A stretch of 63,597 bases of DNA from Bacilli bacterium (GTDB lineage: Bacteria; Bacillota_I; Bacilli_A; ML615J-28; CAG-698): NCBI GenBank assembly GCA_028691515.1, contig JAQUZE010000009.1, forward strand, positions 1-63,597, written 5' to 3'. Shown here one piece after another: positions 1-63,597 of the stretch. The notes under the pieces were generated by a model that searched no databases, was not told the origin of the DNA, and saw nothing but the letters and a program-made list of their open reading frames with translations. The first letter of the stretch is position 1. The number at the start of each line of letters is the position of its first letter. The position numbers and the translations under genes were made by a program.

Positions 1-8
1 AGATAAAA

Positions 9-2132
9 ATGAACGAAAAAAGAACATTTGAATACGTTCAGGGAAACAGAAAATTTATTATTGAAACCGGAGAATTTGCTAAACAATCAAATGGGTCAGT
101 TTTAGTACGTTATGGTGATACAGTCGTTTTAAGTGTGGCTGTTTATAACGATTCAAAAATAAATACTGATTTTTTCCCTTTAACTGTATTATATCAAGAA
201 AAACTTTATGCAGCCGGAAAAATTCCTGGAGGATTTTTGCGAAGAGAAGGAAGACCTTCTGAACATGAAACATTAACATCTAGATTAATTGACAGACCTA
301 TAAGACCATTATTTCCTGAAGGTTTTAGAAATGAAGTTCAGGTTATTAGCATGGTATTAAGTTCAAGTCCTGATTTCTCTGCTGAAATGGCAGCAATGTT
401 GGGATCATCTCTTAGTTTAATGATTTCTGATATTCCTTTTGATGGACCTATTGCTGGAGCAGAAGTTGCAAGGGTAGATGGAAAATTAATTATTAATCCA
501 ACTGCTGAAGAAAAATTAGCTTCTGATATTTCATTAATTGTTGCTGGAACTGAAAAAGCAATAAATATGGTTGAATCAAGTGCTAATCAAGTAAATGAAG
601 AAGATATGTTAGAAGCACTGATGTTTGGTCATGATGAAATTAAGAAACTTGTTTCTTTCCAAAATGAAATTGTGAAAGAAATCGGAAAACCAAAAGTTAA
701 TGTAGAACTATATAAAATACCTAGTGATATAGAAAAAATCGTTTTTAAAATGGCTAAGAAAGATTTACTTGCTGCTGTTGTTATTGAAGAAAAATTAGCT
801 AGATATGCTAAAATTGATAAGATCACAAATAAAGTTGTAGATGAACTTTCTAAAAAATGGGAAAACGATAAAGATTTAGAAGATAAGATTAAATTTGTAA
901 AAGAAGTCTGTGATAAAATTGTTGCAGATGAAGTAAGAAGATTAATTACTGATGATAAAGTGAGACCTGACGGAAGAAAAATTGATGAAATTCGCCCTTT
1001 ATCTTCGCGTGTTTCGGTTTTGCCTAGGGTTCATGGATCTGCTGTATTTACAAGAGGCCAAACTCAAGCATTAACAACAGTAACTTTGGGGAGTCTTGCT
1101 GAAAGTCAAATAATTGATGATTTAAGTATTGTTGATTCAAAACGTTTTATGTTGCAATACAATTTCCCTCAATTTTCTGTAGGATCTACTGGTAGATATG
1201 GATCTCCAGGAAGAAGAGAAATAGGACACGGTGCTCTAGGAGAAAAAGCTATTATGAGTGTTATTCCTAGCGAAGATGATTTTCCTTATACTATAAGAGT
1301 AGTTAGTGAAATTTTAGAGTCAAATGGTTCATCTTCTCAAGCATCAATATGTGCAGGAATAATGGCACTTATGGATGCAGGAGTGCCTATTAAAGCTCCA
1401 GTTGCTGGTATTGCAATGGGATTGGTAAGTGATAATGATAAATATACGATTTTAACTGATATTCAAGGGTTAGAAGATCATTTTGGTGACATGGATTTCA
1501 AAGTTGCTGGGACTAAAGATGGTATTACTGCTTTACAAATGGATATTAAAATTGCTGGAATTAATAAACAAATATTAAAAGAAGCCTTAGATCAAGCTAA
1601 AAAAGGTAGACTAGCTATTTTAAATCATATGCTTAAAACAATTCCTAATTTTAGAGAAGAATTGAGTGAGTATGCTCCAAAAGTAGAAATGATAAAAATT
1701 AATCCTGAGAAAATAAAAGATGTAATTGGTTCTGGTGGTAAAATTATTAATGATATCATTAGTCAATGTAATGATGTTAAGATTGATATTGAACAAGATG
1801 GCAGAATTTTTATAATGCATTCAAGTTATGAATGGTTGCGAAAAGCTAAAACTTTAATTGAAGATATTGTTCGAGAAGTTGAAGTTGGAAAAATTTATAC
1901 TGGCAAAGTTGTTAATATTATAGATATTGGAGCATTTGTTCAGTTATGGCCATCTTGTGAAGGGCTAGTTCATATTTCAAAAATTGCTAAAGAAAGAATT
2001 AATAAAGTTACTGATGTTTTAGCTGTAGGTGATGAAATCGCAGTTAAGGTATTATCAGTAGATGAAAGAGGTAGAATTAATTTATCCAGAAAAGATGCGT
2101 TAAGTCCAACTCTTGATGAAAAAGGTAAATAA
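9..2132 (+). CDS. pnp: Polyribonucleotide nucleotidyltransferase (PNPase)
   Basis: A 3'-5' phosphorolytic exoribonuclease of RNA turnover that releases nucleoside diphosphates from RNA and can act in a degradosome. The 707-residue product has the full family layout: a first RNase PH-like domain (about 10-140), a helical linker, a catalytic second RNase PH-like domain (about 315-530), a KH domain with its GSGG loop near residue 575, and a C-terminal S1 domain (about 625-695). The conserved [10 protein letters not shown] segment near residue 495 carries the metal-binding aspartates. The length matches Bacillus PNPase. The ATG lies 8 bases into the window, so the promoter and most of the ribosome-binding site are out of view. 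A terminator follows directly, so the gene ends its transcription unit here. Confidence 0.98.
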
Positions 2133-2156
2133 AATGTGGCTTTGCCACTTTTTATT
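2132..2156 (+). terminator. Intrinsic terminator after pnp
   Basis: A GTGGC-TTT-GCCAC hairpin at 2136-2148, extended by A/T pairs, is followed by a T-rich run. It starts at the pnp stop codon and lies just before the RNase P RNA promoter. Confidence 0.85.
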
Positions 2157-2184
2157 TACATTATTTTAAATTTTATGTTATAAT
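2155..2184 (+). promoter_or_regulatory. Sigma-A-type promoter of RNase P RNA
   Basis: TTTACA at 2155-2160 and TATAAT at 2179-2184 are separated by 18 bp, putting the start near 2190, the predicted 5' end of the RNA. The -35 box lies in the T-run of the pnp terminator, a compact arrangement. Confidence 0.75.
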
Positions 2185-2189
2185 ACAAT

Positions 2190-2526
2190 GTATTCGGGTA
2201 ATCGAGCAATTTTAATTGTTAGGAAAGTCCTTGCTAGCACAGCTGAGATGCTGTAGTGTTTATGCCTAATGAATTCATAAGTTAGGACACTTGGATGGTG
2301 ATGGCGAGAATTTATCCTGTTAAATGGATAAAATGCTCCTAAGGTGCCACAGAGACGATGTCTATGGGAAACTATAGAAGTGGAACGGGTAAACCCCATA
2401 AGCTAGAAACCCAAATTTGGTAGGGGAATTTTAAATCATAAATGAATTGATTTAAGACTATTTTATATAGAGATAAATGATTACCGCTTAGAAATAAGTA
2501 CAGAACAAGGCTTACAGAATACATTC
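2190..2526 (+). ncRNA. rnpB: RNase P RNA, Bacillus (B) type
   Basis: Catalytic RNA of RNase P, which removes 5' leaders from pre-tRNAs. The conserved core is directly readable: CGGGTAATCG then AGGAAAGTCC at the 5' side, GTGCCACAGAGACGA, AGTGGAACGGGTAAACCCC, AGAAACCCAAATTTGGTAGG, ATGATTACCGC, and ACAGAACAAGGCTTACAGA near the 3' end. These match the Bacillus subtilis-type RNA in order. P1 closes by pairing bases around 2187-2195 (AATGTATTC) with 2517-2525 (GAATACATT). It has its own promoter and terminator. Ends are placed from P1 and the promoter, so they may be off by a few bases. The 73-codon reading frame on the opposite strand is a shadow of this RNA. Confidence 0.97.
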
Positions 2527-2533
2527 CGTTTTT

Positions 2534-2556
2534 AAATCCCTGTACAGGGATTTTTA
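2534..2556 (+). terminator. Intrinsic terminator of RNase P RNA
   Basis: A perfect palindrome ATCCCTGTACAGGGAT (2536-2551) followed by TTTTATT lies a few bases after the P1 3' strand. The engB ribosome-binding site follows. Confidence 0.85.
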
Positions 2557-2572
2557 TTATAGAGGTGAAAAT

Positions 2573-3154
2573 ATGTTTAATAAATGTGAATATGTAATTA
2601 GTGCAGTGTCAAAAAAACAGAATCCTAATACTGCTAATTTTCCTGAATTTGTTTTTTTAGGTAGAAGTAATGTTGGTAAAAGTAGCTTTATTAATTTTTT
2701 AGTTAATCGCAAATTACTTGCTAGAACTTCAACAAAACCAGGTAAAACTATTGCAGTAAATTTTTATAATATTGATGACATTATGTTTTTTGTAGATGTT
2801 CCAGGTTATGGTTATGCTGCAAGAAGTGAAGATCAAAAAAATAAATTTGGTGAATATATAGAACAATATTTAGTAAATAATTCTAATATAGCTATAGCAT
2901 TTTTACTAATAGATACAAAAGTTGGACCAACTAAAGATGATATTATAATGATTAATTATTTACAATATTTAGGATTGAATATTAAGGTAATTGCTACAAA
3001 ATGTGATAAAGTTGGTACAACCCATTTATTTAAACATAAGGTTAATATTATTAATAAACTTTCTATTTCTGAATCATCATTGTTTTTAACATCAAGTTTA
3101 AAGAATATAGGAAGAGAAAACATTATAAATTTAATCGAAGAAATTGTATTTTAA
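2573..3154 (+). CDS. engB: Ribosome biogenesis GTPase EngB/YsxC
   Basis: A TrmE-Era-EngA-EngB family GTPase needed for late 50S subunit assembly; cytoplasmic. The 193 residues hold one G domain: the P-loop GRSNVGKSS at residues 30-38, switch region with T in STKPGKT, the G3 DVPGYGYA and the G4 TKCDK. The length is normal for the family, with no extra domain. The ATG is preceded by AGAGGTG at good spacing. It follows the RNase P RNA terminator and is separated from the next gene by a strong promoter, so it seems to be transcribed alone or by readthrough. Confidence 0.96.
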   Translation: MFNKCEYVISAVSKKQNPNTANFPEFVFLGRSNVGKSSFINFLVNRKLLARTSTKPGKTIAVNFYNIDDIMFFVDVPGYGYAARSEDQKNKFGEYIEQYLVNNSNIAIAFLLIDTKVGPTKDDIIMINYLQYLGLNIKVIATKCDKVGTTHLFKHKVNIINKLSISESSLFLTSSLKNIGRENIINLIEEIVF

Positions 3155-3179
3155 AACTATTTATTTACAATTTTATTCG

Positions 3180-3208
3180 TTGACTTAAAGAAGAGTTTAT
3201 AGTATAAT
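3180..3208 (+). promoter_or_regulatory. Sigma-A promoter of the DUF177-rpmF operon
   Basis: TTGACT at 3180-3185 and TATAAT at 3203-3208 with a 17-bp spacer, close to consensus. It lies about 20 bp ahead of the DUF177 gene. Confidence 0.85.
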
Positions 3209-3227
3209 ATAGAAGTTATAAGGTTAT

Positions 3228-3617
3228 ATGAATATGAAGTGGTCGCTACAACAATTATTTAAATACAACGATAAATCTTTCGATTTTGATTTTACTATTG
3301 ACTTATACGAAAGAATTAAAAATATTGATGATATTATTGATATTTCTTTAGTTCATGTAAAAGGCACTGGGAAAAAAATGAATGATCGTTATTATTTTGA
3401 TTTAAATATTAATACGATATTAATATTAGAAGATGCTGTAACTTTAGATTCTTTAGAATTTCCAATTAATCTAAATGTTACTGAGATTTTTAGTATTAAA
3501 GAAGATTATGAAGAAGATGTAAGAATAATTGAAACTAATACAATTGATTTAACAGATGTGATCTGGGAAAATATTTTATTGGAAAAGCCTATGCGAGTAA
3601 CTAAATCAATAACTTAA
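3228..3617 (+). CDS. DUF177 (YceD-family) protein
   Basis: A 129-residue member of the DUF177/YceD family. Identification rests on an acidic, beta-rich sequence with the family-like central stretch (about residues 57-80, LEDAVTLDSLEFPINL and following) and on the almost universal bacterial neighbourhood directly upstream of rpmF. The family is linked to large-subunit rRNA metabolism in other organisms; its biochemical role is not clear. The start is uncertain: ATG 3228 sits only 4 bases after AGG (3221-3223), while the in-frame ATG at 3234 has a spacing of 10. Translation of rpmF follows 29 bases downstream and is probably co-transcribed. Confidence 0.8.
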   Translation: MNMKWSLQQLFKYNDKSFDFDFTIDLYERIKNIDDIIDISLVHVKGTGKKMNDRYYFDLNINTILILEDAVTLDSLEFPINLNVTEIFSIKEDYEEDVRIIETNTIDLTDVIWENILLEKPMRVTKSIT

Positions 3618-3646
3618 TAATAAATTTTATCACGAGGTGAAGAGAA

Positions 3647-3991
3647 ATGGCAATTGTTCCACAAAGACGGACTTCTAAAACTAGAAAACGTCAACGTCGT
3701 AGTCATCAAGCATTAACTACACCAGGAATTATGGTTTGCCCTAATTGCGGAGAAGTTAAATTGGCACACGTTGTATGCCCTTCATGTGGTTTTTATGATG
3801 GTAAAAAAGTTATAAATATTAAAGTATCAGGAGAAGAATCTGTTGTTGAAGAAAAAGTAAAAACAGATAAGACTTCTAAGAAAAAGGTTGCTAAAGCTCC
3901 TAAAAAAGCTGCAATTGATGAAAAAGCTCCTAAAAAAGCAAAATCAGTTGATAAAAAAGCTCCTACCACAAAACAGAAGAGCCCAAAATAA
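3647..3991 (+). CDS. rpmF: 50S ribosomal protein L32 with long C-terminal tail
   Basis: Structural protein of the large subunit. Residues 1-57 are a complete zinc-binding L32, starting [20 protein letters not shown] and carrying the CPNC and CPSC pairs (about residues 31-49). The protein then continues for roughly 55 residues of Lys/Ala/Pro/Glu-rich low-complexity sequence with repeated KAPKK units, giving 114 residues where 55-65 is usual. The reading frame is open to a clean TAA followed by a terminator, so the tail is genuine coding sequence rather than a frameshift. The ribosome-binding site is GAGGTG. It is the last gene of the DUF177-rpmF unit. Confidence 0.95.
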
Positions 3992-4015
3992 TATTATTTT
4001 AAAAAATATTATTTA

Positions 4016-4046
4016 AAAAAGCACTCGATAGTGAGTGCTTTTTTTA
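4016..4046 (+). terminator. Intrinsic terminator after rpmF
   Basis: GCACTC (4021-4026) and GAGTGC (4033-4038) form a hairpin flanked by an A-run and a T-run. Confidence 0.88.
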
Positions 4047-4071
4047 TTGCAAAAAATTTTTTAAAAAAGTA

Positions 4072-4100
4072 TTGCAATAAAAAAAGTGCTATGATACAAT
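4072..4100 (+). promoter_or_regulatory. Promoter of mraZ-rsmH
   Basis: TTGCAA at 4072-4077 and TACAAT at 4095-4100 have a 17-bp spacer and place the start near 4107, inside the MraZ-type repeats. An overlapping TATGAT (4090-4095) lacks a well-spaced -35. Confidence 0.65.
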
Positions 4101-4101
4101 A

Positions 4102-4137
4102 AAAGTGGGTTAAAGTGGGAATAAGTGGAAGAAGGTG
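4102..4137 (+). promoter_or_regulatory. MraZ-type operator of direct repeats
   Basis: AAAGTGG (4102-4108), AAAGTGG (4112-4118), TAAGTGG (4122-4128) and AAGGTG (4132-4137) recur with an exact 10-bp period immediately before mraZ. MraZ proteins of other bacteria bind such GTG/TGGG-containing direct repeats at their own promoter. The last unit doubles as the mraZ ribosome-binding site. Confidence 0.75.
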
Positions 4138-4143
4138 AAAGGA

Positions 4144-4572
4144 ATGTTTATTGGAGAATATCATTATAATTTAGATGATAAAAACAGAATTTTTATACCT
4201 AATGATTTTAAAAATGAAATTGGATCACAATTAATTATTAATCGGGGTATAGAAAGTTGTTTATACATTTATACAATAGATGAATGGTCTAAAATCGTAA
4301 ATAAACTAAATAACCTTTCTTTTACAAAAAAGAAAAATCGTGAATTTAATAGAATGTTTATGTCCGGAGCATTTAAAAAAGATTTAGATTCAAAGGGAAG
4401 AATAACACTTGATAAAGTATTACTAGAACATTCTTTACTAGATAAGGAGTGTGTAATTATTGGTGTTGGTGAACGTATAGAAATTTGGTCAAAAAATGAG
4501 TGGAATAAATATTACGAGGATAAAAAAGAATCATTAGATCAAATTAGTGAAGAGATAGAGTTGGATTATTAA
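4144..4572 (+). CDS. mraZ: Transcriptional regulator MraZ
   Basis: DNA-binding regulator of the dcw (division and cell wall) cluster, acting as a ring of SpoVT/AbrB-like subunits. The 142-residue product has the two characteristic half-domains, each with a DxKxR signature: LDDKNRIFIP near the N-terminus and LDSKGRITLD in the middle. I start it at ATG 4144 (MFIGEYHYNL), which fits the family N-terminus and sits 7 bases after GAAGGT; the upstream in-frame GTG at 4135 lies inside that ribosome-binding site. Four 10-bp-spaced repeats at 4102-4137 are the probable autoregulatory target. The stop overlaps the rsmH start by one base. Confidence 0.95.
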   Translation: MFIGEYHYNLDDKNRIFIPNDFKNEIGSQLIINRGIESCLYIYTIDEWSKIVNKLNNLSFTKKKNREFNRMFMSGAFKKDLDSKGRITLDKVLLEHSLLDKECVIIGVGERIEIWSKNEWNKYYEDKKESLDQISEEIELDY

Positions 4573-5507
4573 TGGATACATCAAGACATATACCTGTGTT
4601 GTTAGAAGAAACAATATCGGGGTTAAATATTAAAAAAGACGGAATATATGTTGATTGTACAATGGGTGGTGCCGGACACGCCAGTGAGATATTAAAAAGA
4701 ATTAAAAAAAATGGGAAATTATATTGTTTTGAACAAGATAGTTATGCTGTATTTAAAGGAGCAACAAAGCTATCTGAAATAGATGATAATTTTATAATAA
4801 TACCTGATAATTTTGTAAATATAAAACAACAATTAAAAATTTTAGATGTAAACAAAGTAGATGGAATTTTATACGATTTAGGGGTTTCATCATTTCAATT
4901 TGATATTGGTGAAAGAGGATTTAGTTATAATTATGATGCTAAATTAGATATGAGGATGAATCAAGATCAAGAATTAACAGCATATGAAGTTGTTAATGAG
5001 TATTCTTTTGAACAATTAAAAAAAATTTTATATGTTTATGGAGAAGAAAAACATGCTGCTTCAATTGTAAAAAAAATTATTAGAGAACGTGAAAAAAAGG
5101 CAATTGAAACTACTTTACAATTAAGTGAAATAATTAAAACAGCGTTACCTGCTAAAGTAAGAAGAAAAGAAGGACATCCAGCAAAGAAAACATTTCAAGC
5201 AATAAGAATAGCTGTTAATGATGAATTAAATGTTTTTGAAAAATCTTTACGTGATGCTTTAACTTTACTTAAAAAAGGTGGAAGAATTTGTGTGATTAGT
5301 TTTCATTCTTTAGAAGATAGAATCTGTAAAAGTGTTTTTAAAGAAATGGTTAATGAAAATATACCAAAAGGTCTACCAGTAAAAGATGTTGATATTGTAA
5401 GAAATTTTAAGATAATAAATAACCGTGTTATTACACCTAGCGCTAATGAGCTTTTATTAAATAATAGAGCACATTCAGCAAAGTTAAGAATAATAGAAAA
5501 ATTATAG
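4572..5507 (+). CDS. rsmH: 16S rRNA (cytosine-1402-N4)-methyltransferase RsmH
   Basis: SAM-dependent methyltransferase making N4-methyl-C1402 in the 30S P site. The 311-residue sequence starts with the family motif HIPVLLEE and the SAM-binding YVDCTMGGAGH; the later DLGVSSFQFD and ISFHSLEDR segments are also characteristic. It overlaps mraZ as TAATG, so the two are translationally coupled. In most walled bacteria ftsL, a penicillin-binding protein and mur genes follow; here only an 18-codon ORF and a terminator follow. Confidence 0.97.
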   Translation: MDTSRHIPVLLEETISGLNIKKDGIYVDCTMGGAGHASEILKRIKKNGKLYCFEQDSYAVFKGATKLSEIDDNFIIIPDNFVNIKQQLKILDVNKVDGILYDLGVSSFQFDIGERGFSYNYDAKLDMRMNQDQELTAYEVVNEYSFEQLKKILYVYGEEKHAASIVKKIIREREKKAIETTLQLSEIIKTALPAKVRRKEGHPAKKTFQAIRIAVNDELNVFEKSLRDALTLLKKGGRICVISFHSLEDRICKSVFKEMVNENIPKGLPVKDVDIVRNFKIINNRVITPSANELLLNNRAHSAKLRIIEKL

Positions 5508-5517
5508 GAGGTATAAT

Positions 5518-5574
5518 ATGAGCAATTTCAGACCTTTACCAAAACCAATTTTACCAAAACCACGTGATAAATAG
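5518..5574 (+). CDS. 18-residue proline-rich micro-ORF after rsmH
   Basis: A short frame MSNFRPLPKPILPKPRDK ending in TAG. It has one of the best ribosome-binding sites in the window (AGGAGGT, 5 bases before ATG), lies 10 bases after rsmH and before a strong terminator, so it is in the mraZ-rsmH transcript. The peptide has a PLPKPILPKP near-repeat, is basic, and has no membrane segment. No function is recognised. It occupies the position of ftsL in ordinary dcw clusters but does not resemble FtsL. It could be a real small protein, a degenerate remnant, or a translated leader. Confidence 0.55.
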   Translation: MSNFRPLPKPILPKPRDK

Positions 5575-5598
5575 TAATATTTGATTTTAATAACAAAA

Positions 5599-5628
5599 AT
5601 AAAACAGCTGACTTTTCAGCTGTTTTAA
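5599..5628 (+). terminator. Intrinsic terminator of the mraZ operon
   Basis: AAAACAGCTGA (5601-5611) and TCAGCTGTTTT (5616-5626) form an 11-bp stem with a 4-base loop. Confidence 0.85.
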
Positions 5629-5725
5629 ATTTATACAGAAAACATCTAGTGGTAATTTAGTTTTAATTAAAAAATTCTGTTTCAGCAATTGATTATATAT
5701 GATATAATAATGTAAGGTGATTGTT

Positions 5726-6292
5726 ATGAAAATTATTTATGGAGGATCTTTTAATCCACCTACACTCGCTCATTATAAAATTGGCGAGTATTTATTAAAT
5801 AAATATCCTAAAGCAAATTTAATATTTTTGCCAACAAGTTCTCTTTATCATAAAAATGATTTAGCAGAAAATAAATATAGACTTGAGATGCTGCAAATTA
5901 TGAGTGATAAATTAGGCCCGAGGGCTTGTGTTTCTGATTTTGAAATGAAATTGGATGGCTATTATGGAACGAGTTATACTTTATCTAATTTCCCTAATGC
6001 ACATTTTGTAATGGGAGCTGATAATTTACAGAATATTTGTAAATGGATTAATTTTCCAAATGTTGTTGCTCAAAATAAGTTTATAGTTTTGCCTAGAGAT
6101 AACATTAATATTGATAAAGTTATTGATGAAGATGATTTTTTGAAAAAGTATAAAGATAATTTTATTATTCTGAATGATTTTGTAGAATCTTCTATTTCAT
6201 CAACTAATTATAGAACCACAAGAAATAAAGAATGTTTACTTCCAGAAATAAGTAATTATATTATAGCAAACAATTTATATAAGAAAGTGTGA
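5726..6292 (+). CDS. nadD: Nicotinate-nucleotide adenylyltransferase
   Basis: Converts nicotinate mononucleotide and ATP to deamido-NAD, the step before NadE, encoded next. The 188-residue product begins KIIYGGSFNPPTLAHY, the nucleotidyltransferase GGxFxPxHxxH-type site in which TLAH takes the place of the usual HxGH. The ISST motif with downstream Arg is at SSISSTNYR near the C-terminus. I choose ATG 5726, 6 bases after AAGGTGA; the upstream in-frame GTG at 5717 falls in the ribosome-binding site. A TATAAT at 5703-5708 may be its -10, with no clear -35. In B. subtilis nadD is inside the yqeG-yqeH-yqeK cluster; here it has moved next to nadE. The stop is TGA. Confidence 0.95.
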   Translation: MKIIYGGSFNPPTLAHYKIGEYLLNKYPKANLIFLPTSSLYHKNDLAENKYRLEMLQIMSDKLGPRACVSDFEMKLDGYYGTSYTLSNFPNAHFVMGADNLQNICKWINFPNVVAQNKFIVLPRDNINIDKVIDEDDFLKKYKDNFIILNDFVESSISSTNYRTTRNKECLLPEISNYIIANNLYKKV

Positions 6293-6298
6293 TAATTT

Positions 6299-8161
6299 AT
6301 GTTTAAAAATGGTTTTATCAAAGTGGCGGCTGCGTCTCCTAAAGTAAGACTTGCAGATACAGAATTTAATACAACAGAAATATTGAAGATACTTAAAAAT
6401 TTAAAAGATGTTCCAGAAATTATTGTTTTTCCAGAACTTGCTATTTCGGGATATTCATGTGGGGATTTATTTTATCAAGAATACTTATATAATGAGAGTA
6501 TAAATTCTATAAAAGAATTATTATATTCAAATCCTTTTAAAGGATTTGTTATTTTTGGATCATTTTTATATTTAGATGATTTAGTATATAATTGCTGTTT
6601 TGTAATAAAAGGTAGCAATATTCTAGGAATTATACCTAAGACTTATTTGCCACATTCACATGAATTTAATGAGACTAGATGGTTTACAAGTTATGATGAT
6701 GATAGTGTAAAAATAATAGATTTTTTAGGGCAAAAAGTTCCTTTTGGAAGAATGATTTTTGCAGATAATATAAATGACTTTTCTTTTTCATGTGAAGTTT
6801 GTGGAGATGTTTGGGCACCAAAATCAATCAGTCAAGATTTGTATTTAAATAATGCTTTAATTATGTTTAATTCTAGTGCTTCACCTGCAGTAATTGGTAA
6901 AACTGAAAGAAGAAAACTTTTATTGGATAATTTAACATATAAGTTTACTGGTGCTTATGTTTATGCATCAACAGATGCAAGTGAATCATCTAGTGAAGTT
7001 TTATTTGGTGCTGAATTAATTATTTCAGAAAATGGTGAAATACTAAATATTGATGAAGATTTATCTTTAAAATCAAAAGTAATTATGGGAGATATAGATT
7101 TAGAAAAATTAAAATATATTAGAAGATCGAGTAGTTATTATAAGCAAGGTGTGAAGAATAATAAAAAAATTTATCATGAAGTTAATGTTAATTTTACTGA
7201 AACTGAAGATTATTCTTTTACAAATAAATTTAATAAATTTCCATTTGTTCCAAATAACAATAAGGATTTAAGAAATATTTTAGAAATACAAGCTTGTTCT
7301 GTTTATAAAAGATTAGATTATATTGGGATAGATAAAGTCGTATTAGGAGTTAGTGGTGGTTTAGATTCCACTGTTGCTTTATTATCGTTATGTTATATGT
7401 GTGACAAGTTTTCAATTGATAGAAAAAATATTATTGGAGTTACTCTTCCAACAAATAATAGTAAAATATCTACATATAAAAATGCTTTATCATTAATGCA
7501 AAAATTAAATGTTACAATTATAGATTTAAATATTGATAAACATTTTAAAAGTCAATTAGATTTAATTGGTCATAATGGAAAAGAAGATGTTACTTATGAA
7601 AATGCACAAGCAAGATATCGTACACAAACATTAATGAATATTGCTAATATGGAAAAAGCAATTGTGATTGGAACTGGAGACATGAGTGAAATTGCTTTGG
7701 GATGGTCTACATATAATGGAGATCATATGGCAATGTATGGTATTAATTCTGGAATTCCCAAAACCGTTATAAGAGTATTATGTGATTTTTATAAAAATAT
7801 TTATCCAGAATTGTCTGATAATATTAAATATATATTTAATGAACCCATTAGTCCAGAATTACTTAGTTCTAAACAAAATACAGAAAATATTATAGGATTA
7901 TATGAAATAAATGATTTTATATTATATTATTTTTTAGTAAATGGCTATCAAGGAAAAAGACTTTCATACATAATTCAAAATGTATTTGAAATATCTGAAA
8001 TAGAAGCTAATAAATATGTGAATAATTTTAATAATAGATTTTTTAAAAACCAATATAAAAGATTAACTATGCCAGAAGGTGTTAAAATTTTCAATATTTC
8101 ATTATCCCCTAGAGGTGAATTAAAGCTAAATGGTGATATTTATACACCTCAAAAAATATAA
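6299..8161 (+). CDS. nadE: Glutamine-dependent NAD+ synthetase
   Basis: Amidates deamido-NAD to NAD using glutamine. The 620 residues contain an N-terminal nitrilase-type glutaminase domain (about 1-290; FPELAISGY with Glu46, the Lys region IPKTYLPHSHE, the Cys in EVCGDVWAP) and a C-terminal ATP-pyrophosphatase domain starting at LGVSGGLDST (about 350-358). The GTGDMSEIALGW segment is typical of the synthetase. The length fits the two-domain class rather than the short ammonia-only enzymes. It starts 6 bases after nadD, giving a two-gene NAD completion operon. Confidence 0.97.
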   Translation: MFKNGFIKVAAASPKVRLADTEFNTTEILKILKNLKDVPEIIVFPELAISGYSCGDLFYQEYLYNESINSIKELLYSNPFKGFVIFGSFLYLDDLVYNCCFVIKGSNILGIIPKTYLPHSHEFNETRWFTSYDDDSVKIIDFLGQKVPFGRMIFADNINDFSFSCEVCGDVWAPKSISQDLYLNNALIMFNSSASPAVIGKTERRKLLLDNLTYKFTGAYVYASTDASESSSEVLFGAELIISENGEILNIDEDLSLKSKVIMGDIDLEKLKYIRRSSSYYKQGVKNNKKIYHEVNVNFTETEDYSFTNKFNKFPFVPNNNKDLRNILEIQACSVYKRLDYIGIDKVVLGVSGGLDSTVALLSLCYMCDKFSIDRKNIIGVTLPTNNSKISTYKNALSLMQKLNVTIIDLNIDKHFKSQLDLIGHNGKEDVTYENAQARYRTQTLMNIANMEKAIVIGTGDMSEIALGWSTYNGDHMAMYGINSGIPKTVIRVLCDFYKNIYPELSDNIKYIFNEPISPELLSSKQNTENIIGLYEINDFILYYFLVNGYQGKRLSYIIQNVFEISEIEANKYVNNFNNRFFKNQYKRLTMPEGVKIFNISLSPRGELKLNGDIYTPQKI

Positions 8162-8189
8162 TTTTAAAAGAGAATGAAGGAAAAACACA

Positions 8190-8558
8190 ATGTGTATTTT
8201 TAAGTGGTGTAAAAGAAAAAAGAAGGATAAGTTTAAACATAAACAAGTAGAGGCAGTTATTTCTAAAGATAAACCAACTCCTTTGGTTTTCAAAAATGAT
8301 GATTTGCCATTTGAAGAAAAAAAAGATATTACAGTTTTAAAAGATGCTATTGATATAAGTAATGATGATGAAATTGAGGACATTGATACTAGTAAAGATT
8401 ATGAAAGAGTTATGGCAAGAAATGCAGCTGTAAAAATTATTCAAGCTGATCTTGACATGAGAAATAATAATAAATTACTAGATAGTAAATCTTCTAGAAA
8501 AGATCCTGAAAGTGATAAAAAAAAGAACTTTGAGGATTTATTTAAGAAAAATAAATAA
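8190..8558 (+). CDS. Small highly charged protein of unknown function
   Basis: I do not recognise this 122-residue protein. It begins MCIFKWCKRKKKDKFKHK, a short Cys/Phe/Trp-containing basic N-terminus, followed by an acidic, Lys/Asp/Glu-rich, apparently disordered stretch, and ends in a Lys-rich tail. No transmembrane segment is visible. The basic amphipathic N-terminus could touch the membrane or nucleic acid, but that is conjecture. AAGGA precedes the ATG and it lies 28 bases after nadE with no terminator between, so it is likely in the nadD-nadE transcript. The 85-codon frame on the other strand at 8126-8383 is a shadow. Confidence 0.7.
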   Translation: MCIFKWCKRKKKDKFKHKQVEAVISKDKPTPLVFKNDDLPFEEKKDITVLKDAIDISNDDEIEDIDTSKDYERVMARNAAVKIIQADLDMRNNNKLLDSKSSRKDPESDKKKNFEDLFKKNK

Positions 8559-8593
8559 GTATTATGATTTCTTATATTTAATAATACATTATA

Positions 8594-8622
8594 TTGACTA
8601 GTATTGCTTTTTATAGTATACT
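8594..8622 (+). promoter_or_regulatory. Sigma-A promoter of the valS T-box leader
   Basis: TTGACT (8594-8599) and TATACT (8617-8622) with a 17-bp spacer; predicted start near 8629. Confidence 0.82.
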
Positions 8623-8628
8623 TTATAT

Positions 8629-8857
8629 ATATTTAAAAACTAAGAAAAGGAAGAGTATTATAATATATTTATTTTAGAGAGTGACTATTTGGTGGAAGGT
8701 CATATAATAGTTATAAGAATGTAGCCTTGGAGTTGAATTGGTGAAATAGTAGTAACTAATTTCGTGAATAAGCGTTAATTATTTGAGAGCACTATATGTG
8801 AATTAAGGTGGTACCGCGATTATTCGTCCTTAAAGATTTATTCTTTAAGGATTTTTT
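8629..8857 (+). promoter_or_regulatory. T-box riboswitch, valine (GUA specifier), upstream of valS
   Basis: Senses uncharged tRNA-Val and switches between terminator and antiterminator. The T-box sequence AAGGTGGTACCGCG is at 8805-8818. Stem I features include AGAGAGTGAC, a TTGGTGGAAG distal loop and the GAAT-GTA-GCCTTGGAG block, placing the specifier GTA (Val) at 8721-8723. The terminator is TCCTTAAAG/CTTTAAGGA plus T-run at 8827-8857. The specifier assignment is by motif alignment, not by folding. Confidence 0.93.
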
Positions 8858-8875
8858 TATAGAAAGGATGTAATT

Positions 8876-11491
8876 ATGAAGCTAAAAGATTTATCAACAA
8901 AATTTGATTTTAAAAAAGTTGAAGAAAATAAGTATGAAAGATGGGTAAAAGAAGGTTATTTTACAGCTGGAGACAGTAGAAAAAAACCATATGCGATGGT
9001 AATTCCTCCGCCTAATATTACTGGAAAATTACATTTAGGACATGTCCTTGATACTACTTTACCTGATATAATTATTAGAAGAAAGAAAATGCAAGGTTAT
9101 GATACTTTATGGTTACCGGGTATGGATCATGCAAGTATTGCAACTCAAGCAAAAGTTGAAGCAAAGTTAAAAAAACAAGGTATATCACGTTATGATTTAG
9201 GTAGAGAAAAGTTTTTAGAAGTAAGCTGGGCATGGAAAGAAGATTATGCAAAATTAATAAGAAAACAGTGGGCAACTCTTGGATTAAGTTTAGATTACAC
9301 TAGAGAAAGATTTACTTTAGATGAAGGATTAAATAGAGCAGTAACTAATGTTTTTATAAAAATGTATGAAGATAAAATTATATATCGTGGAGAGAGAATT
9401 ATTAACTGGGATACAGTTAGTAAAACAGCTCTGTCTAATATAGAAGTAGATTACAGTGATATTGAAGGAGCATTTTATTATTATGAATATAAGTTTGTGG
9501 ATGAAGAAGGCGGTTTAACTGTTGCTACTACAAGACCAGAAACTATGTTTGGTGATCAAGCTTTAATGGTACATCCAGATGATGAAAGATTTAAAAAATA
9601 TGTTGGTAAAAAAGTATATATTCCACTAACTGATACAATTATTCCTGTAATTGAAGATGATTATGTTGATAAAGAATTTGGTACTGGTATTGTAAAGGTT
9701 ACTCCTGCACATGATCCTAATGATTTTGAGGTTGGAGTTAGACATAATTTAAATTTTGTTTTATGTATGAATGACGACGGAACAATGAATAATTTAGCTG
9801 GCAGATATGAAGGTCTAGATCGTTTTGATTGTCGCAAAAAAGTTGTTGAAGACATGAAAAAATCAGGACATTTATTTAAAATTAATAAGATTGTTCATTC
9901 TGTTGGTCATAGCGAAAGAACAGGTTCAATTGTTGAACCAAGATTATCCAAACAATGGTTTGTTTCTATGGATAAATTAGCAAAAGATGTTATTGAAATG
10001 CAAAATAAAGAAGAGGAAAAGATTCATTTTCATCCTACACATTTTGAAAAAATATTTTTAAATTGGTTAAATAATATACAAGATTGGTGTATTAGTAGAC
10101 AACTTTGGTGGGGACATAGGATTCCTGCTTGGTATAAGGGAGAAGAAGTTTTTGTAGGTGAAGAAAAACCTGAGGGAGAAGGATGGGAACAAGATCCAGA
10201 TGTTTTGGATACTTGGTTTTCAAGTGCCTTATGGCCTTTTTCAACAATGGGTTGGCCTGATAAAACTTTTGATTTAGAGAGATTTTTTCCCAATGATACT
10301 TTAGTCACAGGGTATGATATCATCTTTTTTTGGGTTGCTCGAATGGCATTTCAATCAAAATATTTACTAAATACAAGACCATTTAAGGATGTTTTAATTC
10401 ATGGTTTAATAAGAGATGAATTGGGTAGAAAAGTATCGAAATCATTAAATAATGGTGCTGATATGTTAGAAGTGATTGATAAATATGGTGCGGACACCTT
10501 AAGATATTTTATTAGTACTACTGGAGGACCAGGGCAAGATTTTAGATATTCAGATGAAAAATTAGAATCTACTTGGAATTTTATTAACAAAATATGGAAT
10601 ATTGCTCGTTACATAGGTATACAATTTGATAATAATGAATATATAAAAGAAAATATTGATTTTGGAAGTATAAATAGTGTTGATAAATGGATATTATCAA
10701 AGACAAACCAAATTATTAGAGAAGTAGATGAAAATTTTGAAAAATTTGAATTTGGTGAAGTTGCAAGAACCATTTATAATTTTGTTTGGGATGATTTTGC
10801 TTCTTGGTATTTAGAAATGACAAAAGTTGTTTTCCAAGAAGAAGATAAAAGGTTAAAGATTAACACTTGTTCAGTATTAGATTATGTACTTACAGTAGTA
10901 ATAAAATTACTTCATCCATTTATTCCTTTTGTTACAGAAGAAATATATCAATCATATCATAAAGATAGTATTGTTATTAGTAATTGGCCAGTTGCAAATA
11001 AAGATTTTGATTTTAATGATTCATCAGATATATTAATAATTTTTGATATAATAACTGCTATAAGAAATATAAGAGCTGAGAAAAATGTTCCTAATTCAAA
11101 AAAAATTGATTTACAAATTGAATGTAGAAACGATTTTAGCTATAAAACGATTGAAAATCATTTATCATATTTACAAAGATTTACCAATTATGATAATTTA
11201 ATAATTACTAAAAAAGCAATTGATGGAAATAAAAAAGTTATTAAAGTTTTAACTAATGTTACAATTGCTATCCCATTAGAAACTTTAGTTGATAAAGAAG
11301 AGGAATTATTAAAGCTTGAAGAAAATAAAACTTTAATTTTATCAGAGATAAAAAGGTGTGAATCAATGTTAGGAAATAAAAATTTTATTACAAAAGCGCC
11401 AGCTTTTAAGATTGATGAAGAAAAGTTAAAGCTTAAAAATTATACAAAACAATTAGAAGCAATAAATAAATCTATTGATGATTTAAGATAG
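8876..11491 (+). CDS. valS: Valyl-tRNA synthetase
   Basis: Class Ia synthetase that charges tRNA-Val and edits misactivated Thr. The 871-residue product carries the HIGH-type site in NITGKLHLGH (HLGH at 53-56), the CP1 editing domain with TTRPETMFGD and HDPNDFEVG, the KVSKS form of the KMSKS loop at 519-523, an anticodon-binding helical domain, and the C-terminal coiled-coil arm (about 800-871) typical of ValRS. Length is normal. It is controlled by the T-box leader at 8629-8857, and folC follows after 7 bases as in many Bacillota. Confidence 0.98.
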   Translation: MKLKDLSTKFDFKKVEENKYERWVKEGYFTAGDSRKKPYAMVIPPPNITGKLHLGHVLDTTLPDIIIRRKKMQGYDTLWLPGMDHASIATQAKVEAKLKKQGISRYDLGREKFLEVSWAWKEDYAKLIRKQWATLGLSLDYTRERFTLDEGLNRAVTNVFIKMYEDKIIYRGERIINWDTVSKTALSNIEVDYSDIEGAFYYYEYKFVDEEGGLTVATTRPETMFGDQALMVHPDDERFKKYVGKKVYIPLTDTIIPVIEDDYVDKEFGTGIVKVTPAHDPNDFEVGVRHNLNFVLCMNDDGTMNNLAGRYEGLDRFDCRKKVVEDMKKSGHLFKINKIVHSVGHSERTGSIVEPRLSKQWFVSMDKLAKDVIEMQNKEEEKIHFHPTHFEKIFLNWLNNIQDWCISRQLWWGHRIPAWYKGEEVFVGEEKPEGEGWEQDPDVLDTWFSSALWPFSTMGWPDKTFDLERFFPNDTLVTGYDIIFFWVARMAFQSKYLLNTRPFKDVLIHGLIRDELGRKVSKSLNNGADMLEVIDKYGADTLRYFISTTGGPGQDFRYSDEKLESTWNFINKIWNIARYIGIQFDNNEYIKENIDFGSINSVDKWILSKTNQIIREVDENFEKFEFGEVARTIYNFVWDDFASWYLEMTKVVFQEEDKRLKINTCSVLDYVLTVVIKLLHPFIPFVTEEIYQSYHKDSIVISNWPVANKDFDFNDSSDILIIFDIITAIRNIRAEKNVPNSKKIDLQIECRNDFSYKTIENHLSYLQRFTNYDNLIITKKAIDGNKKVIKVLTNVTIAIPLETLVDKEEELLKLEENKTLILSEIKRCESMLGNKNFITKAPAFKIDEEKLKLKNYTKQLEAINKSIDDLR

Positions 11492-11498
11492 AGGAAAT

Positions 11499-12776
11499 AT
11501 GTTTACAGATATAAAAGATTTTATACTATTTGTTGAATCACAAAAAAGAAACGAGAAAAAAACTTCTTTGGATAGAATGAGAAGAATTGCTGAAATATAT
11601 GGTAATCCTCAAGATAAATTACAATTTATACATATAGGTGGAACGAACGGTAAAGGTTCATTATGTAGTTTTATAGAAAATATATTAATTGCATCCGGTT
11701 TAAATGTTGGAAAATTTATATCTCCATATATTGTATCTTTTAATGAAAGAATTACTTTTAATAAACAATATATAAGTGATATTGATTTATTAAAATATGG
11801 TAATTTTATTCTTAGTAAATATGATTATTTAGATGAATTAGGTATTGCACGTTTGTCTTTTTTTGAATTTGTCACTCTATTATCTTTTCTTTATTTTAAA
11901 GATAAAGAATATATTGATGTTGTTGTTCTAGAAGTAGGAATTGGTGGCCTGCTTGATTCTACAAATATTGTAAAAAATGTAATTGCATCTGCAATAAGTA
12001 ATGTAAATTTAGATCATATGAATATTTTAGGTAACACTATTGAAGAGATAGCATTACAAAAACTTGGAATTGTAAAACAAAATGTTCCGTTTTTTACAAT
12101 TCAAAATGATGCTTTAACAGATCTTTTTATAACTGAAACAAATAAAAAAAATTCACTTTTAAATATAATTAATTTTTCAGATATTAAAAATTTAAATGTT
12201 TCTGACGAATGTACTACTTTTGATTATAAAGAATTAAATAATGTGAAAATAAAATTGCTAGGAAAATATCAATCAGAAAATGCTGCAATTGCTATTGAAA
12301 TATGTAAGTATTTAAATGATAATAACATTTATAAAATAAACCAAAATTGTATTTATGAAGGTTTACTAAATACTTTTTGGCCAGGGAGATTACAAGTAGT
12401 TTCTAAAGAGCCTCTAATCATCGTAGATGGTGCTCATAATATTGATGCCATTAATAGACAAGTTGAGTTCATTAAAGTTATTAAAGGTAATAGAAAATTA
12501 AAAGTTTATTTTGCTGTTTCTGCAAATAAAGATAAGGAGCATATGATTTCTTTGCTTGATAATGTTGCAGACAAAATTGTTTTCACTGAGTTTCATTATA
12601 AAAGAAGTGATGAAGCAATTAATTTATTAAATTTCACTACTATAGCAGATAAAAGTATAGAATATGATTTAGTAGAAGCTGTTAATAAAAGTTTAAATCT
12701 TTCTAATGATTGGATTATAATCTTTACAGGAAGTTTATATTTTGTTAGTGAAATATTAAAAATATTTAATAAATAG
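11499..12776 (+). CDS. folC: Folylpolyglutamate synthase/dihydrofolate synthase
   Basis: Mur-ligase-family enzyme that adds glutamate to folates. The 425 residues include the P-loop HIGGTNGKGS near residue 50, a central ATPase domain with the SxVNLDHM-type segment (ISNVNLDHMNILG), and the C-terminal Mur ligase domain with PGRLQVV and VDGAHN. It is the normal valS neighbour in Bacillota, 7 bases downstream and therefore under the same T-box. Whether the dihydrofolate synthase activity is retained cannot be told from sequence. Confidence 0.94.
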   Translation: MFTDIKDFILFVESQKRNEKKTSLDRMRRIAEIYGNPQDKLQFIHIGGTNGKGSLCSFIENILIASGLNVGKFISPYIVSFNERITFNKQYISDIDLLKYGNFILSKYDYLDELGIARLSFFEFVTLLSFLYFKDKEYIDVVVLEVGIGGLLDSTNIVKNVIASAISNVNLDHMNILGNTIEEIALQKLGIVKQNVPFFTIQNDALTDLFITETNKKNSLLNIINFSDIKNLNVSDECTTFDYKELNNVKIKLLGKYQSENAAIAIEICKYLNDNNIYKINQNCIYEGLLNTFWPGRLQVVSKEPLIIVDGAHNIDAINRQVEFIKVIKGNRKLKVYFAVSANKDKEHMISLLDNVADKIVFTEFHYKRSDEAINLLNFTTIADKSIEYDLVEAVNKSLNLSNDWIIIFTGSLYFVSEILKIFNK

Positions 12777-12789
12777 CATAAATTTTATG

Positions 12790-12820
12790 CACCTTCTATA
12801 ATATTTATTTATAGAAGGTG
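12790..12820 (+). other. Hairpin burying the radC ribosome-binding site, with an internal -10-like box
   Basis: CACCTTCTATAA (12790-12801) is the exact reverse complement of TTATAGAAGGTG (12809-12820), with a 7-base loop. The 3' arm contains the radC Shine-Dalgarno AGAAGGTG. A TATAAT (12797-12802) overlaps the 5' arm and loop. A second palindrome, GCATAAATTTTATGC, lies at 12777-12791. The tail ATTTTATG is a weak T-run, so termination of folC transcripts is also possible. Confidence 0.7.
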
Positions 12821-12825
12821 ATTTT

Positions 12826-13506
12826 ATGAAATATATGTTAAAAGAAATACCAATTGACGAGAGACCCAGAGAAAGACTATTAAAATATGGATCTTCCTCG
12901 CTTGCAAATTATGAGTTACTAGCAATAATTATAAGGACAGGCAGCTATAAAAAATCTGTATTAGACATATCTAAAGAAGTATTAATAAAATTTGATAGTT
13001 TAGAACAAATAAATGAAGCAACAGTTGTTGAACTGATGCAAATTAGTGGCATTGGGAAAGCAAAAGCTATTAGTCTTTTAGCAGCTATTGAATTAGGAAA
13101 AAGAATTAACATTCCTATGAATTGTAATATTAAAATTAAAAGTCCATTTGACTCTTATACATATCTAAAAGATAATTTACAATATTTAAATCAAGAAAAT
13201 CTTGTTGCTTTGTATTTAAATAGTAAAAGTGAAGTTATTGCTAAAAGGACTGTTACGATTGGATCACTCAATCAAACGCTTTTTAACATTAAAGATATAT
13301 TAAAATGGGCTTTAAAATATTCTGCAGCTGGAATAATTATTGCTCACAATCATCCCAGTGGTGATCCTAATCCTTCTAAGCAAGATATTGAAGCTACACA
13401 TGCTTTAATTCAAGCAGCTAAACTTATGGAAATAATAATTGTTGATCACATAATTATTGGAAAAAATAAATATTGTAGTTTTAAAGAAAAACATATAATA
13501 GAATAG
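12826..13506 (+). CDS. radC: RadC-family JAB1/MPN protein (DUF2466)
   Basis: A member of the RadC family; its old link to DNA repair is not well supported and the role is unclear. The 226-residue protein has an N-terminal helix-hairpin-helix segment (LMQISGIGKAKAISLLAA, about residues 70-88) and a C-terminal JAB1/MPN metalloprotease-like domain with the zinc motif AHNHPSGDPNPSKQD (His-x-His ... Asp) near residue 170 and an upstream conserved Glu. The ribosome-binding site GAAGGTG lies in a 12-bp hairpin stem, suggesting controlled translation. The YgjP-like gene follows 9 bases later. Confidence 0.95.
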   Translation: MKYMLKEIPIDERPRERLLKYGSSSLANYELLAIIIRTGSYKKSVLDISKEVLIKFDSLEQINEATVVELMQISGIGKAKAISLLAAIELGKRINIPMNCNIKIKSPFDSYTYLKDNLQYLNQENLVALYLNSKSEVIAKRTVTIGSLNQTLFNIKDILKWALKYSAAGIIIAHNHPSGDPNPSKQDIEATHALIQAAKLMEIIIVDHIIIGKNKYCSFKEKHIIE

Positions 13507-13515
13507 AGGTAATTT

Positions 13516-14235
13516 TTGGAAAAAAATGCTTTAAAAATTGATATTGAAGGAAATTTATATGATTGTTTTATTTCTAAGAAAAAAATAAGTAGAATTATTA
13601 TGAAGGTTAATGCTTTATTGCAAATTAATATAAGTTGCCCATTAATTTTTTCACAAAGTAAATGTCTTGATTTTATAGATAAAAACTCTGAATGGTTAAA
13701 AACGACAATCAAGGAAAGGAGGGAGATTTATAATAAAATGCATGTTGTAGAGTGTTTAGAGAGAAAAGGTATTTGGTTAAAAGGAAAATATTATAATTTT
13801 CAGTATTCTAATAATAACATTTTATATTTGTTTGATAAAAATAATTTATACATTCCTAAGAAACAAATAATTGATAAAACGTTTATAGAAAAGCTTAGAA
13901 AGCCTTTTTATAATGAAATTGAAAATATGTTTAATTCTTTTAAAACTATTTATTCTAACATTATTCCAAATGATACTATACTAACTTTTAAAAGATTAAA
14001 AACAAAATGGGGATCTTGTAATTACAAAAAAAATATTATAGTGATTAATAAAGCTTTAGTTTCGGTGCCTGATGAAATATTACAATTTGTATTTATACAT
14101 GAGTTTGTTCATTTTATTTTTCCCAATCACGGAATAAAATTTAAAGAAAAATTAAATAGTCTTTTACCCAATTATAAAGTTTTGGAAAAAGAGCTTAAAA
14201 ATTACAATTTTTTACTAGAAAAAGGTGTTTTTTAA
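13516..14235 (+). CDS. YgjP-like zinc metallopeptidase (DUF45/M48-type)
   Basis: A putative metallopeptidase of the YgjP/DUF45 family. The conserved core is all present in the 239 residues: the KTKWGSC segment (about 168-174), then IHEFVHF with HExxH-type His195, Glu196 and His199, followed by the third ligand region PNHGIKFKEKL. The substrate is unknown for the family. The start is TTG at 13516, 5 bases after AGAGGT; no ATG occurs until about 28 codons in, which would cut into conserved sequence. It follows radC by 9 bases and probably shares its transcript. Confidence 0.88.
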   Translation: MEKNALKIDIEGNLYDCFISKKKISRIIMKVNALLQINISCPLIFSQSKCLDFIDKNSEWLKTTIKERREIYNKMHVVECLERKGIWLKGKYYNFQYSNNNILYLFDKNNLYIPKKQIIDKTFIEKLRKPFYNEIENMFNSFKTIYSNIIPNDTILTFKRLKTKWGSCNYKKNIIVINKALVSVPDEILQFVFIHEFVHFIFPNHGIKFKEKLNSLLPNYKVLEKELKNYNFLLEKGVF

Positions 14236-14360
14236 CTTTTTTAATAAAAATCAGAGCATTAACCAGCATTTTTATTAGAGCTTTTTTTTCAAAAAAATGT
14301 TGTTTTAAAAATGTTATTTATATCATACAATTATTATTATGAAGAGTTGAGGAGGTTTGT

Positions 14361-15596
14361 ATGTTAAAAAACATTTGTAAGTTCAAAGTAAAAGAGAAAA
14401 AACCAAATTATAACTTTGAATTATTTTATTATGCTCAAGCAGCTAAAAAGGAACGACTATTAAAAAATTGGACATTAGATTACGTATCACATGGTTTATG
14501 TAGTATTAGTTATATGAGTAAATTTGAAAATCATTTGATAAAACCTGAAACGCGTTTTCTAAAAGAATTACAAAAAGTTTATGGAGTAAAATTTGAAAAT
14601 AAACAATTAGAGAAAACCCAGGAAATGCTGGATAAAGTTTTAACTGTTTTTATTCATAATGACCATGATGCACTATATTCAATGTTTCAATCTATAAAAC
14701 ATAATAATTTTAATGTTCCAAGATCTTTAATTTTATGTTTTTATTATTTATTAATTAAAGATGATAATAGTTTAATTAAAGAAATAAAAGAACTAGATAC
14801 AATAAAAGATTCTATGACTAATCAAGAACAAATATTATTGTTGTTCATTGTTATGCAACATAAGTTAAATAATTATGATTTCTTAGATATGGTCTATTAT
14901 TTAAAATGTTTTGATGAAGTTATGTTAACCTCATATGAAGAAAAGTGGATGTTAGCTTATATTGAAATGTTATATGGATATCATATAAATGATATTTCAA
15001 TTATTTTAAAACACAAAAAAATTTTGTTTGATGAGGGAAATATGTTTTATCCTACAAGTGGTAAAATTAAAGCAAATTTGATATTTTTAGAAATTATATC
15101 AAGAAACGCATTTGCTAATGTTATTAAAGAAGTTGAAGTTATTAATGCGAATTTTTTTAATGATAAATTTGCAAATGATATTTTTTATTTGCGATGTTTG
15201 ATATTGTTAAATGGATTTAAGTATGAAGAAGTAGTTAAAGAAATTATAGATAAAGAACTTATGGTTGAAGATAGATTTTTAGCTTTGATCGGTTATTGTG
15301 CATATAAAACTCGTTTAGACTTAGCTATACAATATTTTGAAAACTATTCAACAAATTTTTCTTATGCAAAAAGTGGAGAAATACATAAAATATTTAATGG
15401 GTTTATATCCATGTTAATTAAAGATCCTAAGAATAAAAATTTAGAAATAAGAGAAATAATGAAGTTTGATATAATACCTTATAATAAGACGCATAAACAT
15501 GTTTTATACAGTAAAGTTTATTATGATTATTTTGTAAATATTTTAAGAAGCGAATCTAAATATAAAGATACCGTCAATTTTATTATGAATTACTAA
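14361..15596 (+). CDS. HTH (XRE-type) regulator with C-terminal helical repeats, RRNPP/Rgg-like
   Basis: A 411-residue probable DNA-binding regulator. Residues about 25-78 fit an XRE helix-turn-helix: RLLKNWTLDYVSHGLCSISY then MSKFENHLIKPE, matching the pattern Tlxxls-gics-sylSkiE. The remaining ~330 residues are all-helical and look like degenerate TPR units. That HTH-plus-TPR plan is the architecture of Rgg/PlcR-type peptide-responsive regulators, but also of non-peptide regulators, so the ligand is unknown. It has a strong GGAGG ribosome-binding site, stands alone, and no short pheromone-like ORF with a signal peptide is apparent next to it. Confidence 0.72.
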   Translation: MLKNICKFKVKEKKPNYNFELFYYAQAAKKERLLKNWTLDYVSHGLCSISYMSKFENHLIKPETRFLKELQKVYGVKFENKQLEKTQEMLDKVLTVFIHNDHDALYSMFQSIKHNNFNVPRSLILCFYYLLIKDDNSLIKEIKELDTIKDSMTNQEQILLLFIVMQHKLNNYDFLDMVYYLKCFDEVMLTSYEEKWMLAYIEMLYGYHINDISIILKHKKILFDEGNMFYPTSGKIKANLIFLEIISRNAFANVIKEVEVINANFFNDKFANDIFYLRCLILLNGFKYEEVVKEIIDKELMVEDRFLALIGYCAYKTRLDLAIQYFENYSTNFSYAKSGEIHKIFNGFISMLIKDPKNKNLEIREIMKFDIIPYNKTHKHVLYSKVYYDYFVNILRSESKYKDTVNFIMNY

Positions 15597-15608
15597 TTAT
15601 TGATATAC

Positions 15609-15637
15609 TTGAAGATTTTATTAATTTAGAGTATAAT
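15609..15637 (+). promoter_or_regulatory. Promoter of the trmR-trhP1-trhP2 operon
   Basis: TTGAAG (15609-15614) and TATAAT (15632-15637), spacer 17 bp, 19 bases ahead of the first ATG. Confidence 0.75.
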
Positions 15638-15655
15638 ATTTAATAGGTGAATAAT

Positions 15656-16285
15656 ATGAATGAATATTTTAAATCTTTAAATAAATATGTTATTTCTGAA
15701 GAAATGAATCTTTTAGAACAATATGCAAAAATTAATGGTATTCCTATTATTAACAAGGAAAGTCTTTCATTTTTATTGTTATTAATAGAAACTAATAATA
15801 TTACAAAGATTTTAGAAATTGGTACAGCAATAGGGTATAGTGCCATTAACATGGCACTATTAAACCCTAATATTTATATAGATACAATAGAAAAAAAAGA
15901 AGAAATGTGTAATTTAGCTTATAAAAATATTTGTTTGTTCGAATTAAATGAAAGAATAAATTTAATTTGTGATGATGCACTAAATCTAGATATAAATGTT
16001 TTAAAAGAAGAATATGATTTAATATTTATTGATGCTGCGAAAGCACAAAATATTAACTTTTTTAATAAATATGAAATGAAATTATCAAAAAAAGGAATTA
16101 TTGTAACAGATAATCTTTTTTTTCATGGGATTTTATTTAAAAAAGATTTATCTAAGAATTTGAGAGGACTTTCAAAAAAAATTAAATTGTATAATGAGTT
16201 TCTTTCTAACAATAACAATTTTAAGACTTATTTTATTCCTGTAGGAGATGGGATGAGCGTTAGCATTAGGAGATATAATGACTAA
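15656..16285 (+). CDS. trmR: tRNA 5-hydroxyuridine methyltransferase (YrrM/TrmR-type O-methyltransferase)
   Basis: A class I SAM methyltransferase of the COMT-like family with motif I ILEIGTAIGYSA near residue 50 and the metal-site IFIDAAKA near residue 122. The protein is 209 residues from ATG 15656, which follows TAGGTG; the earlier in-frame GTG at 15647 overlaps that site. The following two U32-family genes give the yrrM-yrrN-yrrO order of B. subtilis, where TrmR methylates ho5U34 to mo5U in tRNA. The specific function is inferred from that conserved order. It overlaps the next gene by 8 bases. Confidence 0.87.
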   Translation: MNEYFKSLNKYVISEEMNLLEQYAKINGIPIINKESLSFLLLLIETNNITKILEIGTAIGYSAINMALLNPNIYIDTIEKKEEMCNLAYKNICLFELNERINLICDDALNLDINVLKEEYDLIFIDAAKAQNINFFNKYEMKLSKKGIIVTDNLFFHGILFKKDLSKNLRGLSKKIKLYNEFLSNNNNFKTYFIPVGDGMSVSIRRYND

Positions 16286-17159
16286 AATAATTATTGATTT
16301 AGAGAATATAAAAGATATAAATTCATATTTAGTTGATGGTTTTATTATAAACATTAAAAATTTTTCAACATATAATGGTTGTAATTTTTCAATTGATAAT
16401 TTAATTGAGATTATTAATTTAGTAAAAATAAATAATAAACAAGTTTTTTTAAATATTGATCGTTTATTTTCTGAAGATGATTTAGATCAATTATATGAAT
16501 TATTTAAGGTCATTGATAATATTGAATATGATTATTTAATTTTTTCTGATTTTTCTGTGTATTATTATTTCAACAAAAAGAATATGTTAAATAAGTTAAT
16601 ATATGATGCAAAGACAATGGGGACTAATATAGATGATATTAATTTTTTTAAAGATAGAAATGTTATGGTTTTTGTTGCTAATGAACTTAGTAAAGAACAA
16701 ATAAAGATTTTAAGTGAAACGAATAATACTTGTATGGAAGTTTTCGGATATCATCAGATTTTTTATTCAAAAAGACCAATTTTATCTTTGTTTAATGAAT
16801 TTGAAAATTTAAATATATCTTTAAAAAATACATTATTAGAAATCAAAGAAATATCTAGAGATTCTTACTATAAAATATATGAATCAGATTTGGGAACTTT
16901 TGTTTATACAGATTATATATATTGTGCTTATGATGATATAAAGGTATTTGTTAATAATTTTAAATATATTAAAATTAATCCAATTTTTTTAAATAATAAA
17001 AATATGATGGAGATAATTTCATATTATAGAGATTTAATTAAGAATAAAAATATAACTGAAAATGAATTATTAATTAAAAAATCTTTTCCTAATGTAAAAA
17101 GTGGATTTTTAATAAAGAAATCTGTTTTATTAAAGGAGGATACTCATGAAGAAAATTGA
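16278..17159 (+). CDS. trhP1: U32-family protein, small subunit (YrrN/TrhP1-like)
   Basis: A 293-residue, poorly conserved U32-family protein. It lacks the Cys cluster seen in its downstream partner but shares the TIM-barrel-like beginning and segments such as the KQVFLNID and MEVFGYHQI stretches. In B. subtilis the shorter YrrN works with YrrO in prephenate-dependent hydroxylation of tRNA U34. The call relies on size, order (methyltransferase, short U32, long U32) and overlap with both neighbours (8 and 14 bases). The sequence is more diverged and AT-rich than its neighbours, so recognition by sequence alone is weak. Confidence 0.78.
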   Translation: MTKIIIDLENIKDINSYLVDGFIINIKNFSTYNGCNFSIDNLIEIINLVKINNKQVFLNIDRLFSEDDLDQLYELFKVIDNIEYDYLIFSDFSVYYYFNKKNMLNKLIYDAKTMGTNIDDINFFKDRNVMVFVANELSKEQIKILSETNNTCMEVFGYHQIFYSKRPILSLFNEFENLNISLKNTLLEIKEISRDSYYKIYESDLGTFVYTDYIYCAYDDIKVFVNNFKYIKINPIFLNNKNMMEIISYYRDLIKNKNITENELLIKKSFPNVKSGFLIKKSVLLKEDTHEEN

Positions 17160-18333
17160 GTTATTAGCTCCTGCAGGAAATTTGGAAAAACTAAAAATTG
17201 CTATTATGTATGGTGCTGATGCTGTTTTTATAGGTGGTAAGCAATTTAGTTTGAGAGCAAGGGCAAACAATTTTGATCTTGAAGATATTATAAACGGTGT
17301 TAAATTTGCTAAAAAACATAAAGCAAAAGTATATGTTACAATGAACATTGTTCCACATGATGCAGATATTATTAATTTTGAAAAATATGTTAAAAGTTTA
17401 GAAAAAGCTAAAGTTACAGGAGTTATATTGACTAGTTTGTCGTTTGCTGAAAAAATAAAGAAAATTGCTCCGAAATTGGAATTACATTTATCGACACAAA
17501 TGTCAATAATTAATTCTGATGCAGTTAAACAATTTGCTGATTTTGGGTTTTCAAGAATTGTCTTGGGAAGAGAACTAAATGTTGATCAAATTAAAGATAT
17601 TATTAGTAAAACAAATACTGAAGTGGAAGTATTTATTCATGGAGGTATGTGTGCATCTTTTAGTGGGCGTTGTATGTTAAGTAATCATATGACAAATCGT
17701 GATGCTAACAGAGGAGGTTGTGCTCATTCATGTAGATGGGATTTTAATTTATATAAAGACAAATGTCTCGTTTCCCAAAATATGTTTAACATGGGATCAA
17801 AAGATTTAGTTGGTATTTCTGTAATTGAAAAATTAATTAATATGAATGTATCTTCATTAAAAATTGAGGGAAGAATGAAATCTATTTATTATATTGCAAC
17901 TATTGTAAGAGCATATAGGATGTTAATTGATGATTATTATAGAAATAAAAGTATAAGTAATTATGAATACTATATAAATGAAATTATGAAATCAGAAACA
18001 AGAGAGTTAGCTAGTGGATTTTTAGAACATAATGTTACAATTAATGAGCAATATTTTAGACCAGGTGTTACTAGATCAACAAAACCATTTGTTGGTTATG
18101 TTCTTGATTATAATAATATTACTAAAGTTGCTAAAATTGAACAAAGAAATTATTTTGAAGTTGGAGATGAATTAGAGTTTTTTGGTCCCAAATTACAAAA
18201 TATGAAATTTGTTGTTACAAAAATATTAAACGAAGATAAAGAAGAAATAAATAAAGCTAATCATGCTCAACAAATAATATATTTAAATGTGCCTTTTAGA
18301 TTAAGAAAGCACGATATGATTAGAAAATTATAA
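17146..18333 (+). CDS. trhP2: U32-family tRNA uridine hydroxylase subunit (YrrO/TrhP2-like)
   Basis: The 395-residue protein starts ELLAPAGNLEKLKIAI, the U32 signature, and contains the cluster GGMCASFSGRCML with Cys169 and Cys176 and GGCAHSCRW with Cys192 and Cys196, the four ligands expected for an iron-sulfur site. LKIEGRMKS and the C-terminal beta domain are also typical. It is expected to hydroxylate U34 of tRNAs reading NNU/NNA/NNG codons, giving ho5U for TrmR. SD is GGAGG inside the upstream gene. It is annotated as peptidase U32 in many genomes, but protease activity is doubtful. Confidence 0.93.
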   Translation: MKKIELLAPAGNLEKLKIAIMYGADAVFIGGKQFSLRARANNFDLEDIINGVKFAKKHKAKVYVTMNIVPHDADIINFEKYVKSLEKAKVTGVILTSLSFAEKIKKIAPKLELHLSTQMSIINSDAVKQFADFGFSRIVLGRELNVDQIKDIISKTNTEVEVFIHGGMCASFSGRCMLSNHMTNRDANRGGCAHSCRWDFNLYKDKCLVSQNMFNMGSKDLVGISVIEKLINMNVSSLKIEGRMKSIYYIATIVRAYRMLIDDYYRNKSISNYEYYINEIMKSETRELASGFLEHNVTINEQYFRPGVTRSTKPFVGYVLDYNNITKVAKIEQRNYFEVGDELEFFGPKLQNMKFVVTKILNEDKEEINKANHAQQIIYLNVPFRLRKHDMIRKL

Positions 18334-18368
18334 ACTTTTTTATTCTTTTAGGTAATAAAATTATTATG

Positions 18369-18397
18369 TTGAAAATAATTTGATATTTTGATATAAT
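18369..18397 (+). promoter_or_regulatory. Promoter of greA
   Basis: TTGAAA (18369-18374) and TATAAT (18392-18397), spacer 17 bp. Confidence 0.8.
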
Positions 18398-18424
18398 ATA
18401 CTTAAAATTTTATGGAGGTATACA

Positions 18425-18928
18425 ATGAATAATAAACATCAATTGACAGAAAAGGGATTTGAAAAGCTACAACTTGAATTGGAAGAGTTAAAGAACATAG
18501 AACGTCCTAAAGTCATAGAATTAATTAAAGAAGCAAGGGGACAAGGAGATTTATCAGAAAATGCTGATTATGATGTTGCTAGAGATGAACAAGCAAAATT
18601 AGAATCTAGAATTTCTGAGCTAGAATTCATTTTAAAAAATGCATCCATAATAGATAAAAATAATATGGATATTGAAAATTTAGGAAAGATAATTACGATT
18701 AAATTTATTGGTGAGAATGCTCCTAAAAATATGAAGTTAACATTTACATTAGTAAGTAGCAATATAGAGACTTCAACAAATCCTGAAGCTTTGAAGCTTT
18801 CTGTTGATTCTCCAATAGGTGCTGCTTGTATTAATTCACGAGTAGGCGATAAAATTACTATTAAATCATCTACTGGAAAAGAACAAGAATTTCAAATTGT
18901 ATCAATAGAAAACGAAGGAGACAAATAA
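18425..18928 (+). CDS. greA: Transcription elongation factor GreA
   Basis: Binds the secondary channel of RNA polymerase and stimulates cleavage of backtracked transcripts. The 167 residues have the N-terminal coiled coil with the acidic tip in QGDLSENADYDVARDEQ (about residues 39-55) and a C-terminal FKBP-like domain with SPIGAA. GGAGG precedes ATG 18425. The order trmR-trhP1-trhP2-greA matches B. subtilis apart from a missing udk gene. The ROK-like gene starts 2 bases after its stop. Confidence 0.97.
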   Translation: MNNKHQLTEKGFEKLQLELEELKNIERPKVIELIKEARGQGDLSENADYDVARDEQAKLESRISELEFILKNASIIDKNNMDIENLGKIITIKFIGENAPKNMKLTFTLVSSNIETSTNPEALKLSVDSPIGAACINSRVGDKITIKSSTGKEQEFQIVSIENEGDK

Positions 18929-18930
18929 TA

Positions 18931-20301
18931 ATGAAATTTATACCTAGTTTAGATAAAAACTTTTATCCTTTGGTTGTTGCATTGGAAGAATATGAAGAAA
19001 AAGTTAAATCAATTAAGGAAAAAGATGAATTAATAATTTGTGTAGAAAGAAATAATGGTTACAATTTTATTTATAAAAATTTTATTTTTACAGATAATAC
19101 AGGACATGATAATGAGACTTTTGTACTGTTTGAAAGAATATTAAAAACTATTTTATATTTAGCAGGTGGATATAAAATAATCATTAGTGGTTCTAAACAA
19201 TTTTATAATAATATTAAAGAAACGTATTCATTAACTGGTAAAAGAAAATTTGATGTTGAATTTATGGAACAAGTTTATGAAGAAAAATTTGAAGTTTTAT
19301 ATGAAGAAGATTCAAGCAAATTAGTTTTAAAAGAAGAAATTATTCAAATAAATAATGATTTATCTGGCAATAGAATTGGATTTGATGCTGGAGGTAGTGA
19401 TAGAAAAGTATCTGCATTAGTTGACGGAAAGTGCATTTTTAGTGAAGAAACTGTTTGGAATCCTAAAACTAATTCTGATCCACAATATCATTACAATGGC
19501 ATTTTAGAATCTATGAAAAAAGCTGCATCATATATGAATAATAAGGTTGATGCAATTGGAGTATCAAGTGCAGGAATCTATATAAATAATCGTACTATGA
19601 TGGCATCTTTGTTTTTACAAGTTGGAAAAGAAGATTTTCAAAAAACAGTTAAAAATATATATATTGACGTCGCTAAAGAATTTGGTGATGTTCCTTTAGT
19701 TGTTGCAAACGATGGAGATGTAGCAGCACTTGCTGGTGCAAAAAGTTTAAATGATACTGGAGTTTTAGGTATCGCTATGGGTACTAGTGAAGCAGTAGGT
19801 TATGTAGATTTAAATGGGAATATTAAAGGTTGGTTAAATGAGTTAGCATTTGTTCCTGTTGATTTAAATGAAAATTCATTAATTGATGAATGGAGCGGAG
19901 ATGTTGGGTGCGGTGTTAAATACTTTTCACAAGATTCTGTTATAAAACTTGCGGAAAATAATGGTTTTAAATTTGATGAAGGATTAACACCAGCTCAAAA
20001 GTTAAAAGTTATTCAAAAATTAAATGAAGAAAATGATACATTTGCTAATGAAATTTTTGAAAATATAGGTGTATATTTAGCTTATGCTTTGTCATATTAT
20101 TCAAAATTTTATGATTTAAAACATGTTTTACTATTAGGAAGAGTAGTTAGTGGAAAAGGTGGCAATACAATATTAGATATTTGTAGAAGTATATTACCAG
20201 AAATAAATTTTGAGTTAACCAATTTAGTAGTTGAATTACCTGATGAAAAAACAAGAAGAGTTGGACAATCAGAAGCAGCTGCTATGTTACCTTCTCTTTA
20301 G
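18931..20301 (+). CDS. ROK/ASKHA-fold sugar-kinase-like protein
   Basis: A 456-residue protein with a distinct N-terminal domain of about 145 residues and a C-terminal ASKHA ATPase fold. The fold begins with RIGFDAGGSDRK (phosphate-1 loop, about 148-160), continues with VVANDGDVAALAGA (the ND pair expected around the catalytic Asp), a GIAMGTSEAVG phosphate-2 loop, and an adenosine-type loop LGRVVSGKGGN. This resembles ROK-family kinases, but the zinc-binding Cys motif of true ROK glucokinases is absent. The substrate is not identifiable. It sits between greA and asnA with 2- and 9-base gaps, so it is co-transcribed with asnA. Confidence 0.75.
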   Translation: MKFIPSLDKNFYPLVVALEEYEEKVKSIKEKDELIICVERNNGYNFIYKNFIFTDNTGHDNETFVLFERILKTILYLAGGYKIIISGSKQFYNNIKETYSLTGKRKFDVEFMEQVYEEKFEVLYEEDSSKLVLKEEIIQINNDLSGNRIGFDAGGSDRKVSALVDGKCIFSEETVWNPKTNSDPQYHYNGILESMKKAASYMNNKVDAIGVSSAGIYINNRTMMASLFLQVGKEDFQKTVKNIYIDVAKEFGDVPLVVANDGDVAALAGAKSLNDTGVLGIAMGTSEAVGYVDLNGNIKGWLNELAFVPVDLNENSLIDEWSGDVGCGVKYFSQDSVIKLAENNGFKFDEGLTPAQKLKVIQKLNEENDTFANEIFENIGVYLAYALSYYSKFYDLKHVLLLGRVVSGKGGNTILDICRSILPEINFELTNLVVELPDEKTRRVGQSEAAAMLPSL

Positions 20302-20310
20302 GAATTTAGT

Positions 20311-21315
20311 ATGAGTGTTTATATTCCCAAAGGTTATAAGAGTCATTTAAATTTAATAGATACACAATATGCTATTAAAATTGCTAAAGATAATTTTGAA
20401 AAAAAATTATCTGAAAAACTATCTTTAATCAGAGTTTCTGCACCACTTTTTGTTTATCCAGAAACTGGTTTAAATGATAATTTAAGTGGTAGTGAAAGAC
20501 CTGTAAGTTTTGAAATTAAAGAAACTGGCAAATATGCTGAAATTGTTCATTCACTTGCGAAATGGAAAAGATATGCTTTAGGAAAATATAAAATATCTTT
20601 TGATAATGGTATTTATACTGATATGAATGCGATTCGAAGAGATGAAGAATTAGATAATTTACATTCAATTTATGTAGATCAATGGGATTGGGAAAAAGTA
20701 ATTGCTTATAAAGATAGAACTAGAGAATATTTAATAAAAGAAGTAAAAAAAATTGTTGAAGCATTAAGTGAAACAAAAGAAATTCTTCTTAATAAGTATA
20801 AACAACTAAAATTTTCTATTAATAAAGAAGTGTTTTTTATAAATTCTGAAGATTTATTAAAAATGTATCCGAATAATACAACTCAAGAACGAGAAAATTT
20901 AATTTGTAAAGAAAAGAAAACCGTTTTTATTATTGGGATTGGCGCTAAACTATCAAATAATTTACCTCATGATAATAGGGCTCCCGATTATGATGATTGG
21001 AATCTAAATGGTGATTTACTTATATGGCATCCTTTGTTAAATAAAGCGGTTGAATTGTCTTCAATGGGTATTAGAGTAGATAAAAAAACATTAATAACAC
21101 AATGTGAAATTGCAAGAACTATTGAAAGATTAAATTTGCCTTTTCATAAATCTATTTTAGAAGATAAAATACCTTTATCAATCGGTGGAGGAATTGGCCA
21201 GTCTAGACTATGTTTAGTATTACTAGAAAAAATTCATATAGGAGAAGTTCAGGCTTCGATTTGGTCTGATGATGATGTTAATATTTTTAATATAAATCAA
21301 TTAAACATTTTATAA
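20311..21315 (+). CDS. asnA: Aspartate-ammonia ligase (asparagine synthetase A)
   Basis: Makes asparagine from aspartate, ammonia and ATP. The 334-residue sequence is a class II aminoacyl-tRNA-synthetase-like fold with RVSAPLFV, LNDNLSGSERPVSF, VHSLAKWKRYAL, MNAIRRDEE, the metal/substrate segment YVDQWDWEKVI, and the C-terminal motif 3 GGGIGQSRLCL. All are AsnA hallmarks and the length is right. It closes the transcription unit, with a terminator directly after the stop. Confidence 0.97.
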   Translation: MSVYIPKGYKSHLNLIDTQYAIKIAKDNFEKKLSEKLSLIRVSAPLFVYPETGLNDNLSGSERPVSFEIKETGKYAEIVHSLAKWKRYALGKYKISFDNGIYTDMNAIRRDEELDNLHSIYVDQWDWEKVIAYKDRTREYLIKEVKKIVEALSETKEILLNKYKQLKFSINKEVFFINSEDLLKMYPNNTTQERENLICKEKKTVFIIGIGAKLSNNLPHDNRAPDYDDWNLNGDLLIWHPLLNKAVELSSMGIRVDKKTLITQCEIARTIERLNLPFHKSILEDKIPLSIGGGIGQSRLCLVLLEKIHIGEVQASIWSDDDVNIFNINQLNIL

Positions 21316-21317
21316 AA

Positions 21318-21346
21318 TAAAATAGCAAATGCTATTTTATTTTTTT
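21318..21346 (+). terminator. Intrinsic terminator after asnA
   Basis: TAAAATAGC (21318-21326) and GCTATTTTA (21331-21339) pair around AAAT, followed by a T-run. Confidence 0.85.
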
Positions 21347-21372
21347 ACATTTATTATAAAATAGGTTATAAT
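21344..21372 (+). promoter_or_regulatory. Promoter of yqeG operon
   Basis: TTTACA (21344-21349) and TATAAT (21367-21372), spacer 17 bp. The -35 box is embedded in the terminator T-run, as with RNase P RNA. Confidence 0.78.
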
Positions 21373-21391
21373 TACTTCAAGGAGATAAAAT

Positions 21392-21958
21392 ATGGCATTA
21401 TTATTTTTTAAAACAAAAAATTTCATACCTGATTTTTATTATTCTAATTTTTCTGAAATAGATTTTAAATTTTTTTTAGATATGGGGAAATCAATTATCT
21501 TTTTAGATATTGATAATACTATAATGACTTATTCAGAAAAAGTACCAATAAAATCAATTTTAGATAATATTAATAAAGCAATAGAATTAGGATTTGATAT
21601 AATTTTAGTTTCAAATAATAGTAAACAAAGAGTTAGTGAGTTTGCAAACAAAATGAATTTTAAATATATTGCAAGAGCTAATAAACCATTTAAAAAAGGG
21701 TATAAAAAAGCTATAAAATTAATTAATTACCAAAGTAAAGAAAAGGTAATTTTTATTGGAGACCAACTTATTACTGATATTTTTGGTGCTAATAAAATGG
21801 AAATAACGAATCTTTTAGTTAATCCTCTTAAAACTAAAACTGAACATTGGTATACAAAAATAAATCGTTGTTTAGAAAATTCTGTTTTAAAAAGTATGCG
21901 AAAGATTGATGAAAGTATGTATAAAAAGATTAAAAAAGGCAGGTCAAATGAAAAATAA
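21392..21958 (+). CDS. yqeG: YqeG-family HAD phosphatase
   Basis: HAD-superfamily IIIA hydrolase of 188 residues. The nucleophile motif is FLDIDNTIM (DxDNT) near residue 38, motif II is VSNNS, and motif III/IV is IGDQLITDIFGANKM with the following lysine-rich context. The phosphorylated substrate is unknown for YqeG. It lies immediately before yqeH, as in B. subtilis, and overlaps it by 11 bases, suggesting a shared role in ribosome maturation or its quality control. Confidence 0.92.
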   Translation: MALLFFKTKNFIPDFYYSNFSEIDFKFFLDMGKSIIFLDIDNTIMTYSEKVPIKSILDNINKAIELGFDIILVSNNSKQRVSEFANKMNFKYIARANKPFKKGYKKAIKLINYQSKEKVIFIGDQLITDIFGANKMEITNLLVNPLKTKTEHWYTKINRCLENSVLKSMRKIDESMYKKIKKGRSNEK

Positions 21959-23045
21959 ATGTGATGGTTGTGGAGCTTTAGTTCAATTTAAGGATAGGGA
22001 AAAACCTGGTTATATTAAATCAGAGGTTTATTATAGTAATCCAGATAATTTTTTATGCGAAAGGTGTTATAATTTAGTTCATTATAATAAAAATAAAAAA
22101 ATTGTTTTAAATGAAAGTGAATTTAAAAGTAATCTAAACGAAATAGGGCAAAGTAATGGATTGGTTGTATTAGTTATTGATATTGTGGATATTATTGGAT
22201 CTTTTAATTTAGATTATTTTAAATATTTCAAAAGTAATGATATTATTTTGGTTTTTAATAAATACGATTTAATTGCTAATTATACATCAGTTGGTAGAAT
22301 TAAAACTTATTTAAGAAATTATTTGCGCAATAAAGATTTAAAATTTAAAGATTTAGCTATTATTTCAAAAAATAATAAATATGATATTGAACGTTTAATT
22401 AATTTAGTTTTAAAGTATAAACATGAAAGAGATATTTATTTTGTTGGTGTAAGTAATGTTGGAAAAAGCAGTATAATAAATAAAATTATCGAACATTATA
22501 ATATAAATGAAAATAACATTACTGTTTCTAATAAATTAGGAACTACTTTAGATTTTATTAAAATTCCTTTATTAGATAAGACTTACTTATTTGATACTCC
22601 TGGAATTATCAATAAAAAACAGGCTACATATTATTTAACTTCAGAAGATGATATAAATATTGTTATTCCTAATAATATTTTAAAACCTCGAATATACCAA
22701 ATAAATAGAGATACAGCTTTGATGTTTGGTAGATTTGGATATCTTAAATTTATTGATTTTAAAGGTTCAGTAGTTTTTTATATTAATAATCTTTTGCCAA
22801 TTCATAAAACTAATATTTTAAAAGCAGATGATTTGTATAATAAAGGAAGTTTTGATTTATTAAAGGTGCCTAACGAAACTAGTGATCATGAATATGGCAA
22901 GTTAAAGGAAATGTTTTTTGAAATTTATGGAGAAAAAGATATTAGTGTTAGTGGGTTAGGTTTTATTAAAATAAAAGGTGAAGGGAAAATAAAATTATTA
23001 TTAAAAGAAACAATTGATTATGAAGAAAGAGATGTTATGATTTAA
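21948..23045 (+). CDS. yqeH: Circularly permuted GTPase YqeH
   Basis: 30S ribosome-assembly GTPase. From ATG 21948 the product is 365 residues: a zinc finger (CDGCGAL ... CERCYNL), then G motifs in permuted order: G4 NKYD first, then G1 GVSNVGKSS, then G3 DTPG, followed by a C-terminal RNA-binding-like domain. The permutation G4-G5-G1-G2-G3 is diagnostic. The longer frame from 21906 would add 14 residues upstream of the finger and has no ribosome-binding site, whereas GGCAGG precedes ATG 21948. It overlaps yqeG by 11 bases and yqeK by 1 (TAATG). Confidence 0.96.
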   Translation: MKNKCDGCGALVQFKDREKPGYIKSEVYYSNPDNFLCERCYNLVHYNKNKKIVLNESEFKSNLNEIGQSNGLVVLVIDIVDIIGSFNLDYFKYFKSNDIILVFNKYDLIANYTSVGRIKTYLRNYLRNKDLKFKDLAIISKNNKYDIERLINLVLKYKHERDIYFVGVSNVGKSSIINKIIEHYNINENNITVSNKLGTTLDFIKIPLLDKTYLFDTPGIINKKQATYYLTSEDDINIVIPNNILKPRIYQINRDTALMFGRFGYLKFIDFKGSVVFYINNLLPIHKTNILKADDLYNKGSFDLLKVPNETSDHEYGKLKEMFFEIYGEKDISVSGLGFIKIKGEGKIKLLLKETIDYEERDVMI

Positions 23046-23638
23046 TGCAATATAATTTAGAAGAAATCAAGAATAAAGTATATAAAAAATTTATGGATTC
23101 AACAAATTTAGAAAAACAAGAAAGATTTGCTCATACTATTCGGGTTATGGAAATGGCTGAAAAGATTATCAAAAGTAATAATCTGAATATCGATTTAAAT
23201 AAAGCAAAAATCGCAGCCTTAATTCATGATTATGCAAAGTTTTATGATAGTAAAGAATTATTGGCTTATGCTCGTGAATATAAATTAAATTGTAAAGATT
23301 TTAAAAATAATTATAAAGTATTACATGCTTTAGTTGGACCAATTATTATAAGAAAAGAATTAAATATATATGATGAGGATATTTTAGATGCTGTTAAATA
23401 TCATACAACAGGAAATGAAGCTTTAAGTCCATTATCAATGTTAATATATGTTAGTGATTTTGTAGAAGAAGGAAGAGATTTTTTTGAAGCAAAAAAATTT
23501 AGGGAAATTGCTTTAAAAGATTATATTTTTGCAGGAGCAAAAATTTCTGAATTTACAATTGATTTATTAAAAAAGAAAAATTATAGCATCCATCCTAATA
23601 CTATTAAGATGTATGAGTATTATAAAAATAAATTATAA
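23045..23638 (+). CDS. yqeK: HD-domain hydrolase YqeK (Ap4A hydrolase family)
   Basis: A 197-residue HD-domain phosphohydrolase. The metal site is visible as FAHTIRVMEMA, ALIHDYAKF (HD pair near residue 60), and later HALVG, KYHTTG and VSDFVE, in the order expected for YqeK. Members of the family hydrolyse diadenosine tetraphosphate symmetrically in Bacillota. It is translationally coupled to yqeH and followed by rsfS. In B. subtilis nadD lies directly before yqeK; here nadD is at 5726-6292. Confidence 0.94.
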   Translation: MQYNLEEIKNKVYKKFMDSTNLEKQERFAHTIRVMEMAEKIIKSNNLNIDLNKAKIAALIHDYAKFYDSKELLAYAREYKLNCKDFKNNYKVLHALVGPIIIRKELNIYDEDILDAVKYHTTGNEALSPLSMLIYVSDFVEEGRDFFEAKKFREIALKDYIFAGAKISEFTIDLLKKKNYSIHPNTIKMYEYYKNKL

Positions 23639-23648
23639 GGAGATAAAT

Positions 23649-23984
23649 TTGAAAGGATTAAAAAAAATATATGAAGTTATTACTGATACCAAGGTAGAAA
23701 ATATTAAAATATATGAAACAAAAACTATAAACCCTCTGTTTGATTATGCAATTATTGTTACAGCAAAATCATCAAGACAAATGCAATCTGTAATAAATCA
23801 TTTACGTAAAGAAGAAAAAACCGGATTTTTTAAGGTGAAAAGTGTTGAGGGAAAAGGCGGCAGTAGTTGGATTTTAATAGATTTATATGATTATATTGTT
23901 AATGTTTTTTTAGAAGCCGAAAGAAATGTTTTCGGTCTGGATGAAGTATTTTCTGAACTTCCACAAATTAATATTAATAAATAA
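23649..23984 (+). CDS. rsfS: Ribosomal silencing factor RsfS
   Basis: Binds L14 and prevents subunit joining when translation must be slowed. The protein is about 111 residues from TTG 23649, chosen because AAGGAGA lies 5 bases before it; the in-frame ATG at 23613 has no such site and lies within yqeK. The family motifs DYAIIVTAKSSRQMQSV and WILIDLYDYIVNVFLEAER are present. It ends the yqeG-yqeH-yqeK-rsfS operon before a strong terminator. The methyltransferase gene yqeM, which follows in B. subtilis, is absent. Confidence 0.94.
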   Translation: MKGLKKIYEVITDTKVENIKIYETKTINPLFDYAIIVTAKSSRQMQSVINHLRKEEKTGFFKVKSVEGKGGSSWILIDLYDYIVNVFLEAERNVFGLDEVFSELPQININK

Positions 23985-23988
23985 TTTT

Positions 23989-24017
23989 AAGAACTCTTTT
24001 TTTAAGAGTTCTTTTAA
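23989..24017 (+). terminator. Intrinsic terminator after rsfS
   Basis: AAGAACTCTT (23989-23998) and AAGAGTTCTT (24004-24013) form a 10-bp stem followed by TTT. Confidence 0.85.
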
Positions 24018-24062
24018 ATTATAAGTGGTTATGTTATAATAAATTTGTAATGGAGGTTGAAT

Positions 24063-24980
24063 ATGAAGTGTACTATTGGTGTAGATATTGGTGGAACTGA
24101 TGTCAAAATAGGAAAGTTTTATGGTGATCAACTTAATAAAAAAATGATAATTAAAACAAATAAGGAAAATAAAGGTTCTAATATATTACAGGATGTTTTC
24201 AAAGCTATTGATAAAATTGTTGGTTTAGATCAACTTGAAGGTGTAGGATTTGCAATTCCTGGTCCTGTAGTAAAAGGTCATATTTTGGGAAGTGAAAATT
24301 TAGGTTGGGAACGTTTTGATGTAGAATCAGAAATTAGAATGCATTTTAAAAATATTGATATTTATGTTTTAAACGATGCCAATGCAGCTACGGTTGGGGA
24401 AATGGCTTATGGAGGAGGAAAAAAATTTAAAAACTTTGTGTTTGTTACTTTGGGAACAGGAGTTGGTGGTGGTGTTTTTATTAATGGAAGACTAGTTGAA
24501 GGTGTTAGTGGATCTGCTGGTGAGATTGGTCATTTAAAAGTGAATACAGGTAATATTAGAAGATGTAAATGTGGTTTGTATGATTGTTTAGAACAATATT
24601 CAAGTGCAACTGGTGTTGTTATTACAGCAAATGAATTAAGAATTGGTAGAAATACTAAATTAAACGAAATTGATATAACTTGTGAAAGAGTTTTTGATCT
24701 AGCAAAAGCAGGAGATGAAGTGGCTTTGGAAGTTGTTGATGAAATGGTTCATAAACTTTCATTAGGCTTATCTATTGTTTCTAGTGTAATTAATCCAGAA
24801 GCATTTGTTATAGGTGGTGGTGTCAGTAAATCTGGTGAATTTTTAATTGAAAAATTAAGAAAAAAATTTTATACATATGCTTTTTATTCAATAGAAAATA
24901 CTGATTTTGTCTTAGCTCAATTAGGTAATGAAGCTGGAATTTATGGTGCTAACTATGCTGTTAGGAATAAAATAATATGA
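24063..24980 (+). CDS. glcK: ROK-family glucokinase
   Basis: Phosphorylates glucose (or a related hexose) with ATP at the entry to glycolysis. The 305-residue protein has the ATPase start GVDIGGTDVKIG, the catalytic LNDANAATVGE, the VTLGTGVGGG loop, the ROK signature EIGHLKV, and the zinc motif CKCGLYDCLEQYSS. ATG 24063 follows TGGAGG at normal spacing; the upstream TTG lies inside the ribosome-binding site. TATAAT at 24035-24040 is a likely -10. It overlaps the MBL hydrolase gene by 4 bases (ATGA). Confidence 0.93.
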   Translation: MKCTIGVDIGGTDVKIGKFYGDQLNKKMIIKTNKENKGSNILQDVFKAIDKIVGLDQLEGVGFAIPGPVVKGHILGSENLGWERFDVESEIRMHFKNIDIYVLNDANAATVGEMAYGGGKKFKNFVFVTLGTGVGGGVFINGRLVEGVSGSAGEIGHLKVNTGNIRRCKCGLYDCLEQYSSATGVVITANELRIGRNTKLNEIDITCERVFDLAKAGDEVALEVVDEMVHKLSLGLSIVSSVINPEAFVIGGGVSKSGEFLIEKLRKKFYTYAFYSIENTDFVLAQLGNEAGIYGANYAVRNKII

Positions 24981-25585
24981 AAATTTTAAAAGTTGTTTCT
25001 GAATTTCTAGAAACAAATTGTTACATAATAACGAATAATGAAAAAGCTATAGTAATTGATCCGTGTGTTGATTATAATGTTTTAGTTAAAAAATATAATT
25101 TGTCAATTGATGCGGTTTTACTAACTCATGGACACATTGATCATTTTTATAAAATTAAATCTTTTTTAAATAAAGGTATAACTTTTTATTTACATAAAGA
25201 AACAATTATAAAGCTAAATGATGCATATAAAAATTGTTCTATATTTATTGGTGATAAAACAACAGTTGATTTAACAAACGAAAAAGTAATAAAAATTCAT
25301 GATTCATTTGTATTTACAATTAATGACTTAACAATTAAAGTAATTGCAACTCCTGGCCATACAAATGATAGCGTATCCTTTATTATAGAAAATAATTTAT
25401 TTTCTGGGGATTCTTTATTTAGGGAAAGCATTGGTAGAGTTGATTTGCCAACTAGTAATCATTTAATGATGAATAGAACAATAAAAAATTTTAAAATTAT
25501 GAAAATTAATTATAAAATCTATCCAGGACACGGTGAAGAAACTGACTTGGATTATGAAAAAATAAATAATAATTATTTTAGGTGA
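24977..25585 (+). CDS. Metallo-beta-lactamase-fold hydrolase (YqgX/GloB-like)
   Basis: A 202-residue MBL-fold hydrolase. The dinuclear metal site is complete: THGHIDH (HxHxDH, near residues 53-59), PGHT near 120, the bridging Asp in FSGDSLF, and the terminal His in YPGHGEE. This set and the short length match YqgX-type, glyoxalase II-like proteins of Bacillota, which lie next to glcK (yqgQ-glcK-yqgS region) in several genomes. The substrate, perhaps S-lactoylglutathione-like thioesters, is not determined. It overlaps glcK and precedes nfnA by 3 bases. Confidence 0.9.
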   Translation: MKILKVVSEFLETNCYIITNNEKAIVIDPCVDYNVLVKKYNLSIDAVLLTHGHIDHFYKIKSFLNKGITFYLHKETIIKLNDAYKNCSIFIGDKTTVDLTNEKVIKIHDSFVFTINDLTIKVIATPGHTNDSVSFIIENNLFSGDSLFRESIGRVDLPTSNHLMMNRTIKNFKIMKINYKIYPGHGEETDLDYEKINNNYFR

Positions 25586-25588
25586 AAA

Positions 25589-26425
25589 ATGAGAAATAAA
25601 ATAATAACAAAAAAACAATTAAATAATTCGACATATTTATATGAAATATATAATGAGTTGATTGTTAATAAAGCAAAACCTGGTCAATTTGTTATTTTAA
25701 GAGTTCATGAAAAAGGCGAGAGAATCCCATTGACAATTAATTCGGTTAATTATTCTTTAAATACAGTTAGAATTATTTTTGCTGTTGTTGGAAAAACAAC
25801 ATATGATTTATCGCTTTTAAATAAAGGTGATTATATTAAGGATGTAGTTGGTCCACTTGGAAATTCTACAGAAGTTGAAGGGTATGAAGGTAAAGAAGTG
25901 TGTATTGTTGGTGGTGGCATTGGTTGCGCTATTAGTTATCCTGTTGCTAAAGGGTTTAGTGATAATAATGCAATAATTCAGACTATTTCTGGTTTTAGAA
26001 ATAAAGATTTAATTATTTTGGAAGATGATTTTTTAGAAATATGTAATTCCCATATAACTTGTACAGATGATGGAAGTTATGGGTATTTAGGTTTTGTTAC
26101 AAATGCATTAGAAGAAATTATTTCTAAACACAATTTCGCATTAATTTATGCAGTAGGGCCATTAATAATGATGAAGAATGTTGTTAAAATTGCTGAAAAA
26201 CATAATATTCCTTCGATAGTTTCTATGAATCCAATTATGATTGATGGTACAGGTATGTGTGGTGGTTGTAGAGTTGAGGTGGGAGACAAAGTGTTATTTG
26301 CTTGTGTAGATGGACCAGATTTCCCTGGGAATTTAGTTAATTTTGATGATGCGATCGCAAGAAATAAAACTTATAAAAAAGAAGAAAGAAAATCTTCTTG
26401 CAACTTATTAAAAGAAGGTAACTAA
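25589..26425 (+). CDS. nfnA: NADH-dependent reduced ferredoxin:NADP+ oxidoreductase subunit A / sulfide dehydrogenase-like
   Basis: A 278-residue FAD-containing ferredoxin-NADP reductase-like subunit. The FAD-binding part includes KPGQFVILR and RIPLTI, the nucleotide-binding part VCIVGGGIGCAIS, and the C-terminal [2Fe-2S] ligands GTGMCGGCRV and FACVDGP. Partner NfnB is encoded with a one-base overlap. NfnAB couples NADH and ferredoxin oxidation to NADPH formation by flavin-based electron bifurcation in anaerobes. The related sulfide dehydrogenase SudAB is built from the same subunits and cannot be excluded. Confidence 0.9.
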   Translation: MRNKIITKKQLNNSTYLYEIYNELIVNKAKPGQFVILRVHEKGERIPLTINSVNYSLNTVRIIFAVVGKTTYDLSLLNKGDYIKDVVGPLGNSTEVEGYEGKEVCIVGGGIGCAISYPVAKGFSDNNAIIQTISGFRNKDLIILEDDFLEICNSHITCTDDGSYGYLGFVTNALEEIISKHNFALIYAVGPLIMMKNVVKIAEKHNIPSIVSMNPIMIDGTGMCGGCRVEVGDKVLFACVDGPDFPGNLVNFDDAIARNKTYKKEERKSSCNLLKEGN

Positions 26426-27780
26426 TGGCAAAAAGAGTTAATATGAGAACTATTTCTCTAGAAGAAAGAAAAAATACTTTTTCTGAAGTTACATGTGGTT
26501 ATAATTTAGAAGAAGCTAAATTTGAAGCATCTAGATGTTTGAATTGTAAACATCAACCTTGTATTGCTGGTTGCCCTGTTGGAATAAATATACCTAAATT
26601 CATTCAAGAAATTTCTTCAGGAAATATTGATGATGCTAAAAAAACTATTTTAGAAAAATCATTATTTGGAGATATTTGTGGGAGAGTTTGCCCTCAAGAA
26701 AAACAGTGTGAAGCAGTATGTGTTCGTGGTTTGAAGCAAGAACCGGTTGCTATTGGAAATTTGGAACGATTTGTTTTTGATGAATCTAAATGGTTTAATG
26801 AAAATAATATTAGTAAAAATAATTATTCTGTTGGTATTGTTGGAAGTGGTCCTGCAGGATTAGCTTGTGCTTATGAACTTGCTTTAAATGGTTTTAAAGT
26901 AGAAATATATGAAGCTCTTCATATGGCTGGAGGGGTGTTAACTTACGGAATTCCTGAGTTTAGATTACCTAAAACATTAATAATATCATTGGTAGAAAAA
27001 TTAGAAAAAATGGGTGTTTCATTTAATTATAATGTAATTGTTGGAAAAACTGTTTATTTGAGTGAGCTAGAAGATAAACATGATGCTCTTTTTTTGGGAA
27101 CTGGAGCAGGTCTTCCAAGGTTTATGAATATTAAAGGAGAAATGCTTAATGGTGTTATGAGTGCAAATGAGTTTTTAACAAGAGTTAATTTAATGAAAGC
27201 ATATAAAGATGATTATGATACTCCATTAAGGGAATTGAATAAAGTTGCCGTTGTTGGTGGTGGAAATGTTGCTATGGATGCTGCAAGGTCAGCAATTAGA
27301 TTAGGTGCAAAAGAGGTACATTTAATTTACCGTAGAAGTTTTGATGAAATGCCGGCGCGTTTAGAAGAAGTAAAGCATGCTAAAGAAGAAGGTATTATTT
27401 TTAACTTTCAAAATAGTCCAATTGAAATAATTGGAAATGAATTTCACGAAGTAAAAGCAATTAAGTGTGTAAAGACAAAATTAGGTGAAAAAGATGAAAG
27501 CGGCAGAAGAAGTTTTGAAATATTACATGATTGTAATAATGTGTTTGATGTAGATACAGTTATAATGGCGTTAGGGAATTATCCTAATCCTTTACTTGCA
27601 AAAGAAAAAAATGATATTAAATTTAATCAGTGGGGTTGTATAGTTGTTGATGAAAACAATCAAACTACAAAAAAAATGATTTATGCAGGTGGAGATGCTG
27701 TTACTGGGGCTGCTACTGTTATTCTTGCAATGGGAGCAGGACAAAAAGCTGCAAATAATATAATTGCTAAATTAAAATAA
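26425..27780 (+). CDS. nfnB: NADPH-dependent oxidoreductase, NfnB / glutamate-synthase small-subunit type
   Basis: A 451-residue FAD/NAD(P) oxidoreductase. The N-terminal iron-sulfur domain has CLNCKHQPCIAGCP (about 38-51) and CGRVCPQEKQCEAVC (about 90-105). FAD binding is VGIVGSGPAGLACAYE and the NADPH-binding loop is VAVVGGGNVAMDAARSA. These are shared by GltD-type and NfnB-type proteins; the adjacent nfnA and absence of a gltB gene favour NfnB. The enzyme would link NAD(P)H and ferredoxin pools. It ends in front of a strong terminator. Confidence 0.92.
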   Translation: MAKRVNMRTISLEERKNTFSEVTCGYNLEEAKFEASRCLNCKHQPCIAGCPVGINIPKFIQEISSGNIDDAKKTILEKSLFGDICGRVCPQEKQCEAVCVRGLKQEPVAIGNLERFVFDESKWFNENNISKNNYSVGIVGSGPAGLACAYELALNGFKVEIYEALHMAGGVLTYGIPEFRLPKTLIISLVEKLEKMGVSFNYNVIVGKTVYLSELEDKHDALFLGTGAGLPRFMNIKGEMLNGVMSANEFLTRVNLMKAYKDDYDTPLRELNKVAVVGGGNVAMDAARSAIRLGAKEVHLIYRRSFDEMPARLEEVKHAKEEGIIFNFQNSPIEIIGNEFHEVKAIKCVKTKLGEKDESGRRSFEILHDCNNVFDVDTVIMALGNYPNPLLAKEKNDIKFNQWGCIVVDENNQTTKKMIYAGGDAVTGAATVILAMGAGQKAANNIIAKLK

Positions 27781-27791
27781 TTATAAATAAT

Positions 27792-27820
27792 AAAAAACCT
27801 TTATGAAAAGGTTTTTTTAT
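27792..27820 (+). terminator. Intrinsic terminator after nfnB
   Basis: AAAAAACCTTT and AAAGGTTTTTTT pair around ATGA. Confidence 0.88.
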
Positions 27821-27828
27821 TTGATATT

Positions 27829-27855
27829 TTAGCACATAACAGTTGACAGTGCCAA
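27829..27855 (+). promoter_or_regulatory. CIRCE-like HrcA operator 1
   Basis: TTAGCACAT (27829-27837), nine bases, CAGTGCCAA (27847-27855). Against TTAGCACTC-N9-GAGTGCTAA each arm matches 7 of 9 with exact N9 spacing. It overlaps the -35 box of the hrcA promoter. Confidence 0.72.
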
Positions 27856-27871
27856 TCGTTTATAGTATACT
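27843..27871 (+). promoter_or_regulatory. Sigma-A promoter of hrcA-grpE-dnaK-dnaJ
   Basis: TTGACA (27843-27848) and TATACT (27866-27871), spacer 17 bp; overlaps CIRCE-like operator 1. Confidence 0.87.
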
Positions 27872-27875
27872 ATTT

Positions 27876-27902
27876 ATAGCAAATAAAGATAAAGAGTGCT
27901 AT
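27876..27902 (+). promoter_or_regulatory. CIRCE-like HrcA operator 2
   Basis: ATAGCAAAT (27876-27884), nine bases, GAGTGCTAT (27894-27902). The right arm matches 8 of 9, the left 5 of 9, with exact N9 spacing. It covers the likely transcription start and ends just before the ribosome-binding site. Confidence 0.65.
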
Positions 27903-27917
27903 CGAAAGGAGGTCATT

Positions 27918-28934
27918 GTGTTAGAAGGCAGATTAAGTTTCGTTTTAAAAGCAATTGTTGAAGAATATGTTCAAACTGCTGAACCTGTAGGATCTAAAAC
28001 TCTAGTAAATAGACCAGAATTTCGTTTAAATTTTTCATCTGCTACTATAAGAAATGATATGGTAGAATTAGAAAATTTAGGATTAATTACAAAGACACAT
28101 TTTTCAAGTGGTAGAATTCCATCGGAAAGTGGATATAGAGAATATGTTAAAATTATTCTTGAAGAAAATAGTAAATCTATTGAATCGTTTCCATTGCTTG
28201 ATGAAATATTTCAACAAGAATTTATAACTCGAGAAAAAGCGGTAAAAGAATCTGTTGCAATTCTTACGAATCTTACAGATTATGCTGCTTTTGTTTTAGG
28301 AAGTCAAGGATATAATGCAGTAATTAAAAAATTACAAATATATCAAGTATCACCAAAAAATGCAGTAATTTTAATGATTACTGACCAAGGTTATGTAGAA
28401 AGTAGAATTATTTCTTTGCCTCAAGATATTAGGTTTTCAGAAATTGAAAAAGTTATATACTTTTTAGACAATGCTTTACATAATGTGCCAATTTCTAAAA
28501 TTGATGAAGTTCTAAAAGAAAAATTTACTGAAGAAAAGGTTAGAGAGTATTTTGATTTCTATGACGATTTATTAAGTGGCTTTGTAAGAGTATTTACGAA
28601 TATGGCACAGGATCGCTATTTTATGGAAGGTAAAACTAATATTTTAAATCAGCCAGAATTTAGAGATATCGAAAAAGCTAAATCTTTAATAGACGCACTT
28701 GAAAGTGGAGAAATATTAAAAGATTTATTTGTTAATGATAATGGAATTTCTATTTCTATTGGTCATGATAATAGAGTTAAGGCGATGCAAAATTGCACTA
28801 TCATTTCTGTACCGTATGAAATGAATGATGGTGAAAGAGGAGCTATTGCTATTTTAGGTCCCACAAGAATGGAATATCATAAAGTTATTCCATTATTAGA
28901 ATATATCGCAAAAAATATAGCAAAAATTAAATAG
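27918..28934 (+). CDS. hrcA: Heat-inducible transcription repressor HrcA
   Basis: Repressor of class I heat-shock genes that binds CIRCE and needs GroEL for activity. From GTG 27918 the protein is 338 residues: a winged helix with ATIRNDMVELENLGLI (about 45-60) and SGRIPSESGYREYV, then a GAF-like core and C-terminal dimerisation region. GTG 27918 follows AAAGGAGGT at 5 bases and gives the usual N-terminus; the longer frame from 27843 would begin inside the promoter. First gene of the chaperone operon, under two CIRCE-like operators. Confidence 0.96.
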   Translation: MLEGRLSFVLKAIVEEYVQTAEPVGSKTLVNRPEFRLNFSSATIRNDMVELENLGLITKTHFSSGRIPSESGYREYVKIILEENSKSIESFPLLDEIFQQEFITREKAVKESVAILTNLTDYAAFVLGSQGYNAVIKKLQIYQVSPKNAVILMITDQGYVESRIISLPQDIRFSEIEKVIYFLDNALHNVPISKIDEVLKEKFTEEKVREYFDFYDDLLSGFVRVFTNMAQDRYFMEGKTNILNQPEFRDIEKAKSLIDALESGEILKDLFVNDNGISISIGHDNRVKAMQNCTIISVPYEMNDGERGAIAILGPTRMEYHKVIPLLEYIAKNIAKIK

Positions 28935-28944
28935 GAGATTAGAA

Positions 28945-31369
<2,425 letters not shown>

Positions 31370-31395
31370 TTATAAATTAGGAAAGTGTGGTAATA

Positions 31396-32499
31396 ATGGC
31401 TAAAAGAGATTATTATGAGGTTCTTGGAATTTCTAAAACTGCTACTGAAGATGAGATAAAAAAAGCTTATCGTTCTTTAGCAAAAAAATATCATCCTGAT
31501 GTAAGTAAAGACCCAAATGCAACTGAAAAATTTAAAGAAATACAAGAAGCTTATGAAGTAATAAGTGATGTTAATAAAAGAGCTCAATATGATCAATTTG
31601 GCCATGAAGCCCCTAATTTAGGTGGAGGAGCTGGTTTTGGTGGATTTGGAAGCTTTGATGATATTATTAATCAAATGTTTGGAAATTTTGGTGGACAAAG
31701 AAGCAGATCAGCATCTTCAGCAAGAGCTGGTGCTGATTTAAGAACAACAATTACTATATCTTTTGAAGAAGCAGCTTTTGGAACAGAAAAAGCTGTAAAT
31801 GTTACAAAGTATGATACTTGTGAAACATGTAATGGATTAGGAGCTGAATCTAAAGCTGATATTCAGGCATGTCCAAGATGTCATGGAACTGGGAAAATAA
31901 CTACTACTCAATCTACATTATTTGGAGCTTTTCAGACTCAAACTACTTGTCCAAACTGTCAAGGAACAGGAAAAATTATTAAAAATAAATGTAAAACTTG
32001 TGGTGGAGAAGGCAGAGTAAGAAAAACTTCTAAAATAAATGTCAAAATTCCTTCTGGTATTGAAGAAGGCCAAGGTTTAAGATTAAGTGGTTATGGCGAG
32101 GCAGGTTATAATGGCGGTATTAATGGAGATTTATATATTTATGTAAAAGTTAAACCTCATGAAATATTTATTAGAGATGGTTTAGATATTATAATGGAAA
32201 TGCCGATTACTTTTTCACAAGCTGCATTAGGTGCTGATATTGAAGTTCCTACTATTTATGGTGATGTTATTTTTAAAGTTCCATCTGGAACACAAACTGG
32301 TACTAAGTTTAGACTTGCAAATAAAGGTATTAAAAATAGTCGTAGCGGAAGATTAGGACATCAATATATTATATGTAATATAATAACTCCAACAAAATTA
32401 ACTAATGAACAAAAAGAAATTTTCAAGCAATTATCAAAAACTGCTGAAGCAACAGATTCTGTCTTTGATAAAATTAAAAAGTTTTTTTCCAAGAAATAA
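31396..32499 (+). CDS. dnaJ: Chaperone DnaJ (Hsp40)
   Basis: Co-chaperone that stimulates DnaK ATPase. The 367 residues comprise the J domain with the HPD motif (about 33-35), a Gly/Phe-rich linker with FGGFGSFDD, a zinc-binding domain with four CxxCxGxG-type repeats (about 145-215), and two C-terminal beta domains. ATG 31396 follows GGAAAGTGTGG; the GTG at 31387 overlaps that site. It closes the hrcA-grpE-dnaK-dnaJ operon before a terminator. Confidence 0.98.
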
Positions 32500-32525
32500 A
32501 AAGCGGCTTATCAGCCGTTTTTTTA
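32498..32525 (+). terminator. Intrinsic terminator after dnaJ
   Basis: CGGCT (32504-32508) and AGCCG (32513-32517), flanked by A- and T-runs. Confidence 0.87.
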
Positions 32526-32582
32526 AAGTATTTTTTAAAAATAATAACAAAAATATGTTATAATAATAATAGGTGATTTTTT

Positions 32583-33335
32583 ATGCAACGATACTTTGTA
32601 AATAATAATAGTATAAATAAAGATCTTGGTCTTGTTAGAATAACTGACCAAGATTTTCATCATATCAAAAATGTAATGAGAATGAAAGAAAATCAAGAAT
32701 TACAAATTGTTAATGAAAATGGTGATGTCTTTCTATGTAAAATAAGTAAATTTTTCAATCATTATGTAGAAATTAAAATAATGACGTCAGTAGAAACTGA
32801 TGTTGAATTAAGTACTAAAGTTACGATTGCTCTTGGAATGGTTAGAAGAGAGAAAACTGAAGAAGTTTTGAGAAGAATAGCCGAACTTGGAGCAAGCGGA
32901 TTTGTTAGTGTAAAACTTTCAAGATCTTTAATTAAACCAAATAATGATGAAAAAAAAATAAATCGTATGAAAACTATTGCTAAAGAAGCTTGTGAACAAA
33001 GTCACCGTAATAAACTAATGGAAGTTTATCCTAATTTAAACTTTAGCAATTTTATTAAGTTTTCAAAAAATTATGATCTTTGTTTAGTTGCTTATGAAGA
33101 AGCAGGAAGAGAAAATAATTTTTCTTTGAAAAAGTTAATAAAAAAGTATAAAGATAAAAATATTTTAGTTTTAGTTGGTCCTGAAGGCGGATTTAGCGAA
33201 CAGGAAATTGAAATTTTAATAAATAACCAATTTAAATTAATTGGTTTAGGGCCAAGGATTTTAAGAGTAGAAACTGCTCCATTATATATCATGGCTGCAA
33301 TAAGTTATGAAACGGAGTTAGAAAATGAAAGTTAG
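32583..33335 (+). CDS. rsmE: 16S rRNA (uracil-1498-N3)-methyltransferase RsmE
   Basis: SPOUT-class methyltransferase that forms m3U1498 in the 30S decoding centre. The 250-residue protein has an N-terminal PUA-like domain with FHHIKNVMR and a C-terminal knotted domain: LGMVRREKTEEVLRRIAELG, ACEQSHRNK, VLVGPEGGFSEQEIE and LGPRILRVETAPL, all family signatures. TATAAT at 32559-32564 precedes it. dnaJ-rsmE-mtaB is a common Bacillota order (prmA, usual between dnaJ and rsmE, is missing). It overlaps mtaB by 11 bases. Confidence 0.97.
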   Translation: MQRYFVNNNSINKDLGLVRITDQDFHHIKNVMRMKENQELQIVNENGDVFLCKISKFFNHYVEIKIMTSVETDVELSTKVTIALGMVRREKTEEVLRRIAELGASGFVSVKLSRSLIKPNNDEKKINRMKTIAKEACEQSHRNKLMEVYPNLNFSNFIKFSKNYDLCLVAYEEAGRENNFSLKKLIKKYKDKNILVLVGPEGGFSEQEIEILINNQFKLIGLGPRILRVETAPLYIMAAISYETELENES

Positions 33336-34629
33336 TTATTATTCTTTAGGTTGTAAAGTAAATATGTATGAAGCAGAAGCAGTAATTAATCAGTTTTTAG
33401 ATAATGGTTTTGAACTTTCAGATTTTAATGATGTTTGTGATGTTTATATAATAAATACTTGTACAGTTACAGCTCACTCTGATCAAAAAAGCAGACAAAT
33501 GATAAGAAAAGCAATTAAAAATAATATTGACGGTGTTGTCGCTGTTATGGGGTGTTTTGCTGAATTAAATAGTGAAGATGTTGAAAAAATAGATGGTGTT
33601 GATATTTTAATTGGTACTTCTAGAAGACATTTATTGTATTCTTATGTAATGGAGTTTTTTGAAAAAAAGAAAAAAATTCAAATTATTGATAAATATCAAG
33701 ATATTAAAGAATATGAAGAATTAAAAGTAAATCGTTTTGAGAATAAAACAAGAGGTTTTGTAAAAATTCAAGATGGTTGTGACAATTTTTGTAGTTATTG
33801 TAGAATTCCTTATGCAAGAGGGAAATCCAGAAGTAGAAAAAAAGATGATGTAATTAATGAAATTAAAATCTTATTTGCAACTGGTATTAAAGAAATAGTT
33901 TTAACTGGTATTAATACTGGAAATTATGGAAAAGATTTAGTTAATTATAGTTTTGCAAATTTATTAGAAGATTTGAGTACTATTATTCCTCCATTAGGGA
34001 GAATTAGAATTTCATCTATTGAAGTAACAGAAATTACTGACAAATTATTGAATGTTCTTAATGAAAATAAGCAGTTATTTTGTGAGCATTTTCATATTCC
34101 ACTACAAAGTGGTGCAAATAAAATATTAGAAAAAATGAACAGAAAGTATAATACTCAATATTTTTTAGAAAAAATTAATAAAATTAGAAATCTTTTTCCT
34201 CTTTGTAATATTACTACAGATATAATGGTTGGTTTTAATGGAGAAACTGAAGATGATTTTAAAGAAGAATATGAATTTATAAAAAATATAGGTTTTGGAG
34301 AAATGCATGTTTTTCCATATTCTAGAAGACCAAATACTAAAGCATACAAAATGGATAAAATTGTTTCCAATTCTATAAAAGATTTTAGAAAAAAACAATT
34401 GCAAACATTGAATGAAATTATGGCGATAGATTATAGGAATAAATTTTTAAATGAAACTGTTGAAGTAATTGTAGAAAAAAACATAAATGGTATAGCTTAT
34501 GGACATTCTAGAAATTATTTACAAGTTGAGTTTAAATCAAAAATTGCAAAAGAAAATGATTTAGTAAAATTAAGAATAGTAGAAGTAGGATATCCAATAT
34601 CCAAAGGAGAAATACATGAAATTTATTGA
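33325..34629 (+). CDS. mtaB: tRNA t6A37 methylthiotransferase MtaB
   Basis: Radical-SAM methylthiotransferase converting t6A37 to ms2t6A37. The 434 residues have the N-terminal UPF0004 domain with Cys residues in YYSLGCKVN, NTCTVT and VMGCFAE, the radical-SAM cluster CDNFCSYC (Cys152, Cys156, Cys159), and a C-terminal TRAM domain. The GCFAELN and IPYARGKSRSR wording matches the MtaB/YqeV branch more than MiaB. SD is GGAG inside rsmE. It overlaps the helicase gene by 14 bases. Confidence 0.94.
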   Translation: MKVSYYSLGCKVNMYEAEAVINQFLDNGFELSDFNDVCDVYIINTCTVTAHSDQKSRQMIRKAIKNNIDGVVAVMGCFAELNSEDVEKIDGVDILIGTSRRHLLYSYVMEFFEKKKKIQIIDKYQDIKEYEELKVNRFENKTRGFVKIQDGCDNFCSYCRIPYARGKSRSRKKDDVINEIKILFATGIKEIVLTGINTGNYGKDLVNYSFANLLEDLSTIIPPLGRIRISSIEVTEITDKLLNVLNENKQLFCEHFHIPLQSGANKILEKMNRKYNTQYFLEKINKIRNLFPLCNITTDIMVGFNGETEDDFKEEYEFIKNIGFGEMHVFPYSRRPNTKAYKMDKIVSNSIKDFRKKQLQTLNEIMAIDYRNKFLNETVEVIVEKNINGIAYGHSRNYLQVEFKSKIAKENDLVKLRIVEVGYPISKGEIHEIY

Positions 34630-35944
34630 TTTAAAATTAAAGGAATTTATAAAATTAGGTTTAAAAGAAATTGGCTTTTTTGAACTTACTCCAATGCAAG
34701 AAAAAGTAATTCCACTTGCTTTAAAAGGAGAACAAATTATTGGAACAAGCCAAACAGGTACGGGTAAAACTCATGCTTTTTTAATACCTATTTTAGAAAA
34801 TTTAAATTTTAATTTAAAAGAAGTTCAATCAGTAATAATTACTCCAACAAGAGAACTTGGATTTCAAATTTATGAAGAGATTATTAAACTTTCAAAATTT
34901 TCAAATGAATTTATTGATGTTCGATTGTATGTAGGTGGAAGTGATCGTGAAAATGAAATAATTAGATTAGAAAAAGGACAACCACAAATTGTTATCGGTA
35001 CTGTAGGTAAAATAAAAGATCTTGCAAAAGATAATAATTTATTAAAAATATATACATCCAGAATACTTGTAATTGACGAAGCTGACATGGTTTTTGAACA
35101 GGATGAATTAATTGAAATAGATAATGTGTTTTCGTTATTTTCTAAAGATGTACAAACTCTTATATTTAGTGCAACTATTTCTCAAAGTTTAGTTAAATTT
35201 ATTAATAAATACTTAGAGAAATCAGTAGTTATTGATTTAACTTCAAAAAAAATAAGTAAATCATCAATAGAACATAAATTCATTGCAGTAAAAAACAAAG
35301 ATAAAAATAAAGTATTACTTGATCTTCTTAGCACATTTAGCCCATATTTAGTTTTAATTTTTGCTAATACAGTTGATAGAGTAAAAGCCTTAAATAATTT
35401 TTTAGGTGAAAATGGTGTTAAGGTTATTATGCTTACAGGGGACTTAGAAGCTCGTGAGAGAAAACAAGTATTAAGAAGAATTAAAAATGGTGATTATCAA
35501 TATGTTGTTGCAAGTGACATTGCTGCAAGAGGTATTGATATTACTGGAGTAAGTCATGTTATTAATTATGAATTACCTGAAGAAATAGATTTTTATATTC
35601 ATAGAACTGGTAGAACTGCAAGATATGATTCTACTGGCATTGCATATACTTTGTATGAATTTGATGATGATAGTTATATAAAAAAATTGCGAAGTAAAGG
35701 ATTAGAGATTTCATTTTTTGATATAAAAAAAGGTGTTATTATTTCAGCAAAGACAAAATATAAAAAAAGAGTTAATAAAATTGCAAAAGAAGAAGATCTT
35801 TTACATATAAAATATCCCGTTTCTAAAAAAGTTAAACCAGGTTATAAAAAGAAAAGAAAAGAAAAAATTGATAAAGAAGCAAGAAAAATAAGAAGAGCTA
35901 GAATTGAAGAAATTTATAAGAAAAGAGCAAAAAAAGATAAATGA
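34616..35944 (+). CDS. cshB: DEAD-box RNA helicase (CshB-like)
   Basis: ATP-dependent RNA helicase of 442 residues. Visible motifs are Q-motif TPMQEKVIP, motif I SQTGTGKTH (about 44-52), Ia PTREL, II DEAD, III SAT, V ASDIAARGID and VI HRTGRTAR. A basic Lys/Arg-rich C-terminal tail (about 375-442) probably adds RNA affinity. In B. subtilis cshB (yqfR) is followed by nfo (yqfS), as here; CshA cannot be excluded by sequence alone. It overlaps mtaB and nfo (ATGA), so the genes are translationally linked. Confidence 0.92.
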   Translation: MKFIDLKLKEFIKLGLKEIGFFELTPMQEKVIPLALKGEQIIGTSQTGTGKTHAFLIPILENLNFNLKEVQSVIITPTRELGFQIYEEIIKLSKFSNEFIDVRLYVGGSDRENEIIRLEKGQPQIVIGTVGKIKDLAKDNNLLKIYTSRILVIDEADMVFEQDELIEIDNVFSLFSKDVQTLIFSATISQSLVKFINKYLEKSVVIDLTSKKISKSSIEHKFIAVKNKDKNKVLLDLLSTFSPYLVLIFANTVDRVKALNNFLGENGVKVIMLTGDLEARERKQVLRRIKNGDYQYVVASDIAARGIDITGVSHVINYELPEEIDFYIHRTGRTARYDSTGIAYTLYEFDDDSYIKKLRSKGLEISFFDIKKGVIISAKTKYKKRVNKIAKEEDLLHIKYPVSKKVKPGYKKKRKEKIDKEARKIRRARIEEIYKKRAKKDK

Positions 35945-36834
35945 AAATAGGTTGTCATGTTTCAAATAAAGGTGATTTGATGTTAAAAGGTTCTATTTTA
36001 GAGGCTTTATCTTATGATGCTAATTGTTTTATGGTATATTTAGGAGCACCACAAAATTCATATCGAAAAGATATTGATAAAATGAATATTGATGAATTTC
36101 ATAAATTATTGAAATTAAATAATATTGCTAAAAGTGATGTTATTATTCATGCACCATACATTGTAAATTTAGCAAATTCTGATTCAATAAAACATCAATT
36201 TGCTATTGACTTTATTACAGAAGAAATTAAAAGAACTGGCAAAATTGGAGCTGAGTACATTGTATTACACCCTGGTAATCATCTTGATTTAAGTATAGAA
36301 GATGGATTAAAACAGATAAAACACGCCTTAATTAAGATATTAGATAACACAAAAGAGTTTGATGTAAAAATTGCTTTAGAGACAATGTCTGGTAAAGGTA
36401 GTGAACTTTGTAGTCGTTTTGAGCATCTTAATTATTTAATTAGCGAAATTAAAAGTAATCGTCTTGTAGTTTGTTTTGACACTTGTCATGTTCATGATGC
36501 AGGTTACGATATTGTTAATAATTATGAAAAAGTACTAAATGAGTTTGATAAAATTGTAGGATTGAATAAAATTAAAGTTTTTCATATTAATGACTCAAAA
36601 AATATAATGGGTGCTAATAAAGATAGACATGAAAATATTGGTTTTGGTGAAATTGGTTTTGATACTTTAGCAAAGTTTTGTTATGATGAAAGATTTTTTG
36701 ATATACCTAAAATATTAGAAACTCCATTTGTAAAGTTTGAAGATAAAAGTTTTGCACCTTATAAACATGAAATTAATATGATTAAAAACAATACATTTGA
36801 TATAGATTTAAAAAATAAAATTGTTATTATCTAG
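35941..36834 (+). CDS. nfo: Deoxyribonuclease IV (AP endonuclease, Nfo family)
   Basis: Base-excision-repair endonuclease cutting 5' of abasic sites. The 297-residue TIM barrel has three zinc-site stretches: VLHPGNHL and LETMSGKGSELC, CFDTCHVHDAGYD, and FHINDSKN with DRHENIGFGEIG. All ligand-bearing signatures are intact. It is the last gene of the rsmE-mtaB-cshB-nfo run and faces ispG across a shared palindromic terminator. Confidence 0.97.
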   Translation: MKIGCHVSNKGDLMLKGSILEALSYDANCFMVYLGAPQNSYRKDIDKMNIDEFHKLLKLNNIAKSDVIIHAPYIVNLANSDSIKHQFAIDFITEEIKRTGKIGAEYIVLHPGNHLDLSIEDGLKQIKHALIKILDNTKEFDVKIALETMSGKGSELCSRFEHLNYLISEIKSNRLVVCFDTCHVHDAGYDIVNNYEKVLNEFDKIVGLNKIKVFHINDSKNIMGANKDRHENIGFGEIGFDTLAKFCYDERFFDIPKILETPFVKFEDKSFAPYKHEINMIKNNTFDIDLKNKIVII

Positions 36835-36856
36835 TTTTATAACAATTTATAAGTAA

Positions 36857-36886
36857 TTAAAAAGGTTGGCATTATGCCAACCTTTT
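36857..36886. terminator. Bidirectional terminator between nfo and ispG
   Basis: AAAAGGTTGGCAT pairs perfectly with ATGCCAACCTTTT, with A-run and T-run ends, so it can serve convergent nfo (+) and ispG (-). Confidence 0.9.
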
Positions 36887-37931
36887 ATTTAATCATTAAT
36901 AATATTTCTTTTTTTAATTCTTCAATAATGTCTTCTTGAGGTATTTTTTTAATAATAACTCCTTTTTTAAATAGAAGGGCAGAGTTTACACCGCCAGCTA
37001 TTCCTAAGTCAGCATCCATTGCTTCCCCAGGACCATTAACGGCACAACCCATAATTGCTACTTTAATTGATACATTTCCTAAAGTATCCAGAAATTTTTC
37101 AATTTCGTTAACAATTGGTATCATATTATACTGAGTTCTACCACATGTTGGACAACTAATTAAGTCAGGTTTTTGATATAAATTTAGTGATGCTAAAATT
37201 TCTTTAGCAACTCTAATTTCATCAATTGGATCACTGCTTAAGGATACACGAATGGTATCTCCAATTCCTTCGTTTAACAAAATTCCTAAAGCAACTGAAG
37301 ATTTAATTGTACCTATTGTTATAGTTCCAGCTTCTGTTACACCAAGATGTAGTGGATAAGAAAAAGTTTTACTAGCAAGCCTATAAGCTTCTACGGTAGT
37401 TTTTACATTTGAAGCTTTTAAAGATATAATTATTTCTTTAAAATTTAAATCTTCTAAAATTTTAACATGGCGCTCAGCACTTTTAACTAATGCAACAGCA
37501 GAAGAACCATAAGTCTCTTTAATCTCTTTTTCTAATGAACCAGAATTTACACCAATTCTAATAGGTATATTTTTTTCTTTGCATTTTTCAACAACCATTT
37601 TTATTTTATCAATAGAGCCAATATTTCCAGGATTAATTCTTAATTTGTCTATTCCCATATCAATAGCAATTAATGCTAGTTTATAATCAAAGTGAATATC
37701 AGCTACTAAAGGAATATTGATTTGTTTTTTGATTTCTTTTAAAGCATAAGCATCAGTTTCATCTAGAACAGCAACTCTAACTAATTCACATCCTGATTTT
37801 TCTAGGTTATTAATTTGTTTAACTGTGTCTAAAATATTTTTTGTTTTTGTGTTGGTCATACTTTGAATAATTATTTTGTTTCCTCCACCAATAATTATAT
37901 TTCCAACTTTTATTTCTTTTGTTTTTTTCAT
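36885..37931 (-). CDS. ispG: 4-hydroxy-3-methylbut-2-enyl diphosphate synthase IspG
   Basis: Penultimate enzyme of the MEP isoprenoid pathway, a [4Fe-4S] protein reducing MEcPP to HMBPP. The 348-residue product carries IQSMTNTKT, DIHFDYKLAL, KLRINPGNIG, GVNSGSLE, and the cluster ligands in SCPTCGRT and MGCAVNGPGEA. The length matches bacterial (two-domain) IspG. Together with dxs at 50858 it shows the MEP route. The start overlaps by 4 bases (ATGA) with the stop of an upstream transposase-type HTH gene, an unusual partner. Confidence 0.97.
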   Translation of the reverse strand: MKKTKEIKVGNIIIGGGNKIIIQSMTNTKTKNILDTVKQINNLEKSGCELVRVAVLDETDAYALKEIKKQINIPLVADIHFDYKLALIAIDMGIDKLRINPGNIGSIDKIKMVVEKCKEKNIPIRIGVNSGSLEKEIKETYGSSAVALVKSAERHVKILEDLNFKEIIISLKASNVKTTVEAYRLASKTFSYPLHLGVTEAGTITIGTIKSSVALGILLNEGIGDTIRVSLSSDPIDEIRVAKEILASLNLYQKPDLISCPTCGRTQYNMIPIVNEIEKFLDTLGNVSIKVAIMGCAVNGPGEAMDADLGIAGGVNSALLFKKGVIIKKIPQEDIIEELKKEILLMIK

Positions 37932-38386
37932 ATTTTTGATTTCTTTTTTCTATTTCTTTTCTTGCGTTGTGGAGATCTTATTCTTTTTTCTCTTAAAATA
38001 TTATATATAGTACTTCTAGATAATTGATAACCATATTCTTTTTTCATAATTCTTGCAAATTCAGTAAAATTAGTCCCTTTATATTCATTTTTATAAAGAT
38101 AAGCTAATTGAGTTCTAATATCTTCATCATAAGTATTTGCTGGTTTATTAAAATGATTTTTATGTATTACACCATAATCACCGTTATCAATAACTTGTCT
38201 TTTTAAATTTCTTACTTGTCTGTTAGTAATTTTTAATTTTTTTGCAGCCTTTGGTCCATTAAATTTACCCGCAAGTAAATCTCTAATAACTTTAATTTTT
38301 TTCTTCTCGGGTTTAGTTAGTTTAGGTGTTTTTACTTGTTCAAAACTTACATCATTTATAAAATATAAATCTTTATTATCTTGCAT
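37928..38386 (-). CDS. Transposase-type helix-turn-helix protein without a DDE domain
   Basis: A 152-residue basic protein. Residues about 25-75 match the N-terminal HTH of ISNCY/IS481-like transposases: LLAGKFNGPKAAKKLKITNR then QVRNLKRQVIDNGDYGVIHK. A second HTH-like segment (about 95-137) includes FTEFARIMKKEYGYQLSRST. It stops with a Lys/Arg-rich tail exactly where a transposase would enter its integrase core, and no core remnant, inverted repeats or target duplications are seen. It is in frame, has AAGGAGA before the ATG and overlaps ispG by 4 bases. It is either a domesticated DNA-binding protein, perhaps a regulator of ispG, or a truncated transposase. Confidence 0.75.
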   Translation of the reverse strand: MQDNKDLYFINDVSFEQVKTPKLTKPEKKKIKVIRDLLAGKFNGPKAAKKLKITNRQVRNLKRQVIDNGDYGVIHKNHFNKPANTYDEDIRTQLAYLYKNEYKGTNFTEFARIMKKEYGYQLSRSTIYNILREKRIRSPQRKKRNRKKKSKI

Positions 38387-38421
38387 TTTATTCTCCTTAG
38401 TTTAATAATTATTTCCTTTTT

Positions 38422-38450
38422 ATATTATCATATAACATCTTAAAATGCAA
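38422..38450 (-). promoter_or_regulatory. Promoter of the HTH-ispG pair
   Basis: On the minus strand TTGCAT (38450-38445) and TAATAT (38427-38422) are 17 bp apart, upstream of the HTH gene. Confidence 0.6.
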
Positions 38451-38468
38451 TTGATAATAATAAAGCAA

Positions 38469-38499
38469 TAAAAAAAGATATTTAAAAATATCTTTTTTA
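38469..38499 (-). terminator. Intrinsic terminator after rpmG
   Basis: AAAAAAGATATTT pairs with AAATATCTTTTTT; it lies 5 bases beyond the rpmG stop and separates it from the HTH-ispG unit. Confidence 0.8.
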
Positions 38500-38503
38500 A
38501 CTA

Positions 38504-38659
38504 TTACTTTTTAGTTTTTTCCTTATGTAAAGTTTGTTTTCGACACTTTGGACAGAATTTATTAACTTCTATACGGTCAGGAGTATTCTTTTTATTCTTT
38601 TCAGTTAAATAGTTTTCTTCTCCGCAAACTGTACATCTCATTAAAAAAGTTACACGCAT
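38504..38659 (-). CDS. rpmG: 50S ribosomal protein L33
   Basis: A 51-residue ribosomal protein starting MRVTFLMRCTVCGEENY. It is the zinc-binding (C+) form, with CTVC and CPKC pairs, followed by the conserved KNTPDRIEVNKFCPKCRK stretch and HKEKTKK end. An AGGAGG ribosome-binding site lies 8 bases before the ATG and a strong promoter upstream. It stands alone between its own promoter and terminator. Bacillota often carry C+ and C- paralogues; only this one is in the window. Confidence 0.96.
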   Translation of the reverse strand: MRVTFLMRCTVCGEENYLTEKNKKNTPDRIEVNKFCPKCRKQTLHKEKTKK

Positions 38660-38690
38660 TTTGTAAACCTCCTCATAACTTGCTTGTTAT

Positions 38691-38719
38691 ATTATACTAT
38701 AATTTAAATTAAATAGCAA
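38691..38719 (-). promoter_or_regulatory. Promoter of rpmG
   Basis: On the minus strand TTGCTA (38719-38714) and TATAAT (38696-38691), spacer 17 bp. Confidence 0.8.
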
Positions 38720-38749
38720 GAATTAATACTTAGTGAATAAAAAAGAATA

Positions 38750-39979
38750 TTATTTGCTTTTTGCTTTATTAATAGCATCAAATCTTTCTTTAAGTGCTTT
38801 TTCATATTTGCTAGTTTCTTGAGGTTCGTAATATTTACTGTTTTTAATGGAATCTGGTAGGTATTGTTGCAAAACCCAATTACCTGGATAATCATGTGGA
38901 TATAAATATTTCTTTTGATTTGGATCAAAAGAATAAGTATTTTTTAAGTGTAGGGGAAGATTACCACCTTTTCCATCTTCAATGTCTTTTAAAGCTTTAT
39001 CAATTGCAATTAATGCTGAATTTGATTTTGGTGATAAAGCCATTTCGATTACAATCTCTCCTAAAGGTAATCTAGCTTCAGGCATACCGAGCTCTAATGA
39101 TGCCTCACAAGCTGCTCTTAATCTTGGGCCAAGTGATGGATTTGCAAGACCAATATCTTCATAAAAAATTGCATATAATCTTCTAATTAAAGGAATTAAA
39201 TCTTCTGAGAATAACAGCCTAGCTAAATAGTGAAGGCTAGCATCAACGTCACTACCTCGAATTGATTTTTGTAAACCACTTAATGTATCATAATAATTGT
39301 CACCATTTTTATCTAGAGAAGCAGATGCTTTCATTATAATTCTTTTTACTTCATCTAGATTAATATTATCTTTTTCTAAAAGATTATTTACTAATTCTAA
39401 TGAATTTAATAAATTTCTAACATCTCCATTAGAAATAGAAATTAAATATTCTTTAACATCTTCATTAATATTTTCATAAATTTCTAATTTCTTAAGTGAA
39501 TTATCTAATATTTTAAGCATATTTTCATTGTTTAAGGGATTTAATTTATAAATTACCGTCCTGGATCTTATAGCTGGGTTTACTGAGTGATAAGGGTTAA
39601 TAGTTGTTAGACCAATTATTGTTATTGTTCCGTTTTCAACAAACGGAAGAAGATAATCTTGAATATCTTTTTTCATTCGATGAATTTCATCAACAATTAA
39701 AATACTTTGTTTATTTTCTGGAGCATTTTCAATAATTTCTTTTAATAAAGCTTTATTGTCAGTTGCTGAACTAAATAAAGAATAGTTTGCTTCTAGTTCA
39801 TTGGCAATAACTAAAGCAAGAGTGGTTTTTCCTATTCCCGGATCACCATATAAAATAAGAGATGATAATTTCTTGTTTTTAATCATTCTAGCAATTGGCC
39901 CTTTAGCACCTATAAGATGATTTTGTCCAATTATATCACTTAATTTAGTTGGTCTTAATGAATAAGCTAATGGCCTCAT
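38750..39979 (-). CDS. rarA: Replication-associated recombination protein RarA (MgsA)
   Basis: AAA+ ATPase of the clamp-loader group acting at stalled replication forks. The 409 residues show MRPLAYSLRPTKLSDIIGQN, Walker A LYGDPGIGKTT (about 42-53), Walker B ILIVDEIHRM, sensor 1 LTTINP and an arginine-finger-region PAIRSR, then the tetramerisation domain with ARLPLGE. The start at 39979 is preceded by GAGAGGTGG. In B. subtilis it lies next to the hisS-aspS region; here it is divergent from apt. Confidence 0.96.
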   Translation of the reverse strand: MRPLAYSLRPTKLSDIIGQNHLIGAKGPIARMIKNKKLSSLILYGDPGIGKTTLALVIANELEANYSLFSSATDNKALLKEIIENAPENKQSILIVDEIHRMKKDIQDYLLPFVENGTITIIGLTTINPYHSVNPAIRSRTVIYKLNPLNNENMLKILDNSLKKLEIYENINEDVKEYLISISNGDVRNLLNSLELVNNLLEKDNINLDEVKRIIMKASASLDKNGDNYYDTLSGLQKSIRGSDVDASLHYLARLLFSEDLIPLIRRLYAIFYEDIGLANPSLGPRLRAACEASLELGMPEARLPLGEIVIEMALSPKSNSALIAIDKALKDIEDGKGGNLPLHLKNTYSFDPNQKKYLYPHDYPGNWVLQQYLPDSIKNSKYYEPQETSKYEKALKERFDAINKAKSK

Positions 39980-40133
39980 TTTATTACCACCTCTCTATCT
40001 ATTTAGTTTAGCATAAAAATAAAATTAAGTAAATAAACACTATTTAATTAAAATAATAATTATCAATTTTTTAATTAAATTTTGAGAAATAGAAATATTA
40101 TAATTAATAATTAATTAACAATTTCTAATTTAC
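39980..40133. other. AT-rich divergent intergenic region between rarA and apt
   Basis: This part holds the rarA ribosome-binding site and an 11-bp inverted repeat, TTTAATTAAAA (40043-40053) with TTTTAATTAAA (40069-40079). No ORF, RNA motif or convincing rarA -35/-10 pair is visible. Confidence 0.5.
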
Positions 40134-40162
40134 TTAACAAAAGTATAAATTTTTGATATAAT
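40134..40162 (+). promoter_or_regulatory. Promoter of apt-rel-dtd
   Basis: TTAACA (40134-40139) and TATAAT (40157-40162), spacer 17 bp, about 50 bp before apt. Confidence 0.78.
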
Positions 40163-40214
40163 AAAGAATATTCTCAAGTTATAAATATGAGTTATATTGA
40201 AGGAGTGAAAAGCA

Positions 40215-40727
40215 ATGGATTATAAGAAATATATTGCAAGTGTAAAAGATTTTCCAATTGAAGGTATTTTGTTTAGAGATATTACACCACTAATGGCAGA
40301 TAAAGATGCATTTAGAGCAAGTTGTGAGGAATTAAGTAATTATGGTAGAAAATTAAAAGCAGATGTAGTTGTTGGCCCTGAATCAAGAGGCTTTATTTTT
40401 GGGTGTCCAATTGCTTTTGATCTACAGATAGGTTTTATTCCAATAAGAAAACCAGATAAGTTACCAAGAGAAAATATAAGTATATCTTATGACTTAGAAT
40501 ATGGTCACAATACATTATGTATTCATAGTGATAGTATAAAAAAAGGACAAAGAGTTTTAATAATTGATGATTTATTGGCAACAGGCGGAACAATTAAGGC
40601 CACAATAGAACTTGTTGAAAAACTTGGAGGGATTGTTGTTGGTTTAGGTTTTTTAATAGAATTATGTGATTTAAAGGGAAGAGATTTATTAAAGGGTTAT
40701 GATATTAAGTCATTAGTTAAATATTAG
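40215..40727 (+). CDS. apt: Adenine phosphoribosyltransferase
   Basis: Salvages adenine to AMP with PRPP. The 170-residue protein has the substrate loops [13 protein letters not shown] and [10 protein letters not shown], the RKPDKLPRE flexible loop, and the PRPP-binding motif [14 protein letters not shown]. The length matches bacterial Apt. It precedes rel and dtd as in B. subtilis, apart from recJ, which is absent upstream. Confidence 0.97.
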
Positions 40728-40768
40728 AATTTAGGTTTAACTATTATATAAAGGAAGGAGGTTGAATT

Positions 40769-42967
40769 ATGGAATACAAACATACAATTGAAGATGTAAT
40801 TTTAAGAGCAAAAGTTTATTTAAAAAATGAAAACAACATTAACTTAATAAAAAAAGCTTACTCGCTAGCTAAAGAAAAGCACGAAGGACAATTTCGTAAG
40901 TCTATGGATCCATATATTCAACATCCAATAGAAGTTGCATATATGTTGGCAGAATTTCAAGCTTCTCCACAAACAATTGCTGCAGGTTTATTACATGATG
41001 TTTTAGAAGATACTGATGAGACTAAAGAAAGTCTAGAAAAAGCTTTTGGAACTGATGTAGTTAGTATTGTTGAAGGAGTTACAAAGATTTCTAGGTTAAA
41101 ATATATGACTTTAGAAAAAGCATTAGCAAAGTCTCATCAAAAAATATTATTAGCAATGGCTAAAGATATTCGTGTTATTTTAGTTAAACTAGTTGATAGA
41201 GTTCATAATATGCGCACTTTAGAATATCAGCCTGCTGATAAACAACAAAAAATTGCCAGAGAAACATTAGATTTATATGCACCACTTGCTCATAGAATTG
41301 GTATGTATAGGATTAAAGCAGAATTAGAGGACAATAGTTTAAAATATTTAGATCCAGACACTTATAGTACTATTTCAAATAAAATTAAAGAACAAAGATC
41401 TGTAAGAGAAGATGATATTAATAAAATGAGTGATTTAATAACCACGCTTTTAGATAAAAATTCTATACAAGGTTATCAAATCAAAGGAAGAATTAAAAAT
41501 ATTTACAGTGTTTGTAAAAAAATGAAACAAAAACAATTAGATCTTACTGAGATTTACGATTTAATGGCTTTAAGGGTTTTAGTCCCTTCCGTTGAATCTT
41601 GTTATCACGTTCTTGGTCTTGTCCATGGAGAATGGAGTCCAATTCCTAAAAGATTTAAAGATTATATAGCTACTCCAAAACCGAATCTTTATCAATCATT
41701 ACATACTACGATTGTTGGAATAAAGGGTAAGATTTATGAAATTCAAATTAGAACTTATGAAATGGACCAAATTGCTGAATTTGGTGTGGCGGCTCATTGG
41801 GCATATAAAGAAGATAATAAAAACTATTCTCCAGAAAAAGAACAATTAGAAGTTAGTAGTAAATTAAAATGGTATAAAGAATTATTAGCTTATGCAGAGA
41901 TTAGTGAATCTGAAGATTTTGACCCTTTGGAAGATATAAAAGAAGATATTTTTAGTGCTAATGTATATGTGTTTACTCCAAAAGGAGATGCTCTTGATTT
42001 TCCTCAAGGTGCAACACCACTTGATTTTGCTTATAGAATTCACACTGAAGTTGGTAATAAAACTGTAGGTGCTATTGTTAATGGGAAAATTGTTCCTTTA
42101 ACATATAAATTAAAAACTGGTGATATTGTTGAAATAAAAACAAATAAAAGTTTTAATGGTCCTAGTAAATCTTGGTTGAAAGTTGTAAAAACATCGCATG
42201 CTAAACATAAAATTAGCTCAATATTAAACAAACAAAGAAGAGAAGCATTTATTGCCTCAGGAAAAGACATTTTTGAAAAAGTTGCTAAAGAAGAAAAATT
42301 TTCAATTTCTAAAATTGATGATAAAATAGTAAATCAATTTTTCAGCAAATATAATGTTAGTAATTTAGATGATTTTTACCATGAAATTGGAAAAGAAAAA
42401 TTATCACCAAAAGGAGCAATAAATACAATTTTAGGTATTAAAGATAAGTATACTGATGAATTACTAATTGAATCATATAATCTTAAGAGTTCAAGAAAAA
42501 CATCAAAAGTATCTAACAGTTTAGGAATTATTGTTGAAGGTCTTGATAAAGCAAAAATTAAACTTGCAAGTTGTTGCTTGCCAGTTTATGGCGATATTAT
42601 AGTAGGTTATGTAACAAAAAATAGTGGAATCGTTTGTCATAGAATGGAATGTCATAATACTAATTTTGATTCAAATGAAAGATTAATTGATGTTTTTTGG
42701 GATGATGAAGCTGAACCAAGACAATATGATTCTAATTTAACTATTTATTCTTATAACAGAAATAATATTATTGGGGATATTATTAATACTATTAATATTA
42801 CTAGCTCTATTTATATAAAAACAATTAAATCAACAAGTAAAAATAAAGGATCTGACATTTTAACATCTATAAAATTAACTACCCCAAATGTTGATGCTCT
42901 TAATAAAGTAATTGCAAATTTGCAAAAAATATCTGATATTTACGAAATTAAAAGGAATATAAAATAA
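40769..42967 (+). CDS. rel: Bifunctional (p)ppGpp synthetase/hydrolase Rel
   Basis: The stringent-response enzyme. The 732 residues contain an HD hydrolase domain with AAGLLHDVLEDT near residue 72 (HD pair intact, so hydrolysis should work), a synthetase domain with RFKDYIATPKPNLYQSLH (the RFKD form found in bifunctional enzymes), a TGS domain (about 390-450), and a C-terminal zinc-finger/ACT region with CCLP and a final ACT domain (about 655-732). SD AGGAGG is excellent. Its stop overlaps the dtd start. Confidence 0.96.
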   Translation: MEYKHTIEDVILRAKVYLKNENNINLIKKAYSLAKEKHEGQFRKSMDPYIQHPIEVAYMLAEFQASPQTIAAGLLHDVLEDTDETKESLEKAFGTDVVSIVEGVTKISRLKYMTLEKALAKSHQKILLAMAKDIRVILVKLVDRVHNMRTLEYQPADKQQKIARETLDLYAPLAHRIGMYRIKAELEDNSLKYLDPDTYSTISNKIKEQRSVREDDINKMSDLITTLLDKNSIQGYQIKGRIKNIYSVCKKMKQKQLDLTEIYDLMALRVLVPSVESCYHVLGLVHGEWSPIPKRFKDYIATPKPNLYQSLHTTIVGIKGKIYEIQIRTYEMDQIAEFGVAAHWAYKEDNKNYSPEKEQLEVSSKLKWYKELLAYAEISESEDFDPLEDIKEDIFSANVYVFTPKGDALDFPQGATPLDFAYRIHTEVGNKTVGAIVNGKIVPLTYKLKTGDIVEIKTNKSFNGPSKSWLKVVKTSHAKHKISSILNKQRREAFIASGKDIFEKVAKEEKFSISKIDDKIVNQFFSKYNVSNLDDFYHEIGKEKLSPKGAINTILGIKDKYTDELLIESYNLKSSRKTSKVSNSLGIIVEGLDKAKIKLASCCLPVYGDIIVGYVTKNSGIVCHRMECHNTNFDSNERLIDVFWDDEAEPRQYDSNLTIYSYNRNNIIGDIINTINITSSIYIKTIKSTSKNKGSDILTSIKLTTPNVDALNKVIANLQKISDIYEIKRNIK

Positions 42968-43404
42968 TGAGAGTCTTGATTCAAAGAGTAAATAATGCAA
43001 AATGCGAAGTTAATAATAAAATAATTGGAGAAATCAAAGGGGGATTATTAGTTTTTGTTGGTTTTAGTGAAACTGATACATTGATAGAAATTAAAAAAAT
43101 GGCAAAAAAAATTGTAAATTTACGTATATTTAATGATAATGATGGTAAAATGAATAAAAGTCTTCAAGATATAGGTGGAAAGATACTTTCTATTTCTCAA
43201 TTTACTCTTTATGCTAACACATTAAAAGGTAATAGGCCGTCATTTATAGATGCAATGGAACCTAAAAAAGCAAATGAAATGTATGATTTATTTAATAAAG
43301 AGTTAGAAAAATATAATATTTTAGTTGAGACAGGATTGTTTGGCGAAGAAATGAATATTTCATTAACAAACTGTGGTCCTGTTACAATTTCTCTAGAGTT
43401 TTAA
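42967..43404 (+). CDS. dtd: D-aminoacyl-tRNA deacylase
   Basis: Releases D-amino acids (and glycine misplaced on tRNA-Ala) from tRNA. The 145-residue product has the invariant ISQFTLYA and the cis-Pro motif NCGPVTI near the C-terminus, starting MRVLIQRV. It is translationally coupled to rel (TAATG) and closes the apt-rel-dtd operon at a terminator. Confidence 0.97.
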   Translation: MRVLIQRVNNAKCEVNNKIIGEIKGGLLVFVGFSETDTLIEIKKMAKKIVNLRIFNDNDGKMNKSLQDIGGKILSISQFTLYANTLKGNRPSFIDAMEPKKANEMYDLFNKELEKYNILVETGLFGEEMNISLTNCGPVTISLEF

Positions 43405-43431
43405 AAAAGATTGAATTTCAATCTTTTTTTT
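43402..43431 (+). terminator. Intrinsic terminator after dtd
   Basis: AAAAAAGATTG and CAATCTTTTTTT pair around AATTT. Confidence 0.87.
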
Positions 43432-43491
43432 ATAAATATTAAGTTAAATTTAATTTATTGAATATAATATTCTTATCATTAAAATACTTTA

Positions 43492-43520
43492 TTAACAATT
43501 TAATGTTATTTTGGTATAAT
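43492..43520 (+). promoter_or_regulatory. Promoter of the TPR/GGDEF-EAL-like and HEPN-like gene pair
   Basis: TTAACA (43492-43497) and TATAAT (43515-43520), spacer 17 bp, 24 bp before the ATG of the large gene. Confidence 0.78.
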
Positions 43521-43544
43521 GTAATTACAGTTGGAGGTTAAGTT

Positions 43545-46500
43545 ATGACAATTACAGATAGGTATCAAGAATTATTAGATAAAGAATTAACAATAGATAA
43601 TCTTAATGAATTAGAAGCTTTAGTCATTGATGCTAAAAAAGCTAAAGAAACAAGATATAGTTATCTTGTAACTTTAGAAATTGTTGATCTTTTCCTTTCT
43701 AACAATGATTTAAATAGAGCATTTGATTTAATTAATAAAATTATCAATAATTTTGAAATAAAAAAATTTCCAGATTTATATGTCAGTTTTTTAGAACAGA
43801 TGATTTATGTTTGTATTAATAAGCAAAACTATAAGTCAGCTTACAGGTTTGCTTTAATAAAAAGAAATTATATTGATGAAAACGATAATGAAGTAGTAAA
43901 CAGATGGTATTTAGAAATGTCTTACATTTTTGCAGAAATGAATCAACCTGAGAAATCATTAATTAATTTAAAAGCTATATTATTAAATAATCCTACCAAA
44001 GAGCTCAAATCTTTAGTTCTTTCAAATCTTGCAAAGATTTATATTGATCAAAAAGATGTTGAGTTGGCAAAAGAAACAATTAGTAGATGTTTAAATTTAG
44101 TTGATGAATTAAATGATATTGAAGGTGAAAAATATATTAACTATTTGAATGCTAAATTATATGTTTTAGAAGAAAACTATAAAATGGCAAAAAAACAATT
44201 TGCTGAAATTTTTTATGGACTAACCTCATTAAGTGATAACCAACTAGGAATAGGCAATGAATATTTATCATTACTATTAGATGTTGATGATGTATCTACA
44301 GCAAAAAAATTTATTAGTCAATTTGAGAATAGTTATTTGAAATCGACAGATAAAATAAATTTAAAAGTTTTTTATACTAATAAATTAAGAACGTTAATTT
44401 TACTTAATAATTCTAAAAAAAATGAATATCTTTTACTAATTAATCAAATTGATGCTTTAAATCAAATAATTACAGAAGAAAACGATAATTTATTTAATCA
44501 AATTAACGAAGATGAAAAATTTTTAGAAGCAAGTGAAAAAAATAATAAATCATTAACTAAAATAGAAAAATCAATTTTATTAAGTGAAACATTTTTAAAC
44601 AGCAATTTATTAAGAGATAATTTGATTTCATTTTTTAATAATTTAAGTGAAATTATTGAATTTTATAGTTCTTTAATTGTTGTTTTAAATAAAGGAAGCA
44701 TGGATTCATTACCTGACTTTTTTAAAAATGATAATGAAATATTAACTTACAATTTTAAGAAAAATAGATTATATGAACGAAAATTATCATTTAGTGATTT
44801 AAATGATACAGTGGTAGAAAAATTAATTGCCCAAAACACAGAAATAGTTTTATCACAAGACGAAATGAGCCATTATGAACCAATAATAAAAGGAAAAAAC
44901 TATTTCGATAGTGGGTTTTTATCGCTAAATGCAATACCTTTAAATTATTTAAATGATATGTTTGGTGTTTTGATTATTGCATCAAAAACTGAAAGCTTAT
45001 TAGAAAATGAAAATATAATGATTTTAAAAATTGCAAGTAATTTAATTTCTTCAAATTTAATTTCTTTGTTTTTTAAAGAAAATATGAATTATCATTCTAA
45101 TTTGTTGAATTTAGCAATTGAAGGTTTACAAGAAGGGATTTTCTATTATTCACCTAATAAAGAGCAATTATTACTTGATGAAAAAATGCAAAAATTTTTA
45201 AATGTCCATAGTAAATATTACAATTTAGAACAATATCGAGAATTAATAGATTCTTCTTATAAAAATGAATATAATAAGAAGCTTTCTTCAATAAAAGAAG
45301 AACAGTCATATGAAATAGTATATAAATTAAATTTAGATGAAAAATCTTATTTATTGAAAGAAATTGGTAGACCATATTTTAATAATAATAATGAGTTAAT
45401 TTTATATGTTGGCACTGTTACTACTTTAAAAGAACATTCTTATGAAACTTTAAAAAGCTTTAAAGATGGTATTTTTAATCATACTGATTATTTAAATAGA
45501 ATTAGTTTTGAAAAAGAGAAATTATTTAATATAGAGTATAAGTTTACTTTAATAAAATTAAGAATTACAAATTTGCGCAATTATGATTATCAAATTGATT
45601 TACAAAATTACATTATTGAATATATTTATAAATTGTTAGAAAACTATGAACATAACAATGTATATTTACTGGATAACTTCGATTTTATGATTTTTAGTTC
45701 AAATACAGATCAAAGATCTTTAGAAAAAATTTTAAGAGAATTGATTGTATTAATTCAAGAAGGAATTAAATATAAAGAAAGAGTAGTTGAATTACTACCA
45801 CAATTTACTTACCTTCGTTATCCTAAAGATGACAATAACATCGATAATGCTGTTGATTTGTTAAATAATATCACTAATATTAATCAAAAAATTATTAGTT
45901 TTGATTCAACGACCGCAAAAGATTATAAAAATAGTGTTGTTATTAAAAAAATTATTGAAAAAGCTATTGAAAGAAATACATTAGAGTTACTTTTTATCAA
46001 ATTAAAAAGTAATGAATTGATATATGAGGTAAGACCTAATATCTTAGGTTTAACTTATTTGGATAATCCTTTTGATTATATTGAAGAAAAAACTACTGTT
46101 AATTTTGAAATGTTAATGTTTGAGACTTTATATAATAATATTAAAAATTGGGATATTAATTACATGATTAATTTAAGTAATTTCACTCTTTTAAATATTG
46201 AAAATAAATTAATTTTAAATAAATTGTATAATGAAAAAATAATTATTTGCATTAGAGATTATTCTTATAATATTATGAATAACATTATTGAGTTAAAAAA
46301 ATTAGGATTTAGAATTTTCCTCAACTATTTTGTTTTTGATAAATTAACAATAAATGAATATATTAGTCTAAATATTGATGGTATTTATTTCACTAAATCT
46401 CTCGTTGGCAACGAGAGAAAAATGGCTTTAAGTTTATGTAAACTTATGAATTATCCAATATTTGCTCATTATGAATTACCTGATTATGATAATTTAATAA

Positions 46501-46556
46501 CTAGAAGTGAAGATGTAATTTCTTTAAAGGAAATAAATAATGTATTTAATAAATAA
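43545..46556 (+). CDS. Large signalling-type protein: TPR, GAF-like, PAS-like, degenerate GGDEF and EAL-like domains
   Basis: A 1003-residue soluble protein with no signal peptide or membrane segment. By eye the order is helical TPR-like repeats (about 1-330), a GAF-like domain (about 340-515), a PAS-like domain (about 520-640), a GGDEF-like fold (about 644-795) and an EAL-like fold (about 798-1000). The catalytic motifs are lost: DNFDF (710-714) sits where GGDEF is expected, before FMIF; EVR (828-830) sits at the EAL position; the DDFG loop reads NYFV before DKLTINEYISLNIDGIYF, a stretch that otherwise keeps the EAL fold spacing. So a ligand-sensing, enzymatically dead role is likely. Domain calls are by pattern, not search. 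It overlaps the following gene by 17 bases and is flanked by a promoter and terminator of its own. Confidence 0.72.
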   Translation: MTITDRYQELLDKELTIDNLNELEALVIDAKKAKETRYSYLVTLEIVDLFLSNNDLNRAFDLINKIINNFEIKKFPDLYVSFLEQMIYVCINKQNYKSAYRFALIKRNYIDENDNEVVNRWYLEMSYIFAEMNQPEKSLINLKAILLNNPTKELKSLVLSNLAKIYIDQKDVELAKETISRCLNLVDELNDIEGEKYINYLNAKLYVLEENYKMAKKQFAEIFYGLTSLSDNQLGIGNEYLSLLLDVDDVSTAKKFISQFENSYLKSTDKINLKVFYTNKLRTLILLNNSKKNEYLLLINQIDALNQIITEENDNLFNQINEDEKFLEASEKNNKSLTKIEKSILLSETFLNSNLLRDNLISFFNNLSEIIEFYSSLIVVLNKGSMDSLPDFFKNDNEILTYNFKKNRLYERKLSFSDLNDTVVEKLIAQNTEIVLSQDEMSHYEPIIKGKNYFDSGFLSLNAIPLNYLNDMFGVLIIASKTESLLENENIMILKIASNLISSNLISLFFKENMNYHSNLLNLAIEGLQEGIFYYSPNKEQLLLDEKMQKFLNVHSKYYNLEQYRELIDSSYKNEYNKKLSSIKEEQSYEIVYKLNLDEKSYLLKEIGRPYFNNNNELILYVGTVTTLKEHSYETLKSFKDGIFNHTDYLNRISFEKEKLFNIEYKFTLIKLRITNLRNYDYQIDLQNYIIEYIYKLLENYEHNNVYLLDNFDFMIFSSNTDQRSLEKILRELIVLIQEGIKYKERVVELLPQFTYLRYPKDDNNIDNAVDLLNNITNINQKIISFDSTTAKDYKNSVVIKKIIEKAIERNTLELLFIKLKSNELIYEVRPNILGLTYLDNPFDYIEEKTTVNFEMLMFETLYNNIKNWDINYMINLSNFTLLNIENKLILNKLYNEKIIICIRDYSYNIMNNIIELKKLGFRIFLNYFVFDKLTINEYISLNIDGIYFTKSLVGNERKMALSLCKLMNYPIFAHYELPDYDNLITRSEDVISLKEINNVFNK

Positions 46557-47652
46557 TAACAATAAAATTCTTGATGAATTACTACTTAAATTACAAAATG
46601 AAGAAGAGTTATTTCAAGATGAATTTCAAAAAAATATGGGAATTGTCTCTATTCATACATTAGTAAATGTTAATTATATTATTGAGGAATACTTAAATAA
46701 TTATCAAGATAATAATTCTAATGGTAAAAAAATGATTTTAATTTTTGGGTTATTACAAGGTTTATTTGCAGGTATTGATTCACTTTATAGCTTAGGTAAA
46801 GCTCTTGATATTAATAAATTATTAATAAATTTAAATCAAAATAAAACTCTTAAAAATATTAAAAGAATTAGAAATGATGTTGTTGGACATCCAAGTTATC
46901 GATATTATAATAATAAATCAATTGGTTATTGTTCAATGGATGTTGACAGAATTACAAGTTCAAATATAGTATATTATTGTTATACTGATGAAAATAATGA
47001 ATCTCTTCAAAAGAATAAAACAGAAGTTAATATGATTGATGTCATTAATAATTATTTTAAAGAATGTAATCAAATTATTGAAAGCACTTTAAGATTTATT
47101 GATATTAAGAAAACAATACCTGATATTTGTTTGTTAGATGAAGTTGTTTTATTATTTAGAAAATTTCAAAAAAATATTAAGGATGATAAATCTTTAATTC
47201 AAGTTAGAGAGATTTATACTAAATTACTTAATTTGCAACATAATAGTAATGATAGAGTTATATGGAGAATAGATAATATCTTATATATGTTTCAGCTTGA
47301 TAGCAATGAGTTTGTTAATCATCTTATTAATTTAGAATTAAAAAAATTATATGAATTATTTTATATTTTAGAAAAACAAATTAATAATAATGTTAAGCAT
47401 ACTAAATTATATTTTTATGGATCAGATATTATGAATAAACTAAAAAGAAAAATCAAAAAATTCACAAAATATAATAAAGATATTTATACTGATACAGAAA
47501 ATACATTATTTTATAAATTGTTTAAAGATTTGATTAGAATGACTAAAAATGATGAAAAATATAATAAATTATCTAATTGGTTAAATAAAATTTATATAAA
47601 TAATGATAAAATAATGTTATACGCAGTAGGATCATTTTTAAAAGCAAATTAA
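46540..47652 (+). CDS. HEPN-motif protein, partner of the GGDEF/EAL-like protein
   Basis: A 370-residue mostly helical, Asn/Lys/Ile-rich protein. I do not recognise the family as a whole, but LKNIKRIRNDVVGHPSYR contains RNDVVGH at 111-117, a match to the RN-x4-H signature of HEPN domains, many of which are RNases in toxin-antitoxin and abortive-infection systems and some of which only bind nucleotides. The N-terminal helix bundle around it supports HEPN; the remainder is helical and unassigned. The ATG (with AAAGGA) lies inside the preceding gene, giving a 17-base overlap, so the two proteins are made together. No terminator follows before the next promoter at 47656. Confidence 0.65.
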   Translation: MYLINNNNKILDELLLKLQNEEELFQDEFQKNMGIVSIHTLVNVNYIIEEYLNNYQDNNSNGKKMILIFGLLQGLFAGIDSLYSLGKALDINKLLINLNQNKTLKNIKRIRNDVVGHPSYRYYNNKSIGYCSMDVDRITSSNIVYYCYTDENNESLQKNKTEVNMIDVINNYFKECNQIIESTLRFIDIKKTIPDICLLDEVVLLFRKFQKNIKDDKSLIQVREIYTKLLNLQHNSNDRVIWRIDNILYMFQLDSNEFVNHLINLELKKLYELFYILEKQINNNVKHTKLYFYGSDIMNKLKRKIKKFTKYNKDIYTDTENTLFYKLFKDLIRMTKNDEKYNKLSNWLNKIYINNDKIMLYAVGSFLKAN

Positions 47653-47655
47653 TGT

Positions 47656-47683
47656 TTGAAAATTGTTCAATTTATGATATAAT
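47656..47683 (+). promoter_or_regulatory. Promoter of the DUF1189-like gene
   Basis: TTGAAA (47656-47661) and TATAAT (47678-47683), spacer 16 bp. Confidence 0.72.
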
Positions 47684-47710
47684 ATTTAAAATATAAAAGG
47701 AGTGATCAAC

Positions 47711-48850
47711 TTGTTTTTTCGAAATATATTAAATTTTTTAAAGTCACTTGTACTGCCAGTTAAAATGGTAAAATATCGTTATATGTCTGTGCTACTAGGT
47801 ATAATTTTATTTATACTTTCAGCAATTTTACTTACTATTCCTGTTGGCACTTATTATAAAGAAAATAGCTATAAATTAATTGAAGAGCGTAATATTATTG
47901 GACTTAGAGATTTATTACAAGCTCCTTCAAATGAAGAAAGTCTTGTTTTTCAAAAACTATCTGAAATAAAAGATGCAGGATTTAAAGTTGAATATAATGA
48001 AACAGTTAAAAACTATCAGTTGACTTATAGAGTTGATGATATTATTCAAGAAGAACATCGCTCATTATATGAATTTAGTTACTTAAATGAAGAAGAACAA
48101 AATGTAAATGTGCATATTATTGTAGATATTTTTAATCTTGAAAGAGATGAAAATTTAGAAGGAAATGAAAAAGAAAAAGTTTTGCCACCGACAAAAATTA
48201 TTAGTGAAGAAGATATTAAGGATAACTATCAATTCATTAATTATGATAGTTTGTCTGAGGCAGAACAACAAGAATTAATAGGTTCTTATTATGTAAGAAT
48301 TAATAAACTTGATAATAGTGAAAATATTCATTTTAAACCTTCTATTGATAACAATCATATAGTTGTCATTTTAGGAACTGATTCTTTGTTTTATAGTTAT
48401 CATAATGTTATTAAAGAAAACGAAGAGTATATTGATAATCCAAATATTTCAACAGCAAAAATTTTTTGGTCTATTGATTATAGTTTTAATGCAAATGAAA
48501 TGATTAATTATAATGCTAAAACATCATTAGATAATTTTGCAAGATTAATATCTAAAGGTTTTGCAGCACAACTATCTTTAGTTACACAATTTTCAATATT
48601 TCTTTATGTATTTTTATTTCCAATGATTATAGTTTTAATGGTATTTATTTTGTTTAGAAAATCAGGTAGATTACAAACATTAAAAGAATATTTTAATATT
48701 GCAGCAATTAGTACAATAGTCCCAGTTTTAATTACGTTTATTGTAAGTTGGTTTTACTTTGAAGCATATTCATTTTATGTTTTTGTATTTGCTACATATT
48801 ATTTATTAATGATTTTAAAAATTAATACAGTTAAAGAAATTTTAGATTAA
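47711..48850 (+). CDS. DUF1189-like membrane protein
   Basis: A 379-residue membrane protein. It has one N-terminal transmembrane helix (about 25-47), a large, Glu/Asp/Asn-rich probably extracytoplasmic domain of ~230 residues, and three or four closely spaced C-terminal helices (about 290-375). That topology fits the DUF1189 family, but no signature motif is decisive. The role is unknown. I choose TTG 47711, 8 bases after AAGGAG; GTG 47702 overlaps the ribosome-binding site. It is a single-gene unit with its own promoter and terminator. Confidence 0.72.
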   Translation: MFFRNILNFLKSLVLPVKMVKYRYMSVLLGIILFILSAILLTIPVGTYYKENSYKLIEERNIIGLRDLLQAPSNEESLVFQKLSEIKDAGFKVEYNETVKNYQLTYRVDDIIQEEHRSLYEFSYLNEEEQNVNVHIIVDIFNLERDENLEGNEKEKVLPPTKIISEEDIKDNYQFINYDSLSEAEQQELIGSYYVRINKLDNSENIHFKPSIDNNHIVVILGTDSLFYSYHNVIKENEEYIDNPNISTAKIFWSIDYSFNANEMINYNAKTSLDNFARLISKGFAAQLSLVTQFSIFLYVFLFPMIIVLMVFILFRKSGRLQTLKEYFNIAAISTIVPVLITFIVSWFYFEAYSFYVFVFATYYLLMILKINTVKEILD

Positions 48851-48873
48851 AAGAGCTATATGCTCTTTTTTTC
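48849..48873 (+). terminator. Intrinsic terminator after the DUF1189-like gene
   Basis: AAAGAGC (48850-48856), loop TATAT, GCTCTTT (48862-48868), then T-run. Confidence 0.85.
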
Positions 48874-48928
48874 TTATTAATCTTTATAATTAAGTAAAAA
48901 TGTGTTAAAATACTAGAAGGTGAAAAGT

Positions 48929-49330
48929 ATGAAAAGAAATATAAGTAGAATTAAAGCAATGATGGTTTTATATTCAAAAGAAATTAATGAAAATTATGAA
49001 GAATTAAATGCTTTATATGATTTAGATATTGATTTACAAGCAAATGAAGATTTCGTAAATGAATTAGTTTTAGGAGTAAGTAAATATAAAAAGGAAATTG
49101 ATTTTATTATAAGTACTAATTTAGAACATTATACAATTTCTAGATTAAATTTTGTTGATCAGGCAATAATAAGAATTGCTGTTTATGAAATGAAATATAC
49201 TAATACCCCTCATAATATTATAATAAATGAGGCTTTAGAAATATCTCATGAATACAGTGAAACAATGGATGATCAATCATCAAAATTTAACAATTCTGTT
49301 TTAGATAAAATCAGTAAAAAGATATCATGA
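48929..49330 (+). CDS. nusB: Transcription antitermination factor NusB
   Basis: Binds boxA RNA with S10 in rRNA antitermination. The 133-residue all-helical protein begins KRNISRIKAMMVLYSKE and has the conserved C-terminal half INRLNFVDQAI-like segment (ISRLNFVDQAIIRIAVYEM), then NEALEISHEYS and the SSKFNNSVLDKI end. ATG 48929 follows AGAAGG by 7 bases; the upstream GTG is inside that site. It opens nusB-xseA-xseB-dxs-recN, with folD and ispA missing relative to B. subtilis. Its TGA overlaps xseA as ATGA. Confidence 0.95.
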   Translation: MKRNISRIKAMMVLYSKEINENYEELNALYDLDIDLQANEDFVNELVLGVSKYKKEIDFIISTNLEHYTISRLNFVDQAIIRIAVYEMKYTNTPHNIIINEALEISHEYSETMDDQSSKFNNSVLDKISKKIS

Positions 49331-50673
49331 ATGAGCAAAAATATTTAACAGTTAGTGCTTTAAATAAGTATTTAGCATATAAAATTAATAATGATAAACA
49401 TTTATCAGAACTTGCTGTTTTAGGAGAATTATCTAATGTAAAAACTTCTAAAAATCATTTATATTTTGTACTAAAAGACGATAGTTCTGAAATAAATTGT
49501 ATAATGTTTTCTAGTAATAAAAATACTTTAAAATTTTTCCCAATAGATGGAATGAAAGTAATTATTACGGGAAATGTAAGTGTATATGAACCTAGAGGAA
49601 CTTACAATATTATCGTTAGTCAAATGTTAGAATATGGTAGAGGAGCATTATATCAAGCTTTTCTAGAATTAAAAGATAAGTTACAAAAAGAAGGTCTTTT
49701 TGATTCTAAGTATAAAAAAATAATACCTAATTATAGTGAGAATATTGGCGTTATTACTTCAGAAACTGGTGAAGCTTTTAATGATATTAAAATTACTATT
49801 TCTAAAAGGTTTCCTTTAGCGAAAATCTATTTATATCCTTCGTTAGTGCAAGGAACCGAAGCTGCTAAATCTCTTATATCATCTGTAAAAAAAGCAAATA
49901 TTGATAAATTATGTGATGTAATAATTATTGGAAGAGGAGGAGGTAGTCAAGAAGACTTATCATGTTTTAATGATGAAGAATTAGCAAGAACTATCTTTAA
50001 TTCAAAAATTCCAATTGTTAGTGGAGTTGGTCATGAAGGAGATTATACAATTACTGATTTTGTAAGTGATAAAAGAGCGGCAACGCCAACAGCTGCTGCG
50101 ATGTTAATTACTCCTGAGAAAGATGCTTTATTAAATTTAATTCAAAACAAAAAATATACTATTAATAATTATATTAAAAGAAAAATTAATGATTTAGAAT
50201 TTAAATATTCTTCTTTGGCCAATAATCATTATTTAAAAAATTATAATTTAATAATTGATGATAAAATTAAAGATTTAACTAATCTTGTAAATAATTTACA
50301 TAAATTATCACCAATAAATAAAATAAATAATAGTTTTGATAAATTATTAAATATAAATAACAGGCTTAATATTTTAAAACTAGATCAAAAAATTGATTTA
50401 TTTCTTTTAAATGTAGATAGTAAAAACATAGCACTACATAATTCAATAAATAAATTAATAGAGTATAATAGTACAAAAATTGATAATATAATAGAAAGAC
50501 TAATAATAATTAATCCTTTAAATTTAATGAAAAAAGGATATACACTTGTATATCAAGATAATATTTTAATTAAAAGTATTAATAATCTTAATAAACATAA
50601 AGATATTGAAGTTAAATTTGTGGATGGTAGCGTTAATGCTATGATTAAAAATTTAGAAAGGAATAAGCCATGA
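49327..50673 (+). CDS. xseA: Exodeoxyribonuclease VII large subunit
   Basis: Single-strand DNA exonuclease subunit. The 448 residues include an N-terminal OB fold with GELSNVKTSKNHLYFVLKD, the catalytic domain with GVITSETGEAFNDI, IIGRGGGSQEDLSCFND and VGHEGDYTITDFVSDKRAATPTAA region, and a long C-terminal coiled coil. All family hallmarks are intact. The end overlaps xseB by 4 bases (ATGA). Confidence 0.97.
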   Translation: MNEQKYLTVSALNKYLAYKINNDKHLSELAVLGELSNVKTSKNHLYFVLKDDSSEINCIMFSSNKNTLKFFPIDGMKVIITGNVSVYEPRGTYNIIVSQMLEYGRGALYQAFLELKDKLQKEGLFDSKYKKIIPNYSENIGVITSETGEAFNDIKITISKRFPLAKIYLYPSLVQGTEAAKSLISSVKKANIDKLCDVIIIGRGGGSQEDLSCFNDEELARTIFNSKIPIVSGVGHEGDYTITDFVSDKRAATPTAAAMLITPEKDALLNLIQNKKYTINNYIKRKINDLEFKYSSLANNHYLKNYNLIIDDKIKDLTNLVNNLHKLSPINKINNSFDKLLNINNRLNILKLDQKIDLFLLNVDSKNIALHNSINKLIEYNSTKIDNIIERLIIINPLNLMKKGYTLVYQDNILIKSINNLNKHKDIEVKFVDGSVNAMIKNLERNKP

Positions 50674-50858
50674 AAGAAAAATTTGAAGATTTATTGAATG
50701 AATTAAATAATATTGTAACTGAACTCGAAAGCGGAGATTTATCTTTAGAAGATTCGATAAAAAAATATCAAAGAGGAATTGAATTAAGTAATCTTTGTAA
50801 AAATAAGCTTACTGAAGCAAAGGAAGTTGTTGTAAAGAATATGAATGAGGGAAAATAA
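50670..50858 (+). CDS. xseB: Exodeoxyribonuclease VII small subunit
   Basis: A 62-residue partner of XseA, helical and acidic. It shows the family pattern FEDLLNELNNIVTELESGDL followed by SLEDSIKKYQRGIELSNLC. It overlaps both xseA (4 bases) and dxs (1 base), so subunit balance is set by coupling. Confidence 0.95.
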   Translation: MKEKFEDLLNELNNIVTELESGDLSLEDSIKKYQRGIELSNLCKNKLTEAKEVVVKNMNEGK

Positions 50859-52651
50859 TGATTGATTTGCAATCTATTAAAAATCCTGATTTTTTAAAGA
50901 ATCTATCTCTTAAAGAACTTGAAAATCTCGCAGAATTAATTAGACAATTTATAATTGATTCAGTCAGTAAAACTGGAGGACATTTATCTAGTAGTTTGGG
51001 AACTGTTGAATTAATAATAGCTTTATATTATGTTTTTAATGCACCATTTGACAAATTAATCTTTGATGTTGGCCATCAAGCATATACTCATAAAATACTA
51101 ACTGGTCGCGCAAATGACTTTTCTACTTTAAGAAAAGATGATGGGTTAAGTGGTTTTTTGAGCATGAGAGAAAGTATTTACGATGTTTATGAAGCTGGAC
51201 ATTCTTCAACATCTATTTCTGCAGCAAGTGGCTTTATTAAAGCTAGAGAAAAAGGTGAAAAAATAGGAGAAGTAGTATCAATTATTGGTGATGCTTCAAT
51301 TCAAAATGGTCTTGCATTGGAAGCAATTAATTATTTAGGGGATCATGAAAAACAAAAATCAATTATTATTCTAAATGACAATAATATGTCAATTAGTAAA
51401 AATGTTGGAAGAATTTCTAGATTTTTTAATAAAATAAGAATAAAAAAATCTTATAATAGATTTAGTAAAATTATTCCTATGCGAATTAGGCATTCATTAA
51501 AAACTATTGTTTATGGTGAAAATCCTTTTTCAAGTATGGGTTATAGATATTTTGGTCCAATTGATGGTCATAATATTAAATTATTAATTAAATATTTTGA
51601 ATTTGCTAAAAATTGTAATGAGCCAGTTTTTTTACATATAAAAACAATTAAAGGTAAGGGTTATAGCTTTGCTGAAGAAGATAAAATTGGCAAATGGCAT
51701 GGAGTTGGACCTTTCAACAAAGAAACTGGAGAATTTATTAGTAACAAAAAAGATGAATTAGTTAAATGGAGTGAAGGAATTAGTAATTTATTACTAGAAG
51801 AAGCTAAACTTAACAATAAAATTCATGTTATTACTCCAGCAATGATTTATGGGTCGGATTTAATTGATTTTCAAAAAGAATTACCTTCCCAAATAACTGA
51901 CTGTGGAATTGCCGAAGATCATGCTGTAATAATGGCAAATGCTTTAAGTTTAGCTGGACAAATTCCAATTGTAATGCTTTATTCAACGTTTTTACAAAGA
52001 GCTTATGACGCTATTAATCATGATGTTTGTAGAATTAATCAACATGTTGTTTTTTTAATTGATAGAAGTGGCATTATTGGAGAAGATGGTTCTACGCATC
52101 AAGGTGTATTTGATCTTGGTTTATTAAACGCTCTTCCTAATATTGAAATATTAATGCCAAAAGATTTAACTGATGCAAAAATCTTATTAAATTACGCTAT
52201 AAATATTGCAAAAGGTCCTGTTGCAATTCGTTATCCAAGAGGTTATACAAATAGTGAAATACGTTTGAATAATAAATCACTTGAAAAGTTTGAAATTGTT
52301 TTACCTTTAAAAGAAAAAAACATCATTACATATGGTGAAGATGTTTTAGAGTTTAAAAAATATTTAGTTGAACTTAATAAAAATTATGGATTAATTAATG
52401 CTCAATTTATTAAACCTTTGGATTTAAACTTTTTAAGTAAATTAAAAAACACAAATTTAATAGTTTATGAAAATAATATGATTCAAGGTGGACTTGCTTC
52501 ATCACTATTAATTATTAATTCAAAATGTGATTTTAATATAAATTTTGAAATTATTGGAATTGATGATCAATATGTAAAACATGGAAATATTCAAAACGTA
52601 AAAAATAAATTAGGTTTAAATATAGAAGAGATTGTAAAAAGACTAAAATAG
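50858..52651 (+). CDS. dxs: 1-deoxy-D-xylulose-5-phosphate synthase
   Basis: First enzyme of the MEP pathway, thiamine-diphosphate dependent. The 597-residue protein has GGHLSSSLGTVEL with the catalytic His, FDVGHQAYTHKILTGR, the ThDP motif GDASIQNGLALEA with LNDNNMSIS, KGKGYSFAEEDKIGKWHGVG, GIAEDHAV with the catalytic Glu, and DRSGIIGEDGSTHQG. It is slightly shorter than typical (about 620-635), and GDASIQNG replaces the usual GDGA-like form, with the metal-binding Asp and Asn kept. ispA, normal upstream in this cluster, is missing. Confidence 0.96.
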   Translation: MIDLQSIKNPDFLKNLSLKELENLAELIRQFIIDSVSKTGGHLSSSLGTVELIIALYYVFNAPFDKLIFDVGHQAYTHKILTGRANDFSTLRKDDGLSGFLSMRESIYDVYEAGHSSTSISAASGFIKAREKGEKIGEVVSIIGDASIQNGLALEAINYLGDHEKQKSIIILNDNNMSISKNVGRISRFFNKIRIKKSYNRFSKIIPMRIRHSLKTIVYGENPFSSMGYRYFGPIDGHNIKLLIKYFEFAKNCNEPVFLHIKTIKGKGYSFAEEDKIGKWHGVGPFNKETGEFISNKKDELVKWSEGISNLLLEEAKLNNKIHVITPAMIYGSDLIDFQKELPSQITDCGIAEDHAVIMANALSLAGQIPIVMLYSTFLQRAYDAINHDVCRINQHVVFLIDRSGIIGEDGSTHQGVFDLGLLNALPNIEILMPKDLTDAKILLNYAINIAKGPVAIRYPRGYTNSEIRLNNKSLEKFEIVLPLKEKNIITYGEDVLEFKKYLVELNKNYGLINAQFIKPLDLNFLSKLKNTNLIVYENNMIQGGLASSLLIINSKCDFNINFEIIGIDDQYVKHGNIQNVKNKLGLNIEEIVKRLK

Positions 52652-52663
52652 GAGTTTTTTAAT

Positions 52664-54322
52664 ATGTTATTATCTTTACAAGTTAAAAATTTTGCCATTA
52701 TTGATAATATTAATATAGAATTTAAACAAGGGATGACTGTCTTAACTGGAGAAACTGGCACTGGGAAATCTTTAATTATTGATGCTATTGGATTATTATT
52801 TGGTAAAAGAGCAAGTAGCGAACTAGTTAGATATAAAGAAAATAAAGCTACAATTGAAGGTGTTTTTACTGATTATAATGATAAAATAATTAACTTATTA
52901 AAATCAAATGATATTGAATATTCTCTAAATGAGTTCTTAATTATAAAAAGAGAAATTTATGCTAATGGTAAAAGTATTGCAAAAATTAATAATACAATTA
53001 CTCCTGTGAGCGTTTTAAATGAATTTGGAGAATTAATTGGAGATATTCATTCTCAATTTGATGCTCAAAGTCTTGTAAATCCTAAAAATTATTTAGAATT
53101 TTTAAATAATGATAATATTATTAATTTAGAAAAAAATTATACACATTTATTAAATGATTATAAAAGATGTAAATATGACTATGATCAATTTGTAAAAACA
53201 AATAGCGAAACAAAAAAACAATTAGATTTTTTGAATTACCAATTAAATGAATTAAAAAAAGTAAATTTAAAGATTAATGAAGAAGAAGAATTAAAAGGTA
53301 AATTAAGTGTTTTAAATAATTTTGAAGAAATTAATAAAAACATTCAAGAAATAAAAGAAATATATGAAGATAAATCTGTATTAGATAATATTTATTTATC
53401 TCTTAGCAATTTTAAAAAAATCGCAATTTATGATAAAAAATATGAATCAAGTGTTGAAATAGTTGACGAAGCTTATTATAATTTACTTGATGTTATTGAA
53501 ATTGTAAAAAGAAATGAAAAAAATTTAGATTATGATCCTTCTCTTTTAGATGAAATTAATTTAAGATTATCAATTTATTCAAATTTGAAGCGAAAATATA
53601 AAAAAACAACACAAGAATTGCTTGAATATTTAAATGAAATTGAAGAAAAAATAAATAATATTGATAATTTTGATTTTAAGATAAAAGAATATGAAAATAA
53701 AACTAGTGAATTATTTAAACAAGCAAATCAAGTCGCTGATGAAATATCTAAATTAAGAAAAAATGAAGCTAAAGTTATAGAAAATGAAATTGGCGAAATT
53801 CTAGAAGAATTAAAACTTGATAATACAATCTTTGAAATAAAATTTATTAAAAGTGATACATTTTTATCAACAGGCGTTGATAAATTAGATTTTTTAATTA
53901 CTTTTAATAAAGGGGAACCATTAAAACCATTATCTAAAATAGCATCTGGTGGTGAATTATCTCGTTTTATGCTTGCATTAAAAAGTTTAGTTAGTAAAAA
54001 AATGCATTACCAAACATTAATTTTTGATGAAATAGATAGTGGAGTTAGTGGTAAAATTGCTTATTCAATTGCATCAAAAATAAAAAAATTAAGTAATGAC
54101 TCACAAATTTTATGCGTTACTCATCTTCCTCAAGTAGCATCAATTGCAAATAATCATTTGCACATTACTAAAAATATTGATAATGAAAATAGAACTATTA
54201 CAAAAATCAATGAAATTGAAGGAGAAGAAAGAACAAAAGAAATCGCATTAATGATTTCTAACGGTGTATTGACTTCTGCAAGTTTTAATTTAGCAAATGA
54301 ATTATTAAATAAAAAAATCTAA
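52664..54322 (+). CDS. recN: DNA repair protein RecN
   Basis: SMC-like ATPase for double-strand-break repair. The 552 residues have an N-terminal Walker A LTGETGTGKSLIIDAIGLLFG (about 27-47), two coiled-coil arms separated by a head-proximal region, and C-terminal signature SGGELSRFMLALK with Walker B TLIFDEIDSGVSG. The length is normal. A shared hairpin terminator begins in its last codons. It is the end of the nusB-recN group, as in other Bacillota, with tlyA and argR missing. Confidence 0.97.
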   Translation: MLLSLQVKNFAIIDNINIEFKQGMTVLTGETGTGKSLIIDAIGLLFGKRASSELVRYKENKATIEGVFTDYNDKIINLLKSNDIEYSLNEFLIIKREIYANGKSIAKINNTITPVSVLNEFGELIGDIHSQFDAQSLVNPKNYLEFLNNDNIINLEKNYTHLLNDYKRCKYDYDQFVKTNSETKKQLDFLNYQLNELKKVNLKINEEEELKGKLSVLNNFEEINKNIQEIKEIYEDKSVLDNIYLSLSNFKKIAIYDKKYESSVEIVDEAYYNLLDVIEIVKRNEKNLDYDPSLLDEINLRLSIYSNLKRKYKKTTQELLEYLNEIEEKINNIDNFDFKIKEYENKTSELFKQANQVADEISKLRKNEAKVIENEIGEILEELKLDNTIFEIKFIKSDTFLSTGVDKLDFLITFNKGEPLKPLSKIASGGELSRFMLALKSLVSKKMHYQTLIFDEIDSGVSGKIAYSIASKIKKLSNDSQILCVTHLPQVASIANNHLHITKNIDNENRTITKINEIEGEERTKEIALMISNGVLTSASFNLANELLNKKI

Positions 54323-54342
54323 GATTTAACTTAGATTTTTTA
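54311..54342. terminator. Bidirectional terminator between recN and the small membrane protein gene
   Basis: AAAAAAATCTAAG (54311-54323) and CTTAGATTTTTT (54330-54341) can stop transcription from both sides. It overlaps the last recN codons. Confidence 0.82.
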
Positions 54343-54534
54343 TTATGAGTTTTGAATCATTAAATAAATTAAAGCAACTACAGGAATTACAACAGTTCCA
54401 AGAATTACTAATATTAAAAATATTTTTCCTACTAGTGTTTTAGCTGGACTTTTTTGAATCTCAACTTCAATACTATTATCTCTTTTGACTCTTGTCTTTA
54501 CAAAAGGTTGTTTTTCTTTTTTAGTTTTTTTCAC
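54343..54534 (-). CDS. Small single-pass membrane protein of unknown function
   Basis: A 63-residue protein: a basic cytoplasmic N-terminus (KKTKKEKQPFVKTRVKR), a short amphipathic stretch, and one C-terminal transmembrane helix (about residues 36-60, GKIFLILVILGTVVIPVVAL), ending in a few residues. I place the start at GTG 54534 because AAGGGGTGAG precedes it; the longer frame to 54636 would run into the dinB start region. It is convergent with recN and divergent from dinB. No function is recognised; a Sec/regulatory peptide role is only a guess. Confidence 0.65.
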   Translation of the reverse strand: MKKTKKEKQPFVKTRVKRDNSIEVEIQKSPAKTLVGKIFLILVILGTVVIPVVALIYLMIQNS

Positions 54535-54609
54535 TTTCTCACCCCTTAACAATGTGTTATAATCTATATGTAGTATTATATCATAAATATTTAAAAAAGG
54601 AAATATAAA

Positions 54610-55824
54610 ATGCAAACATCTCGAATTATTTTTCATATAGATATTAATGCTTTTTATGCAGCATGTGAGTTAATTAATGATCCAAGCTTAAAAGGTAAGC
54701 CTATTGTTGTCGCGCACAATGATGTTTTAAGAAAAAGTATTATATTATCACCTAGTTATGAAGCAAGAGCTTATGGCATAAAAACTACAATGCTTGTTAG
54801 AGATGCTTATAATTTGTGTGATAAAATAATAGTTGTTGAACCTAAAATGGATTTATACCAAAAACACTCTGCTTTGTTTTTTGCTTTTTTAGAAAAAATT
54901 ACAACGCAAATAGAAGCTGGTTCTATAGATGAAGCTTTTCTAGATGTAACTTTGGTTGCTAAAAAAACAGATCCCATTAGACTTGCTCAATTTATTCAAT
55001 CAACTCTTTATAATAAATATAGATTGCCAACTAGTATAGGAATTGCCCCAAATAAGTTTCTTGCAAAAATGGCCTCTAATATGAAAAAGCCACTTGGTAT
55101 AACTGTACTTAGAAAAAGAGAAATTGATAAATTATTATGGCCTTTAGAAATAAACAAAATGTATGGAGTAGGAAAAAAGACAAATATAAAACTAAGAAAA
55201 ATTGGCATTAATACAATTGGTGATCTAGCAAATTTTCAAGATAAAATATTATTAGAAAAAATTATTGGACCAACTTTTTCAAAAACTTTAACGGATTGGG
55301 CTAATGGAATTGCAGATGATTTTGTTGATCCTACGAAATATGATGAGATATCCTCAATTAGTAATTCTCATACTTTTGATCATGATCAAATTGATGTTAT
55401 TTTTATTAAAAAATCTTTAAAATCACTAGTATATACTGTAGCAAATAGATTAATCAAGAAAGATTTAAAAGCAAAAACAATTGGAATAACTATTAAATAT
55501 TCTGATTTTCATACAATTAGTAGAAGTCAATCTTTAAATAACCCTATAAATGAAGCTTTAGAAATTAATGAAATTGTTATGGAATTATTTGAAGAGAATT
55601 ATGAGGAAAATTCTCTTGTTAGATTGGTAGGTGTATTTGTTAATCGATTAAGTGATGCAAGTAAAACTGAAGATTATAAACAATTAAGTATTTTTGATAA
55701 TTTAAGTGTTGCTGAAAAAGAAAATGAAATTAAAAATATACTAAACAATGTTCAAACAAGGTTTGGTGATGATATTATTCAAAAAGGATATTATGGATAT
55801 AAAAAAGAAAAGGAGAAGAAATGA
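54610..55824 (+). CDS. dinB: DNA polymerase IV (Y-family, translesion)
   Basis: Error-prone lesion-bypass polymerase. The 404 residues include the catalytic IFHIDINAFYAACE and SIDEAFLDV motifs, LPTSIGIAPNKFLAKMASNMKKP, the helix-hairpin-helix MYGVGKKTNIKLRKIG, and a little-finger domain. QLSIFD near residue 358 is a clear beta-clamp-binding motif. It is preceded by GGAAAT and an AT-rich region with possible -10 boxes; it overlaps cvfB by 4 bases (ATGA). LexA boxes are not visible. Confidence 0.96.
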   Translation: MQTSRIIFHIDINAFYAACELINDPSLKGKPIVVAHNDVLRKSIILSPSYEARAYGIKTTMLVRDAYNLCDKIIVVEPKMDLYQKHSALFFAFLEKITTQIEAGSIDEAFLDVTLVAKKTDPIRLAQFIQSTLYNKYRLPTSIGIAPNKFLAKMASNMKKPLGITVLRKREIDKLLWPLEINKMYGVGKKTNIKLRKIGINTIGDLANFQDKILLEKIIGPTFSKTLTDWANGIADDFVDPTKYDEISSISNSHTFDHDQIDVIFIKKSLKSLVYTVANRLIKKDLKAKTIGITIKYSDFHTISRSQSLNNPINEALEINEIVMELFEENYEENSLVRLVGVFVNRLSDASKTEDYKQLSIFDNLSVAEKENEIKNILNNVQTRFGDDIIQKGYYGYKKEKEKK

Positions 55825-56660
55825 ATTTAGGATTAATAAAAGAATATAAAGTATTAAGGGAAACCAACATCGGTTATACTTTAATTCACAATGAAATGGA
55901 TTATTTTTTACATAAAAATGAAACCAACTTTAGAAAATTAAAAGAAGGTGAAAATGTCAAAGCTTTTTTATATTTAGATAAACAAAAAAGACCGGCTTTA
56001 ACGCTTGCAATTCCCAATATTACTGTTGAACAACCAGGTTTTGCAACGGTTGTTAATACTGTAAAAAATTTAGGAGTTTTTGTTAATATAGGAATAAGCA
56101 AAGATATATTGTTATCAAAAGATGAACTTCCAGAAGATTATAAATTGTGGCCAATTAATAATGATAAAATTTTAGGAATCTTAAAAATTAAAGGTAGTAG
56201 ATTAGTATTTTCTCAATTAACAAGAGAAGAAATATTAAATCTTTCTAGTAATGAACCTTTATTTGAAAAAGATTATATTGATGGATATATTTTTAATATA
56301 TCAGTTTATGGAATTAATTTAGTAAGCAAAAATTATCATTTGCTTTTTGTACATTTTTCTAATTTGAGAAAACAACATAGAATTGGTGAATTATTAAATG
56401 TTCAGGTTACTCAAGTAAATAAAGATGATTATTTTGTAACTGCTTTACAAAGTAAACTTAGTACTATTGAAATAGATAGTGAAGCAATTTTACAGTATTT
56501 AAAAGCTAATAATGGAGAAATGCCTTATACAAGTAAAAGTACTCCCGAAATAATTTTTAAAGTATTTAAGATTAGTAAAGCTGCATTCAAAAGGGCTTTA
56601 GGCAACCTTTATAAGAATAAAATAGTTTTACTTGAAGATGAAAAAACCATATTGTTATAA
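55821..56660 (+). CDS. CvfB-family S1 RNA-binding protein
   Basis: A 279-residue protein of the CvfB/YitL family. Three S1-like beta-barrel regions are read, including GFATVVNTVKNLGVFVNIGI (about 73-93) with the S1 pattern, and a C-terminal winged-helix (about 215-275, KANNGEMPYTSKSTPEIIFK and KRALGNLYKNKIV). In Staphylococcus the family affects virulence and RNA handling; the actual target is not clear. It is translationally coupled to dinB and closes that unit at a terminator. Confidence 0.9.
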   Translation: MNLGLIKEYKVLRETNIGYTLIHNEMDYFLHKNETNFRKLKEGENVKAFLYLDKQKRPALTLAIPNITVEQPGFATVVNTVKNLGVFVNIGISKDILLSKDELPEDYKLWPINNDKILGILKIKGSRLVFSQLTREEILNLSSNEPLFEKDYIDGYIFNISVYGINLVSKNYHLLFVHFSNLRKQHRIGELLNVQVTQVNKDDYFVTALQSKLSTIEIDSEAILQYLKANNGEMPYTSKSTPEIIFKVFKISKAAFKRALGNLYKNKIVLLEDEKTILL

Positions 56661-56673
56661 ATAACTTTTAATA

Positions 56674-56720
56674 TAAAAAGATTATCTTTTTTTAATATAT
56701 AATTATAAGATAATCTTTTT
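56674..56720 (+). terminator. Intrinsic terminator after cvfB
   Basis: AAAAAGATTATCTT (56674-56687) and AAGATAATCTTTTT (56706-56719), an 14-bp stem with an 18-base loop. Confidence 0.8.
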
Positions 56721-56735
56721 TAACTTATATTTATA

Positions 56736-56764
56736 TTTGACAAAAATACTATATTAGAATATAA
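56736..56764 (+). promoter_or_regulatory. Consensus sigma-A promoter of hisS-aspS
   Basis: TTGACA (56736-56741) and TATAAT (56759-56764), spacer 17 bp: a perfect match in both hexamers, the strongest promoter in the window. Confidence 0.92.
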
Positions 56765-56776
56765 TAATATAGTATT
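56743..56776. repeat. 12-bp inverted repeat overlapping the hisS promoter
   Basis: AAATACTATATT (56743-56754) and AATATAGTATTT (56765-56776) are exact reverse complements with a 10-bp spacer containing the -10 box. It could be an operator or a 5' end hairpin. Confidence 0.6.
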
Positions 56777-56999
56777 TAAAAATTTAATTCGTTGAATAAG
56801 ATTAAAAACTAATAAGCGGTTTTACAGAGAATGTGGAGATGGTGTAACCACTAAACTATGTATTAGTTTTATGACACTTATGAGAATATTTTTTAGACGT
56901 TATCTAGCGTTAATAGATGAAGTGCATCATTTGATGAATTAAGGTGGCACCGCGGTAAGTATCGTCCTTAAAGAAATTCTCTTTAAGGCGCTTTTTTTA
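56771..56999 (+). promoter_or_regulatory. T-box riboswitch upstream of hisS-aspS (Asp/His specifier)
   Basis: The T-box AAGGTGGCACCGCGG is at 56941-56955. Stem I shows helix AAAACTAATA/TATTAGTTTT and distal loop AGATGGTGTAA in GTGG...CCAC. The specifier side reads ATGACACTTATGAG: GAC (Asp, 56873-56875) overlaps CAC (His, 56875-56877). Terminator CCTTAAAGA (56966-56974) with TCTTTAAGG (56980-56988) and T-run. Confidence 0.92.
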
Positions 57000-57014
57000 T
57001 AAAGGGAGGAAATT

Positions 57015-58280
57015 ATGAGCCAACAAAAATTAAAAGGGACAATAGATTATTATAATGACAAGTCAAAAAAATTACGCTATATCCAAAATATTACTAGTGA
57101 AATAGTTAGTAAATTTGGGTTTGAAGAAATTATTTTACCAATAATAGAAAATACTAATGTTTTCTCAAGATCTTCAGGTGAGGAAAGCGACATAGTTACT
57201 AAAGAAATGTATACATTTCTTGACAGAGGAAATAGAAGTATTACTTTAAGACCTGAAGGAACTGCAGGCGTTGTTAGAAGTTATTTAGAAAATAAATTAT
57301 ATGTAGAACCAGGAATAAAAAAATTATATTATTTTGGTCCTATGTTTAGATATGAAAGACCACAAGCCGGAAGATACAGACAGTTTTATCAATTTGGCAT
57401 TGAAGCTTTTGGAGAGGGTTCATATTTACTTGATGCCGATATAATTTTAACTGCTTACGAAATATTTAAGATGTTAAAAATTAATAATATTAAAGTGTTG
57501 ATTAATTCTATTGGGGATTTTAATTCAAGAAATAATTATGCAAAAGTTTTACAAGAGTATTTTAAAGATAATATAACTGATTTATGTGCTGATTGTAAAA
57601 GAAGATATAACACAAATCCATTAAGAATTTTAGATTGTAAAATTGATAAAAATAATCCTATTATAAAGAGTGCCCCTAAAATTAATGAATATTTAACCGT
57701 AGAATCAAAATTATACTTTGAAAATTTAATAAAAACTTTAGAAATTAATAATATTCCTTTTGAAGTGGATACAAATCTAGTAAGAGGATTAGATTATTAT
57801 ACCGATACAGTATTTGAATTTATTATTGAAAATAGTGATTCTCTAGAAGGTTTAGCTCTTGGTGGTGGAGGAAAATATGCATCATTAGTAAAATCAATGG
57901 GCGGACCAGATATTCCTGGAGTAGGATATGCTTTTGGAATAGAAAGAATTATTTCAATTATGGAAGAAAATAATTCTTTTCCATCATTTAATGCTAGTAT
58001 AGATTGTGTTATTTTATCTTTAGATGAAATCAGCAAAATTGAAAGTATGAAAATAGCAAGTGAACTAAGAAAAAATAATATTAGTGTTGATTATGATTAT
58101 ACTAGTTTAAATATGAAACCTCAATTTAAATTAGCTGATAGACTTTCAGCAAAATATGTTTTGATTTACGGAGAAAAAGAAAGAAATAATAAATCGATTG
58201 TTGTAAAAAATCAAAAAAACACACATCAAGAAATAGTTAAATTAGAAAATTTAATCGCTTATCTAAAGCAAGGAGAATAA
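57015..58280 (+). CDS. hisS: Histidyl-tRNA synthetase
   Basis: Class II synthetase charging tRNA-His. The 421-residue product has motif 1 region (LIPIIENTNVFSRSSGEESDI-like), motif 2 PMFRYERPQAGRYRQFYQFG, the histidine-specific LVRGLDYYTDTVFEF, and motif 3 GVGYAFGIERI, then a C-terminal anticodon-binding domain. Its leader is a T-box, and aspS follows 2 bases later as in most Bacillota. Confidence 0.97.
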   Translation: MSQQKLKGTIDYYNDKSKKLRYIQNITSEIVSKFGFEEIILPIIENTNVFSRSSGEESDIVTKEMYTFLDRGNRSITLRPEGTAGVVRSYLENKLYVEPGIKKLYYFGPMFRYERPQAGRYRQFYQFGIEAFGEGSYLLDADIILTAYEIFKMLKINNIKVLINSIGDFNSRNNYAKVLQEYFKDNITDLCADCKRRYNTNPLRILDCKIDKNNPIIKSAPKINEYLTVESKLYFENLIKTLEINNIPFEVDTNLVRGLDYYTDTVFEFIIENSDSLEGLALGGGGKYASLVKSMGGPDIPGVGYAFGIERIISIMEENNSFPSFNASIDCVILSLDEISKIESMKIASELRKNNISVDYDYTSLNMKPQFKLADRLSAKYVLIYGEKERNNKSIVVKNQKNTHQEIVKLENLIAYLKQGE

Positions 58281-58281
58281 T

Positions 58282-60039
58282 ATGATTACTAGTATGAGAA
58301 CTCATAATAATAATGAATTAAGTTTAAAAGATTTAAATAAATCTGTCACTTTATGTGGATGGGTAAGTAAAAAACGTAATTTGGGAGGATTAATATTTAT
58401 TGATTTACGTGATAGATATGGTATCACACAAATAATGGCTAAACCAAATGATAAATATTACGCACAATTAGAAAATGTAAAAAATGAATATGTAATTCAA
58501 GTAACTGGCAAAGTTATTAAAAGAGAAAGTATAAATAAAAATATTGCAACAGGTGAAATTGAAATAGAATTAACGGATTTAAATATTTTATCTGAAGCAA
58601 AACAACCTCCAATGATTATTGCTGATGAAACTGATGCTTTAGAAGATTTTAGAATGAAATATCGATATTTAGATTTACGTAGAAAAATAATGCAAGATAA
58701 ATTAATTCTACGTCATAAAATAACTAAAGCCACACGAAATTATTTTGATGAACTAGACTTTGTTGAAATAGAAACTCCAGTATTTGGTAAATCTACACCT
58801 GAAGGAGCTAGAGATTATTTGGTTCCATCACGTGTACATCCTGGGAAATTTTATGCTTTACCTCAATCTCCACAAATGTATAAACAATTATTAATGATAT
58901 CAGGTTTAGAAAGATATTATCAAATTGTAAAATGTTTCAGAGATGAAGATTTAAGAGCCGATAGACAAATGGAGTTTACGCAAATAGATGTTGAAATGAG
59001 TTTTATAAATGAAGAAGATATTTACATTTTAATTGAAGGTCTACTTAAAAAAATCATGAAAGATACATTAAATATTAATATTAGTACTCCTTTAAAACGT
59101 TTAAAATTTGATGAAGCTATGAATATTTACGGGAGTGATAAACCCGATACGAGATTTGATTTATTGCTACATGATATTAGTGAGATAGCAAAAGAAATGG
59201 ATTTTACTGTTTTTAAAAATATTATAAATAGTAATGGTATTATTAAGGCAATAAATGTTAAAAATGCGGGAAATAAAGTATCTAGAAAAGATATAGATAA
59301 ATTAACAGAAGCTATTAAAAAATTTAAGGCTAAAGGATTGGCTTGGTTAAAATATGAAAATGAAAATTATAGTGGCTCAATAGCAAAATTTCTTACTGAT
59401 AATGTAAAAGAAAATTTAGTAAAAGAACTTGACATAGAAGATAATGATTTAATATTAATCGTCGCTGATAAAAAAACAGTCACAAATCAATCTCTTTCAT
59501 ATTTAAGAAATCATTTTGCAAAAGTCCTAGGTTTAATTCCAGAAAATGAATTTAATTATTTATGGGTTACCGATTTTCCATCATTTGAATTTGATGAAGA
59601 AGAAGGTAGATATGTTGCTTCTCACCATCCATTTACTTCTCCAAAGGAAGAATTTAAAGATAAACTTCTTACAGAACCAGAAAAATGCTATTCAATGTGC
59701 TATGACCTTATATTAAATGGATATGAGCTTGCCAGCGGATCAATTAGAATACATGATCAAGATCTTCAAGATACGATGTTTAAAGCTATTGGAATATCTG
59801 AAGAAGAAATTTCATTAAAATTTGGTTACTTTGTTGATGCTTTAAAATATGGAACACCTCCACACGGAGGAATTGCTTTAGGACTAGATAGACTTGCAAT
59901 GATTTTAACTAATTCATCTTCAATAAGGGATGTTATTGCATTTCCTAAAAACGCAAATGCTATTGATCCAATGAGTGAAGCGCCATCTTATGTAAGTGAA
60001 TCACAATTAAAAGATTTAAAAATTAAAATAGAAAAGTAG
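58282..60039 (+). CDS. aspS: Aspartyl-tRNA synthetase
   Basis: Class IIb synthetase. The 585 residues hold an N-terminal OB anticodon-binding domain (about 15-110), motif 1 (IETPVFGKSTPEGARDYLVP), motif 2 CFRDEDLRADRQMEFTQID, the bacterial GAD insertion (about 290-415), and motif 3 GLDRLAM. The length is normal for bacterial AspRS. Read-through of the T-box controls it together with hisS. Confidence 0.97.
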   Translation: MITSMRTHNNNELSLKDLNKSVTLCGWVSKKRNLGGLIFIDLRDRYGITQIMAKPNDKYYAQLENVKNEYVIQVTGKVIKRESINKNIATGEIEIELTDLNILSEAKQPPMIIADETDALEDFRMKYRYLDLRRKIMQDKLILRHKITKATRNYFDELDFVEIETPVFGKSTPEGARDYLVPSRVHPGKFYALPQSPQMYKQLLMISGLERYYQIVKCFRDEDLRADRQMEFTQIDVEMSFINEEDIYILIEGLLKKIMKDTLNINISTPLKRLKFDEAMNIYGSDKPDTRFDLLLHDISEIAKEMDFTVFKNIINSNGIIKAINVKNAGNKVSRKDIDKLTEAIKKFKAKGLAWLKYENENYSGSIAKFLTDNVKENLVKELDIEDNDLILIVADKKTVTNQSLSYLRNHFAKVLGLIPENEFNYLWVTDFPSFEFDEEEGRYVASHHPFTSPKEEFKDKLLTEPEKCYSMCYDLILNGYELASGSIRIHDQDLQDTMFKAIGISEEEISLKFGYFVDALKYGTPPHGGIALGLDRLAMILTNSSSIRDVIAFPKNANAIDPMSEAPSYVSESQLKDLKIKIEK

Positions 60040-60046
60040 GTAAATT

Positions 60047-60319
60047 ATGTTTTTAGCAATTAAATTATTACAGTGGGGAATAATTTTCGGATTAATTATC
60101 TTTTTTATCTTAGTTACTATTCTAAATCAAAAAACTAAAGCACCCGAAGGTGTTGATATTCCTGATGAATGTTTAGGGTGCACATCTAAAACATGCATAA
60201 TTAAAACAAACGATATTGCTTCAATAAAAGCTGATTTAAAAGAATTAATTGACGAAGATAATGAAATTTGTGAAATAAAACATTTGAATGAAGAGGTAGT
60301 TAATAATGAAAAGAATTGA
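60047..60319 (+). CDS. Small membrane protein with a Cys cluster
   Basis: A 90-residue protein I do not recognise. It has an N-terminal transmembrane helix (about 6-27) followed by a cytosolic or extracytosolic tail. The tail carries DECLGCTSKTC (Cys42, Cys45, Cys50) and a fourth Cys in NEICEIKH, a spacing that could bind zinc or an iron-sulfur cluster, or be redox-active; no known motif matches exactly. It starts 7 bases after aspS and overlaps the dCMP deaminase gene by 14 bases, so it is in a continuing transcript. It is probably functional given the conserved-looking Cys set. Confidence 0.72.
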   Translation: MFLAIKLLQWGIIFGLIIFFILVTILNQKTKAPEGVDIPDECLGCTSKTCIIKTNDIASIKADLKELIDEDNEICEIKHLNEEVVNNEKN

Positions 60320-60785
60320 TTATATTTCTTGGGATAAATATTTTATGGGTGTTGCAATTATGTCTAGTTTCAGAAGCAAGGACCCAAATACTCAGGTTGG
60401 AGCTTGTATTGTAAACAAAAAACAAAGAATAGTTGGTATTGGCTATAATGGTCTTCCCTTTGGATGTTCAGATGATGAATATCCCTGGGATAATGATAAA
60501 GATTTTTTAAACACTAAGTATCCTTATGTTGTTCATGCAGAACCTAATGCAATTTTAAATTCAACAGGTTCACTGGAAGATTGTAAAATTTATGTAACAT
60601 TGTTTCCTTGCCATGAATGTGCAAAATTAATTATTCAATCTGGAATAAAAGAAATAATTTTTATTTCAGATAAATATAATGGAACAGAATCAATAAAAGC
60701 TTCTAAAAAAATGCTTGATTCAGCAAATGTATCTTATAGAAATATACCATCTTTTAAAATAAGAATTGAGGATATAAATGATTGA
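60306..60785 (+). CDS. Deoxycytidylate deaminase (dCMP deaminase/ComEB-like)
   Basis: Zinc-dependent deaminase of dCMP to dUMP, feeding dTMP synthesis. The 159 residues have VGACIVNKKQRIVGIGYNG, the catalytic HAEPNAIL (H and E), and the zinc-binding PCHECAK. The length matches the ComEB/dCMP deaminase group. Its start overlaps the small membrane gene and its stop (TGA) overlaps the YlbL-like gene by 8 bases. Confidence 0.95.
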   Translation: MKRIDYISWDKYFMGVAIMSSFRSKDPNTQVGACIVNKKQRIVGIGYNGLPFGCSDDEYPWDNDKDFLNTKYPYVVHAEPNAILNSTGSLEDCKIYVTLFPCHECAKLIIQSGIKEIIFISDKYNGTESIKASKKMLDSANVSYRNIPSFKIRIEDIND

Positions 60786-61917
60786 ACTGATTAAAAAATT
60801 CTTTATAAAATTTCCCAAAAAATCCAAAAAATATAAAATAATATTTATTTTAAGCTTGGTATTTTATATATTTTTACTTTCTATAGTTACAATTAAAGTT
60901 CCATATGAAATAGTAACTCCAGGTGCAGCTGGAAGCGCACTAGAAGGAATACAAATTGGAGACGAGAAAAACACAACCAATATTTATTCACTTGGAATAT
61001 ATACGAAAAAAAATATTAGTATACTAGAAAAATGGATGGCATTAGTTAATAAAAAAATAGATTTAGAACCTTATGATAAATCAACTGATTTATCACCAAC
61101 AGAATATTATCAATTTGGAAAAACTATGATGGATATTGGCAATACTAATTCTATTATTGTTGCATATGAAGAATATCTAGAAAAAAATGATCCAATTAGT
61201 TATAATCCATATATTCCATCAAAAATTAAATTTGAAAAACAATTTAAGGGTATTGTAGTAACTGCAAGGCCCAATTATGACAATATAGGTGTTCGTCCCA
61301 ATGATATTATTACTAAAATTAATGATAAAATGATTTACAGCATTGCGGATTTAAGAGAAGAATTAATACAATTAACAACGGGACCTGAAGGTCAATTAAA
61401 TGTAATGTTTTCCTTAACACGTTTTTATAAAACAAGTAGTGAATATAATACAATTGTTGATCATAAAATCAATTATTATACTGAAAATGATAGATTAATA
61501 TTTAATATTGGCTTAGGCTTAGAGGAATTTTTCGCAATTGATGAAATTTATCCAATGGTTTATTTACAAGAAACTAATTCAATAGGTTCATCTGGTAGTA
61601 TAATGACCGCCTTAGCAATCTATGAAATTATTAGTGAAGAAAATATTACCAAAGGTTATAAAATTGTTGGAACTGGATCATTAAATCATGATGGAAAGGT
61701 AACTTCTATTGGAGGAATTAAACAAAAAATATATACAGCTGCTACAAAAGGGTATGGATTTGATATATTTTTTGTTCCTGATGATAATTATGAAGAAGCT
61801 TTAGAAGCTTATGATATGATTTTTGAAAATAACGAACCAACATTCATCTTGAAAAACATCAATACCTTTGATGATGTATTACTATTTTTAGATAGTTTGG
61901 AGGTAAAAAATGGATAA
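60778..61917 (+). CDS. YlbL/SepM-like PDZ-Lon protease
   Basis: A membrane-anchored serine protease of 379 residues: an N-terminal transmembrane helix (about 22-43), a PDZ domain (about 155-220, GIVVTARPNYDNIGVRPNDI) and a C-terminal Lon-type protease domain with the catalytic Ser in GSSGSIMTAL and the Lys in GGIKQKI (about 320). This is the layout of B. subtilis YlbL and Streptococcus SepM, which process secreted peptides. Overlaps with both neighbours (8 bases each) tie it to an operon. Confidence 0.92.
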   Translation: MIELIKKFFIKFPKKSKKYKIIFILSLVFYIFLLSIVTIKVPYEIVTPGAAGSALEGIQIGDEKNTTNIYSLGIYTKKNISILEKWMALVNKKIDLEPYDKSTDLSPTEYYQFGKTMMDIGNTNSIIVAYEEYLEKNDPISYNPYIPSKIKFEKQFKGIVVTARPNYDNIGVRPNDIITKINDKMIYSIADLREELIQLTTGPEGQLNVMFSLTRFYKTSSEYNTIVDHKINYYTENDRLIFNIGLGLEEFFAIDEIYPMVYLQETNSIGSSGSIMTALAIYEIISEENITKGYKIVGTGSLNHDGKVTSIGGIKQKIYTAATKGYGFDIFFVPDDNYEEALEAYDMIFENNEPTFILKNINTFDDVLLFLDSLEVKNG

Positions 61918-62329
61918 TAATCTAAAGCCTGTTTTAAAACCTAATTTATGGAAAAAAGGTAAAAAACAACAGAAAATGTATCTTGAAATTAATTTACGAA
62001 AAAGTACAAGTATGAAGACATTTATCTTTGGTTTAGTAATTACCATAATTATTGCTCTTCCAATTGCACTGGCATTATTTCAATTTTTAGATGTTTATAA
62101 ATGGAACACTACAGCTTTTAGAATTTTTTTACTTTTAGCTTGGATTTTGATTTTACTTGTAAATGGTTTATCTAATTTCTTCACTGTATTATTAGCTAAA
62201 TCTTATAATCCTGAAATGGATAATTTAATGGATATTGATGAATATGCTATTTTGTTCTATCAGACATTTAATCCAGGATTTGCCATATTTGTTTTAATAT
62301 TATTTATTGTCTTTGGAGTATCATTTTAA
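61910..62329 (+). CDS. Small membrane protein of unknown function
   Basis: A 139-residue protein with a basic N-terminus (about 1-33) and three hydrophobic segments (about 35-57, 68-88 and 117-138). No family signature is recognised. TTGGAGG precedes ATG 61910, and it overlaps the YlbL-like gene by 8 bases, so it is a real co-translated gene. The lspA ATG follows 1 base after its stop, suggesting membrane-lipoprotein biology by context only. Confidence 0.7.
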   Translation: MDNNLKPVLKPNLWKKGKKQQKMYLEINLRKSTSMKTFIFGLVITIIIALPIALALFQFLDVYKWNTTAFRIFLLLAWILILLVNGLSNFFTVLLAKSYNPEMDNLMDIDEYAILFYQTFNPGFAIFVLILFIVFGVSF

Positions 62330-62330
62330 G

Positions 62331-62801
62331 ATGAAGATTAAAGATATTATATTAGGAATTGGTATTATGGTATTGCTCGTTTTAATTGATCAATTAACTA
62401 AAATTTGGGTTGTGAAATCATTTGAATATCAAAAAGAAATAAAAGTAATCCCGAAAATTATCAATTTTAAATATACTACAAATGAAGGTGGAGCATTTAG
62501 TATATTTAGTGGTAATCTAGTTTTGTTTATTATAGTAACTATTTTAGCATTGTTGTTTTTTGGCTATTTAATGAAAGATTTTAATTTGCAAACAAGACCA
62601 TTTTTTAGTGTTTCTTTAATTTTAATTATTGCTGGAACAATTGGAAATTTTATAGATAGAATATCTAGAGGCTCTGTCGTTGATTTTATTGAATTTGCTT
62701 TTTGGCCAAGATTTGCTATATTTAATTTTGCTGATATGTGTTTAACAGTGGGTATTATTTTAATGATGGGTACTTTACTCATAGAGGACTTGGTTAAATA
62801 A
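62331..62801 (+). CDS. lspA: Lipoprotein signal peptidase (signal peptidase II)
   Basis: Membrane aspartyl protease cleaving signal peptides of lipoproteins. The 156-residue product from ATG 62331 has four transmembrane helices and the catalytic-Asp motifs GNFIDRIS and FNFADMCLTVG. The longer frame from TTG 62307 would add 8 residues; its ribosome-binding site is not better, so the ATG is preferred. It overlaps the rluD-type start by one base (TAATG). Its presence means the organism processes lipoproteins. Confidence 0.96.
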   Translation: MKIKDIILGIGIMVLLVLIDQLTKIWVVKSFEYQKEIKVIPKIINFKYTTNEGGAFSIFSGNLVLFIIVTILALLFFGYLMKDFNLQTRPFFSVSLILIIAGTIGNFIDRISRGSVVDFIEFAFWPRFAIFNFADMCLTVGIILMMGTLLIEDLVK

Positions 62802-63597
62802 TGAAAGAATTAAATTTTGTTTATGAAAAAGAAGAAATCATTAGACTTGATAAATATTTAGTTGAAATGATTCCAGAAGAAAGTAGAACTAATTTGCAAA
62901 ATTTGATTAAAGCAAATAATGTATTAGTTAATGATGAAGTTGTTAAAGCAAACTATAAACTTGTTATAGGAGATGAAATTGAAGTTATAATTCCAGATGC
63001 AGTTTCAGATACAGTCCTACCAGAAGATATCCCTTTAGACATTGTTTATGAAGATGAAGATATTATTGTAATAAATAAAGTAAGTGGATTAGTTGTACAT
63101 CCTGGAGCAGGTAATAAAGATGGAACACTAGTCAATGCATTATTGTTTCACTGTAAAGATTTGTCGGGAATTAATGGAATTATTAGGGCAGGAATTGTCC
63201 ATAGAATTGATAAGGACACTTCAGGCTTACTTGTTGCTTGTAAAAATGATTTAGCTCATAGAAATCTTGCTAAACAATTTGAAGAAAAAAAAGTAACAAG
63301 AAAATACCACGCAATTTGCTATGGCGTAATTCCTCACAATTTAGGAAAAATTAATGCGCCAATTGCAAGAAGTAAAACAAATAGACAAATGATGGGGATT
63401 GTTGAAAGAGGTAAAAACGCTTTAACCAACTTTAAAGTAATTGAAAGATATAAAGAACATACATATTTAGAGTTACAACTAGAAACTGGTAGAACTCATC
63501 AGATTAGAGTTCATATGAAATATATTGGTTTTCCTATTCTAGGTGATCCTGTTTATGGCCCTAGAAATGTTTATGGAGAAACAGGTCAATTTCTTCA
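62801..63597 (+). CDS. rluD: RluD-family rRNA pseudouridine synthase (partial, runs off the window)
   Basis: About 265 residues are visible and the frame stays open to the window end. It starts MKELNFVYEKEEIIRLDKYL. An S4 RNA-binding domain (about 1-75) is followed by the pseudouridine synthase domain with VHRIDKDTSGLLV (catalytic Asp) and TGRTHQIRVHM. lspA followed by rluD is the standard Bacillota order (ylyB). RluD-like enzymes modify 23S rRNA helix 69; the precise uridines are assumed from the family. The end is cut by the window. Confidence 0.95.
   Translation, partial: MKELNFVYEKEEIIRLDKYLVEMIPEESRTNLQNLIKANNVLVNDEVVKANYKLVIGDEIEVIIPDAVSDTVLPEDIPLDIVYEDEDIIVINKVSGLVVHPGAGNKDGTLVNALLFHCKDLSGINGIIRAGIVHRIDKDTSGLLVACKNDLAHRNLAKQFEEKKVTRKYHAICYGVIPHNLGKINAPIARSKTNRQMMGIVERGKNALTNFKVIERYKEHTYLELQLETGRTHQIRVHMKYIGFPILGDPVYGPRNVYGETGQFL

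Follow-up and report, generated by a model that had tools for sequence, protein, structure and literature searches.

The window analysed here is a stretch of 63,597 nucleotides from a genome of the Bacilli. Two overlapping open reading frames lie on its forward strand; they code for a protein of 1003 amino acids, which we call the sensor, and for a protein of 370 amino acids, which we call the HEPN-like protein. Both frames, and the 17 nt that they share, were located where the original prediction had placed them. The features of the locus are as follows.

43403-43429, plus strand: terminator-like hairpin with T-run at the end of the upstream relA-dtd unit (from the sequence; fold −9.6 kcal/mol, z −3.58)
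43492-43520, plus strand: promoter-like site TTAACA-17-TATAAT with a TG before the −10 element (11/12 matches)
43533-43537, plus strand: Shine-Dalgarno sequence GGAGG, 7 nt upstream of the sensor ATG (from the sequence)
43545-46556, plus strand: sensor open reading frame, 1003 aa
43545-44405, plus strand: TPR superhelix, aa 1-287 (model; Pfam TPR in relatives; TPR fold matches in the PDB, LGN)
44418-44585, plus strand: long helix or coiled coil, aa 292-347 (model)
44610-45002, plus strand: GAF domain, aa 356-486 (model; Pfam GAF_2 at 1.9e-10 over the aligned region of the related protein L154)
44754-44780, plus strand: GAF motif FKKNRLYER, aa 404-412
45006-45116, plus strand: signalling helix, aa 488-524 (model)
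45129-45425, plus strand: PAS domain, aa 529-627 (model; PAS_3 at 4.8e-6 in relatives)
45480-45899, plus strand: pseudo-GGDEF domain, aa 646-785, with DNFDF at 710-714 (alignment, profile, Pfam in relatives, fold search)
45906-46553, plus strand: pseudo-EAL domain, aa 788-1003, with EVR and NYFV and a short C-terminus (alignment, profile, Pfam in relatives, fold search)
46540-47652, plus strand: HEPN-like open reading frame, 370 aa, overlapping the sensor frame by 17 nt
46621-47115, plus strand: four helices of the HEPN-like core, aa 28-192, the third and fourth separated by beta strands (aa 130-164) (model)
46870-46893, plus strand: RNDVVGHP motif, aa 111-118, where helix 3 ends (29/29 homologues; model)
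47131-47643, plus strand: all-helical C-terminal region, aa 198-368, of no named family (model; family search)
47656-47683, plus strand: promoter-like site of the next gene, TTGAAA-16-TATAAT, TG-extended

The promoter-like site of the sensor gene lies just downstream of the terminator-like hairpin of dtd, which was missed by a G+C-based terminator scan. The HEPN gene begins inside the sensor gene and shares its last 17 nt, and a sequence resembling a ribosome-binding site, AAAGGA, is found within the end of the sensor gene. Since the following gene has a promoter-like site of its own, the unit probably comprises two genes. It had been predicted that the unit has its own promoter, and a good candidate is indeed present behind the hairpin, but overall the scan gave 64 promoter-like sites vs 56 ± 8 in shuffles, which is no excess. 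With the caveat that such sites are no commoner than in shuffled sequence, the sensor and HEPN genes look like a two-gene operon.

The sensor consists of a TPR region, a coiled coil, a GAF and a PAS domain, and a pseudo-GGDEF domain followed by a pseudo-EAL domain. The protein of the window alone left only traces in Pfam (EAL and TPR, each with an E value of 0.05). Over 21 members of the sensor family, Pfam detected EAL in 13, GGDEF in 11, TPR in several and PAS_3 in four, and in a relative from family f10 (L130) the EAL (1.7e-9) and GGDEF (1.5e-6) matches are above the curated cut-offs. A profile of the sensor family matched DosP (7e-19), FimX (4e-15), PA0861 and MorA in the PDB across GGDEF-EAL, and a PDB fold search with the sensor model returned DosP, PA0861, LapD and TPR proteins. 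By homology, both a GGDEF and an EAL domain are present. The AlphaFold model, in which the EAL domain spans residues 788-999, has a pLDDT of 82 and a pTM of 0.37, so that the packing of the domains is not defined by it.

As catalytic reference we used L154 from family f8, a protein with SGDEF and DDFG motifs that Pfam reads as GAF-PAS-GGDEF-EAL. Aligned to this protein, the sensor of the window has DNFDF (710-714) in place of GGDEF, EVR (828-830) in place of EAL and NYFV in place of DDFG, each exactly where it had been predicted, and its EAL barrel lacks the final portion. GGDEF, EAL and DDFG motifs are found in none of the 29 paired sensors from four families; the catalytic motifs of an active diguanylate cyclase or c-di-GMP phosphodiesterase are thus lacking in all of them. 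The proposal of a TPR/GAF/PAS protein with dead GGDEF and EAL domains is borne out by Pfam matches in relatives, the profile, the fold search and the alignment of motifs. The strongest conservation across families is in the GAF domain, in the motif YKKxRLY[ED][KR], of which R408 and Y410 are invariant in 21 sequences.

The RNDVVGH motif at residues 111-117 of the HEPN-like protein was confirmed, and in the form RND[VI]VGHP it is present in 24/24 aligned homologues and in 29/29 partners of the paired set. Q73, F76, D80, L82, Y83, K93, N99, N101, R121 and Y145 are also invariant in the 24 aligned sequences. In HEPN RNases, helix 3 ends in an Rx4-6H motif with a polar residue after the R, helix 2 carries an acidic residue, and Csx1 has a beta-hairpin insert at the corresponding point of its HEPN domain, between helices 3 and 4 (PMC3710099). 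Our model of the HEPN-like protein (pLDDT 85, pTM 0.83, built from only five sequences, those of the window and of related loci, and of low confidence at residues 118-122) has helices at 28-54, 61-88 and 102-116, strands at 130-164, a helix at 165-192 and an all-helical second half. The Rx4-6H motif with a polar residue after the R is at the end of the third helix (102-116) and in all 29 homologues, the invariant D80 is the acidic residue in the second helix (61-88), an Asp and not the usual Ex3[KR], and the order of the helices fits a four-helix HEPN fold.

A Foldseek search with the whole 370-aa model against the PDB and BFVD gave no significant match, and searches in Pfam, NCBIfam and PADLOC returned no HEPN family. 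Many of the non-significant Foldseek matches were to helical membrane proteins, and we did not count them as evidence. With no named match from either kind of search, we assign the protein to HEPN by its motif and helix topology, as a probable RNA-cutting protein of the HEPN type. The predicted HEPN nature holds with respect to the motif, which a confident model places where HEPN proteins have it, but found no named counterpart in the databases.

The sensor gene was not found in genome contigs with a single-sequence peptide query, and an alignment query gave 24 loci. Within the family of the window, f1, the sensor is core (25/28 genomes). The HEPN gene is present in six f1 genomes, directly downstream of the sensor gene in all six; the remaining 19 of the 25 sensor-bearing genomes are without it. 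Outside f1, in a class sample of 395 genomes with pair counts taken by hand from tables, 45 genomes have the HEPN gene, 46 have a full-length sensor and 44 have both. The exceptions are G359 (380 contigs), with the HEPN gene only, and G317 and G062, with the sensor only. The original prediction had named co-occurrence in related genomes as a check; it is seen outside f1 (44/45 and 44/46), but most f1 sensors are without the partner.

In f1, the usual gene order is apt-relA-dtd-sensor-membrane protein-nusB-xseA. In f10, f15 and f21, the sensor gene is near Ham1 and phosphoesterase genes and away from relA. In f10 (21 genomes) and f15 (5), the two genes are adjacent in 26/26 genomes with both, on the same strand and usually with a 4-nt overlap. 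The HEPN gene is therefore a neighbour of the sensor gene in f1, f10 and f15 at two different and unrelated loci. In f21, 18 genomes have both genes unlinked, on different contigs, and the HEPN gene is usually upstream of bipA. The pairing is conserved across several families of Bacilli, with co-occurrence even where the genes are unlinked, and the prediction of a conserved gene pair was correct in this respect. Beyond the class, a search of 392 genomes from the phylum gave no homologue of the HEPN gene, and none turned up in the viral contigs and phages searched; a plasmid search gave one weak match only, to a protein of Marinobacter nauticus (WP_011783375.1).

The trees of the two genes have the same family groups and a largely similar internal order, with one f10 subclade placed differently. 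Pairwise distances of sensor and HEPN-like proteins are correlated (0.90 for all pairs, 0.87 within families), partly as a result of shared ancestry. Purifying selection acts on both genes in those close pairs for which dS can be used, with dN/dS values of 0.03-0.19 that are rough, dS being near or above 1.

We propose that the two proteins form a sensor-effector pair in which a non-enzymatic sensor gates a HEPN-type RNase, a proposal that we consider to have an even chance of being right. The TPR-GAF-PAS-pseudo-GGDEF-pseudo-EAL protein would be both sensor and scaffold. A ligand or a stress state would be read in the GAF/PAS part, most likely around YKKxRLYE/DK, and the sensor would change its shape; the pseudo-GGDEF-EAL part would pass the signal on. 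By direct contact, the sensor would hold or release the HEPN-type RNase, which would be produced from the following gene via coupled translation and would cleave RNA, thereby slowing down translation or growth. Sequences and models establish the domain make-up, the lost GGDEF/EAL motifs, the HEPN motif with its topology, and a pairing that is conserved and co-inherited; RNase activity, physical contact, sign of the control, signal and RNA target of the pair are what we infer here. The proposal is favoured by the Pfam, profile and fold matches of the sensor domains, by the loss of the catalytic motifs in 29/29 sensors alongside an invariant motif in 29/29 partners, and by pairing outside f1, adjacency at two loci and largely congruent trees. 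It is weakened by the 19 f1 genomes with a sensor and no HEPN gene, by the separate location of the genes in f21, with the HEPN gene usually by bipA, by the lack of a significant fold match and of a HEPN family in Pfam, NCBIfam and PADLOC for the 370-aa protein, and by the part of the distance correlation that is due to ancestry. The f1 genomes without the HEPN gene imply that the sensor must also work alone, in a second role or with another partner; it is tempting to speculate that this is perhaps the neighbouring membrane protein.

LapD and FimX share the pseudo-GGDEF-EAL fold with the sensor, and genuine GGDEF and EAL enzymes are encoded in the majority of f1 genomes. The sensor could therefore be a c-di-GMP receptor of this kind that passes c-di-GMP to the HEPN-like protein, but we consider this improbable. 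GGDEF, EAL and DDFG are missing from all sensors of the paired set and the EAL domain of f1 is shortened at its C-terminus. Moreover, G008 (98% complete) and G009 hold sensor and HEPN gene with no match to a GGDEF/EAL enzyme, and G015 has no EAL match and one weak GGDEF match. As G008 and G009 have retained the pair although no GGDEF/EAL enzyme is detected in them, c-di-GMP is probably not a signal that the pair requires. For the same reason, and with the conserved site being in the GAF domain, no support was found for a nucleotide being read by the dead cyclic-nucleotide module itself. The neighbours relA, apt, dtd, Ham1 and bipA give a hint, though as neighbours only a weak one, at nucleotide and translation stress.

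A toxin-antitoxin module, with the HEPN-like protein as toxin and the large protein as antitoxin, would be in line with two overlapping genes, with the description of the HEPN toxins of HEPN-MNT pairs as RNases (PMC7641770), and with the f1 pattern, in which a toxin could have been lost and its partner retained. It is nonetheless unlikely: the sensor is single-copy at a position fixed throughout the family, trees look vertical and the pair's distribution does not look mobile, as also the searches of viral contigs, phages and plasmids indicate. It would also be odd for an antitoxin to measure 1000 aa and include sensory domains, to persist in 19 f1 genomes that have no HEPN gene and to be unlinked from that gene in f21. 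The same fixed chromosomal loci, vertical trees and one copy per genome, together with the lack of a convincing PADLOC match, make an anti-phage abortive-infection system very improbable, although HEPN RNases are common as defence effectors (PMC3710099). Somewhat unlikely, too, is a role of the 370-aa protein as a scaffold or RNA-binding adaptor that is HEPN-like but has no RNase activity and forms a structural complex with the sensor. HEPN domains are sometimes non-catalytic (PMC3710099), the protein has no named family or fold match and the use of its long helical C-terminal half is unassigned; R, N and H of the motif and D80, however, are invariant over very divergent homologues, as catalytic sites behave.

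The proposed sensor-gated RNase resembles the CARF-HEPN RNases of type III CRISPR systems (Csm6/Csx1) in that a ligand-sensing part would be coupled to a HEPN RNase, and in Csx1, too, helices 3 and 4 of the HEPN domain are separated by beta strands (PMC3710099). In contrast, no CARF domain is seen here, the sensor is a separate pseudo-GGDEF-EAL protein of 1000 aa and the locus is not a CRISPR locus. LapD and FimX bind c-di-GMP, which is not expected here, and some hosts of the pair are without detectable c-di-GMP enzymes; LapD and FimX have no TPR, and the partner differs. CsrD, which belongs to the Csr system and is linked to RNase E, is a degenerate GGDEF-EAL protein. It shares with the sensor the possible tie of a dead GGDEF-EAL protein to RNA turnover but has no HEPN partner, and we claim no homology beyond the common fold. 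HepT/MntA is likewise a two-gene operon with a HEPN protein; the pair of the window, however, has no nucleotidyltransferase but a multidomain sensor as partner. The hypothetical plasmid protein of Marinobacter shares the HEPN core GILQALF..DAL...RNxxxGHPT (hhalign probability 95%, E 2e-8), but its C-terminal half is unrelated and its gene is beside other hypothetical genes, with no sensor. In a literature search, a pair of degenerate GGDEF-EAL sensor and HEPN protein was not found described; what turned up was CRISPR Csm6, CARF proteins and AbiF, besides unrelated work.

Dead GGDEF-EAL proteins occur commonly, most of them without an explanation, and the known regulated HEPN RNases mostly belong to defence or toxin systems. 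The pair would give one such dead sensor a partner that can be put to the test, and the 370-aa protein would represent a new HEPN-type family that is missing from Pfam and PADLOC. We tentatively suggest, as a possibility that falls a little short of even, an undescribed signalling system that is independent of c-di-GMP and conserved in several Bacilli families. In it, a HEPN RNase belonging to a new family would be gated by a TPR-GAF-PAS protein with a base of dead GGDEF-EAL domains, and RNA would be cleaved in response to a metabolic cue or to translation stress. Taken together, the data, in which both proteins are known from sequences and models, point to an undescribed stress switch, and the vertical inheritance of the pair, largely in single copy, suggests that such a switch would have a housekeeping function.

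The two genes of the pair (43545-47652), encoding the 1003-residue sensor and the HEPN-like protein, have G+C contents of 0.21 and 0.19, which is below the window mean of 0.26. Further features are:

47702-48850: gene of a membrane-type protein without Pfam family
L155:5364-7079 (genome G037, family f2): 571-residue protein without TPR
L144 / L188 (genome G188, family f15, single contig): split sensor and HEPN genes
L192:2462-3412 (Marinobacter plasmid pMAQU01): gene of a hypothetical protein that carries an RNxxxGHPT core

In nearly all genomes of f1, the family of the window, and in G037, the sensor gene (or the HEPN gene) is followed by the gene of the membrane-type protein; in G007 and G026 this gene is doubled, with the copies side by side. 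Relatives of its product gave a weak Yip1 signal, and the sensor may have a second partner in this protein.

The 571-residue protein is located at the apt-relA-dtd locus, as the sensor usually is in f1. Its match to the sensor lies in the GAF-PAS part; it lacks the TPR and has a weak EAL match; a HEPN gene is absent beside it at this locus of G037.

Frame breaks split both genes of the pair in G188 and the ORFs immediately upstream appear intact; this reflects either joint decay of both genes or an assembly error.

The RNxxxGHPT core is common to the pMAQU01 protein and the HEPN-like protein. The C-terminal part of the former has a relative in a protein that is often present on enterobacterial plasmids.

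In f21 (loci L127, L132, L142, L143 and L156-L160), where sensor and HEPN genes are unlinked, bipA/typA, encoding a translation GTPase, directly follows the HEPN gene in nine of the ten loci examined, a possible hint towards the ribosome.
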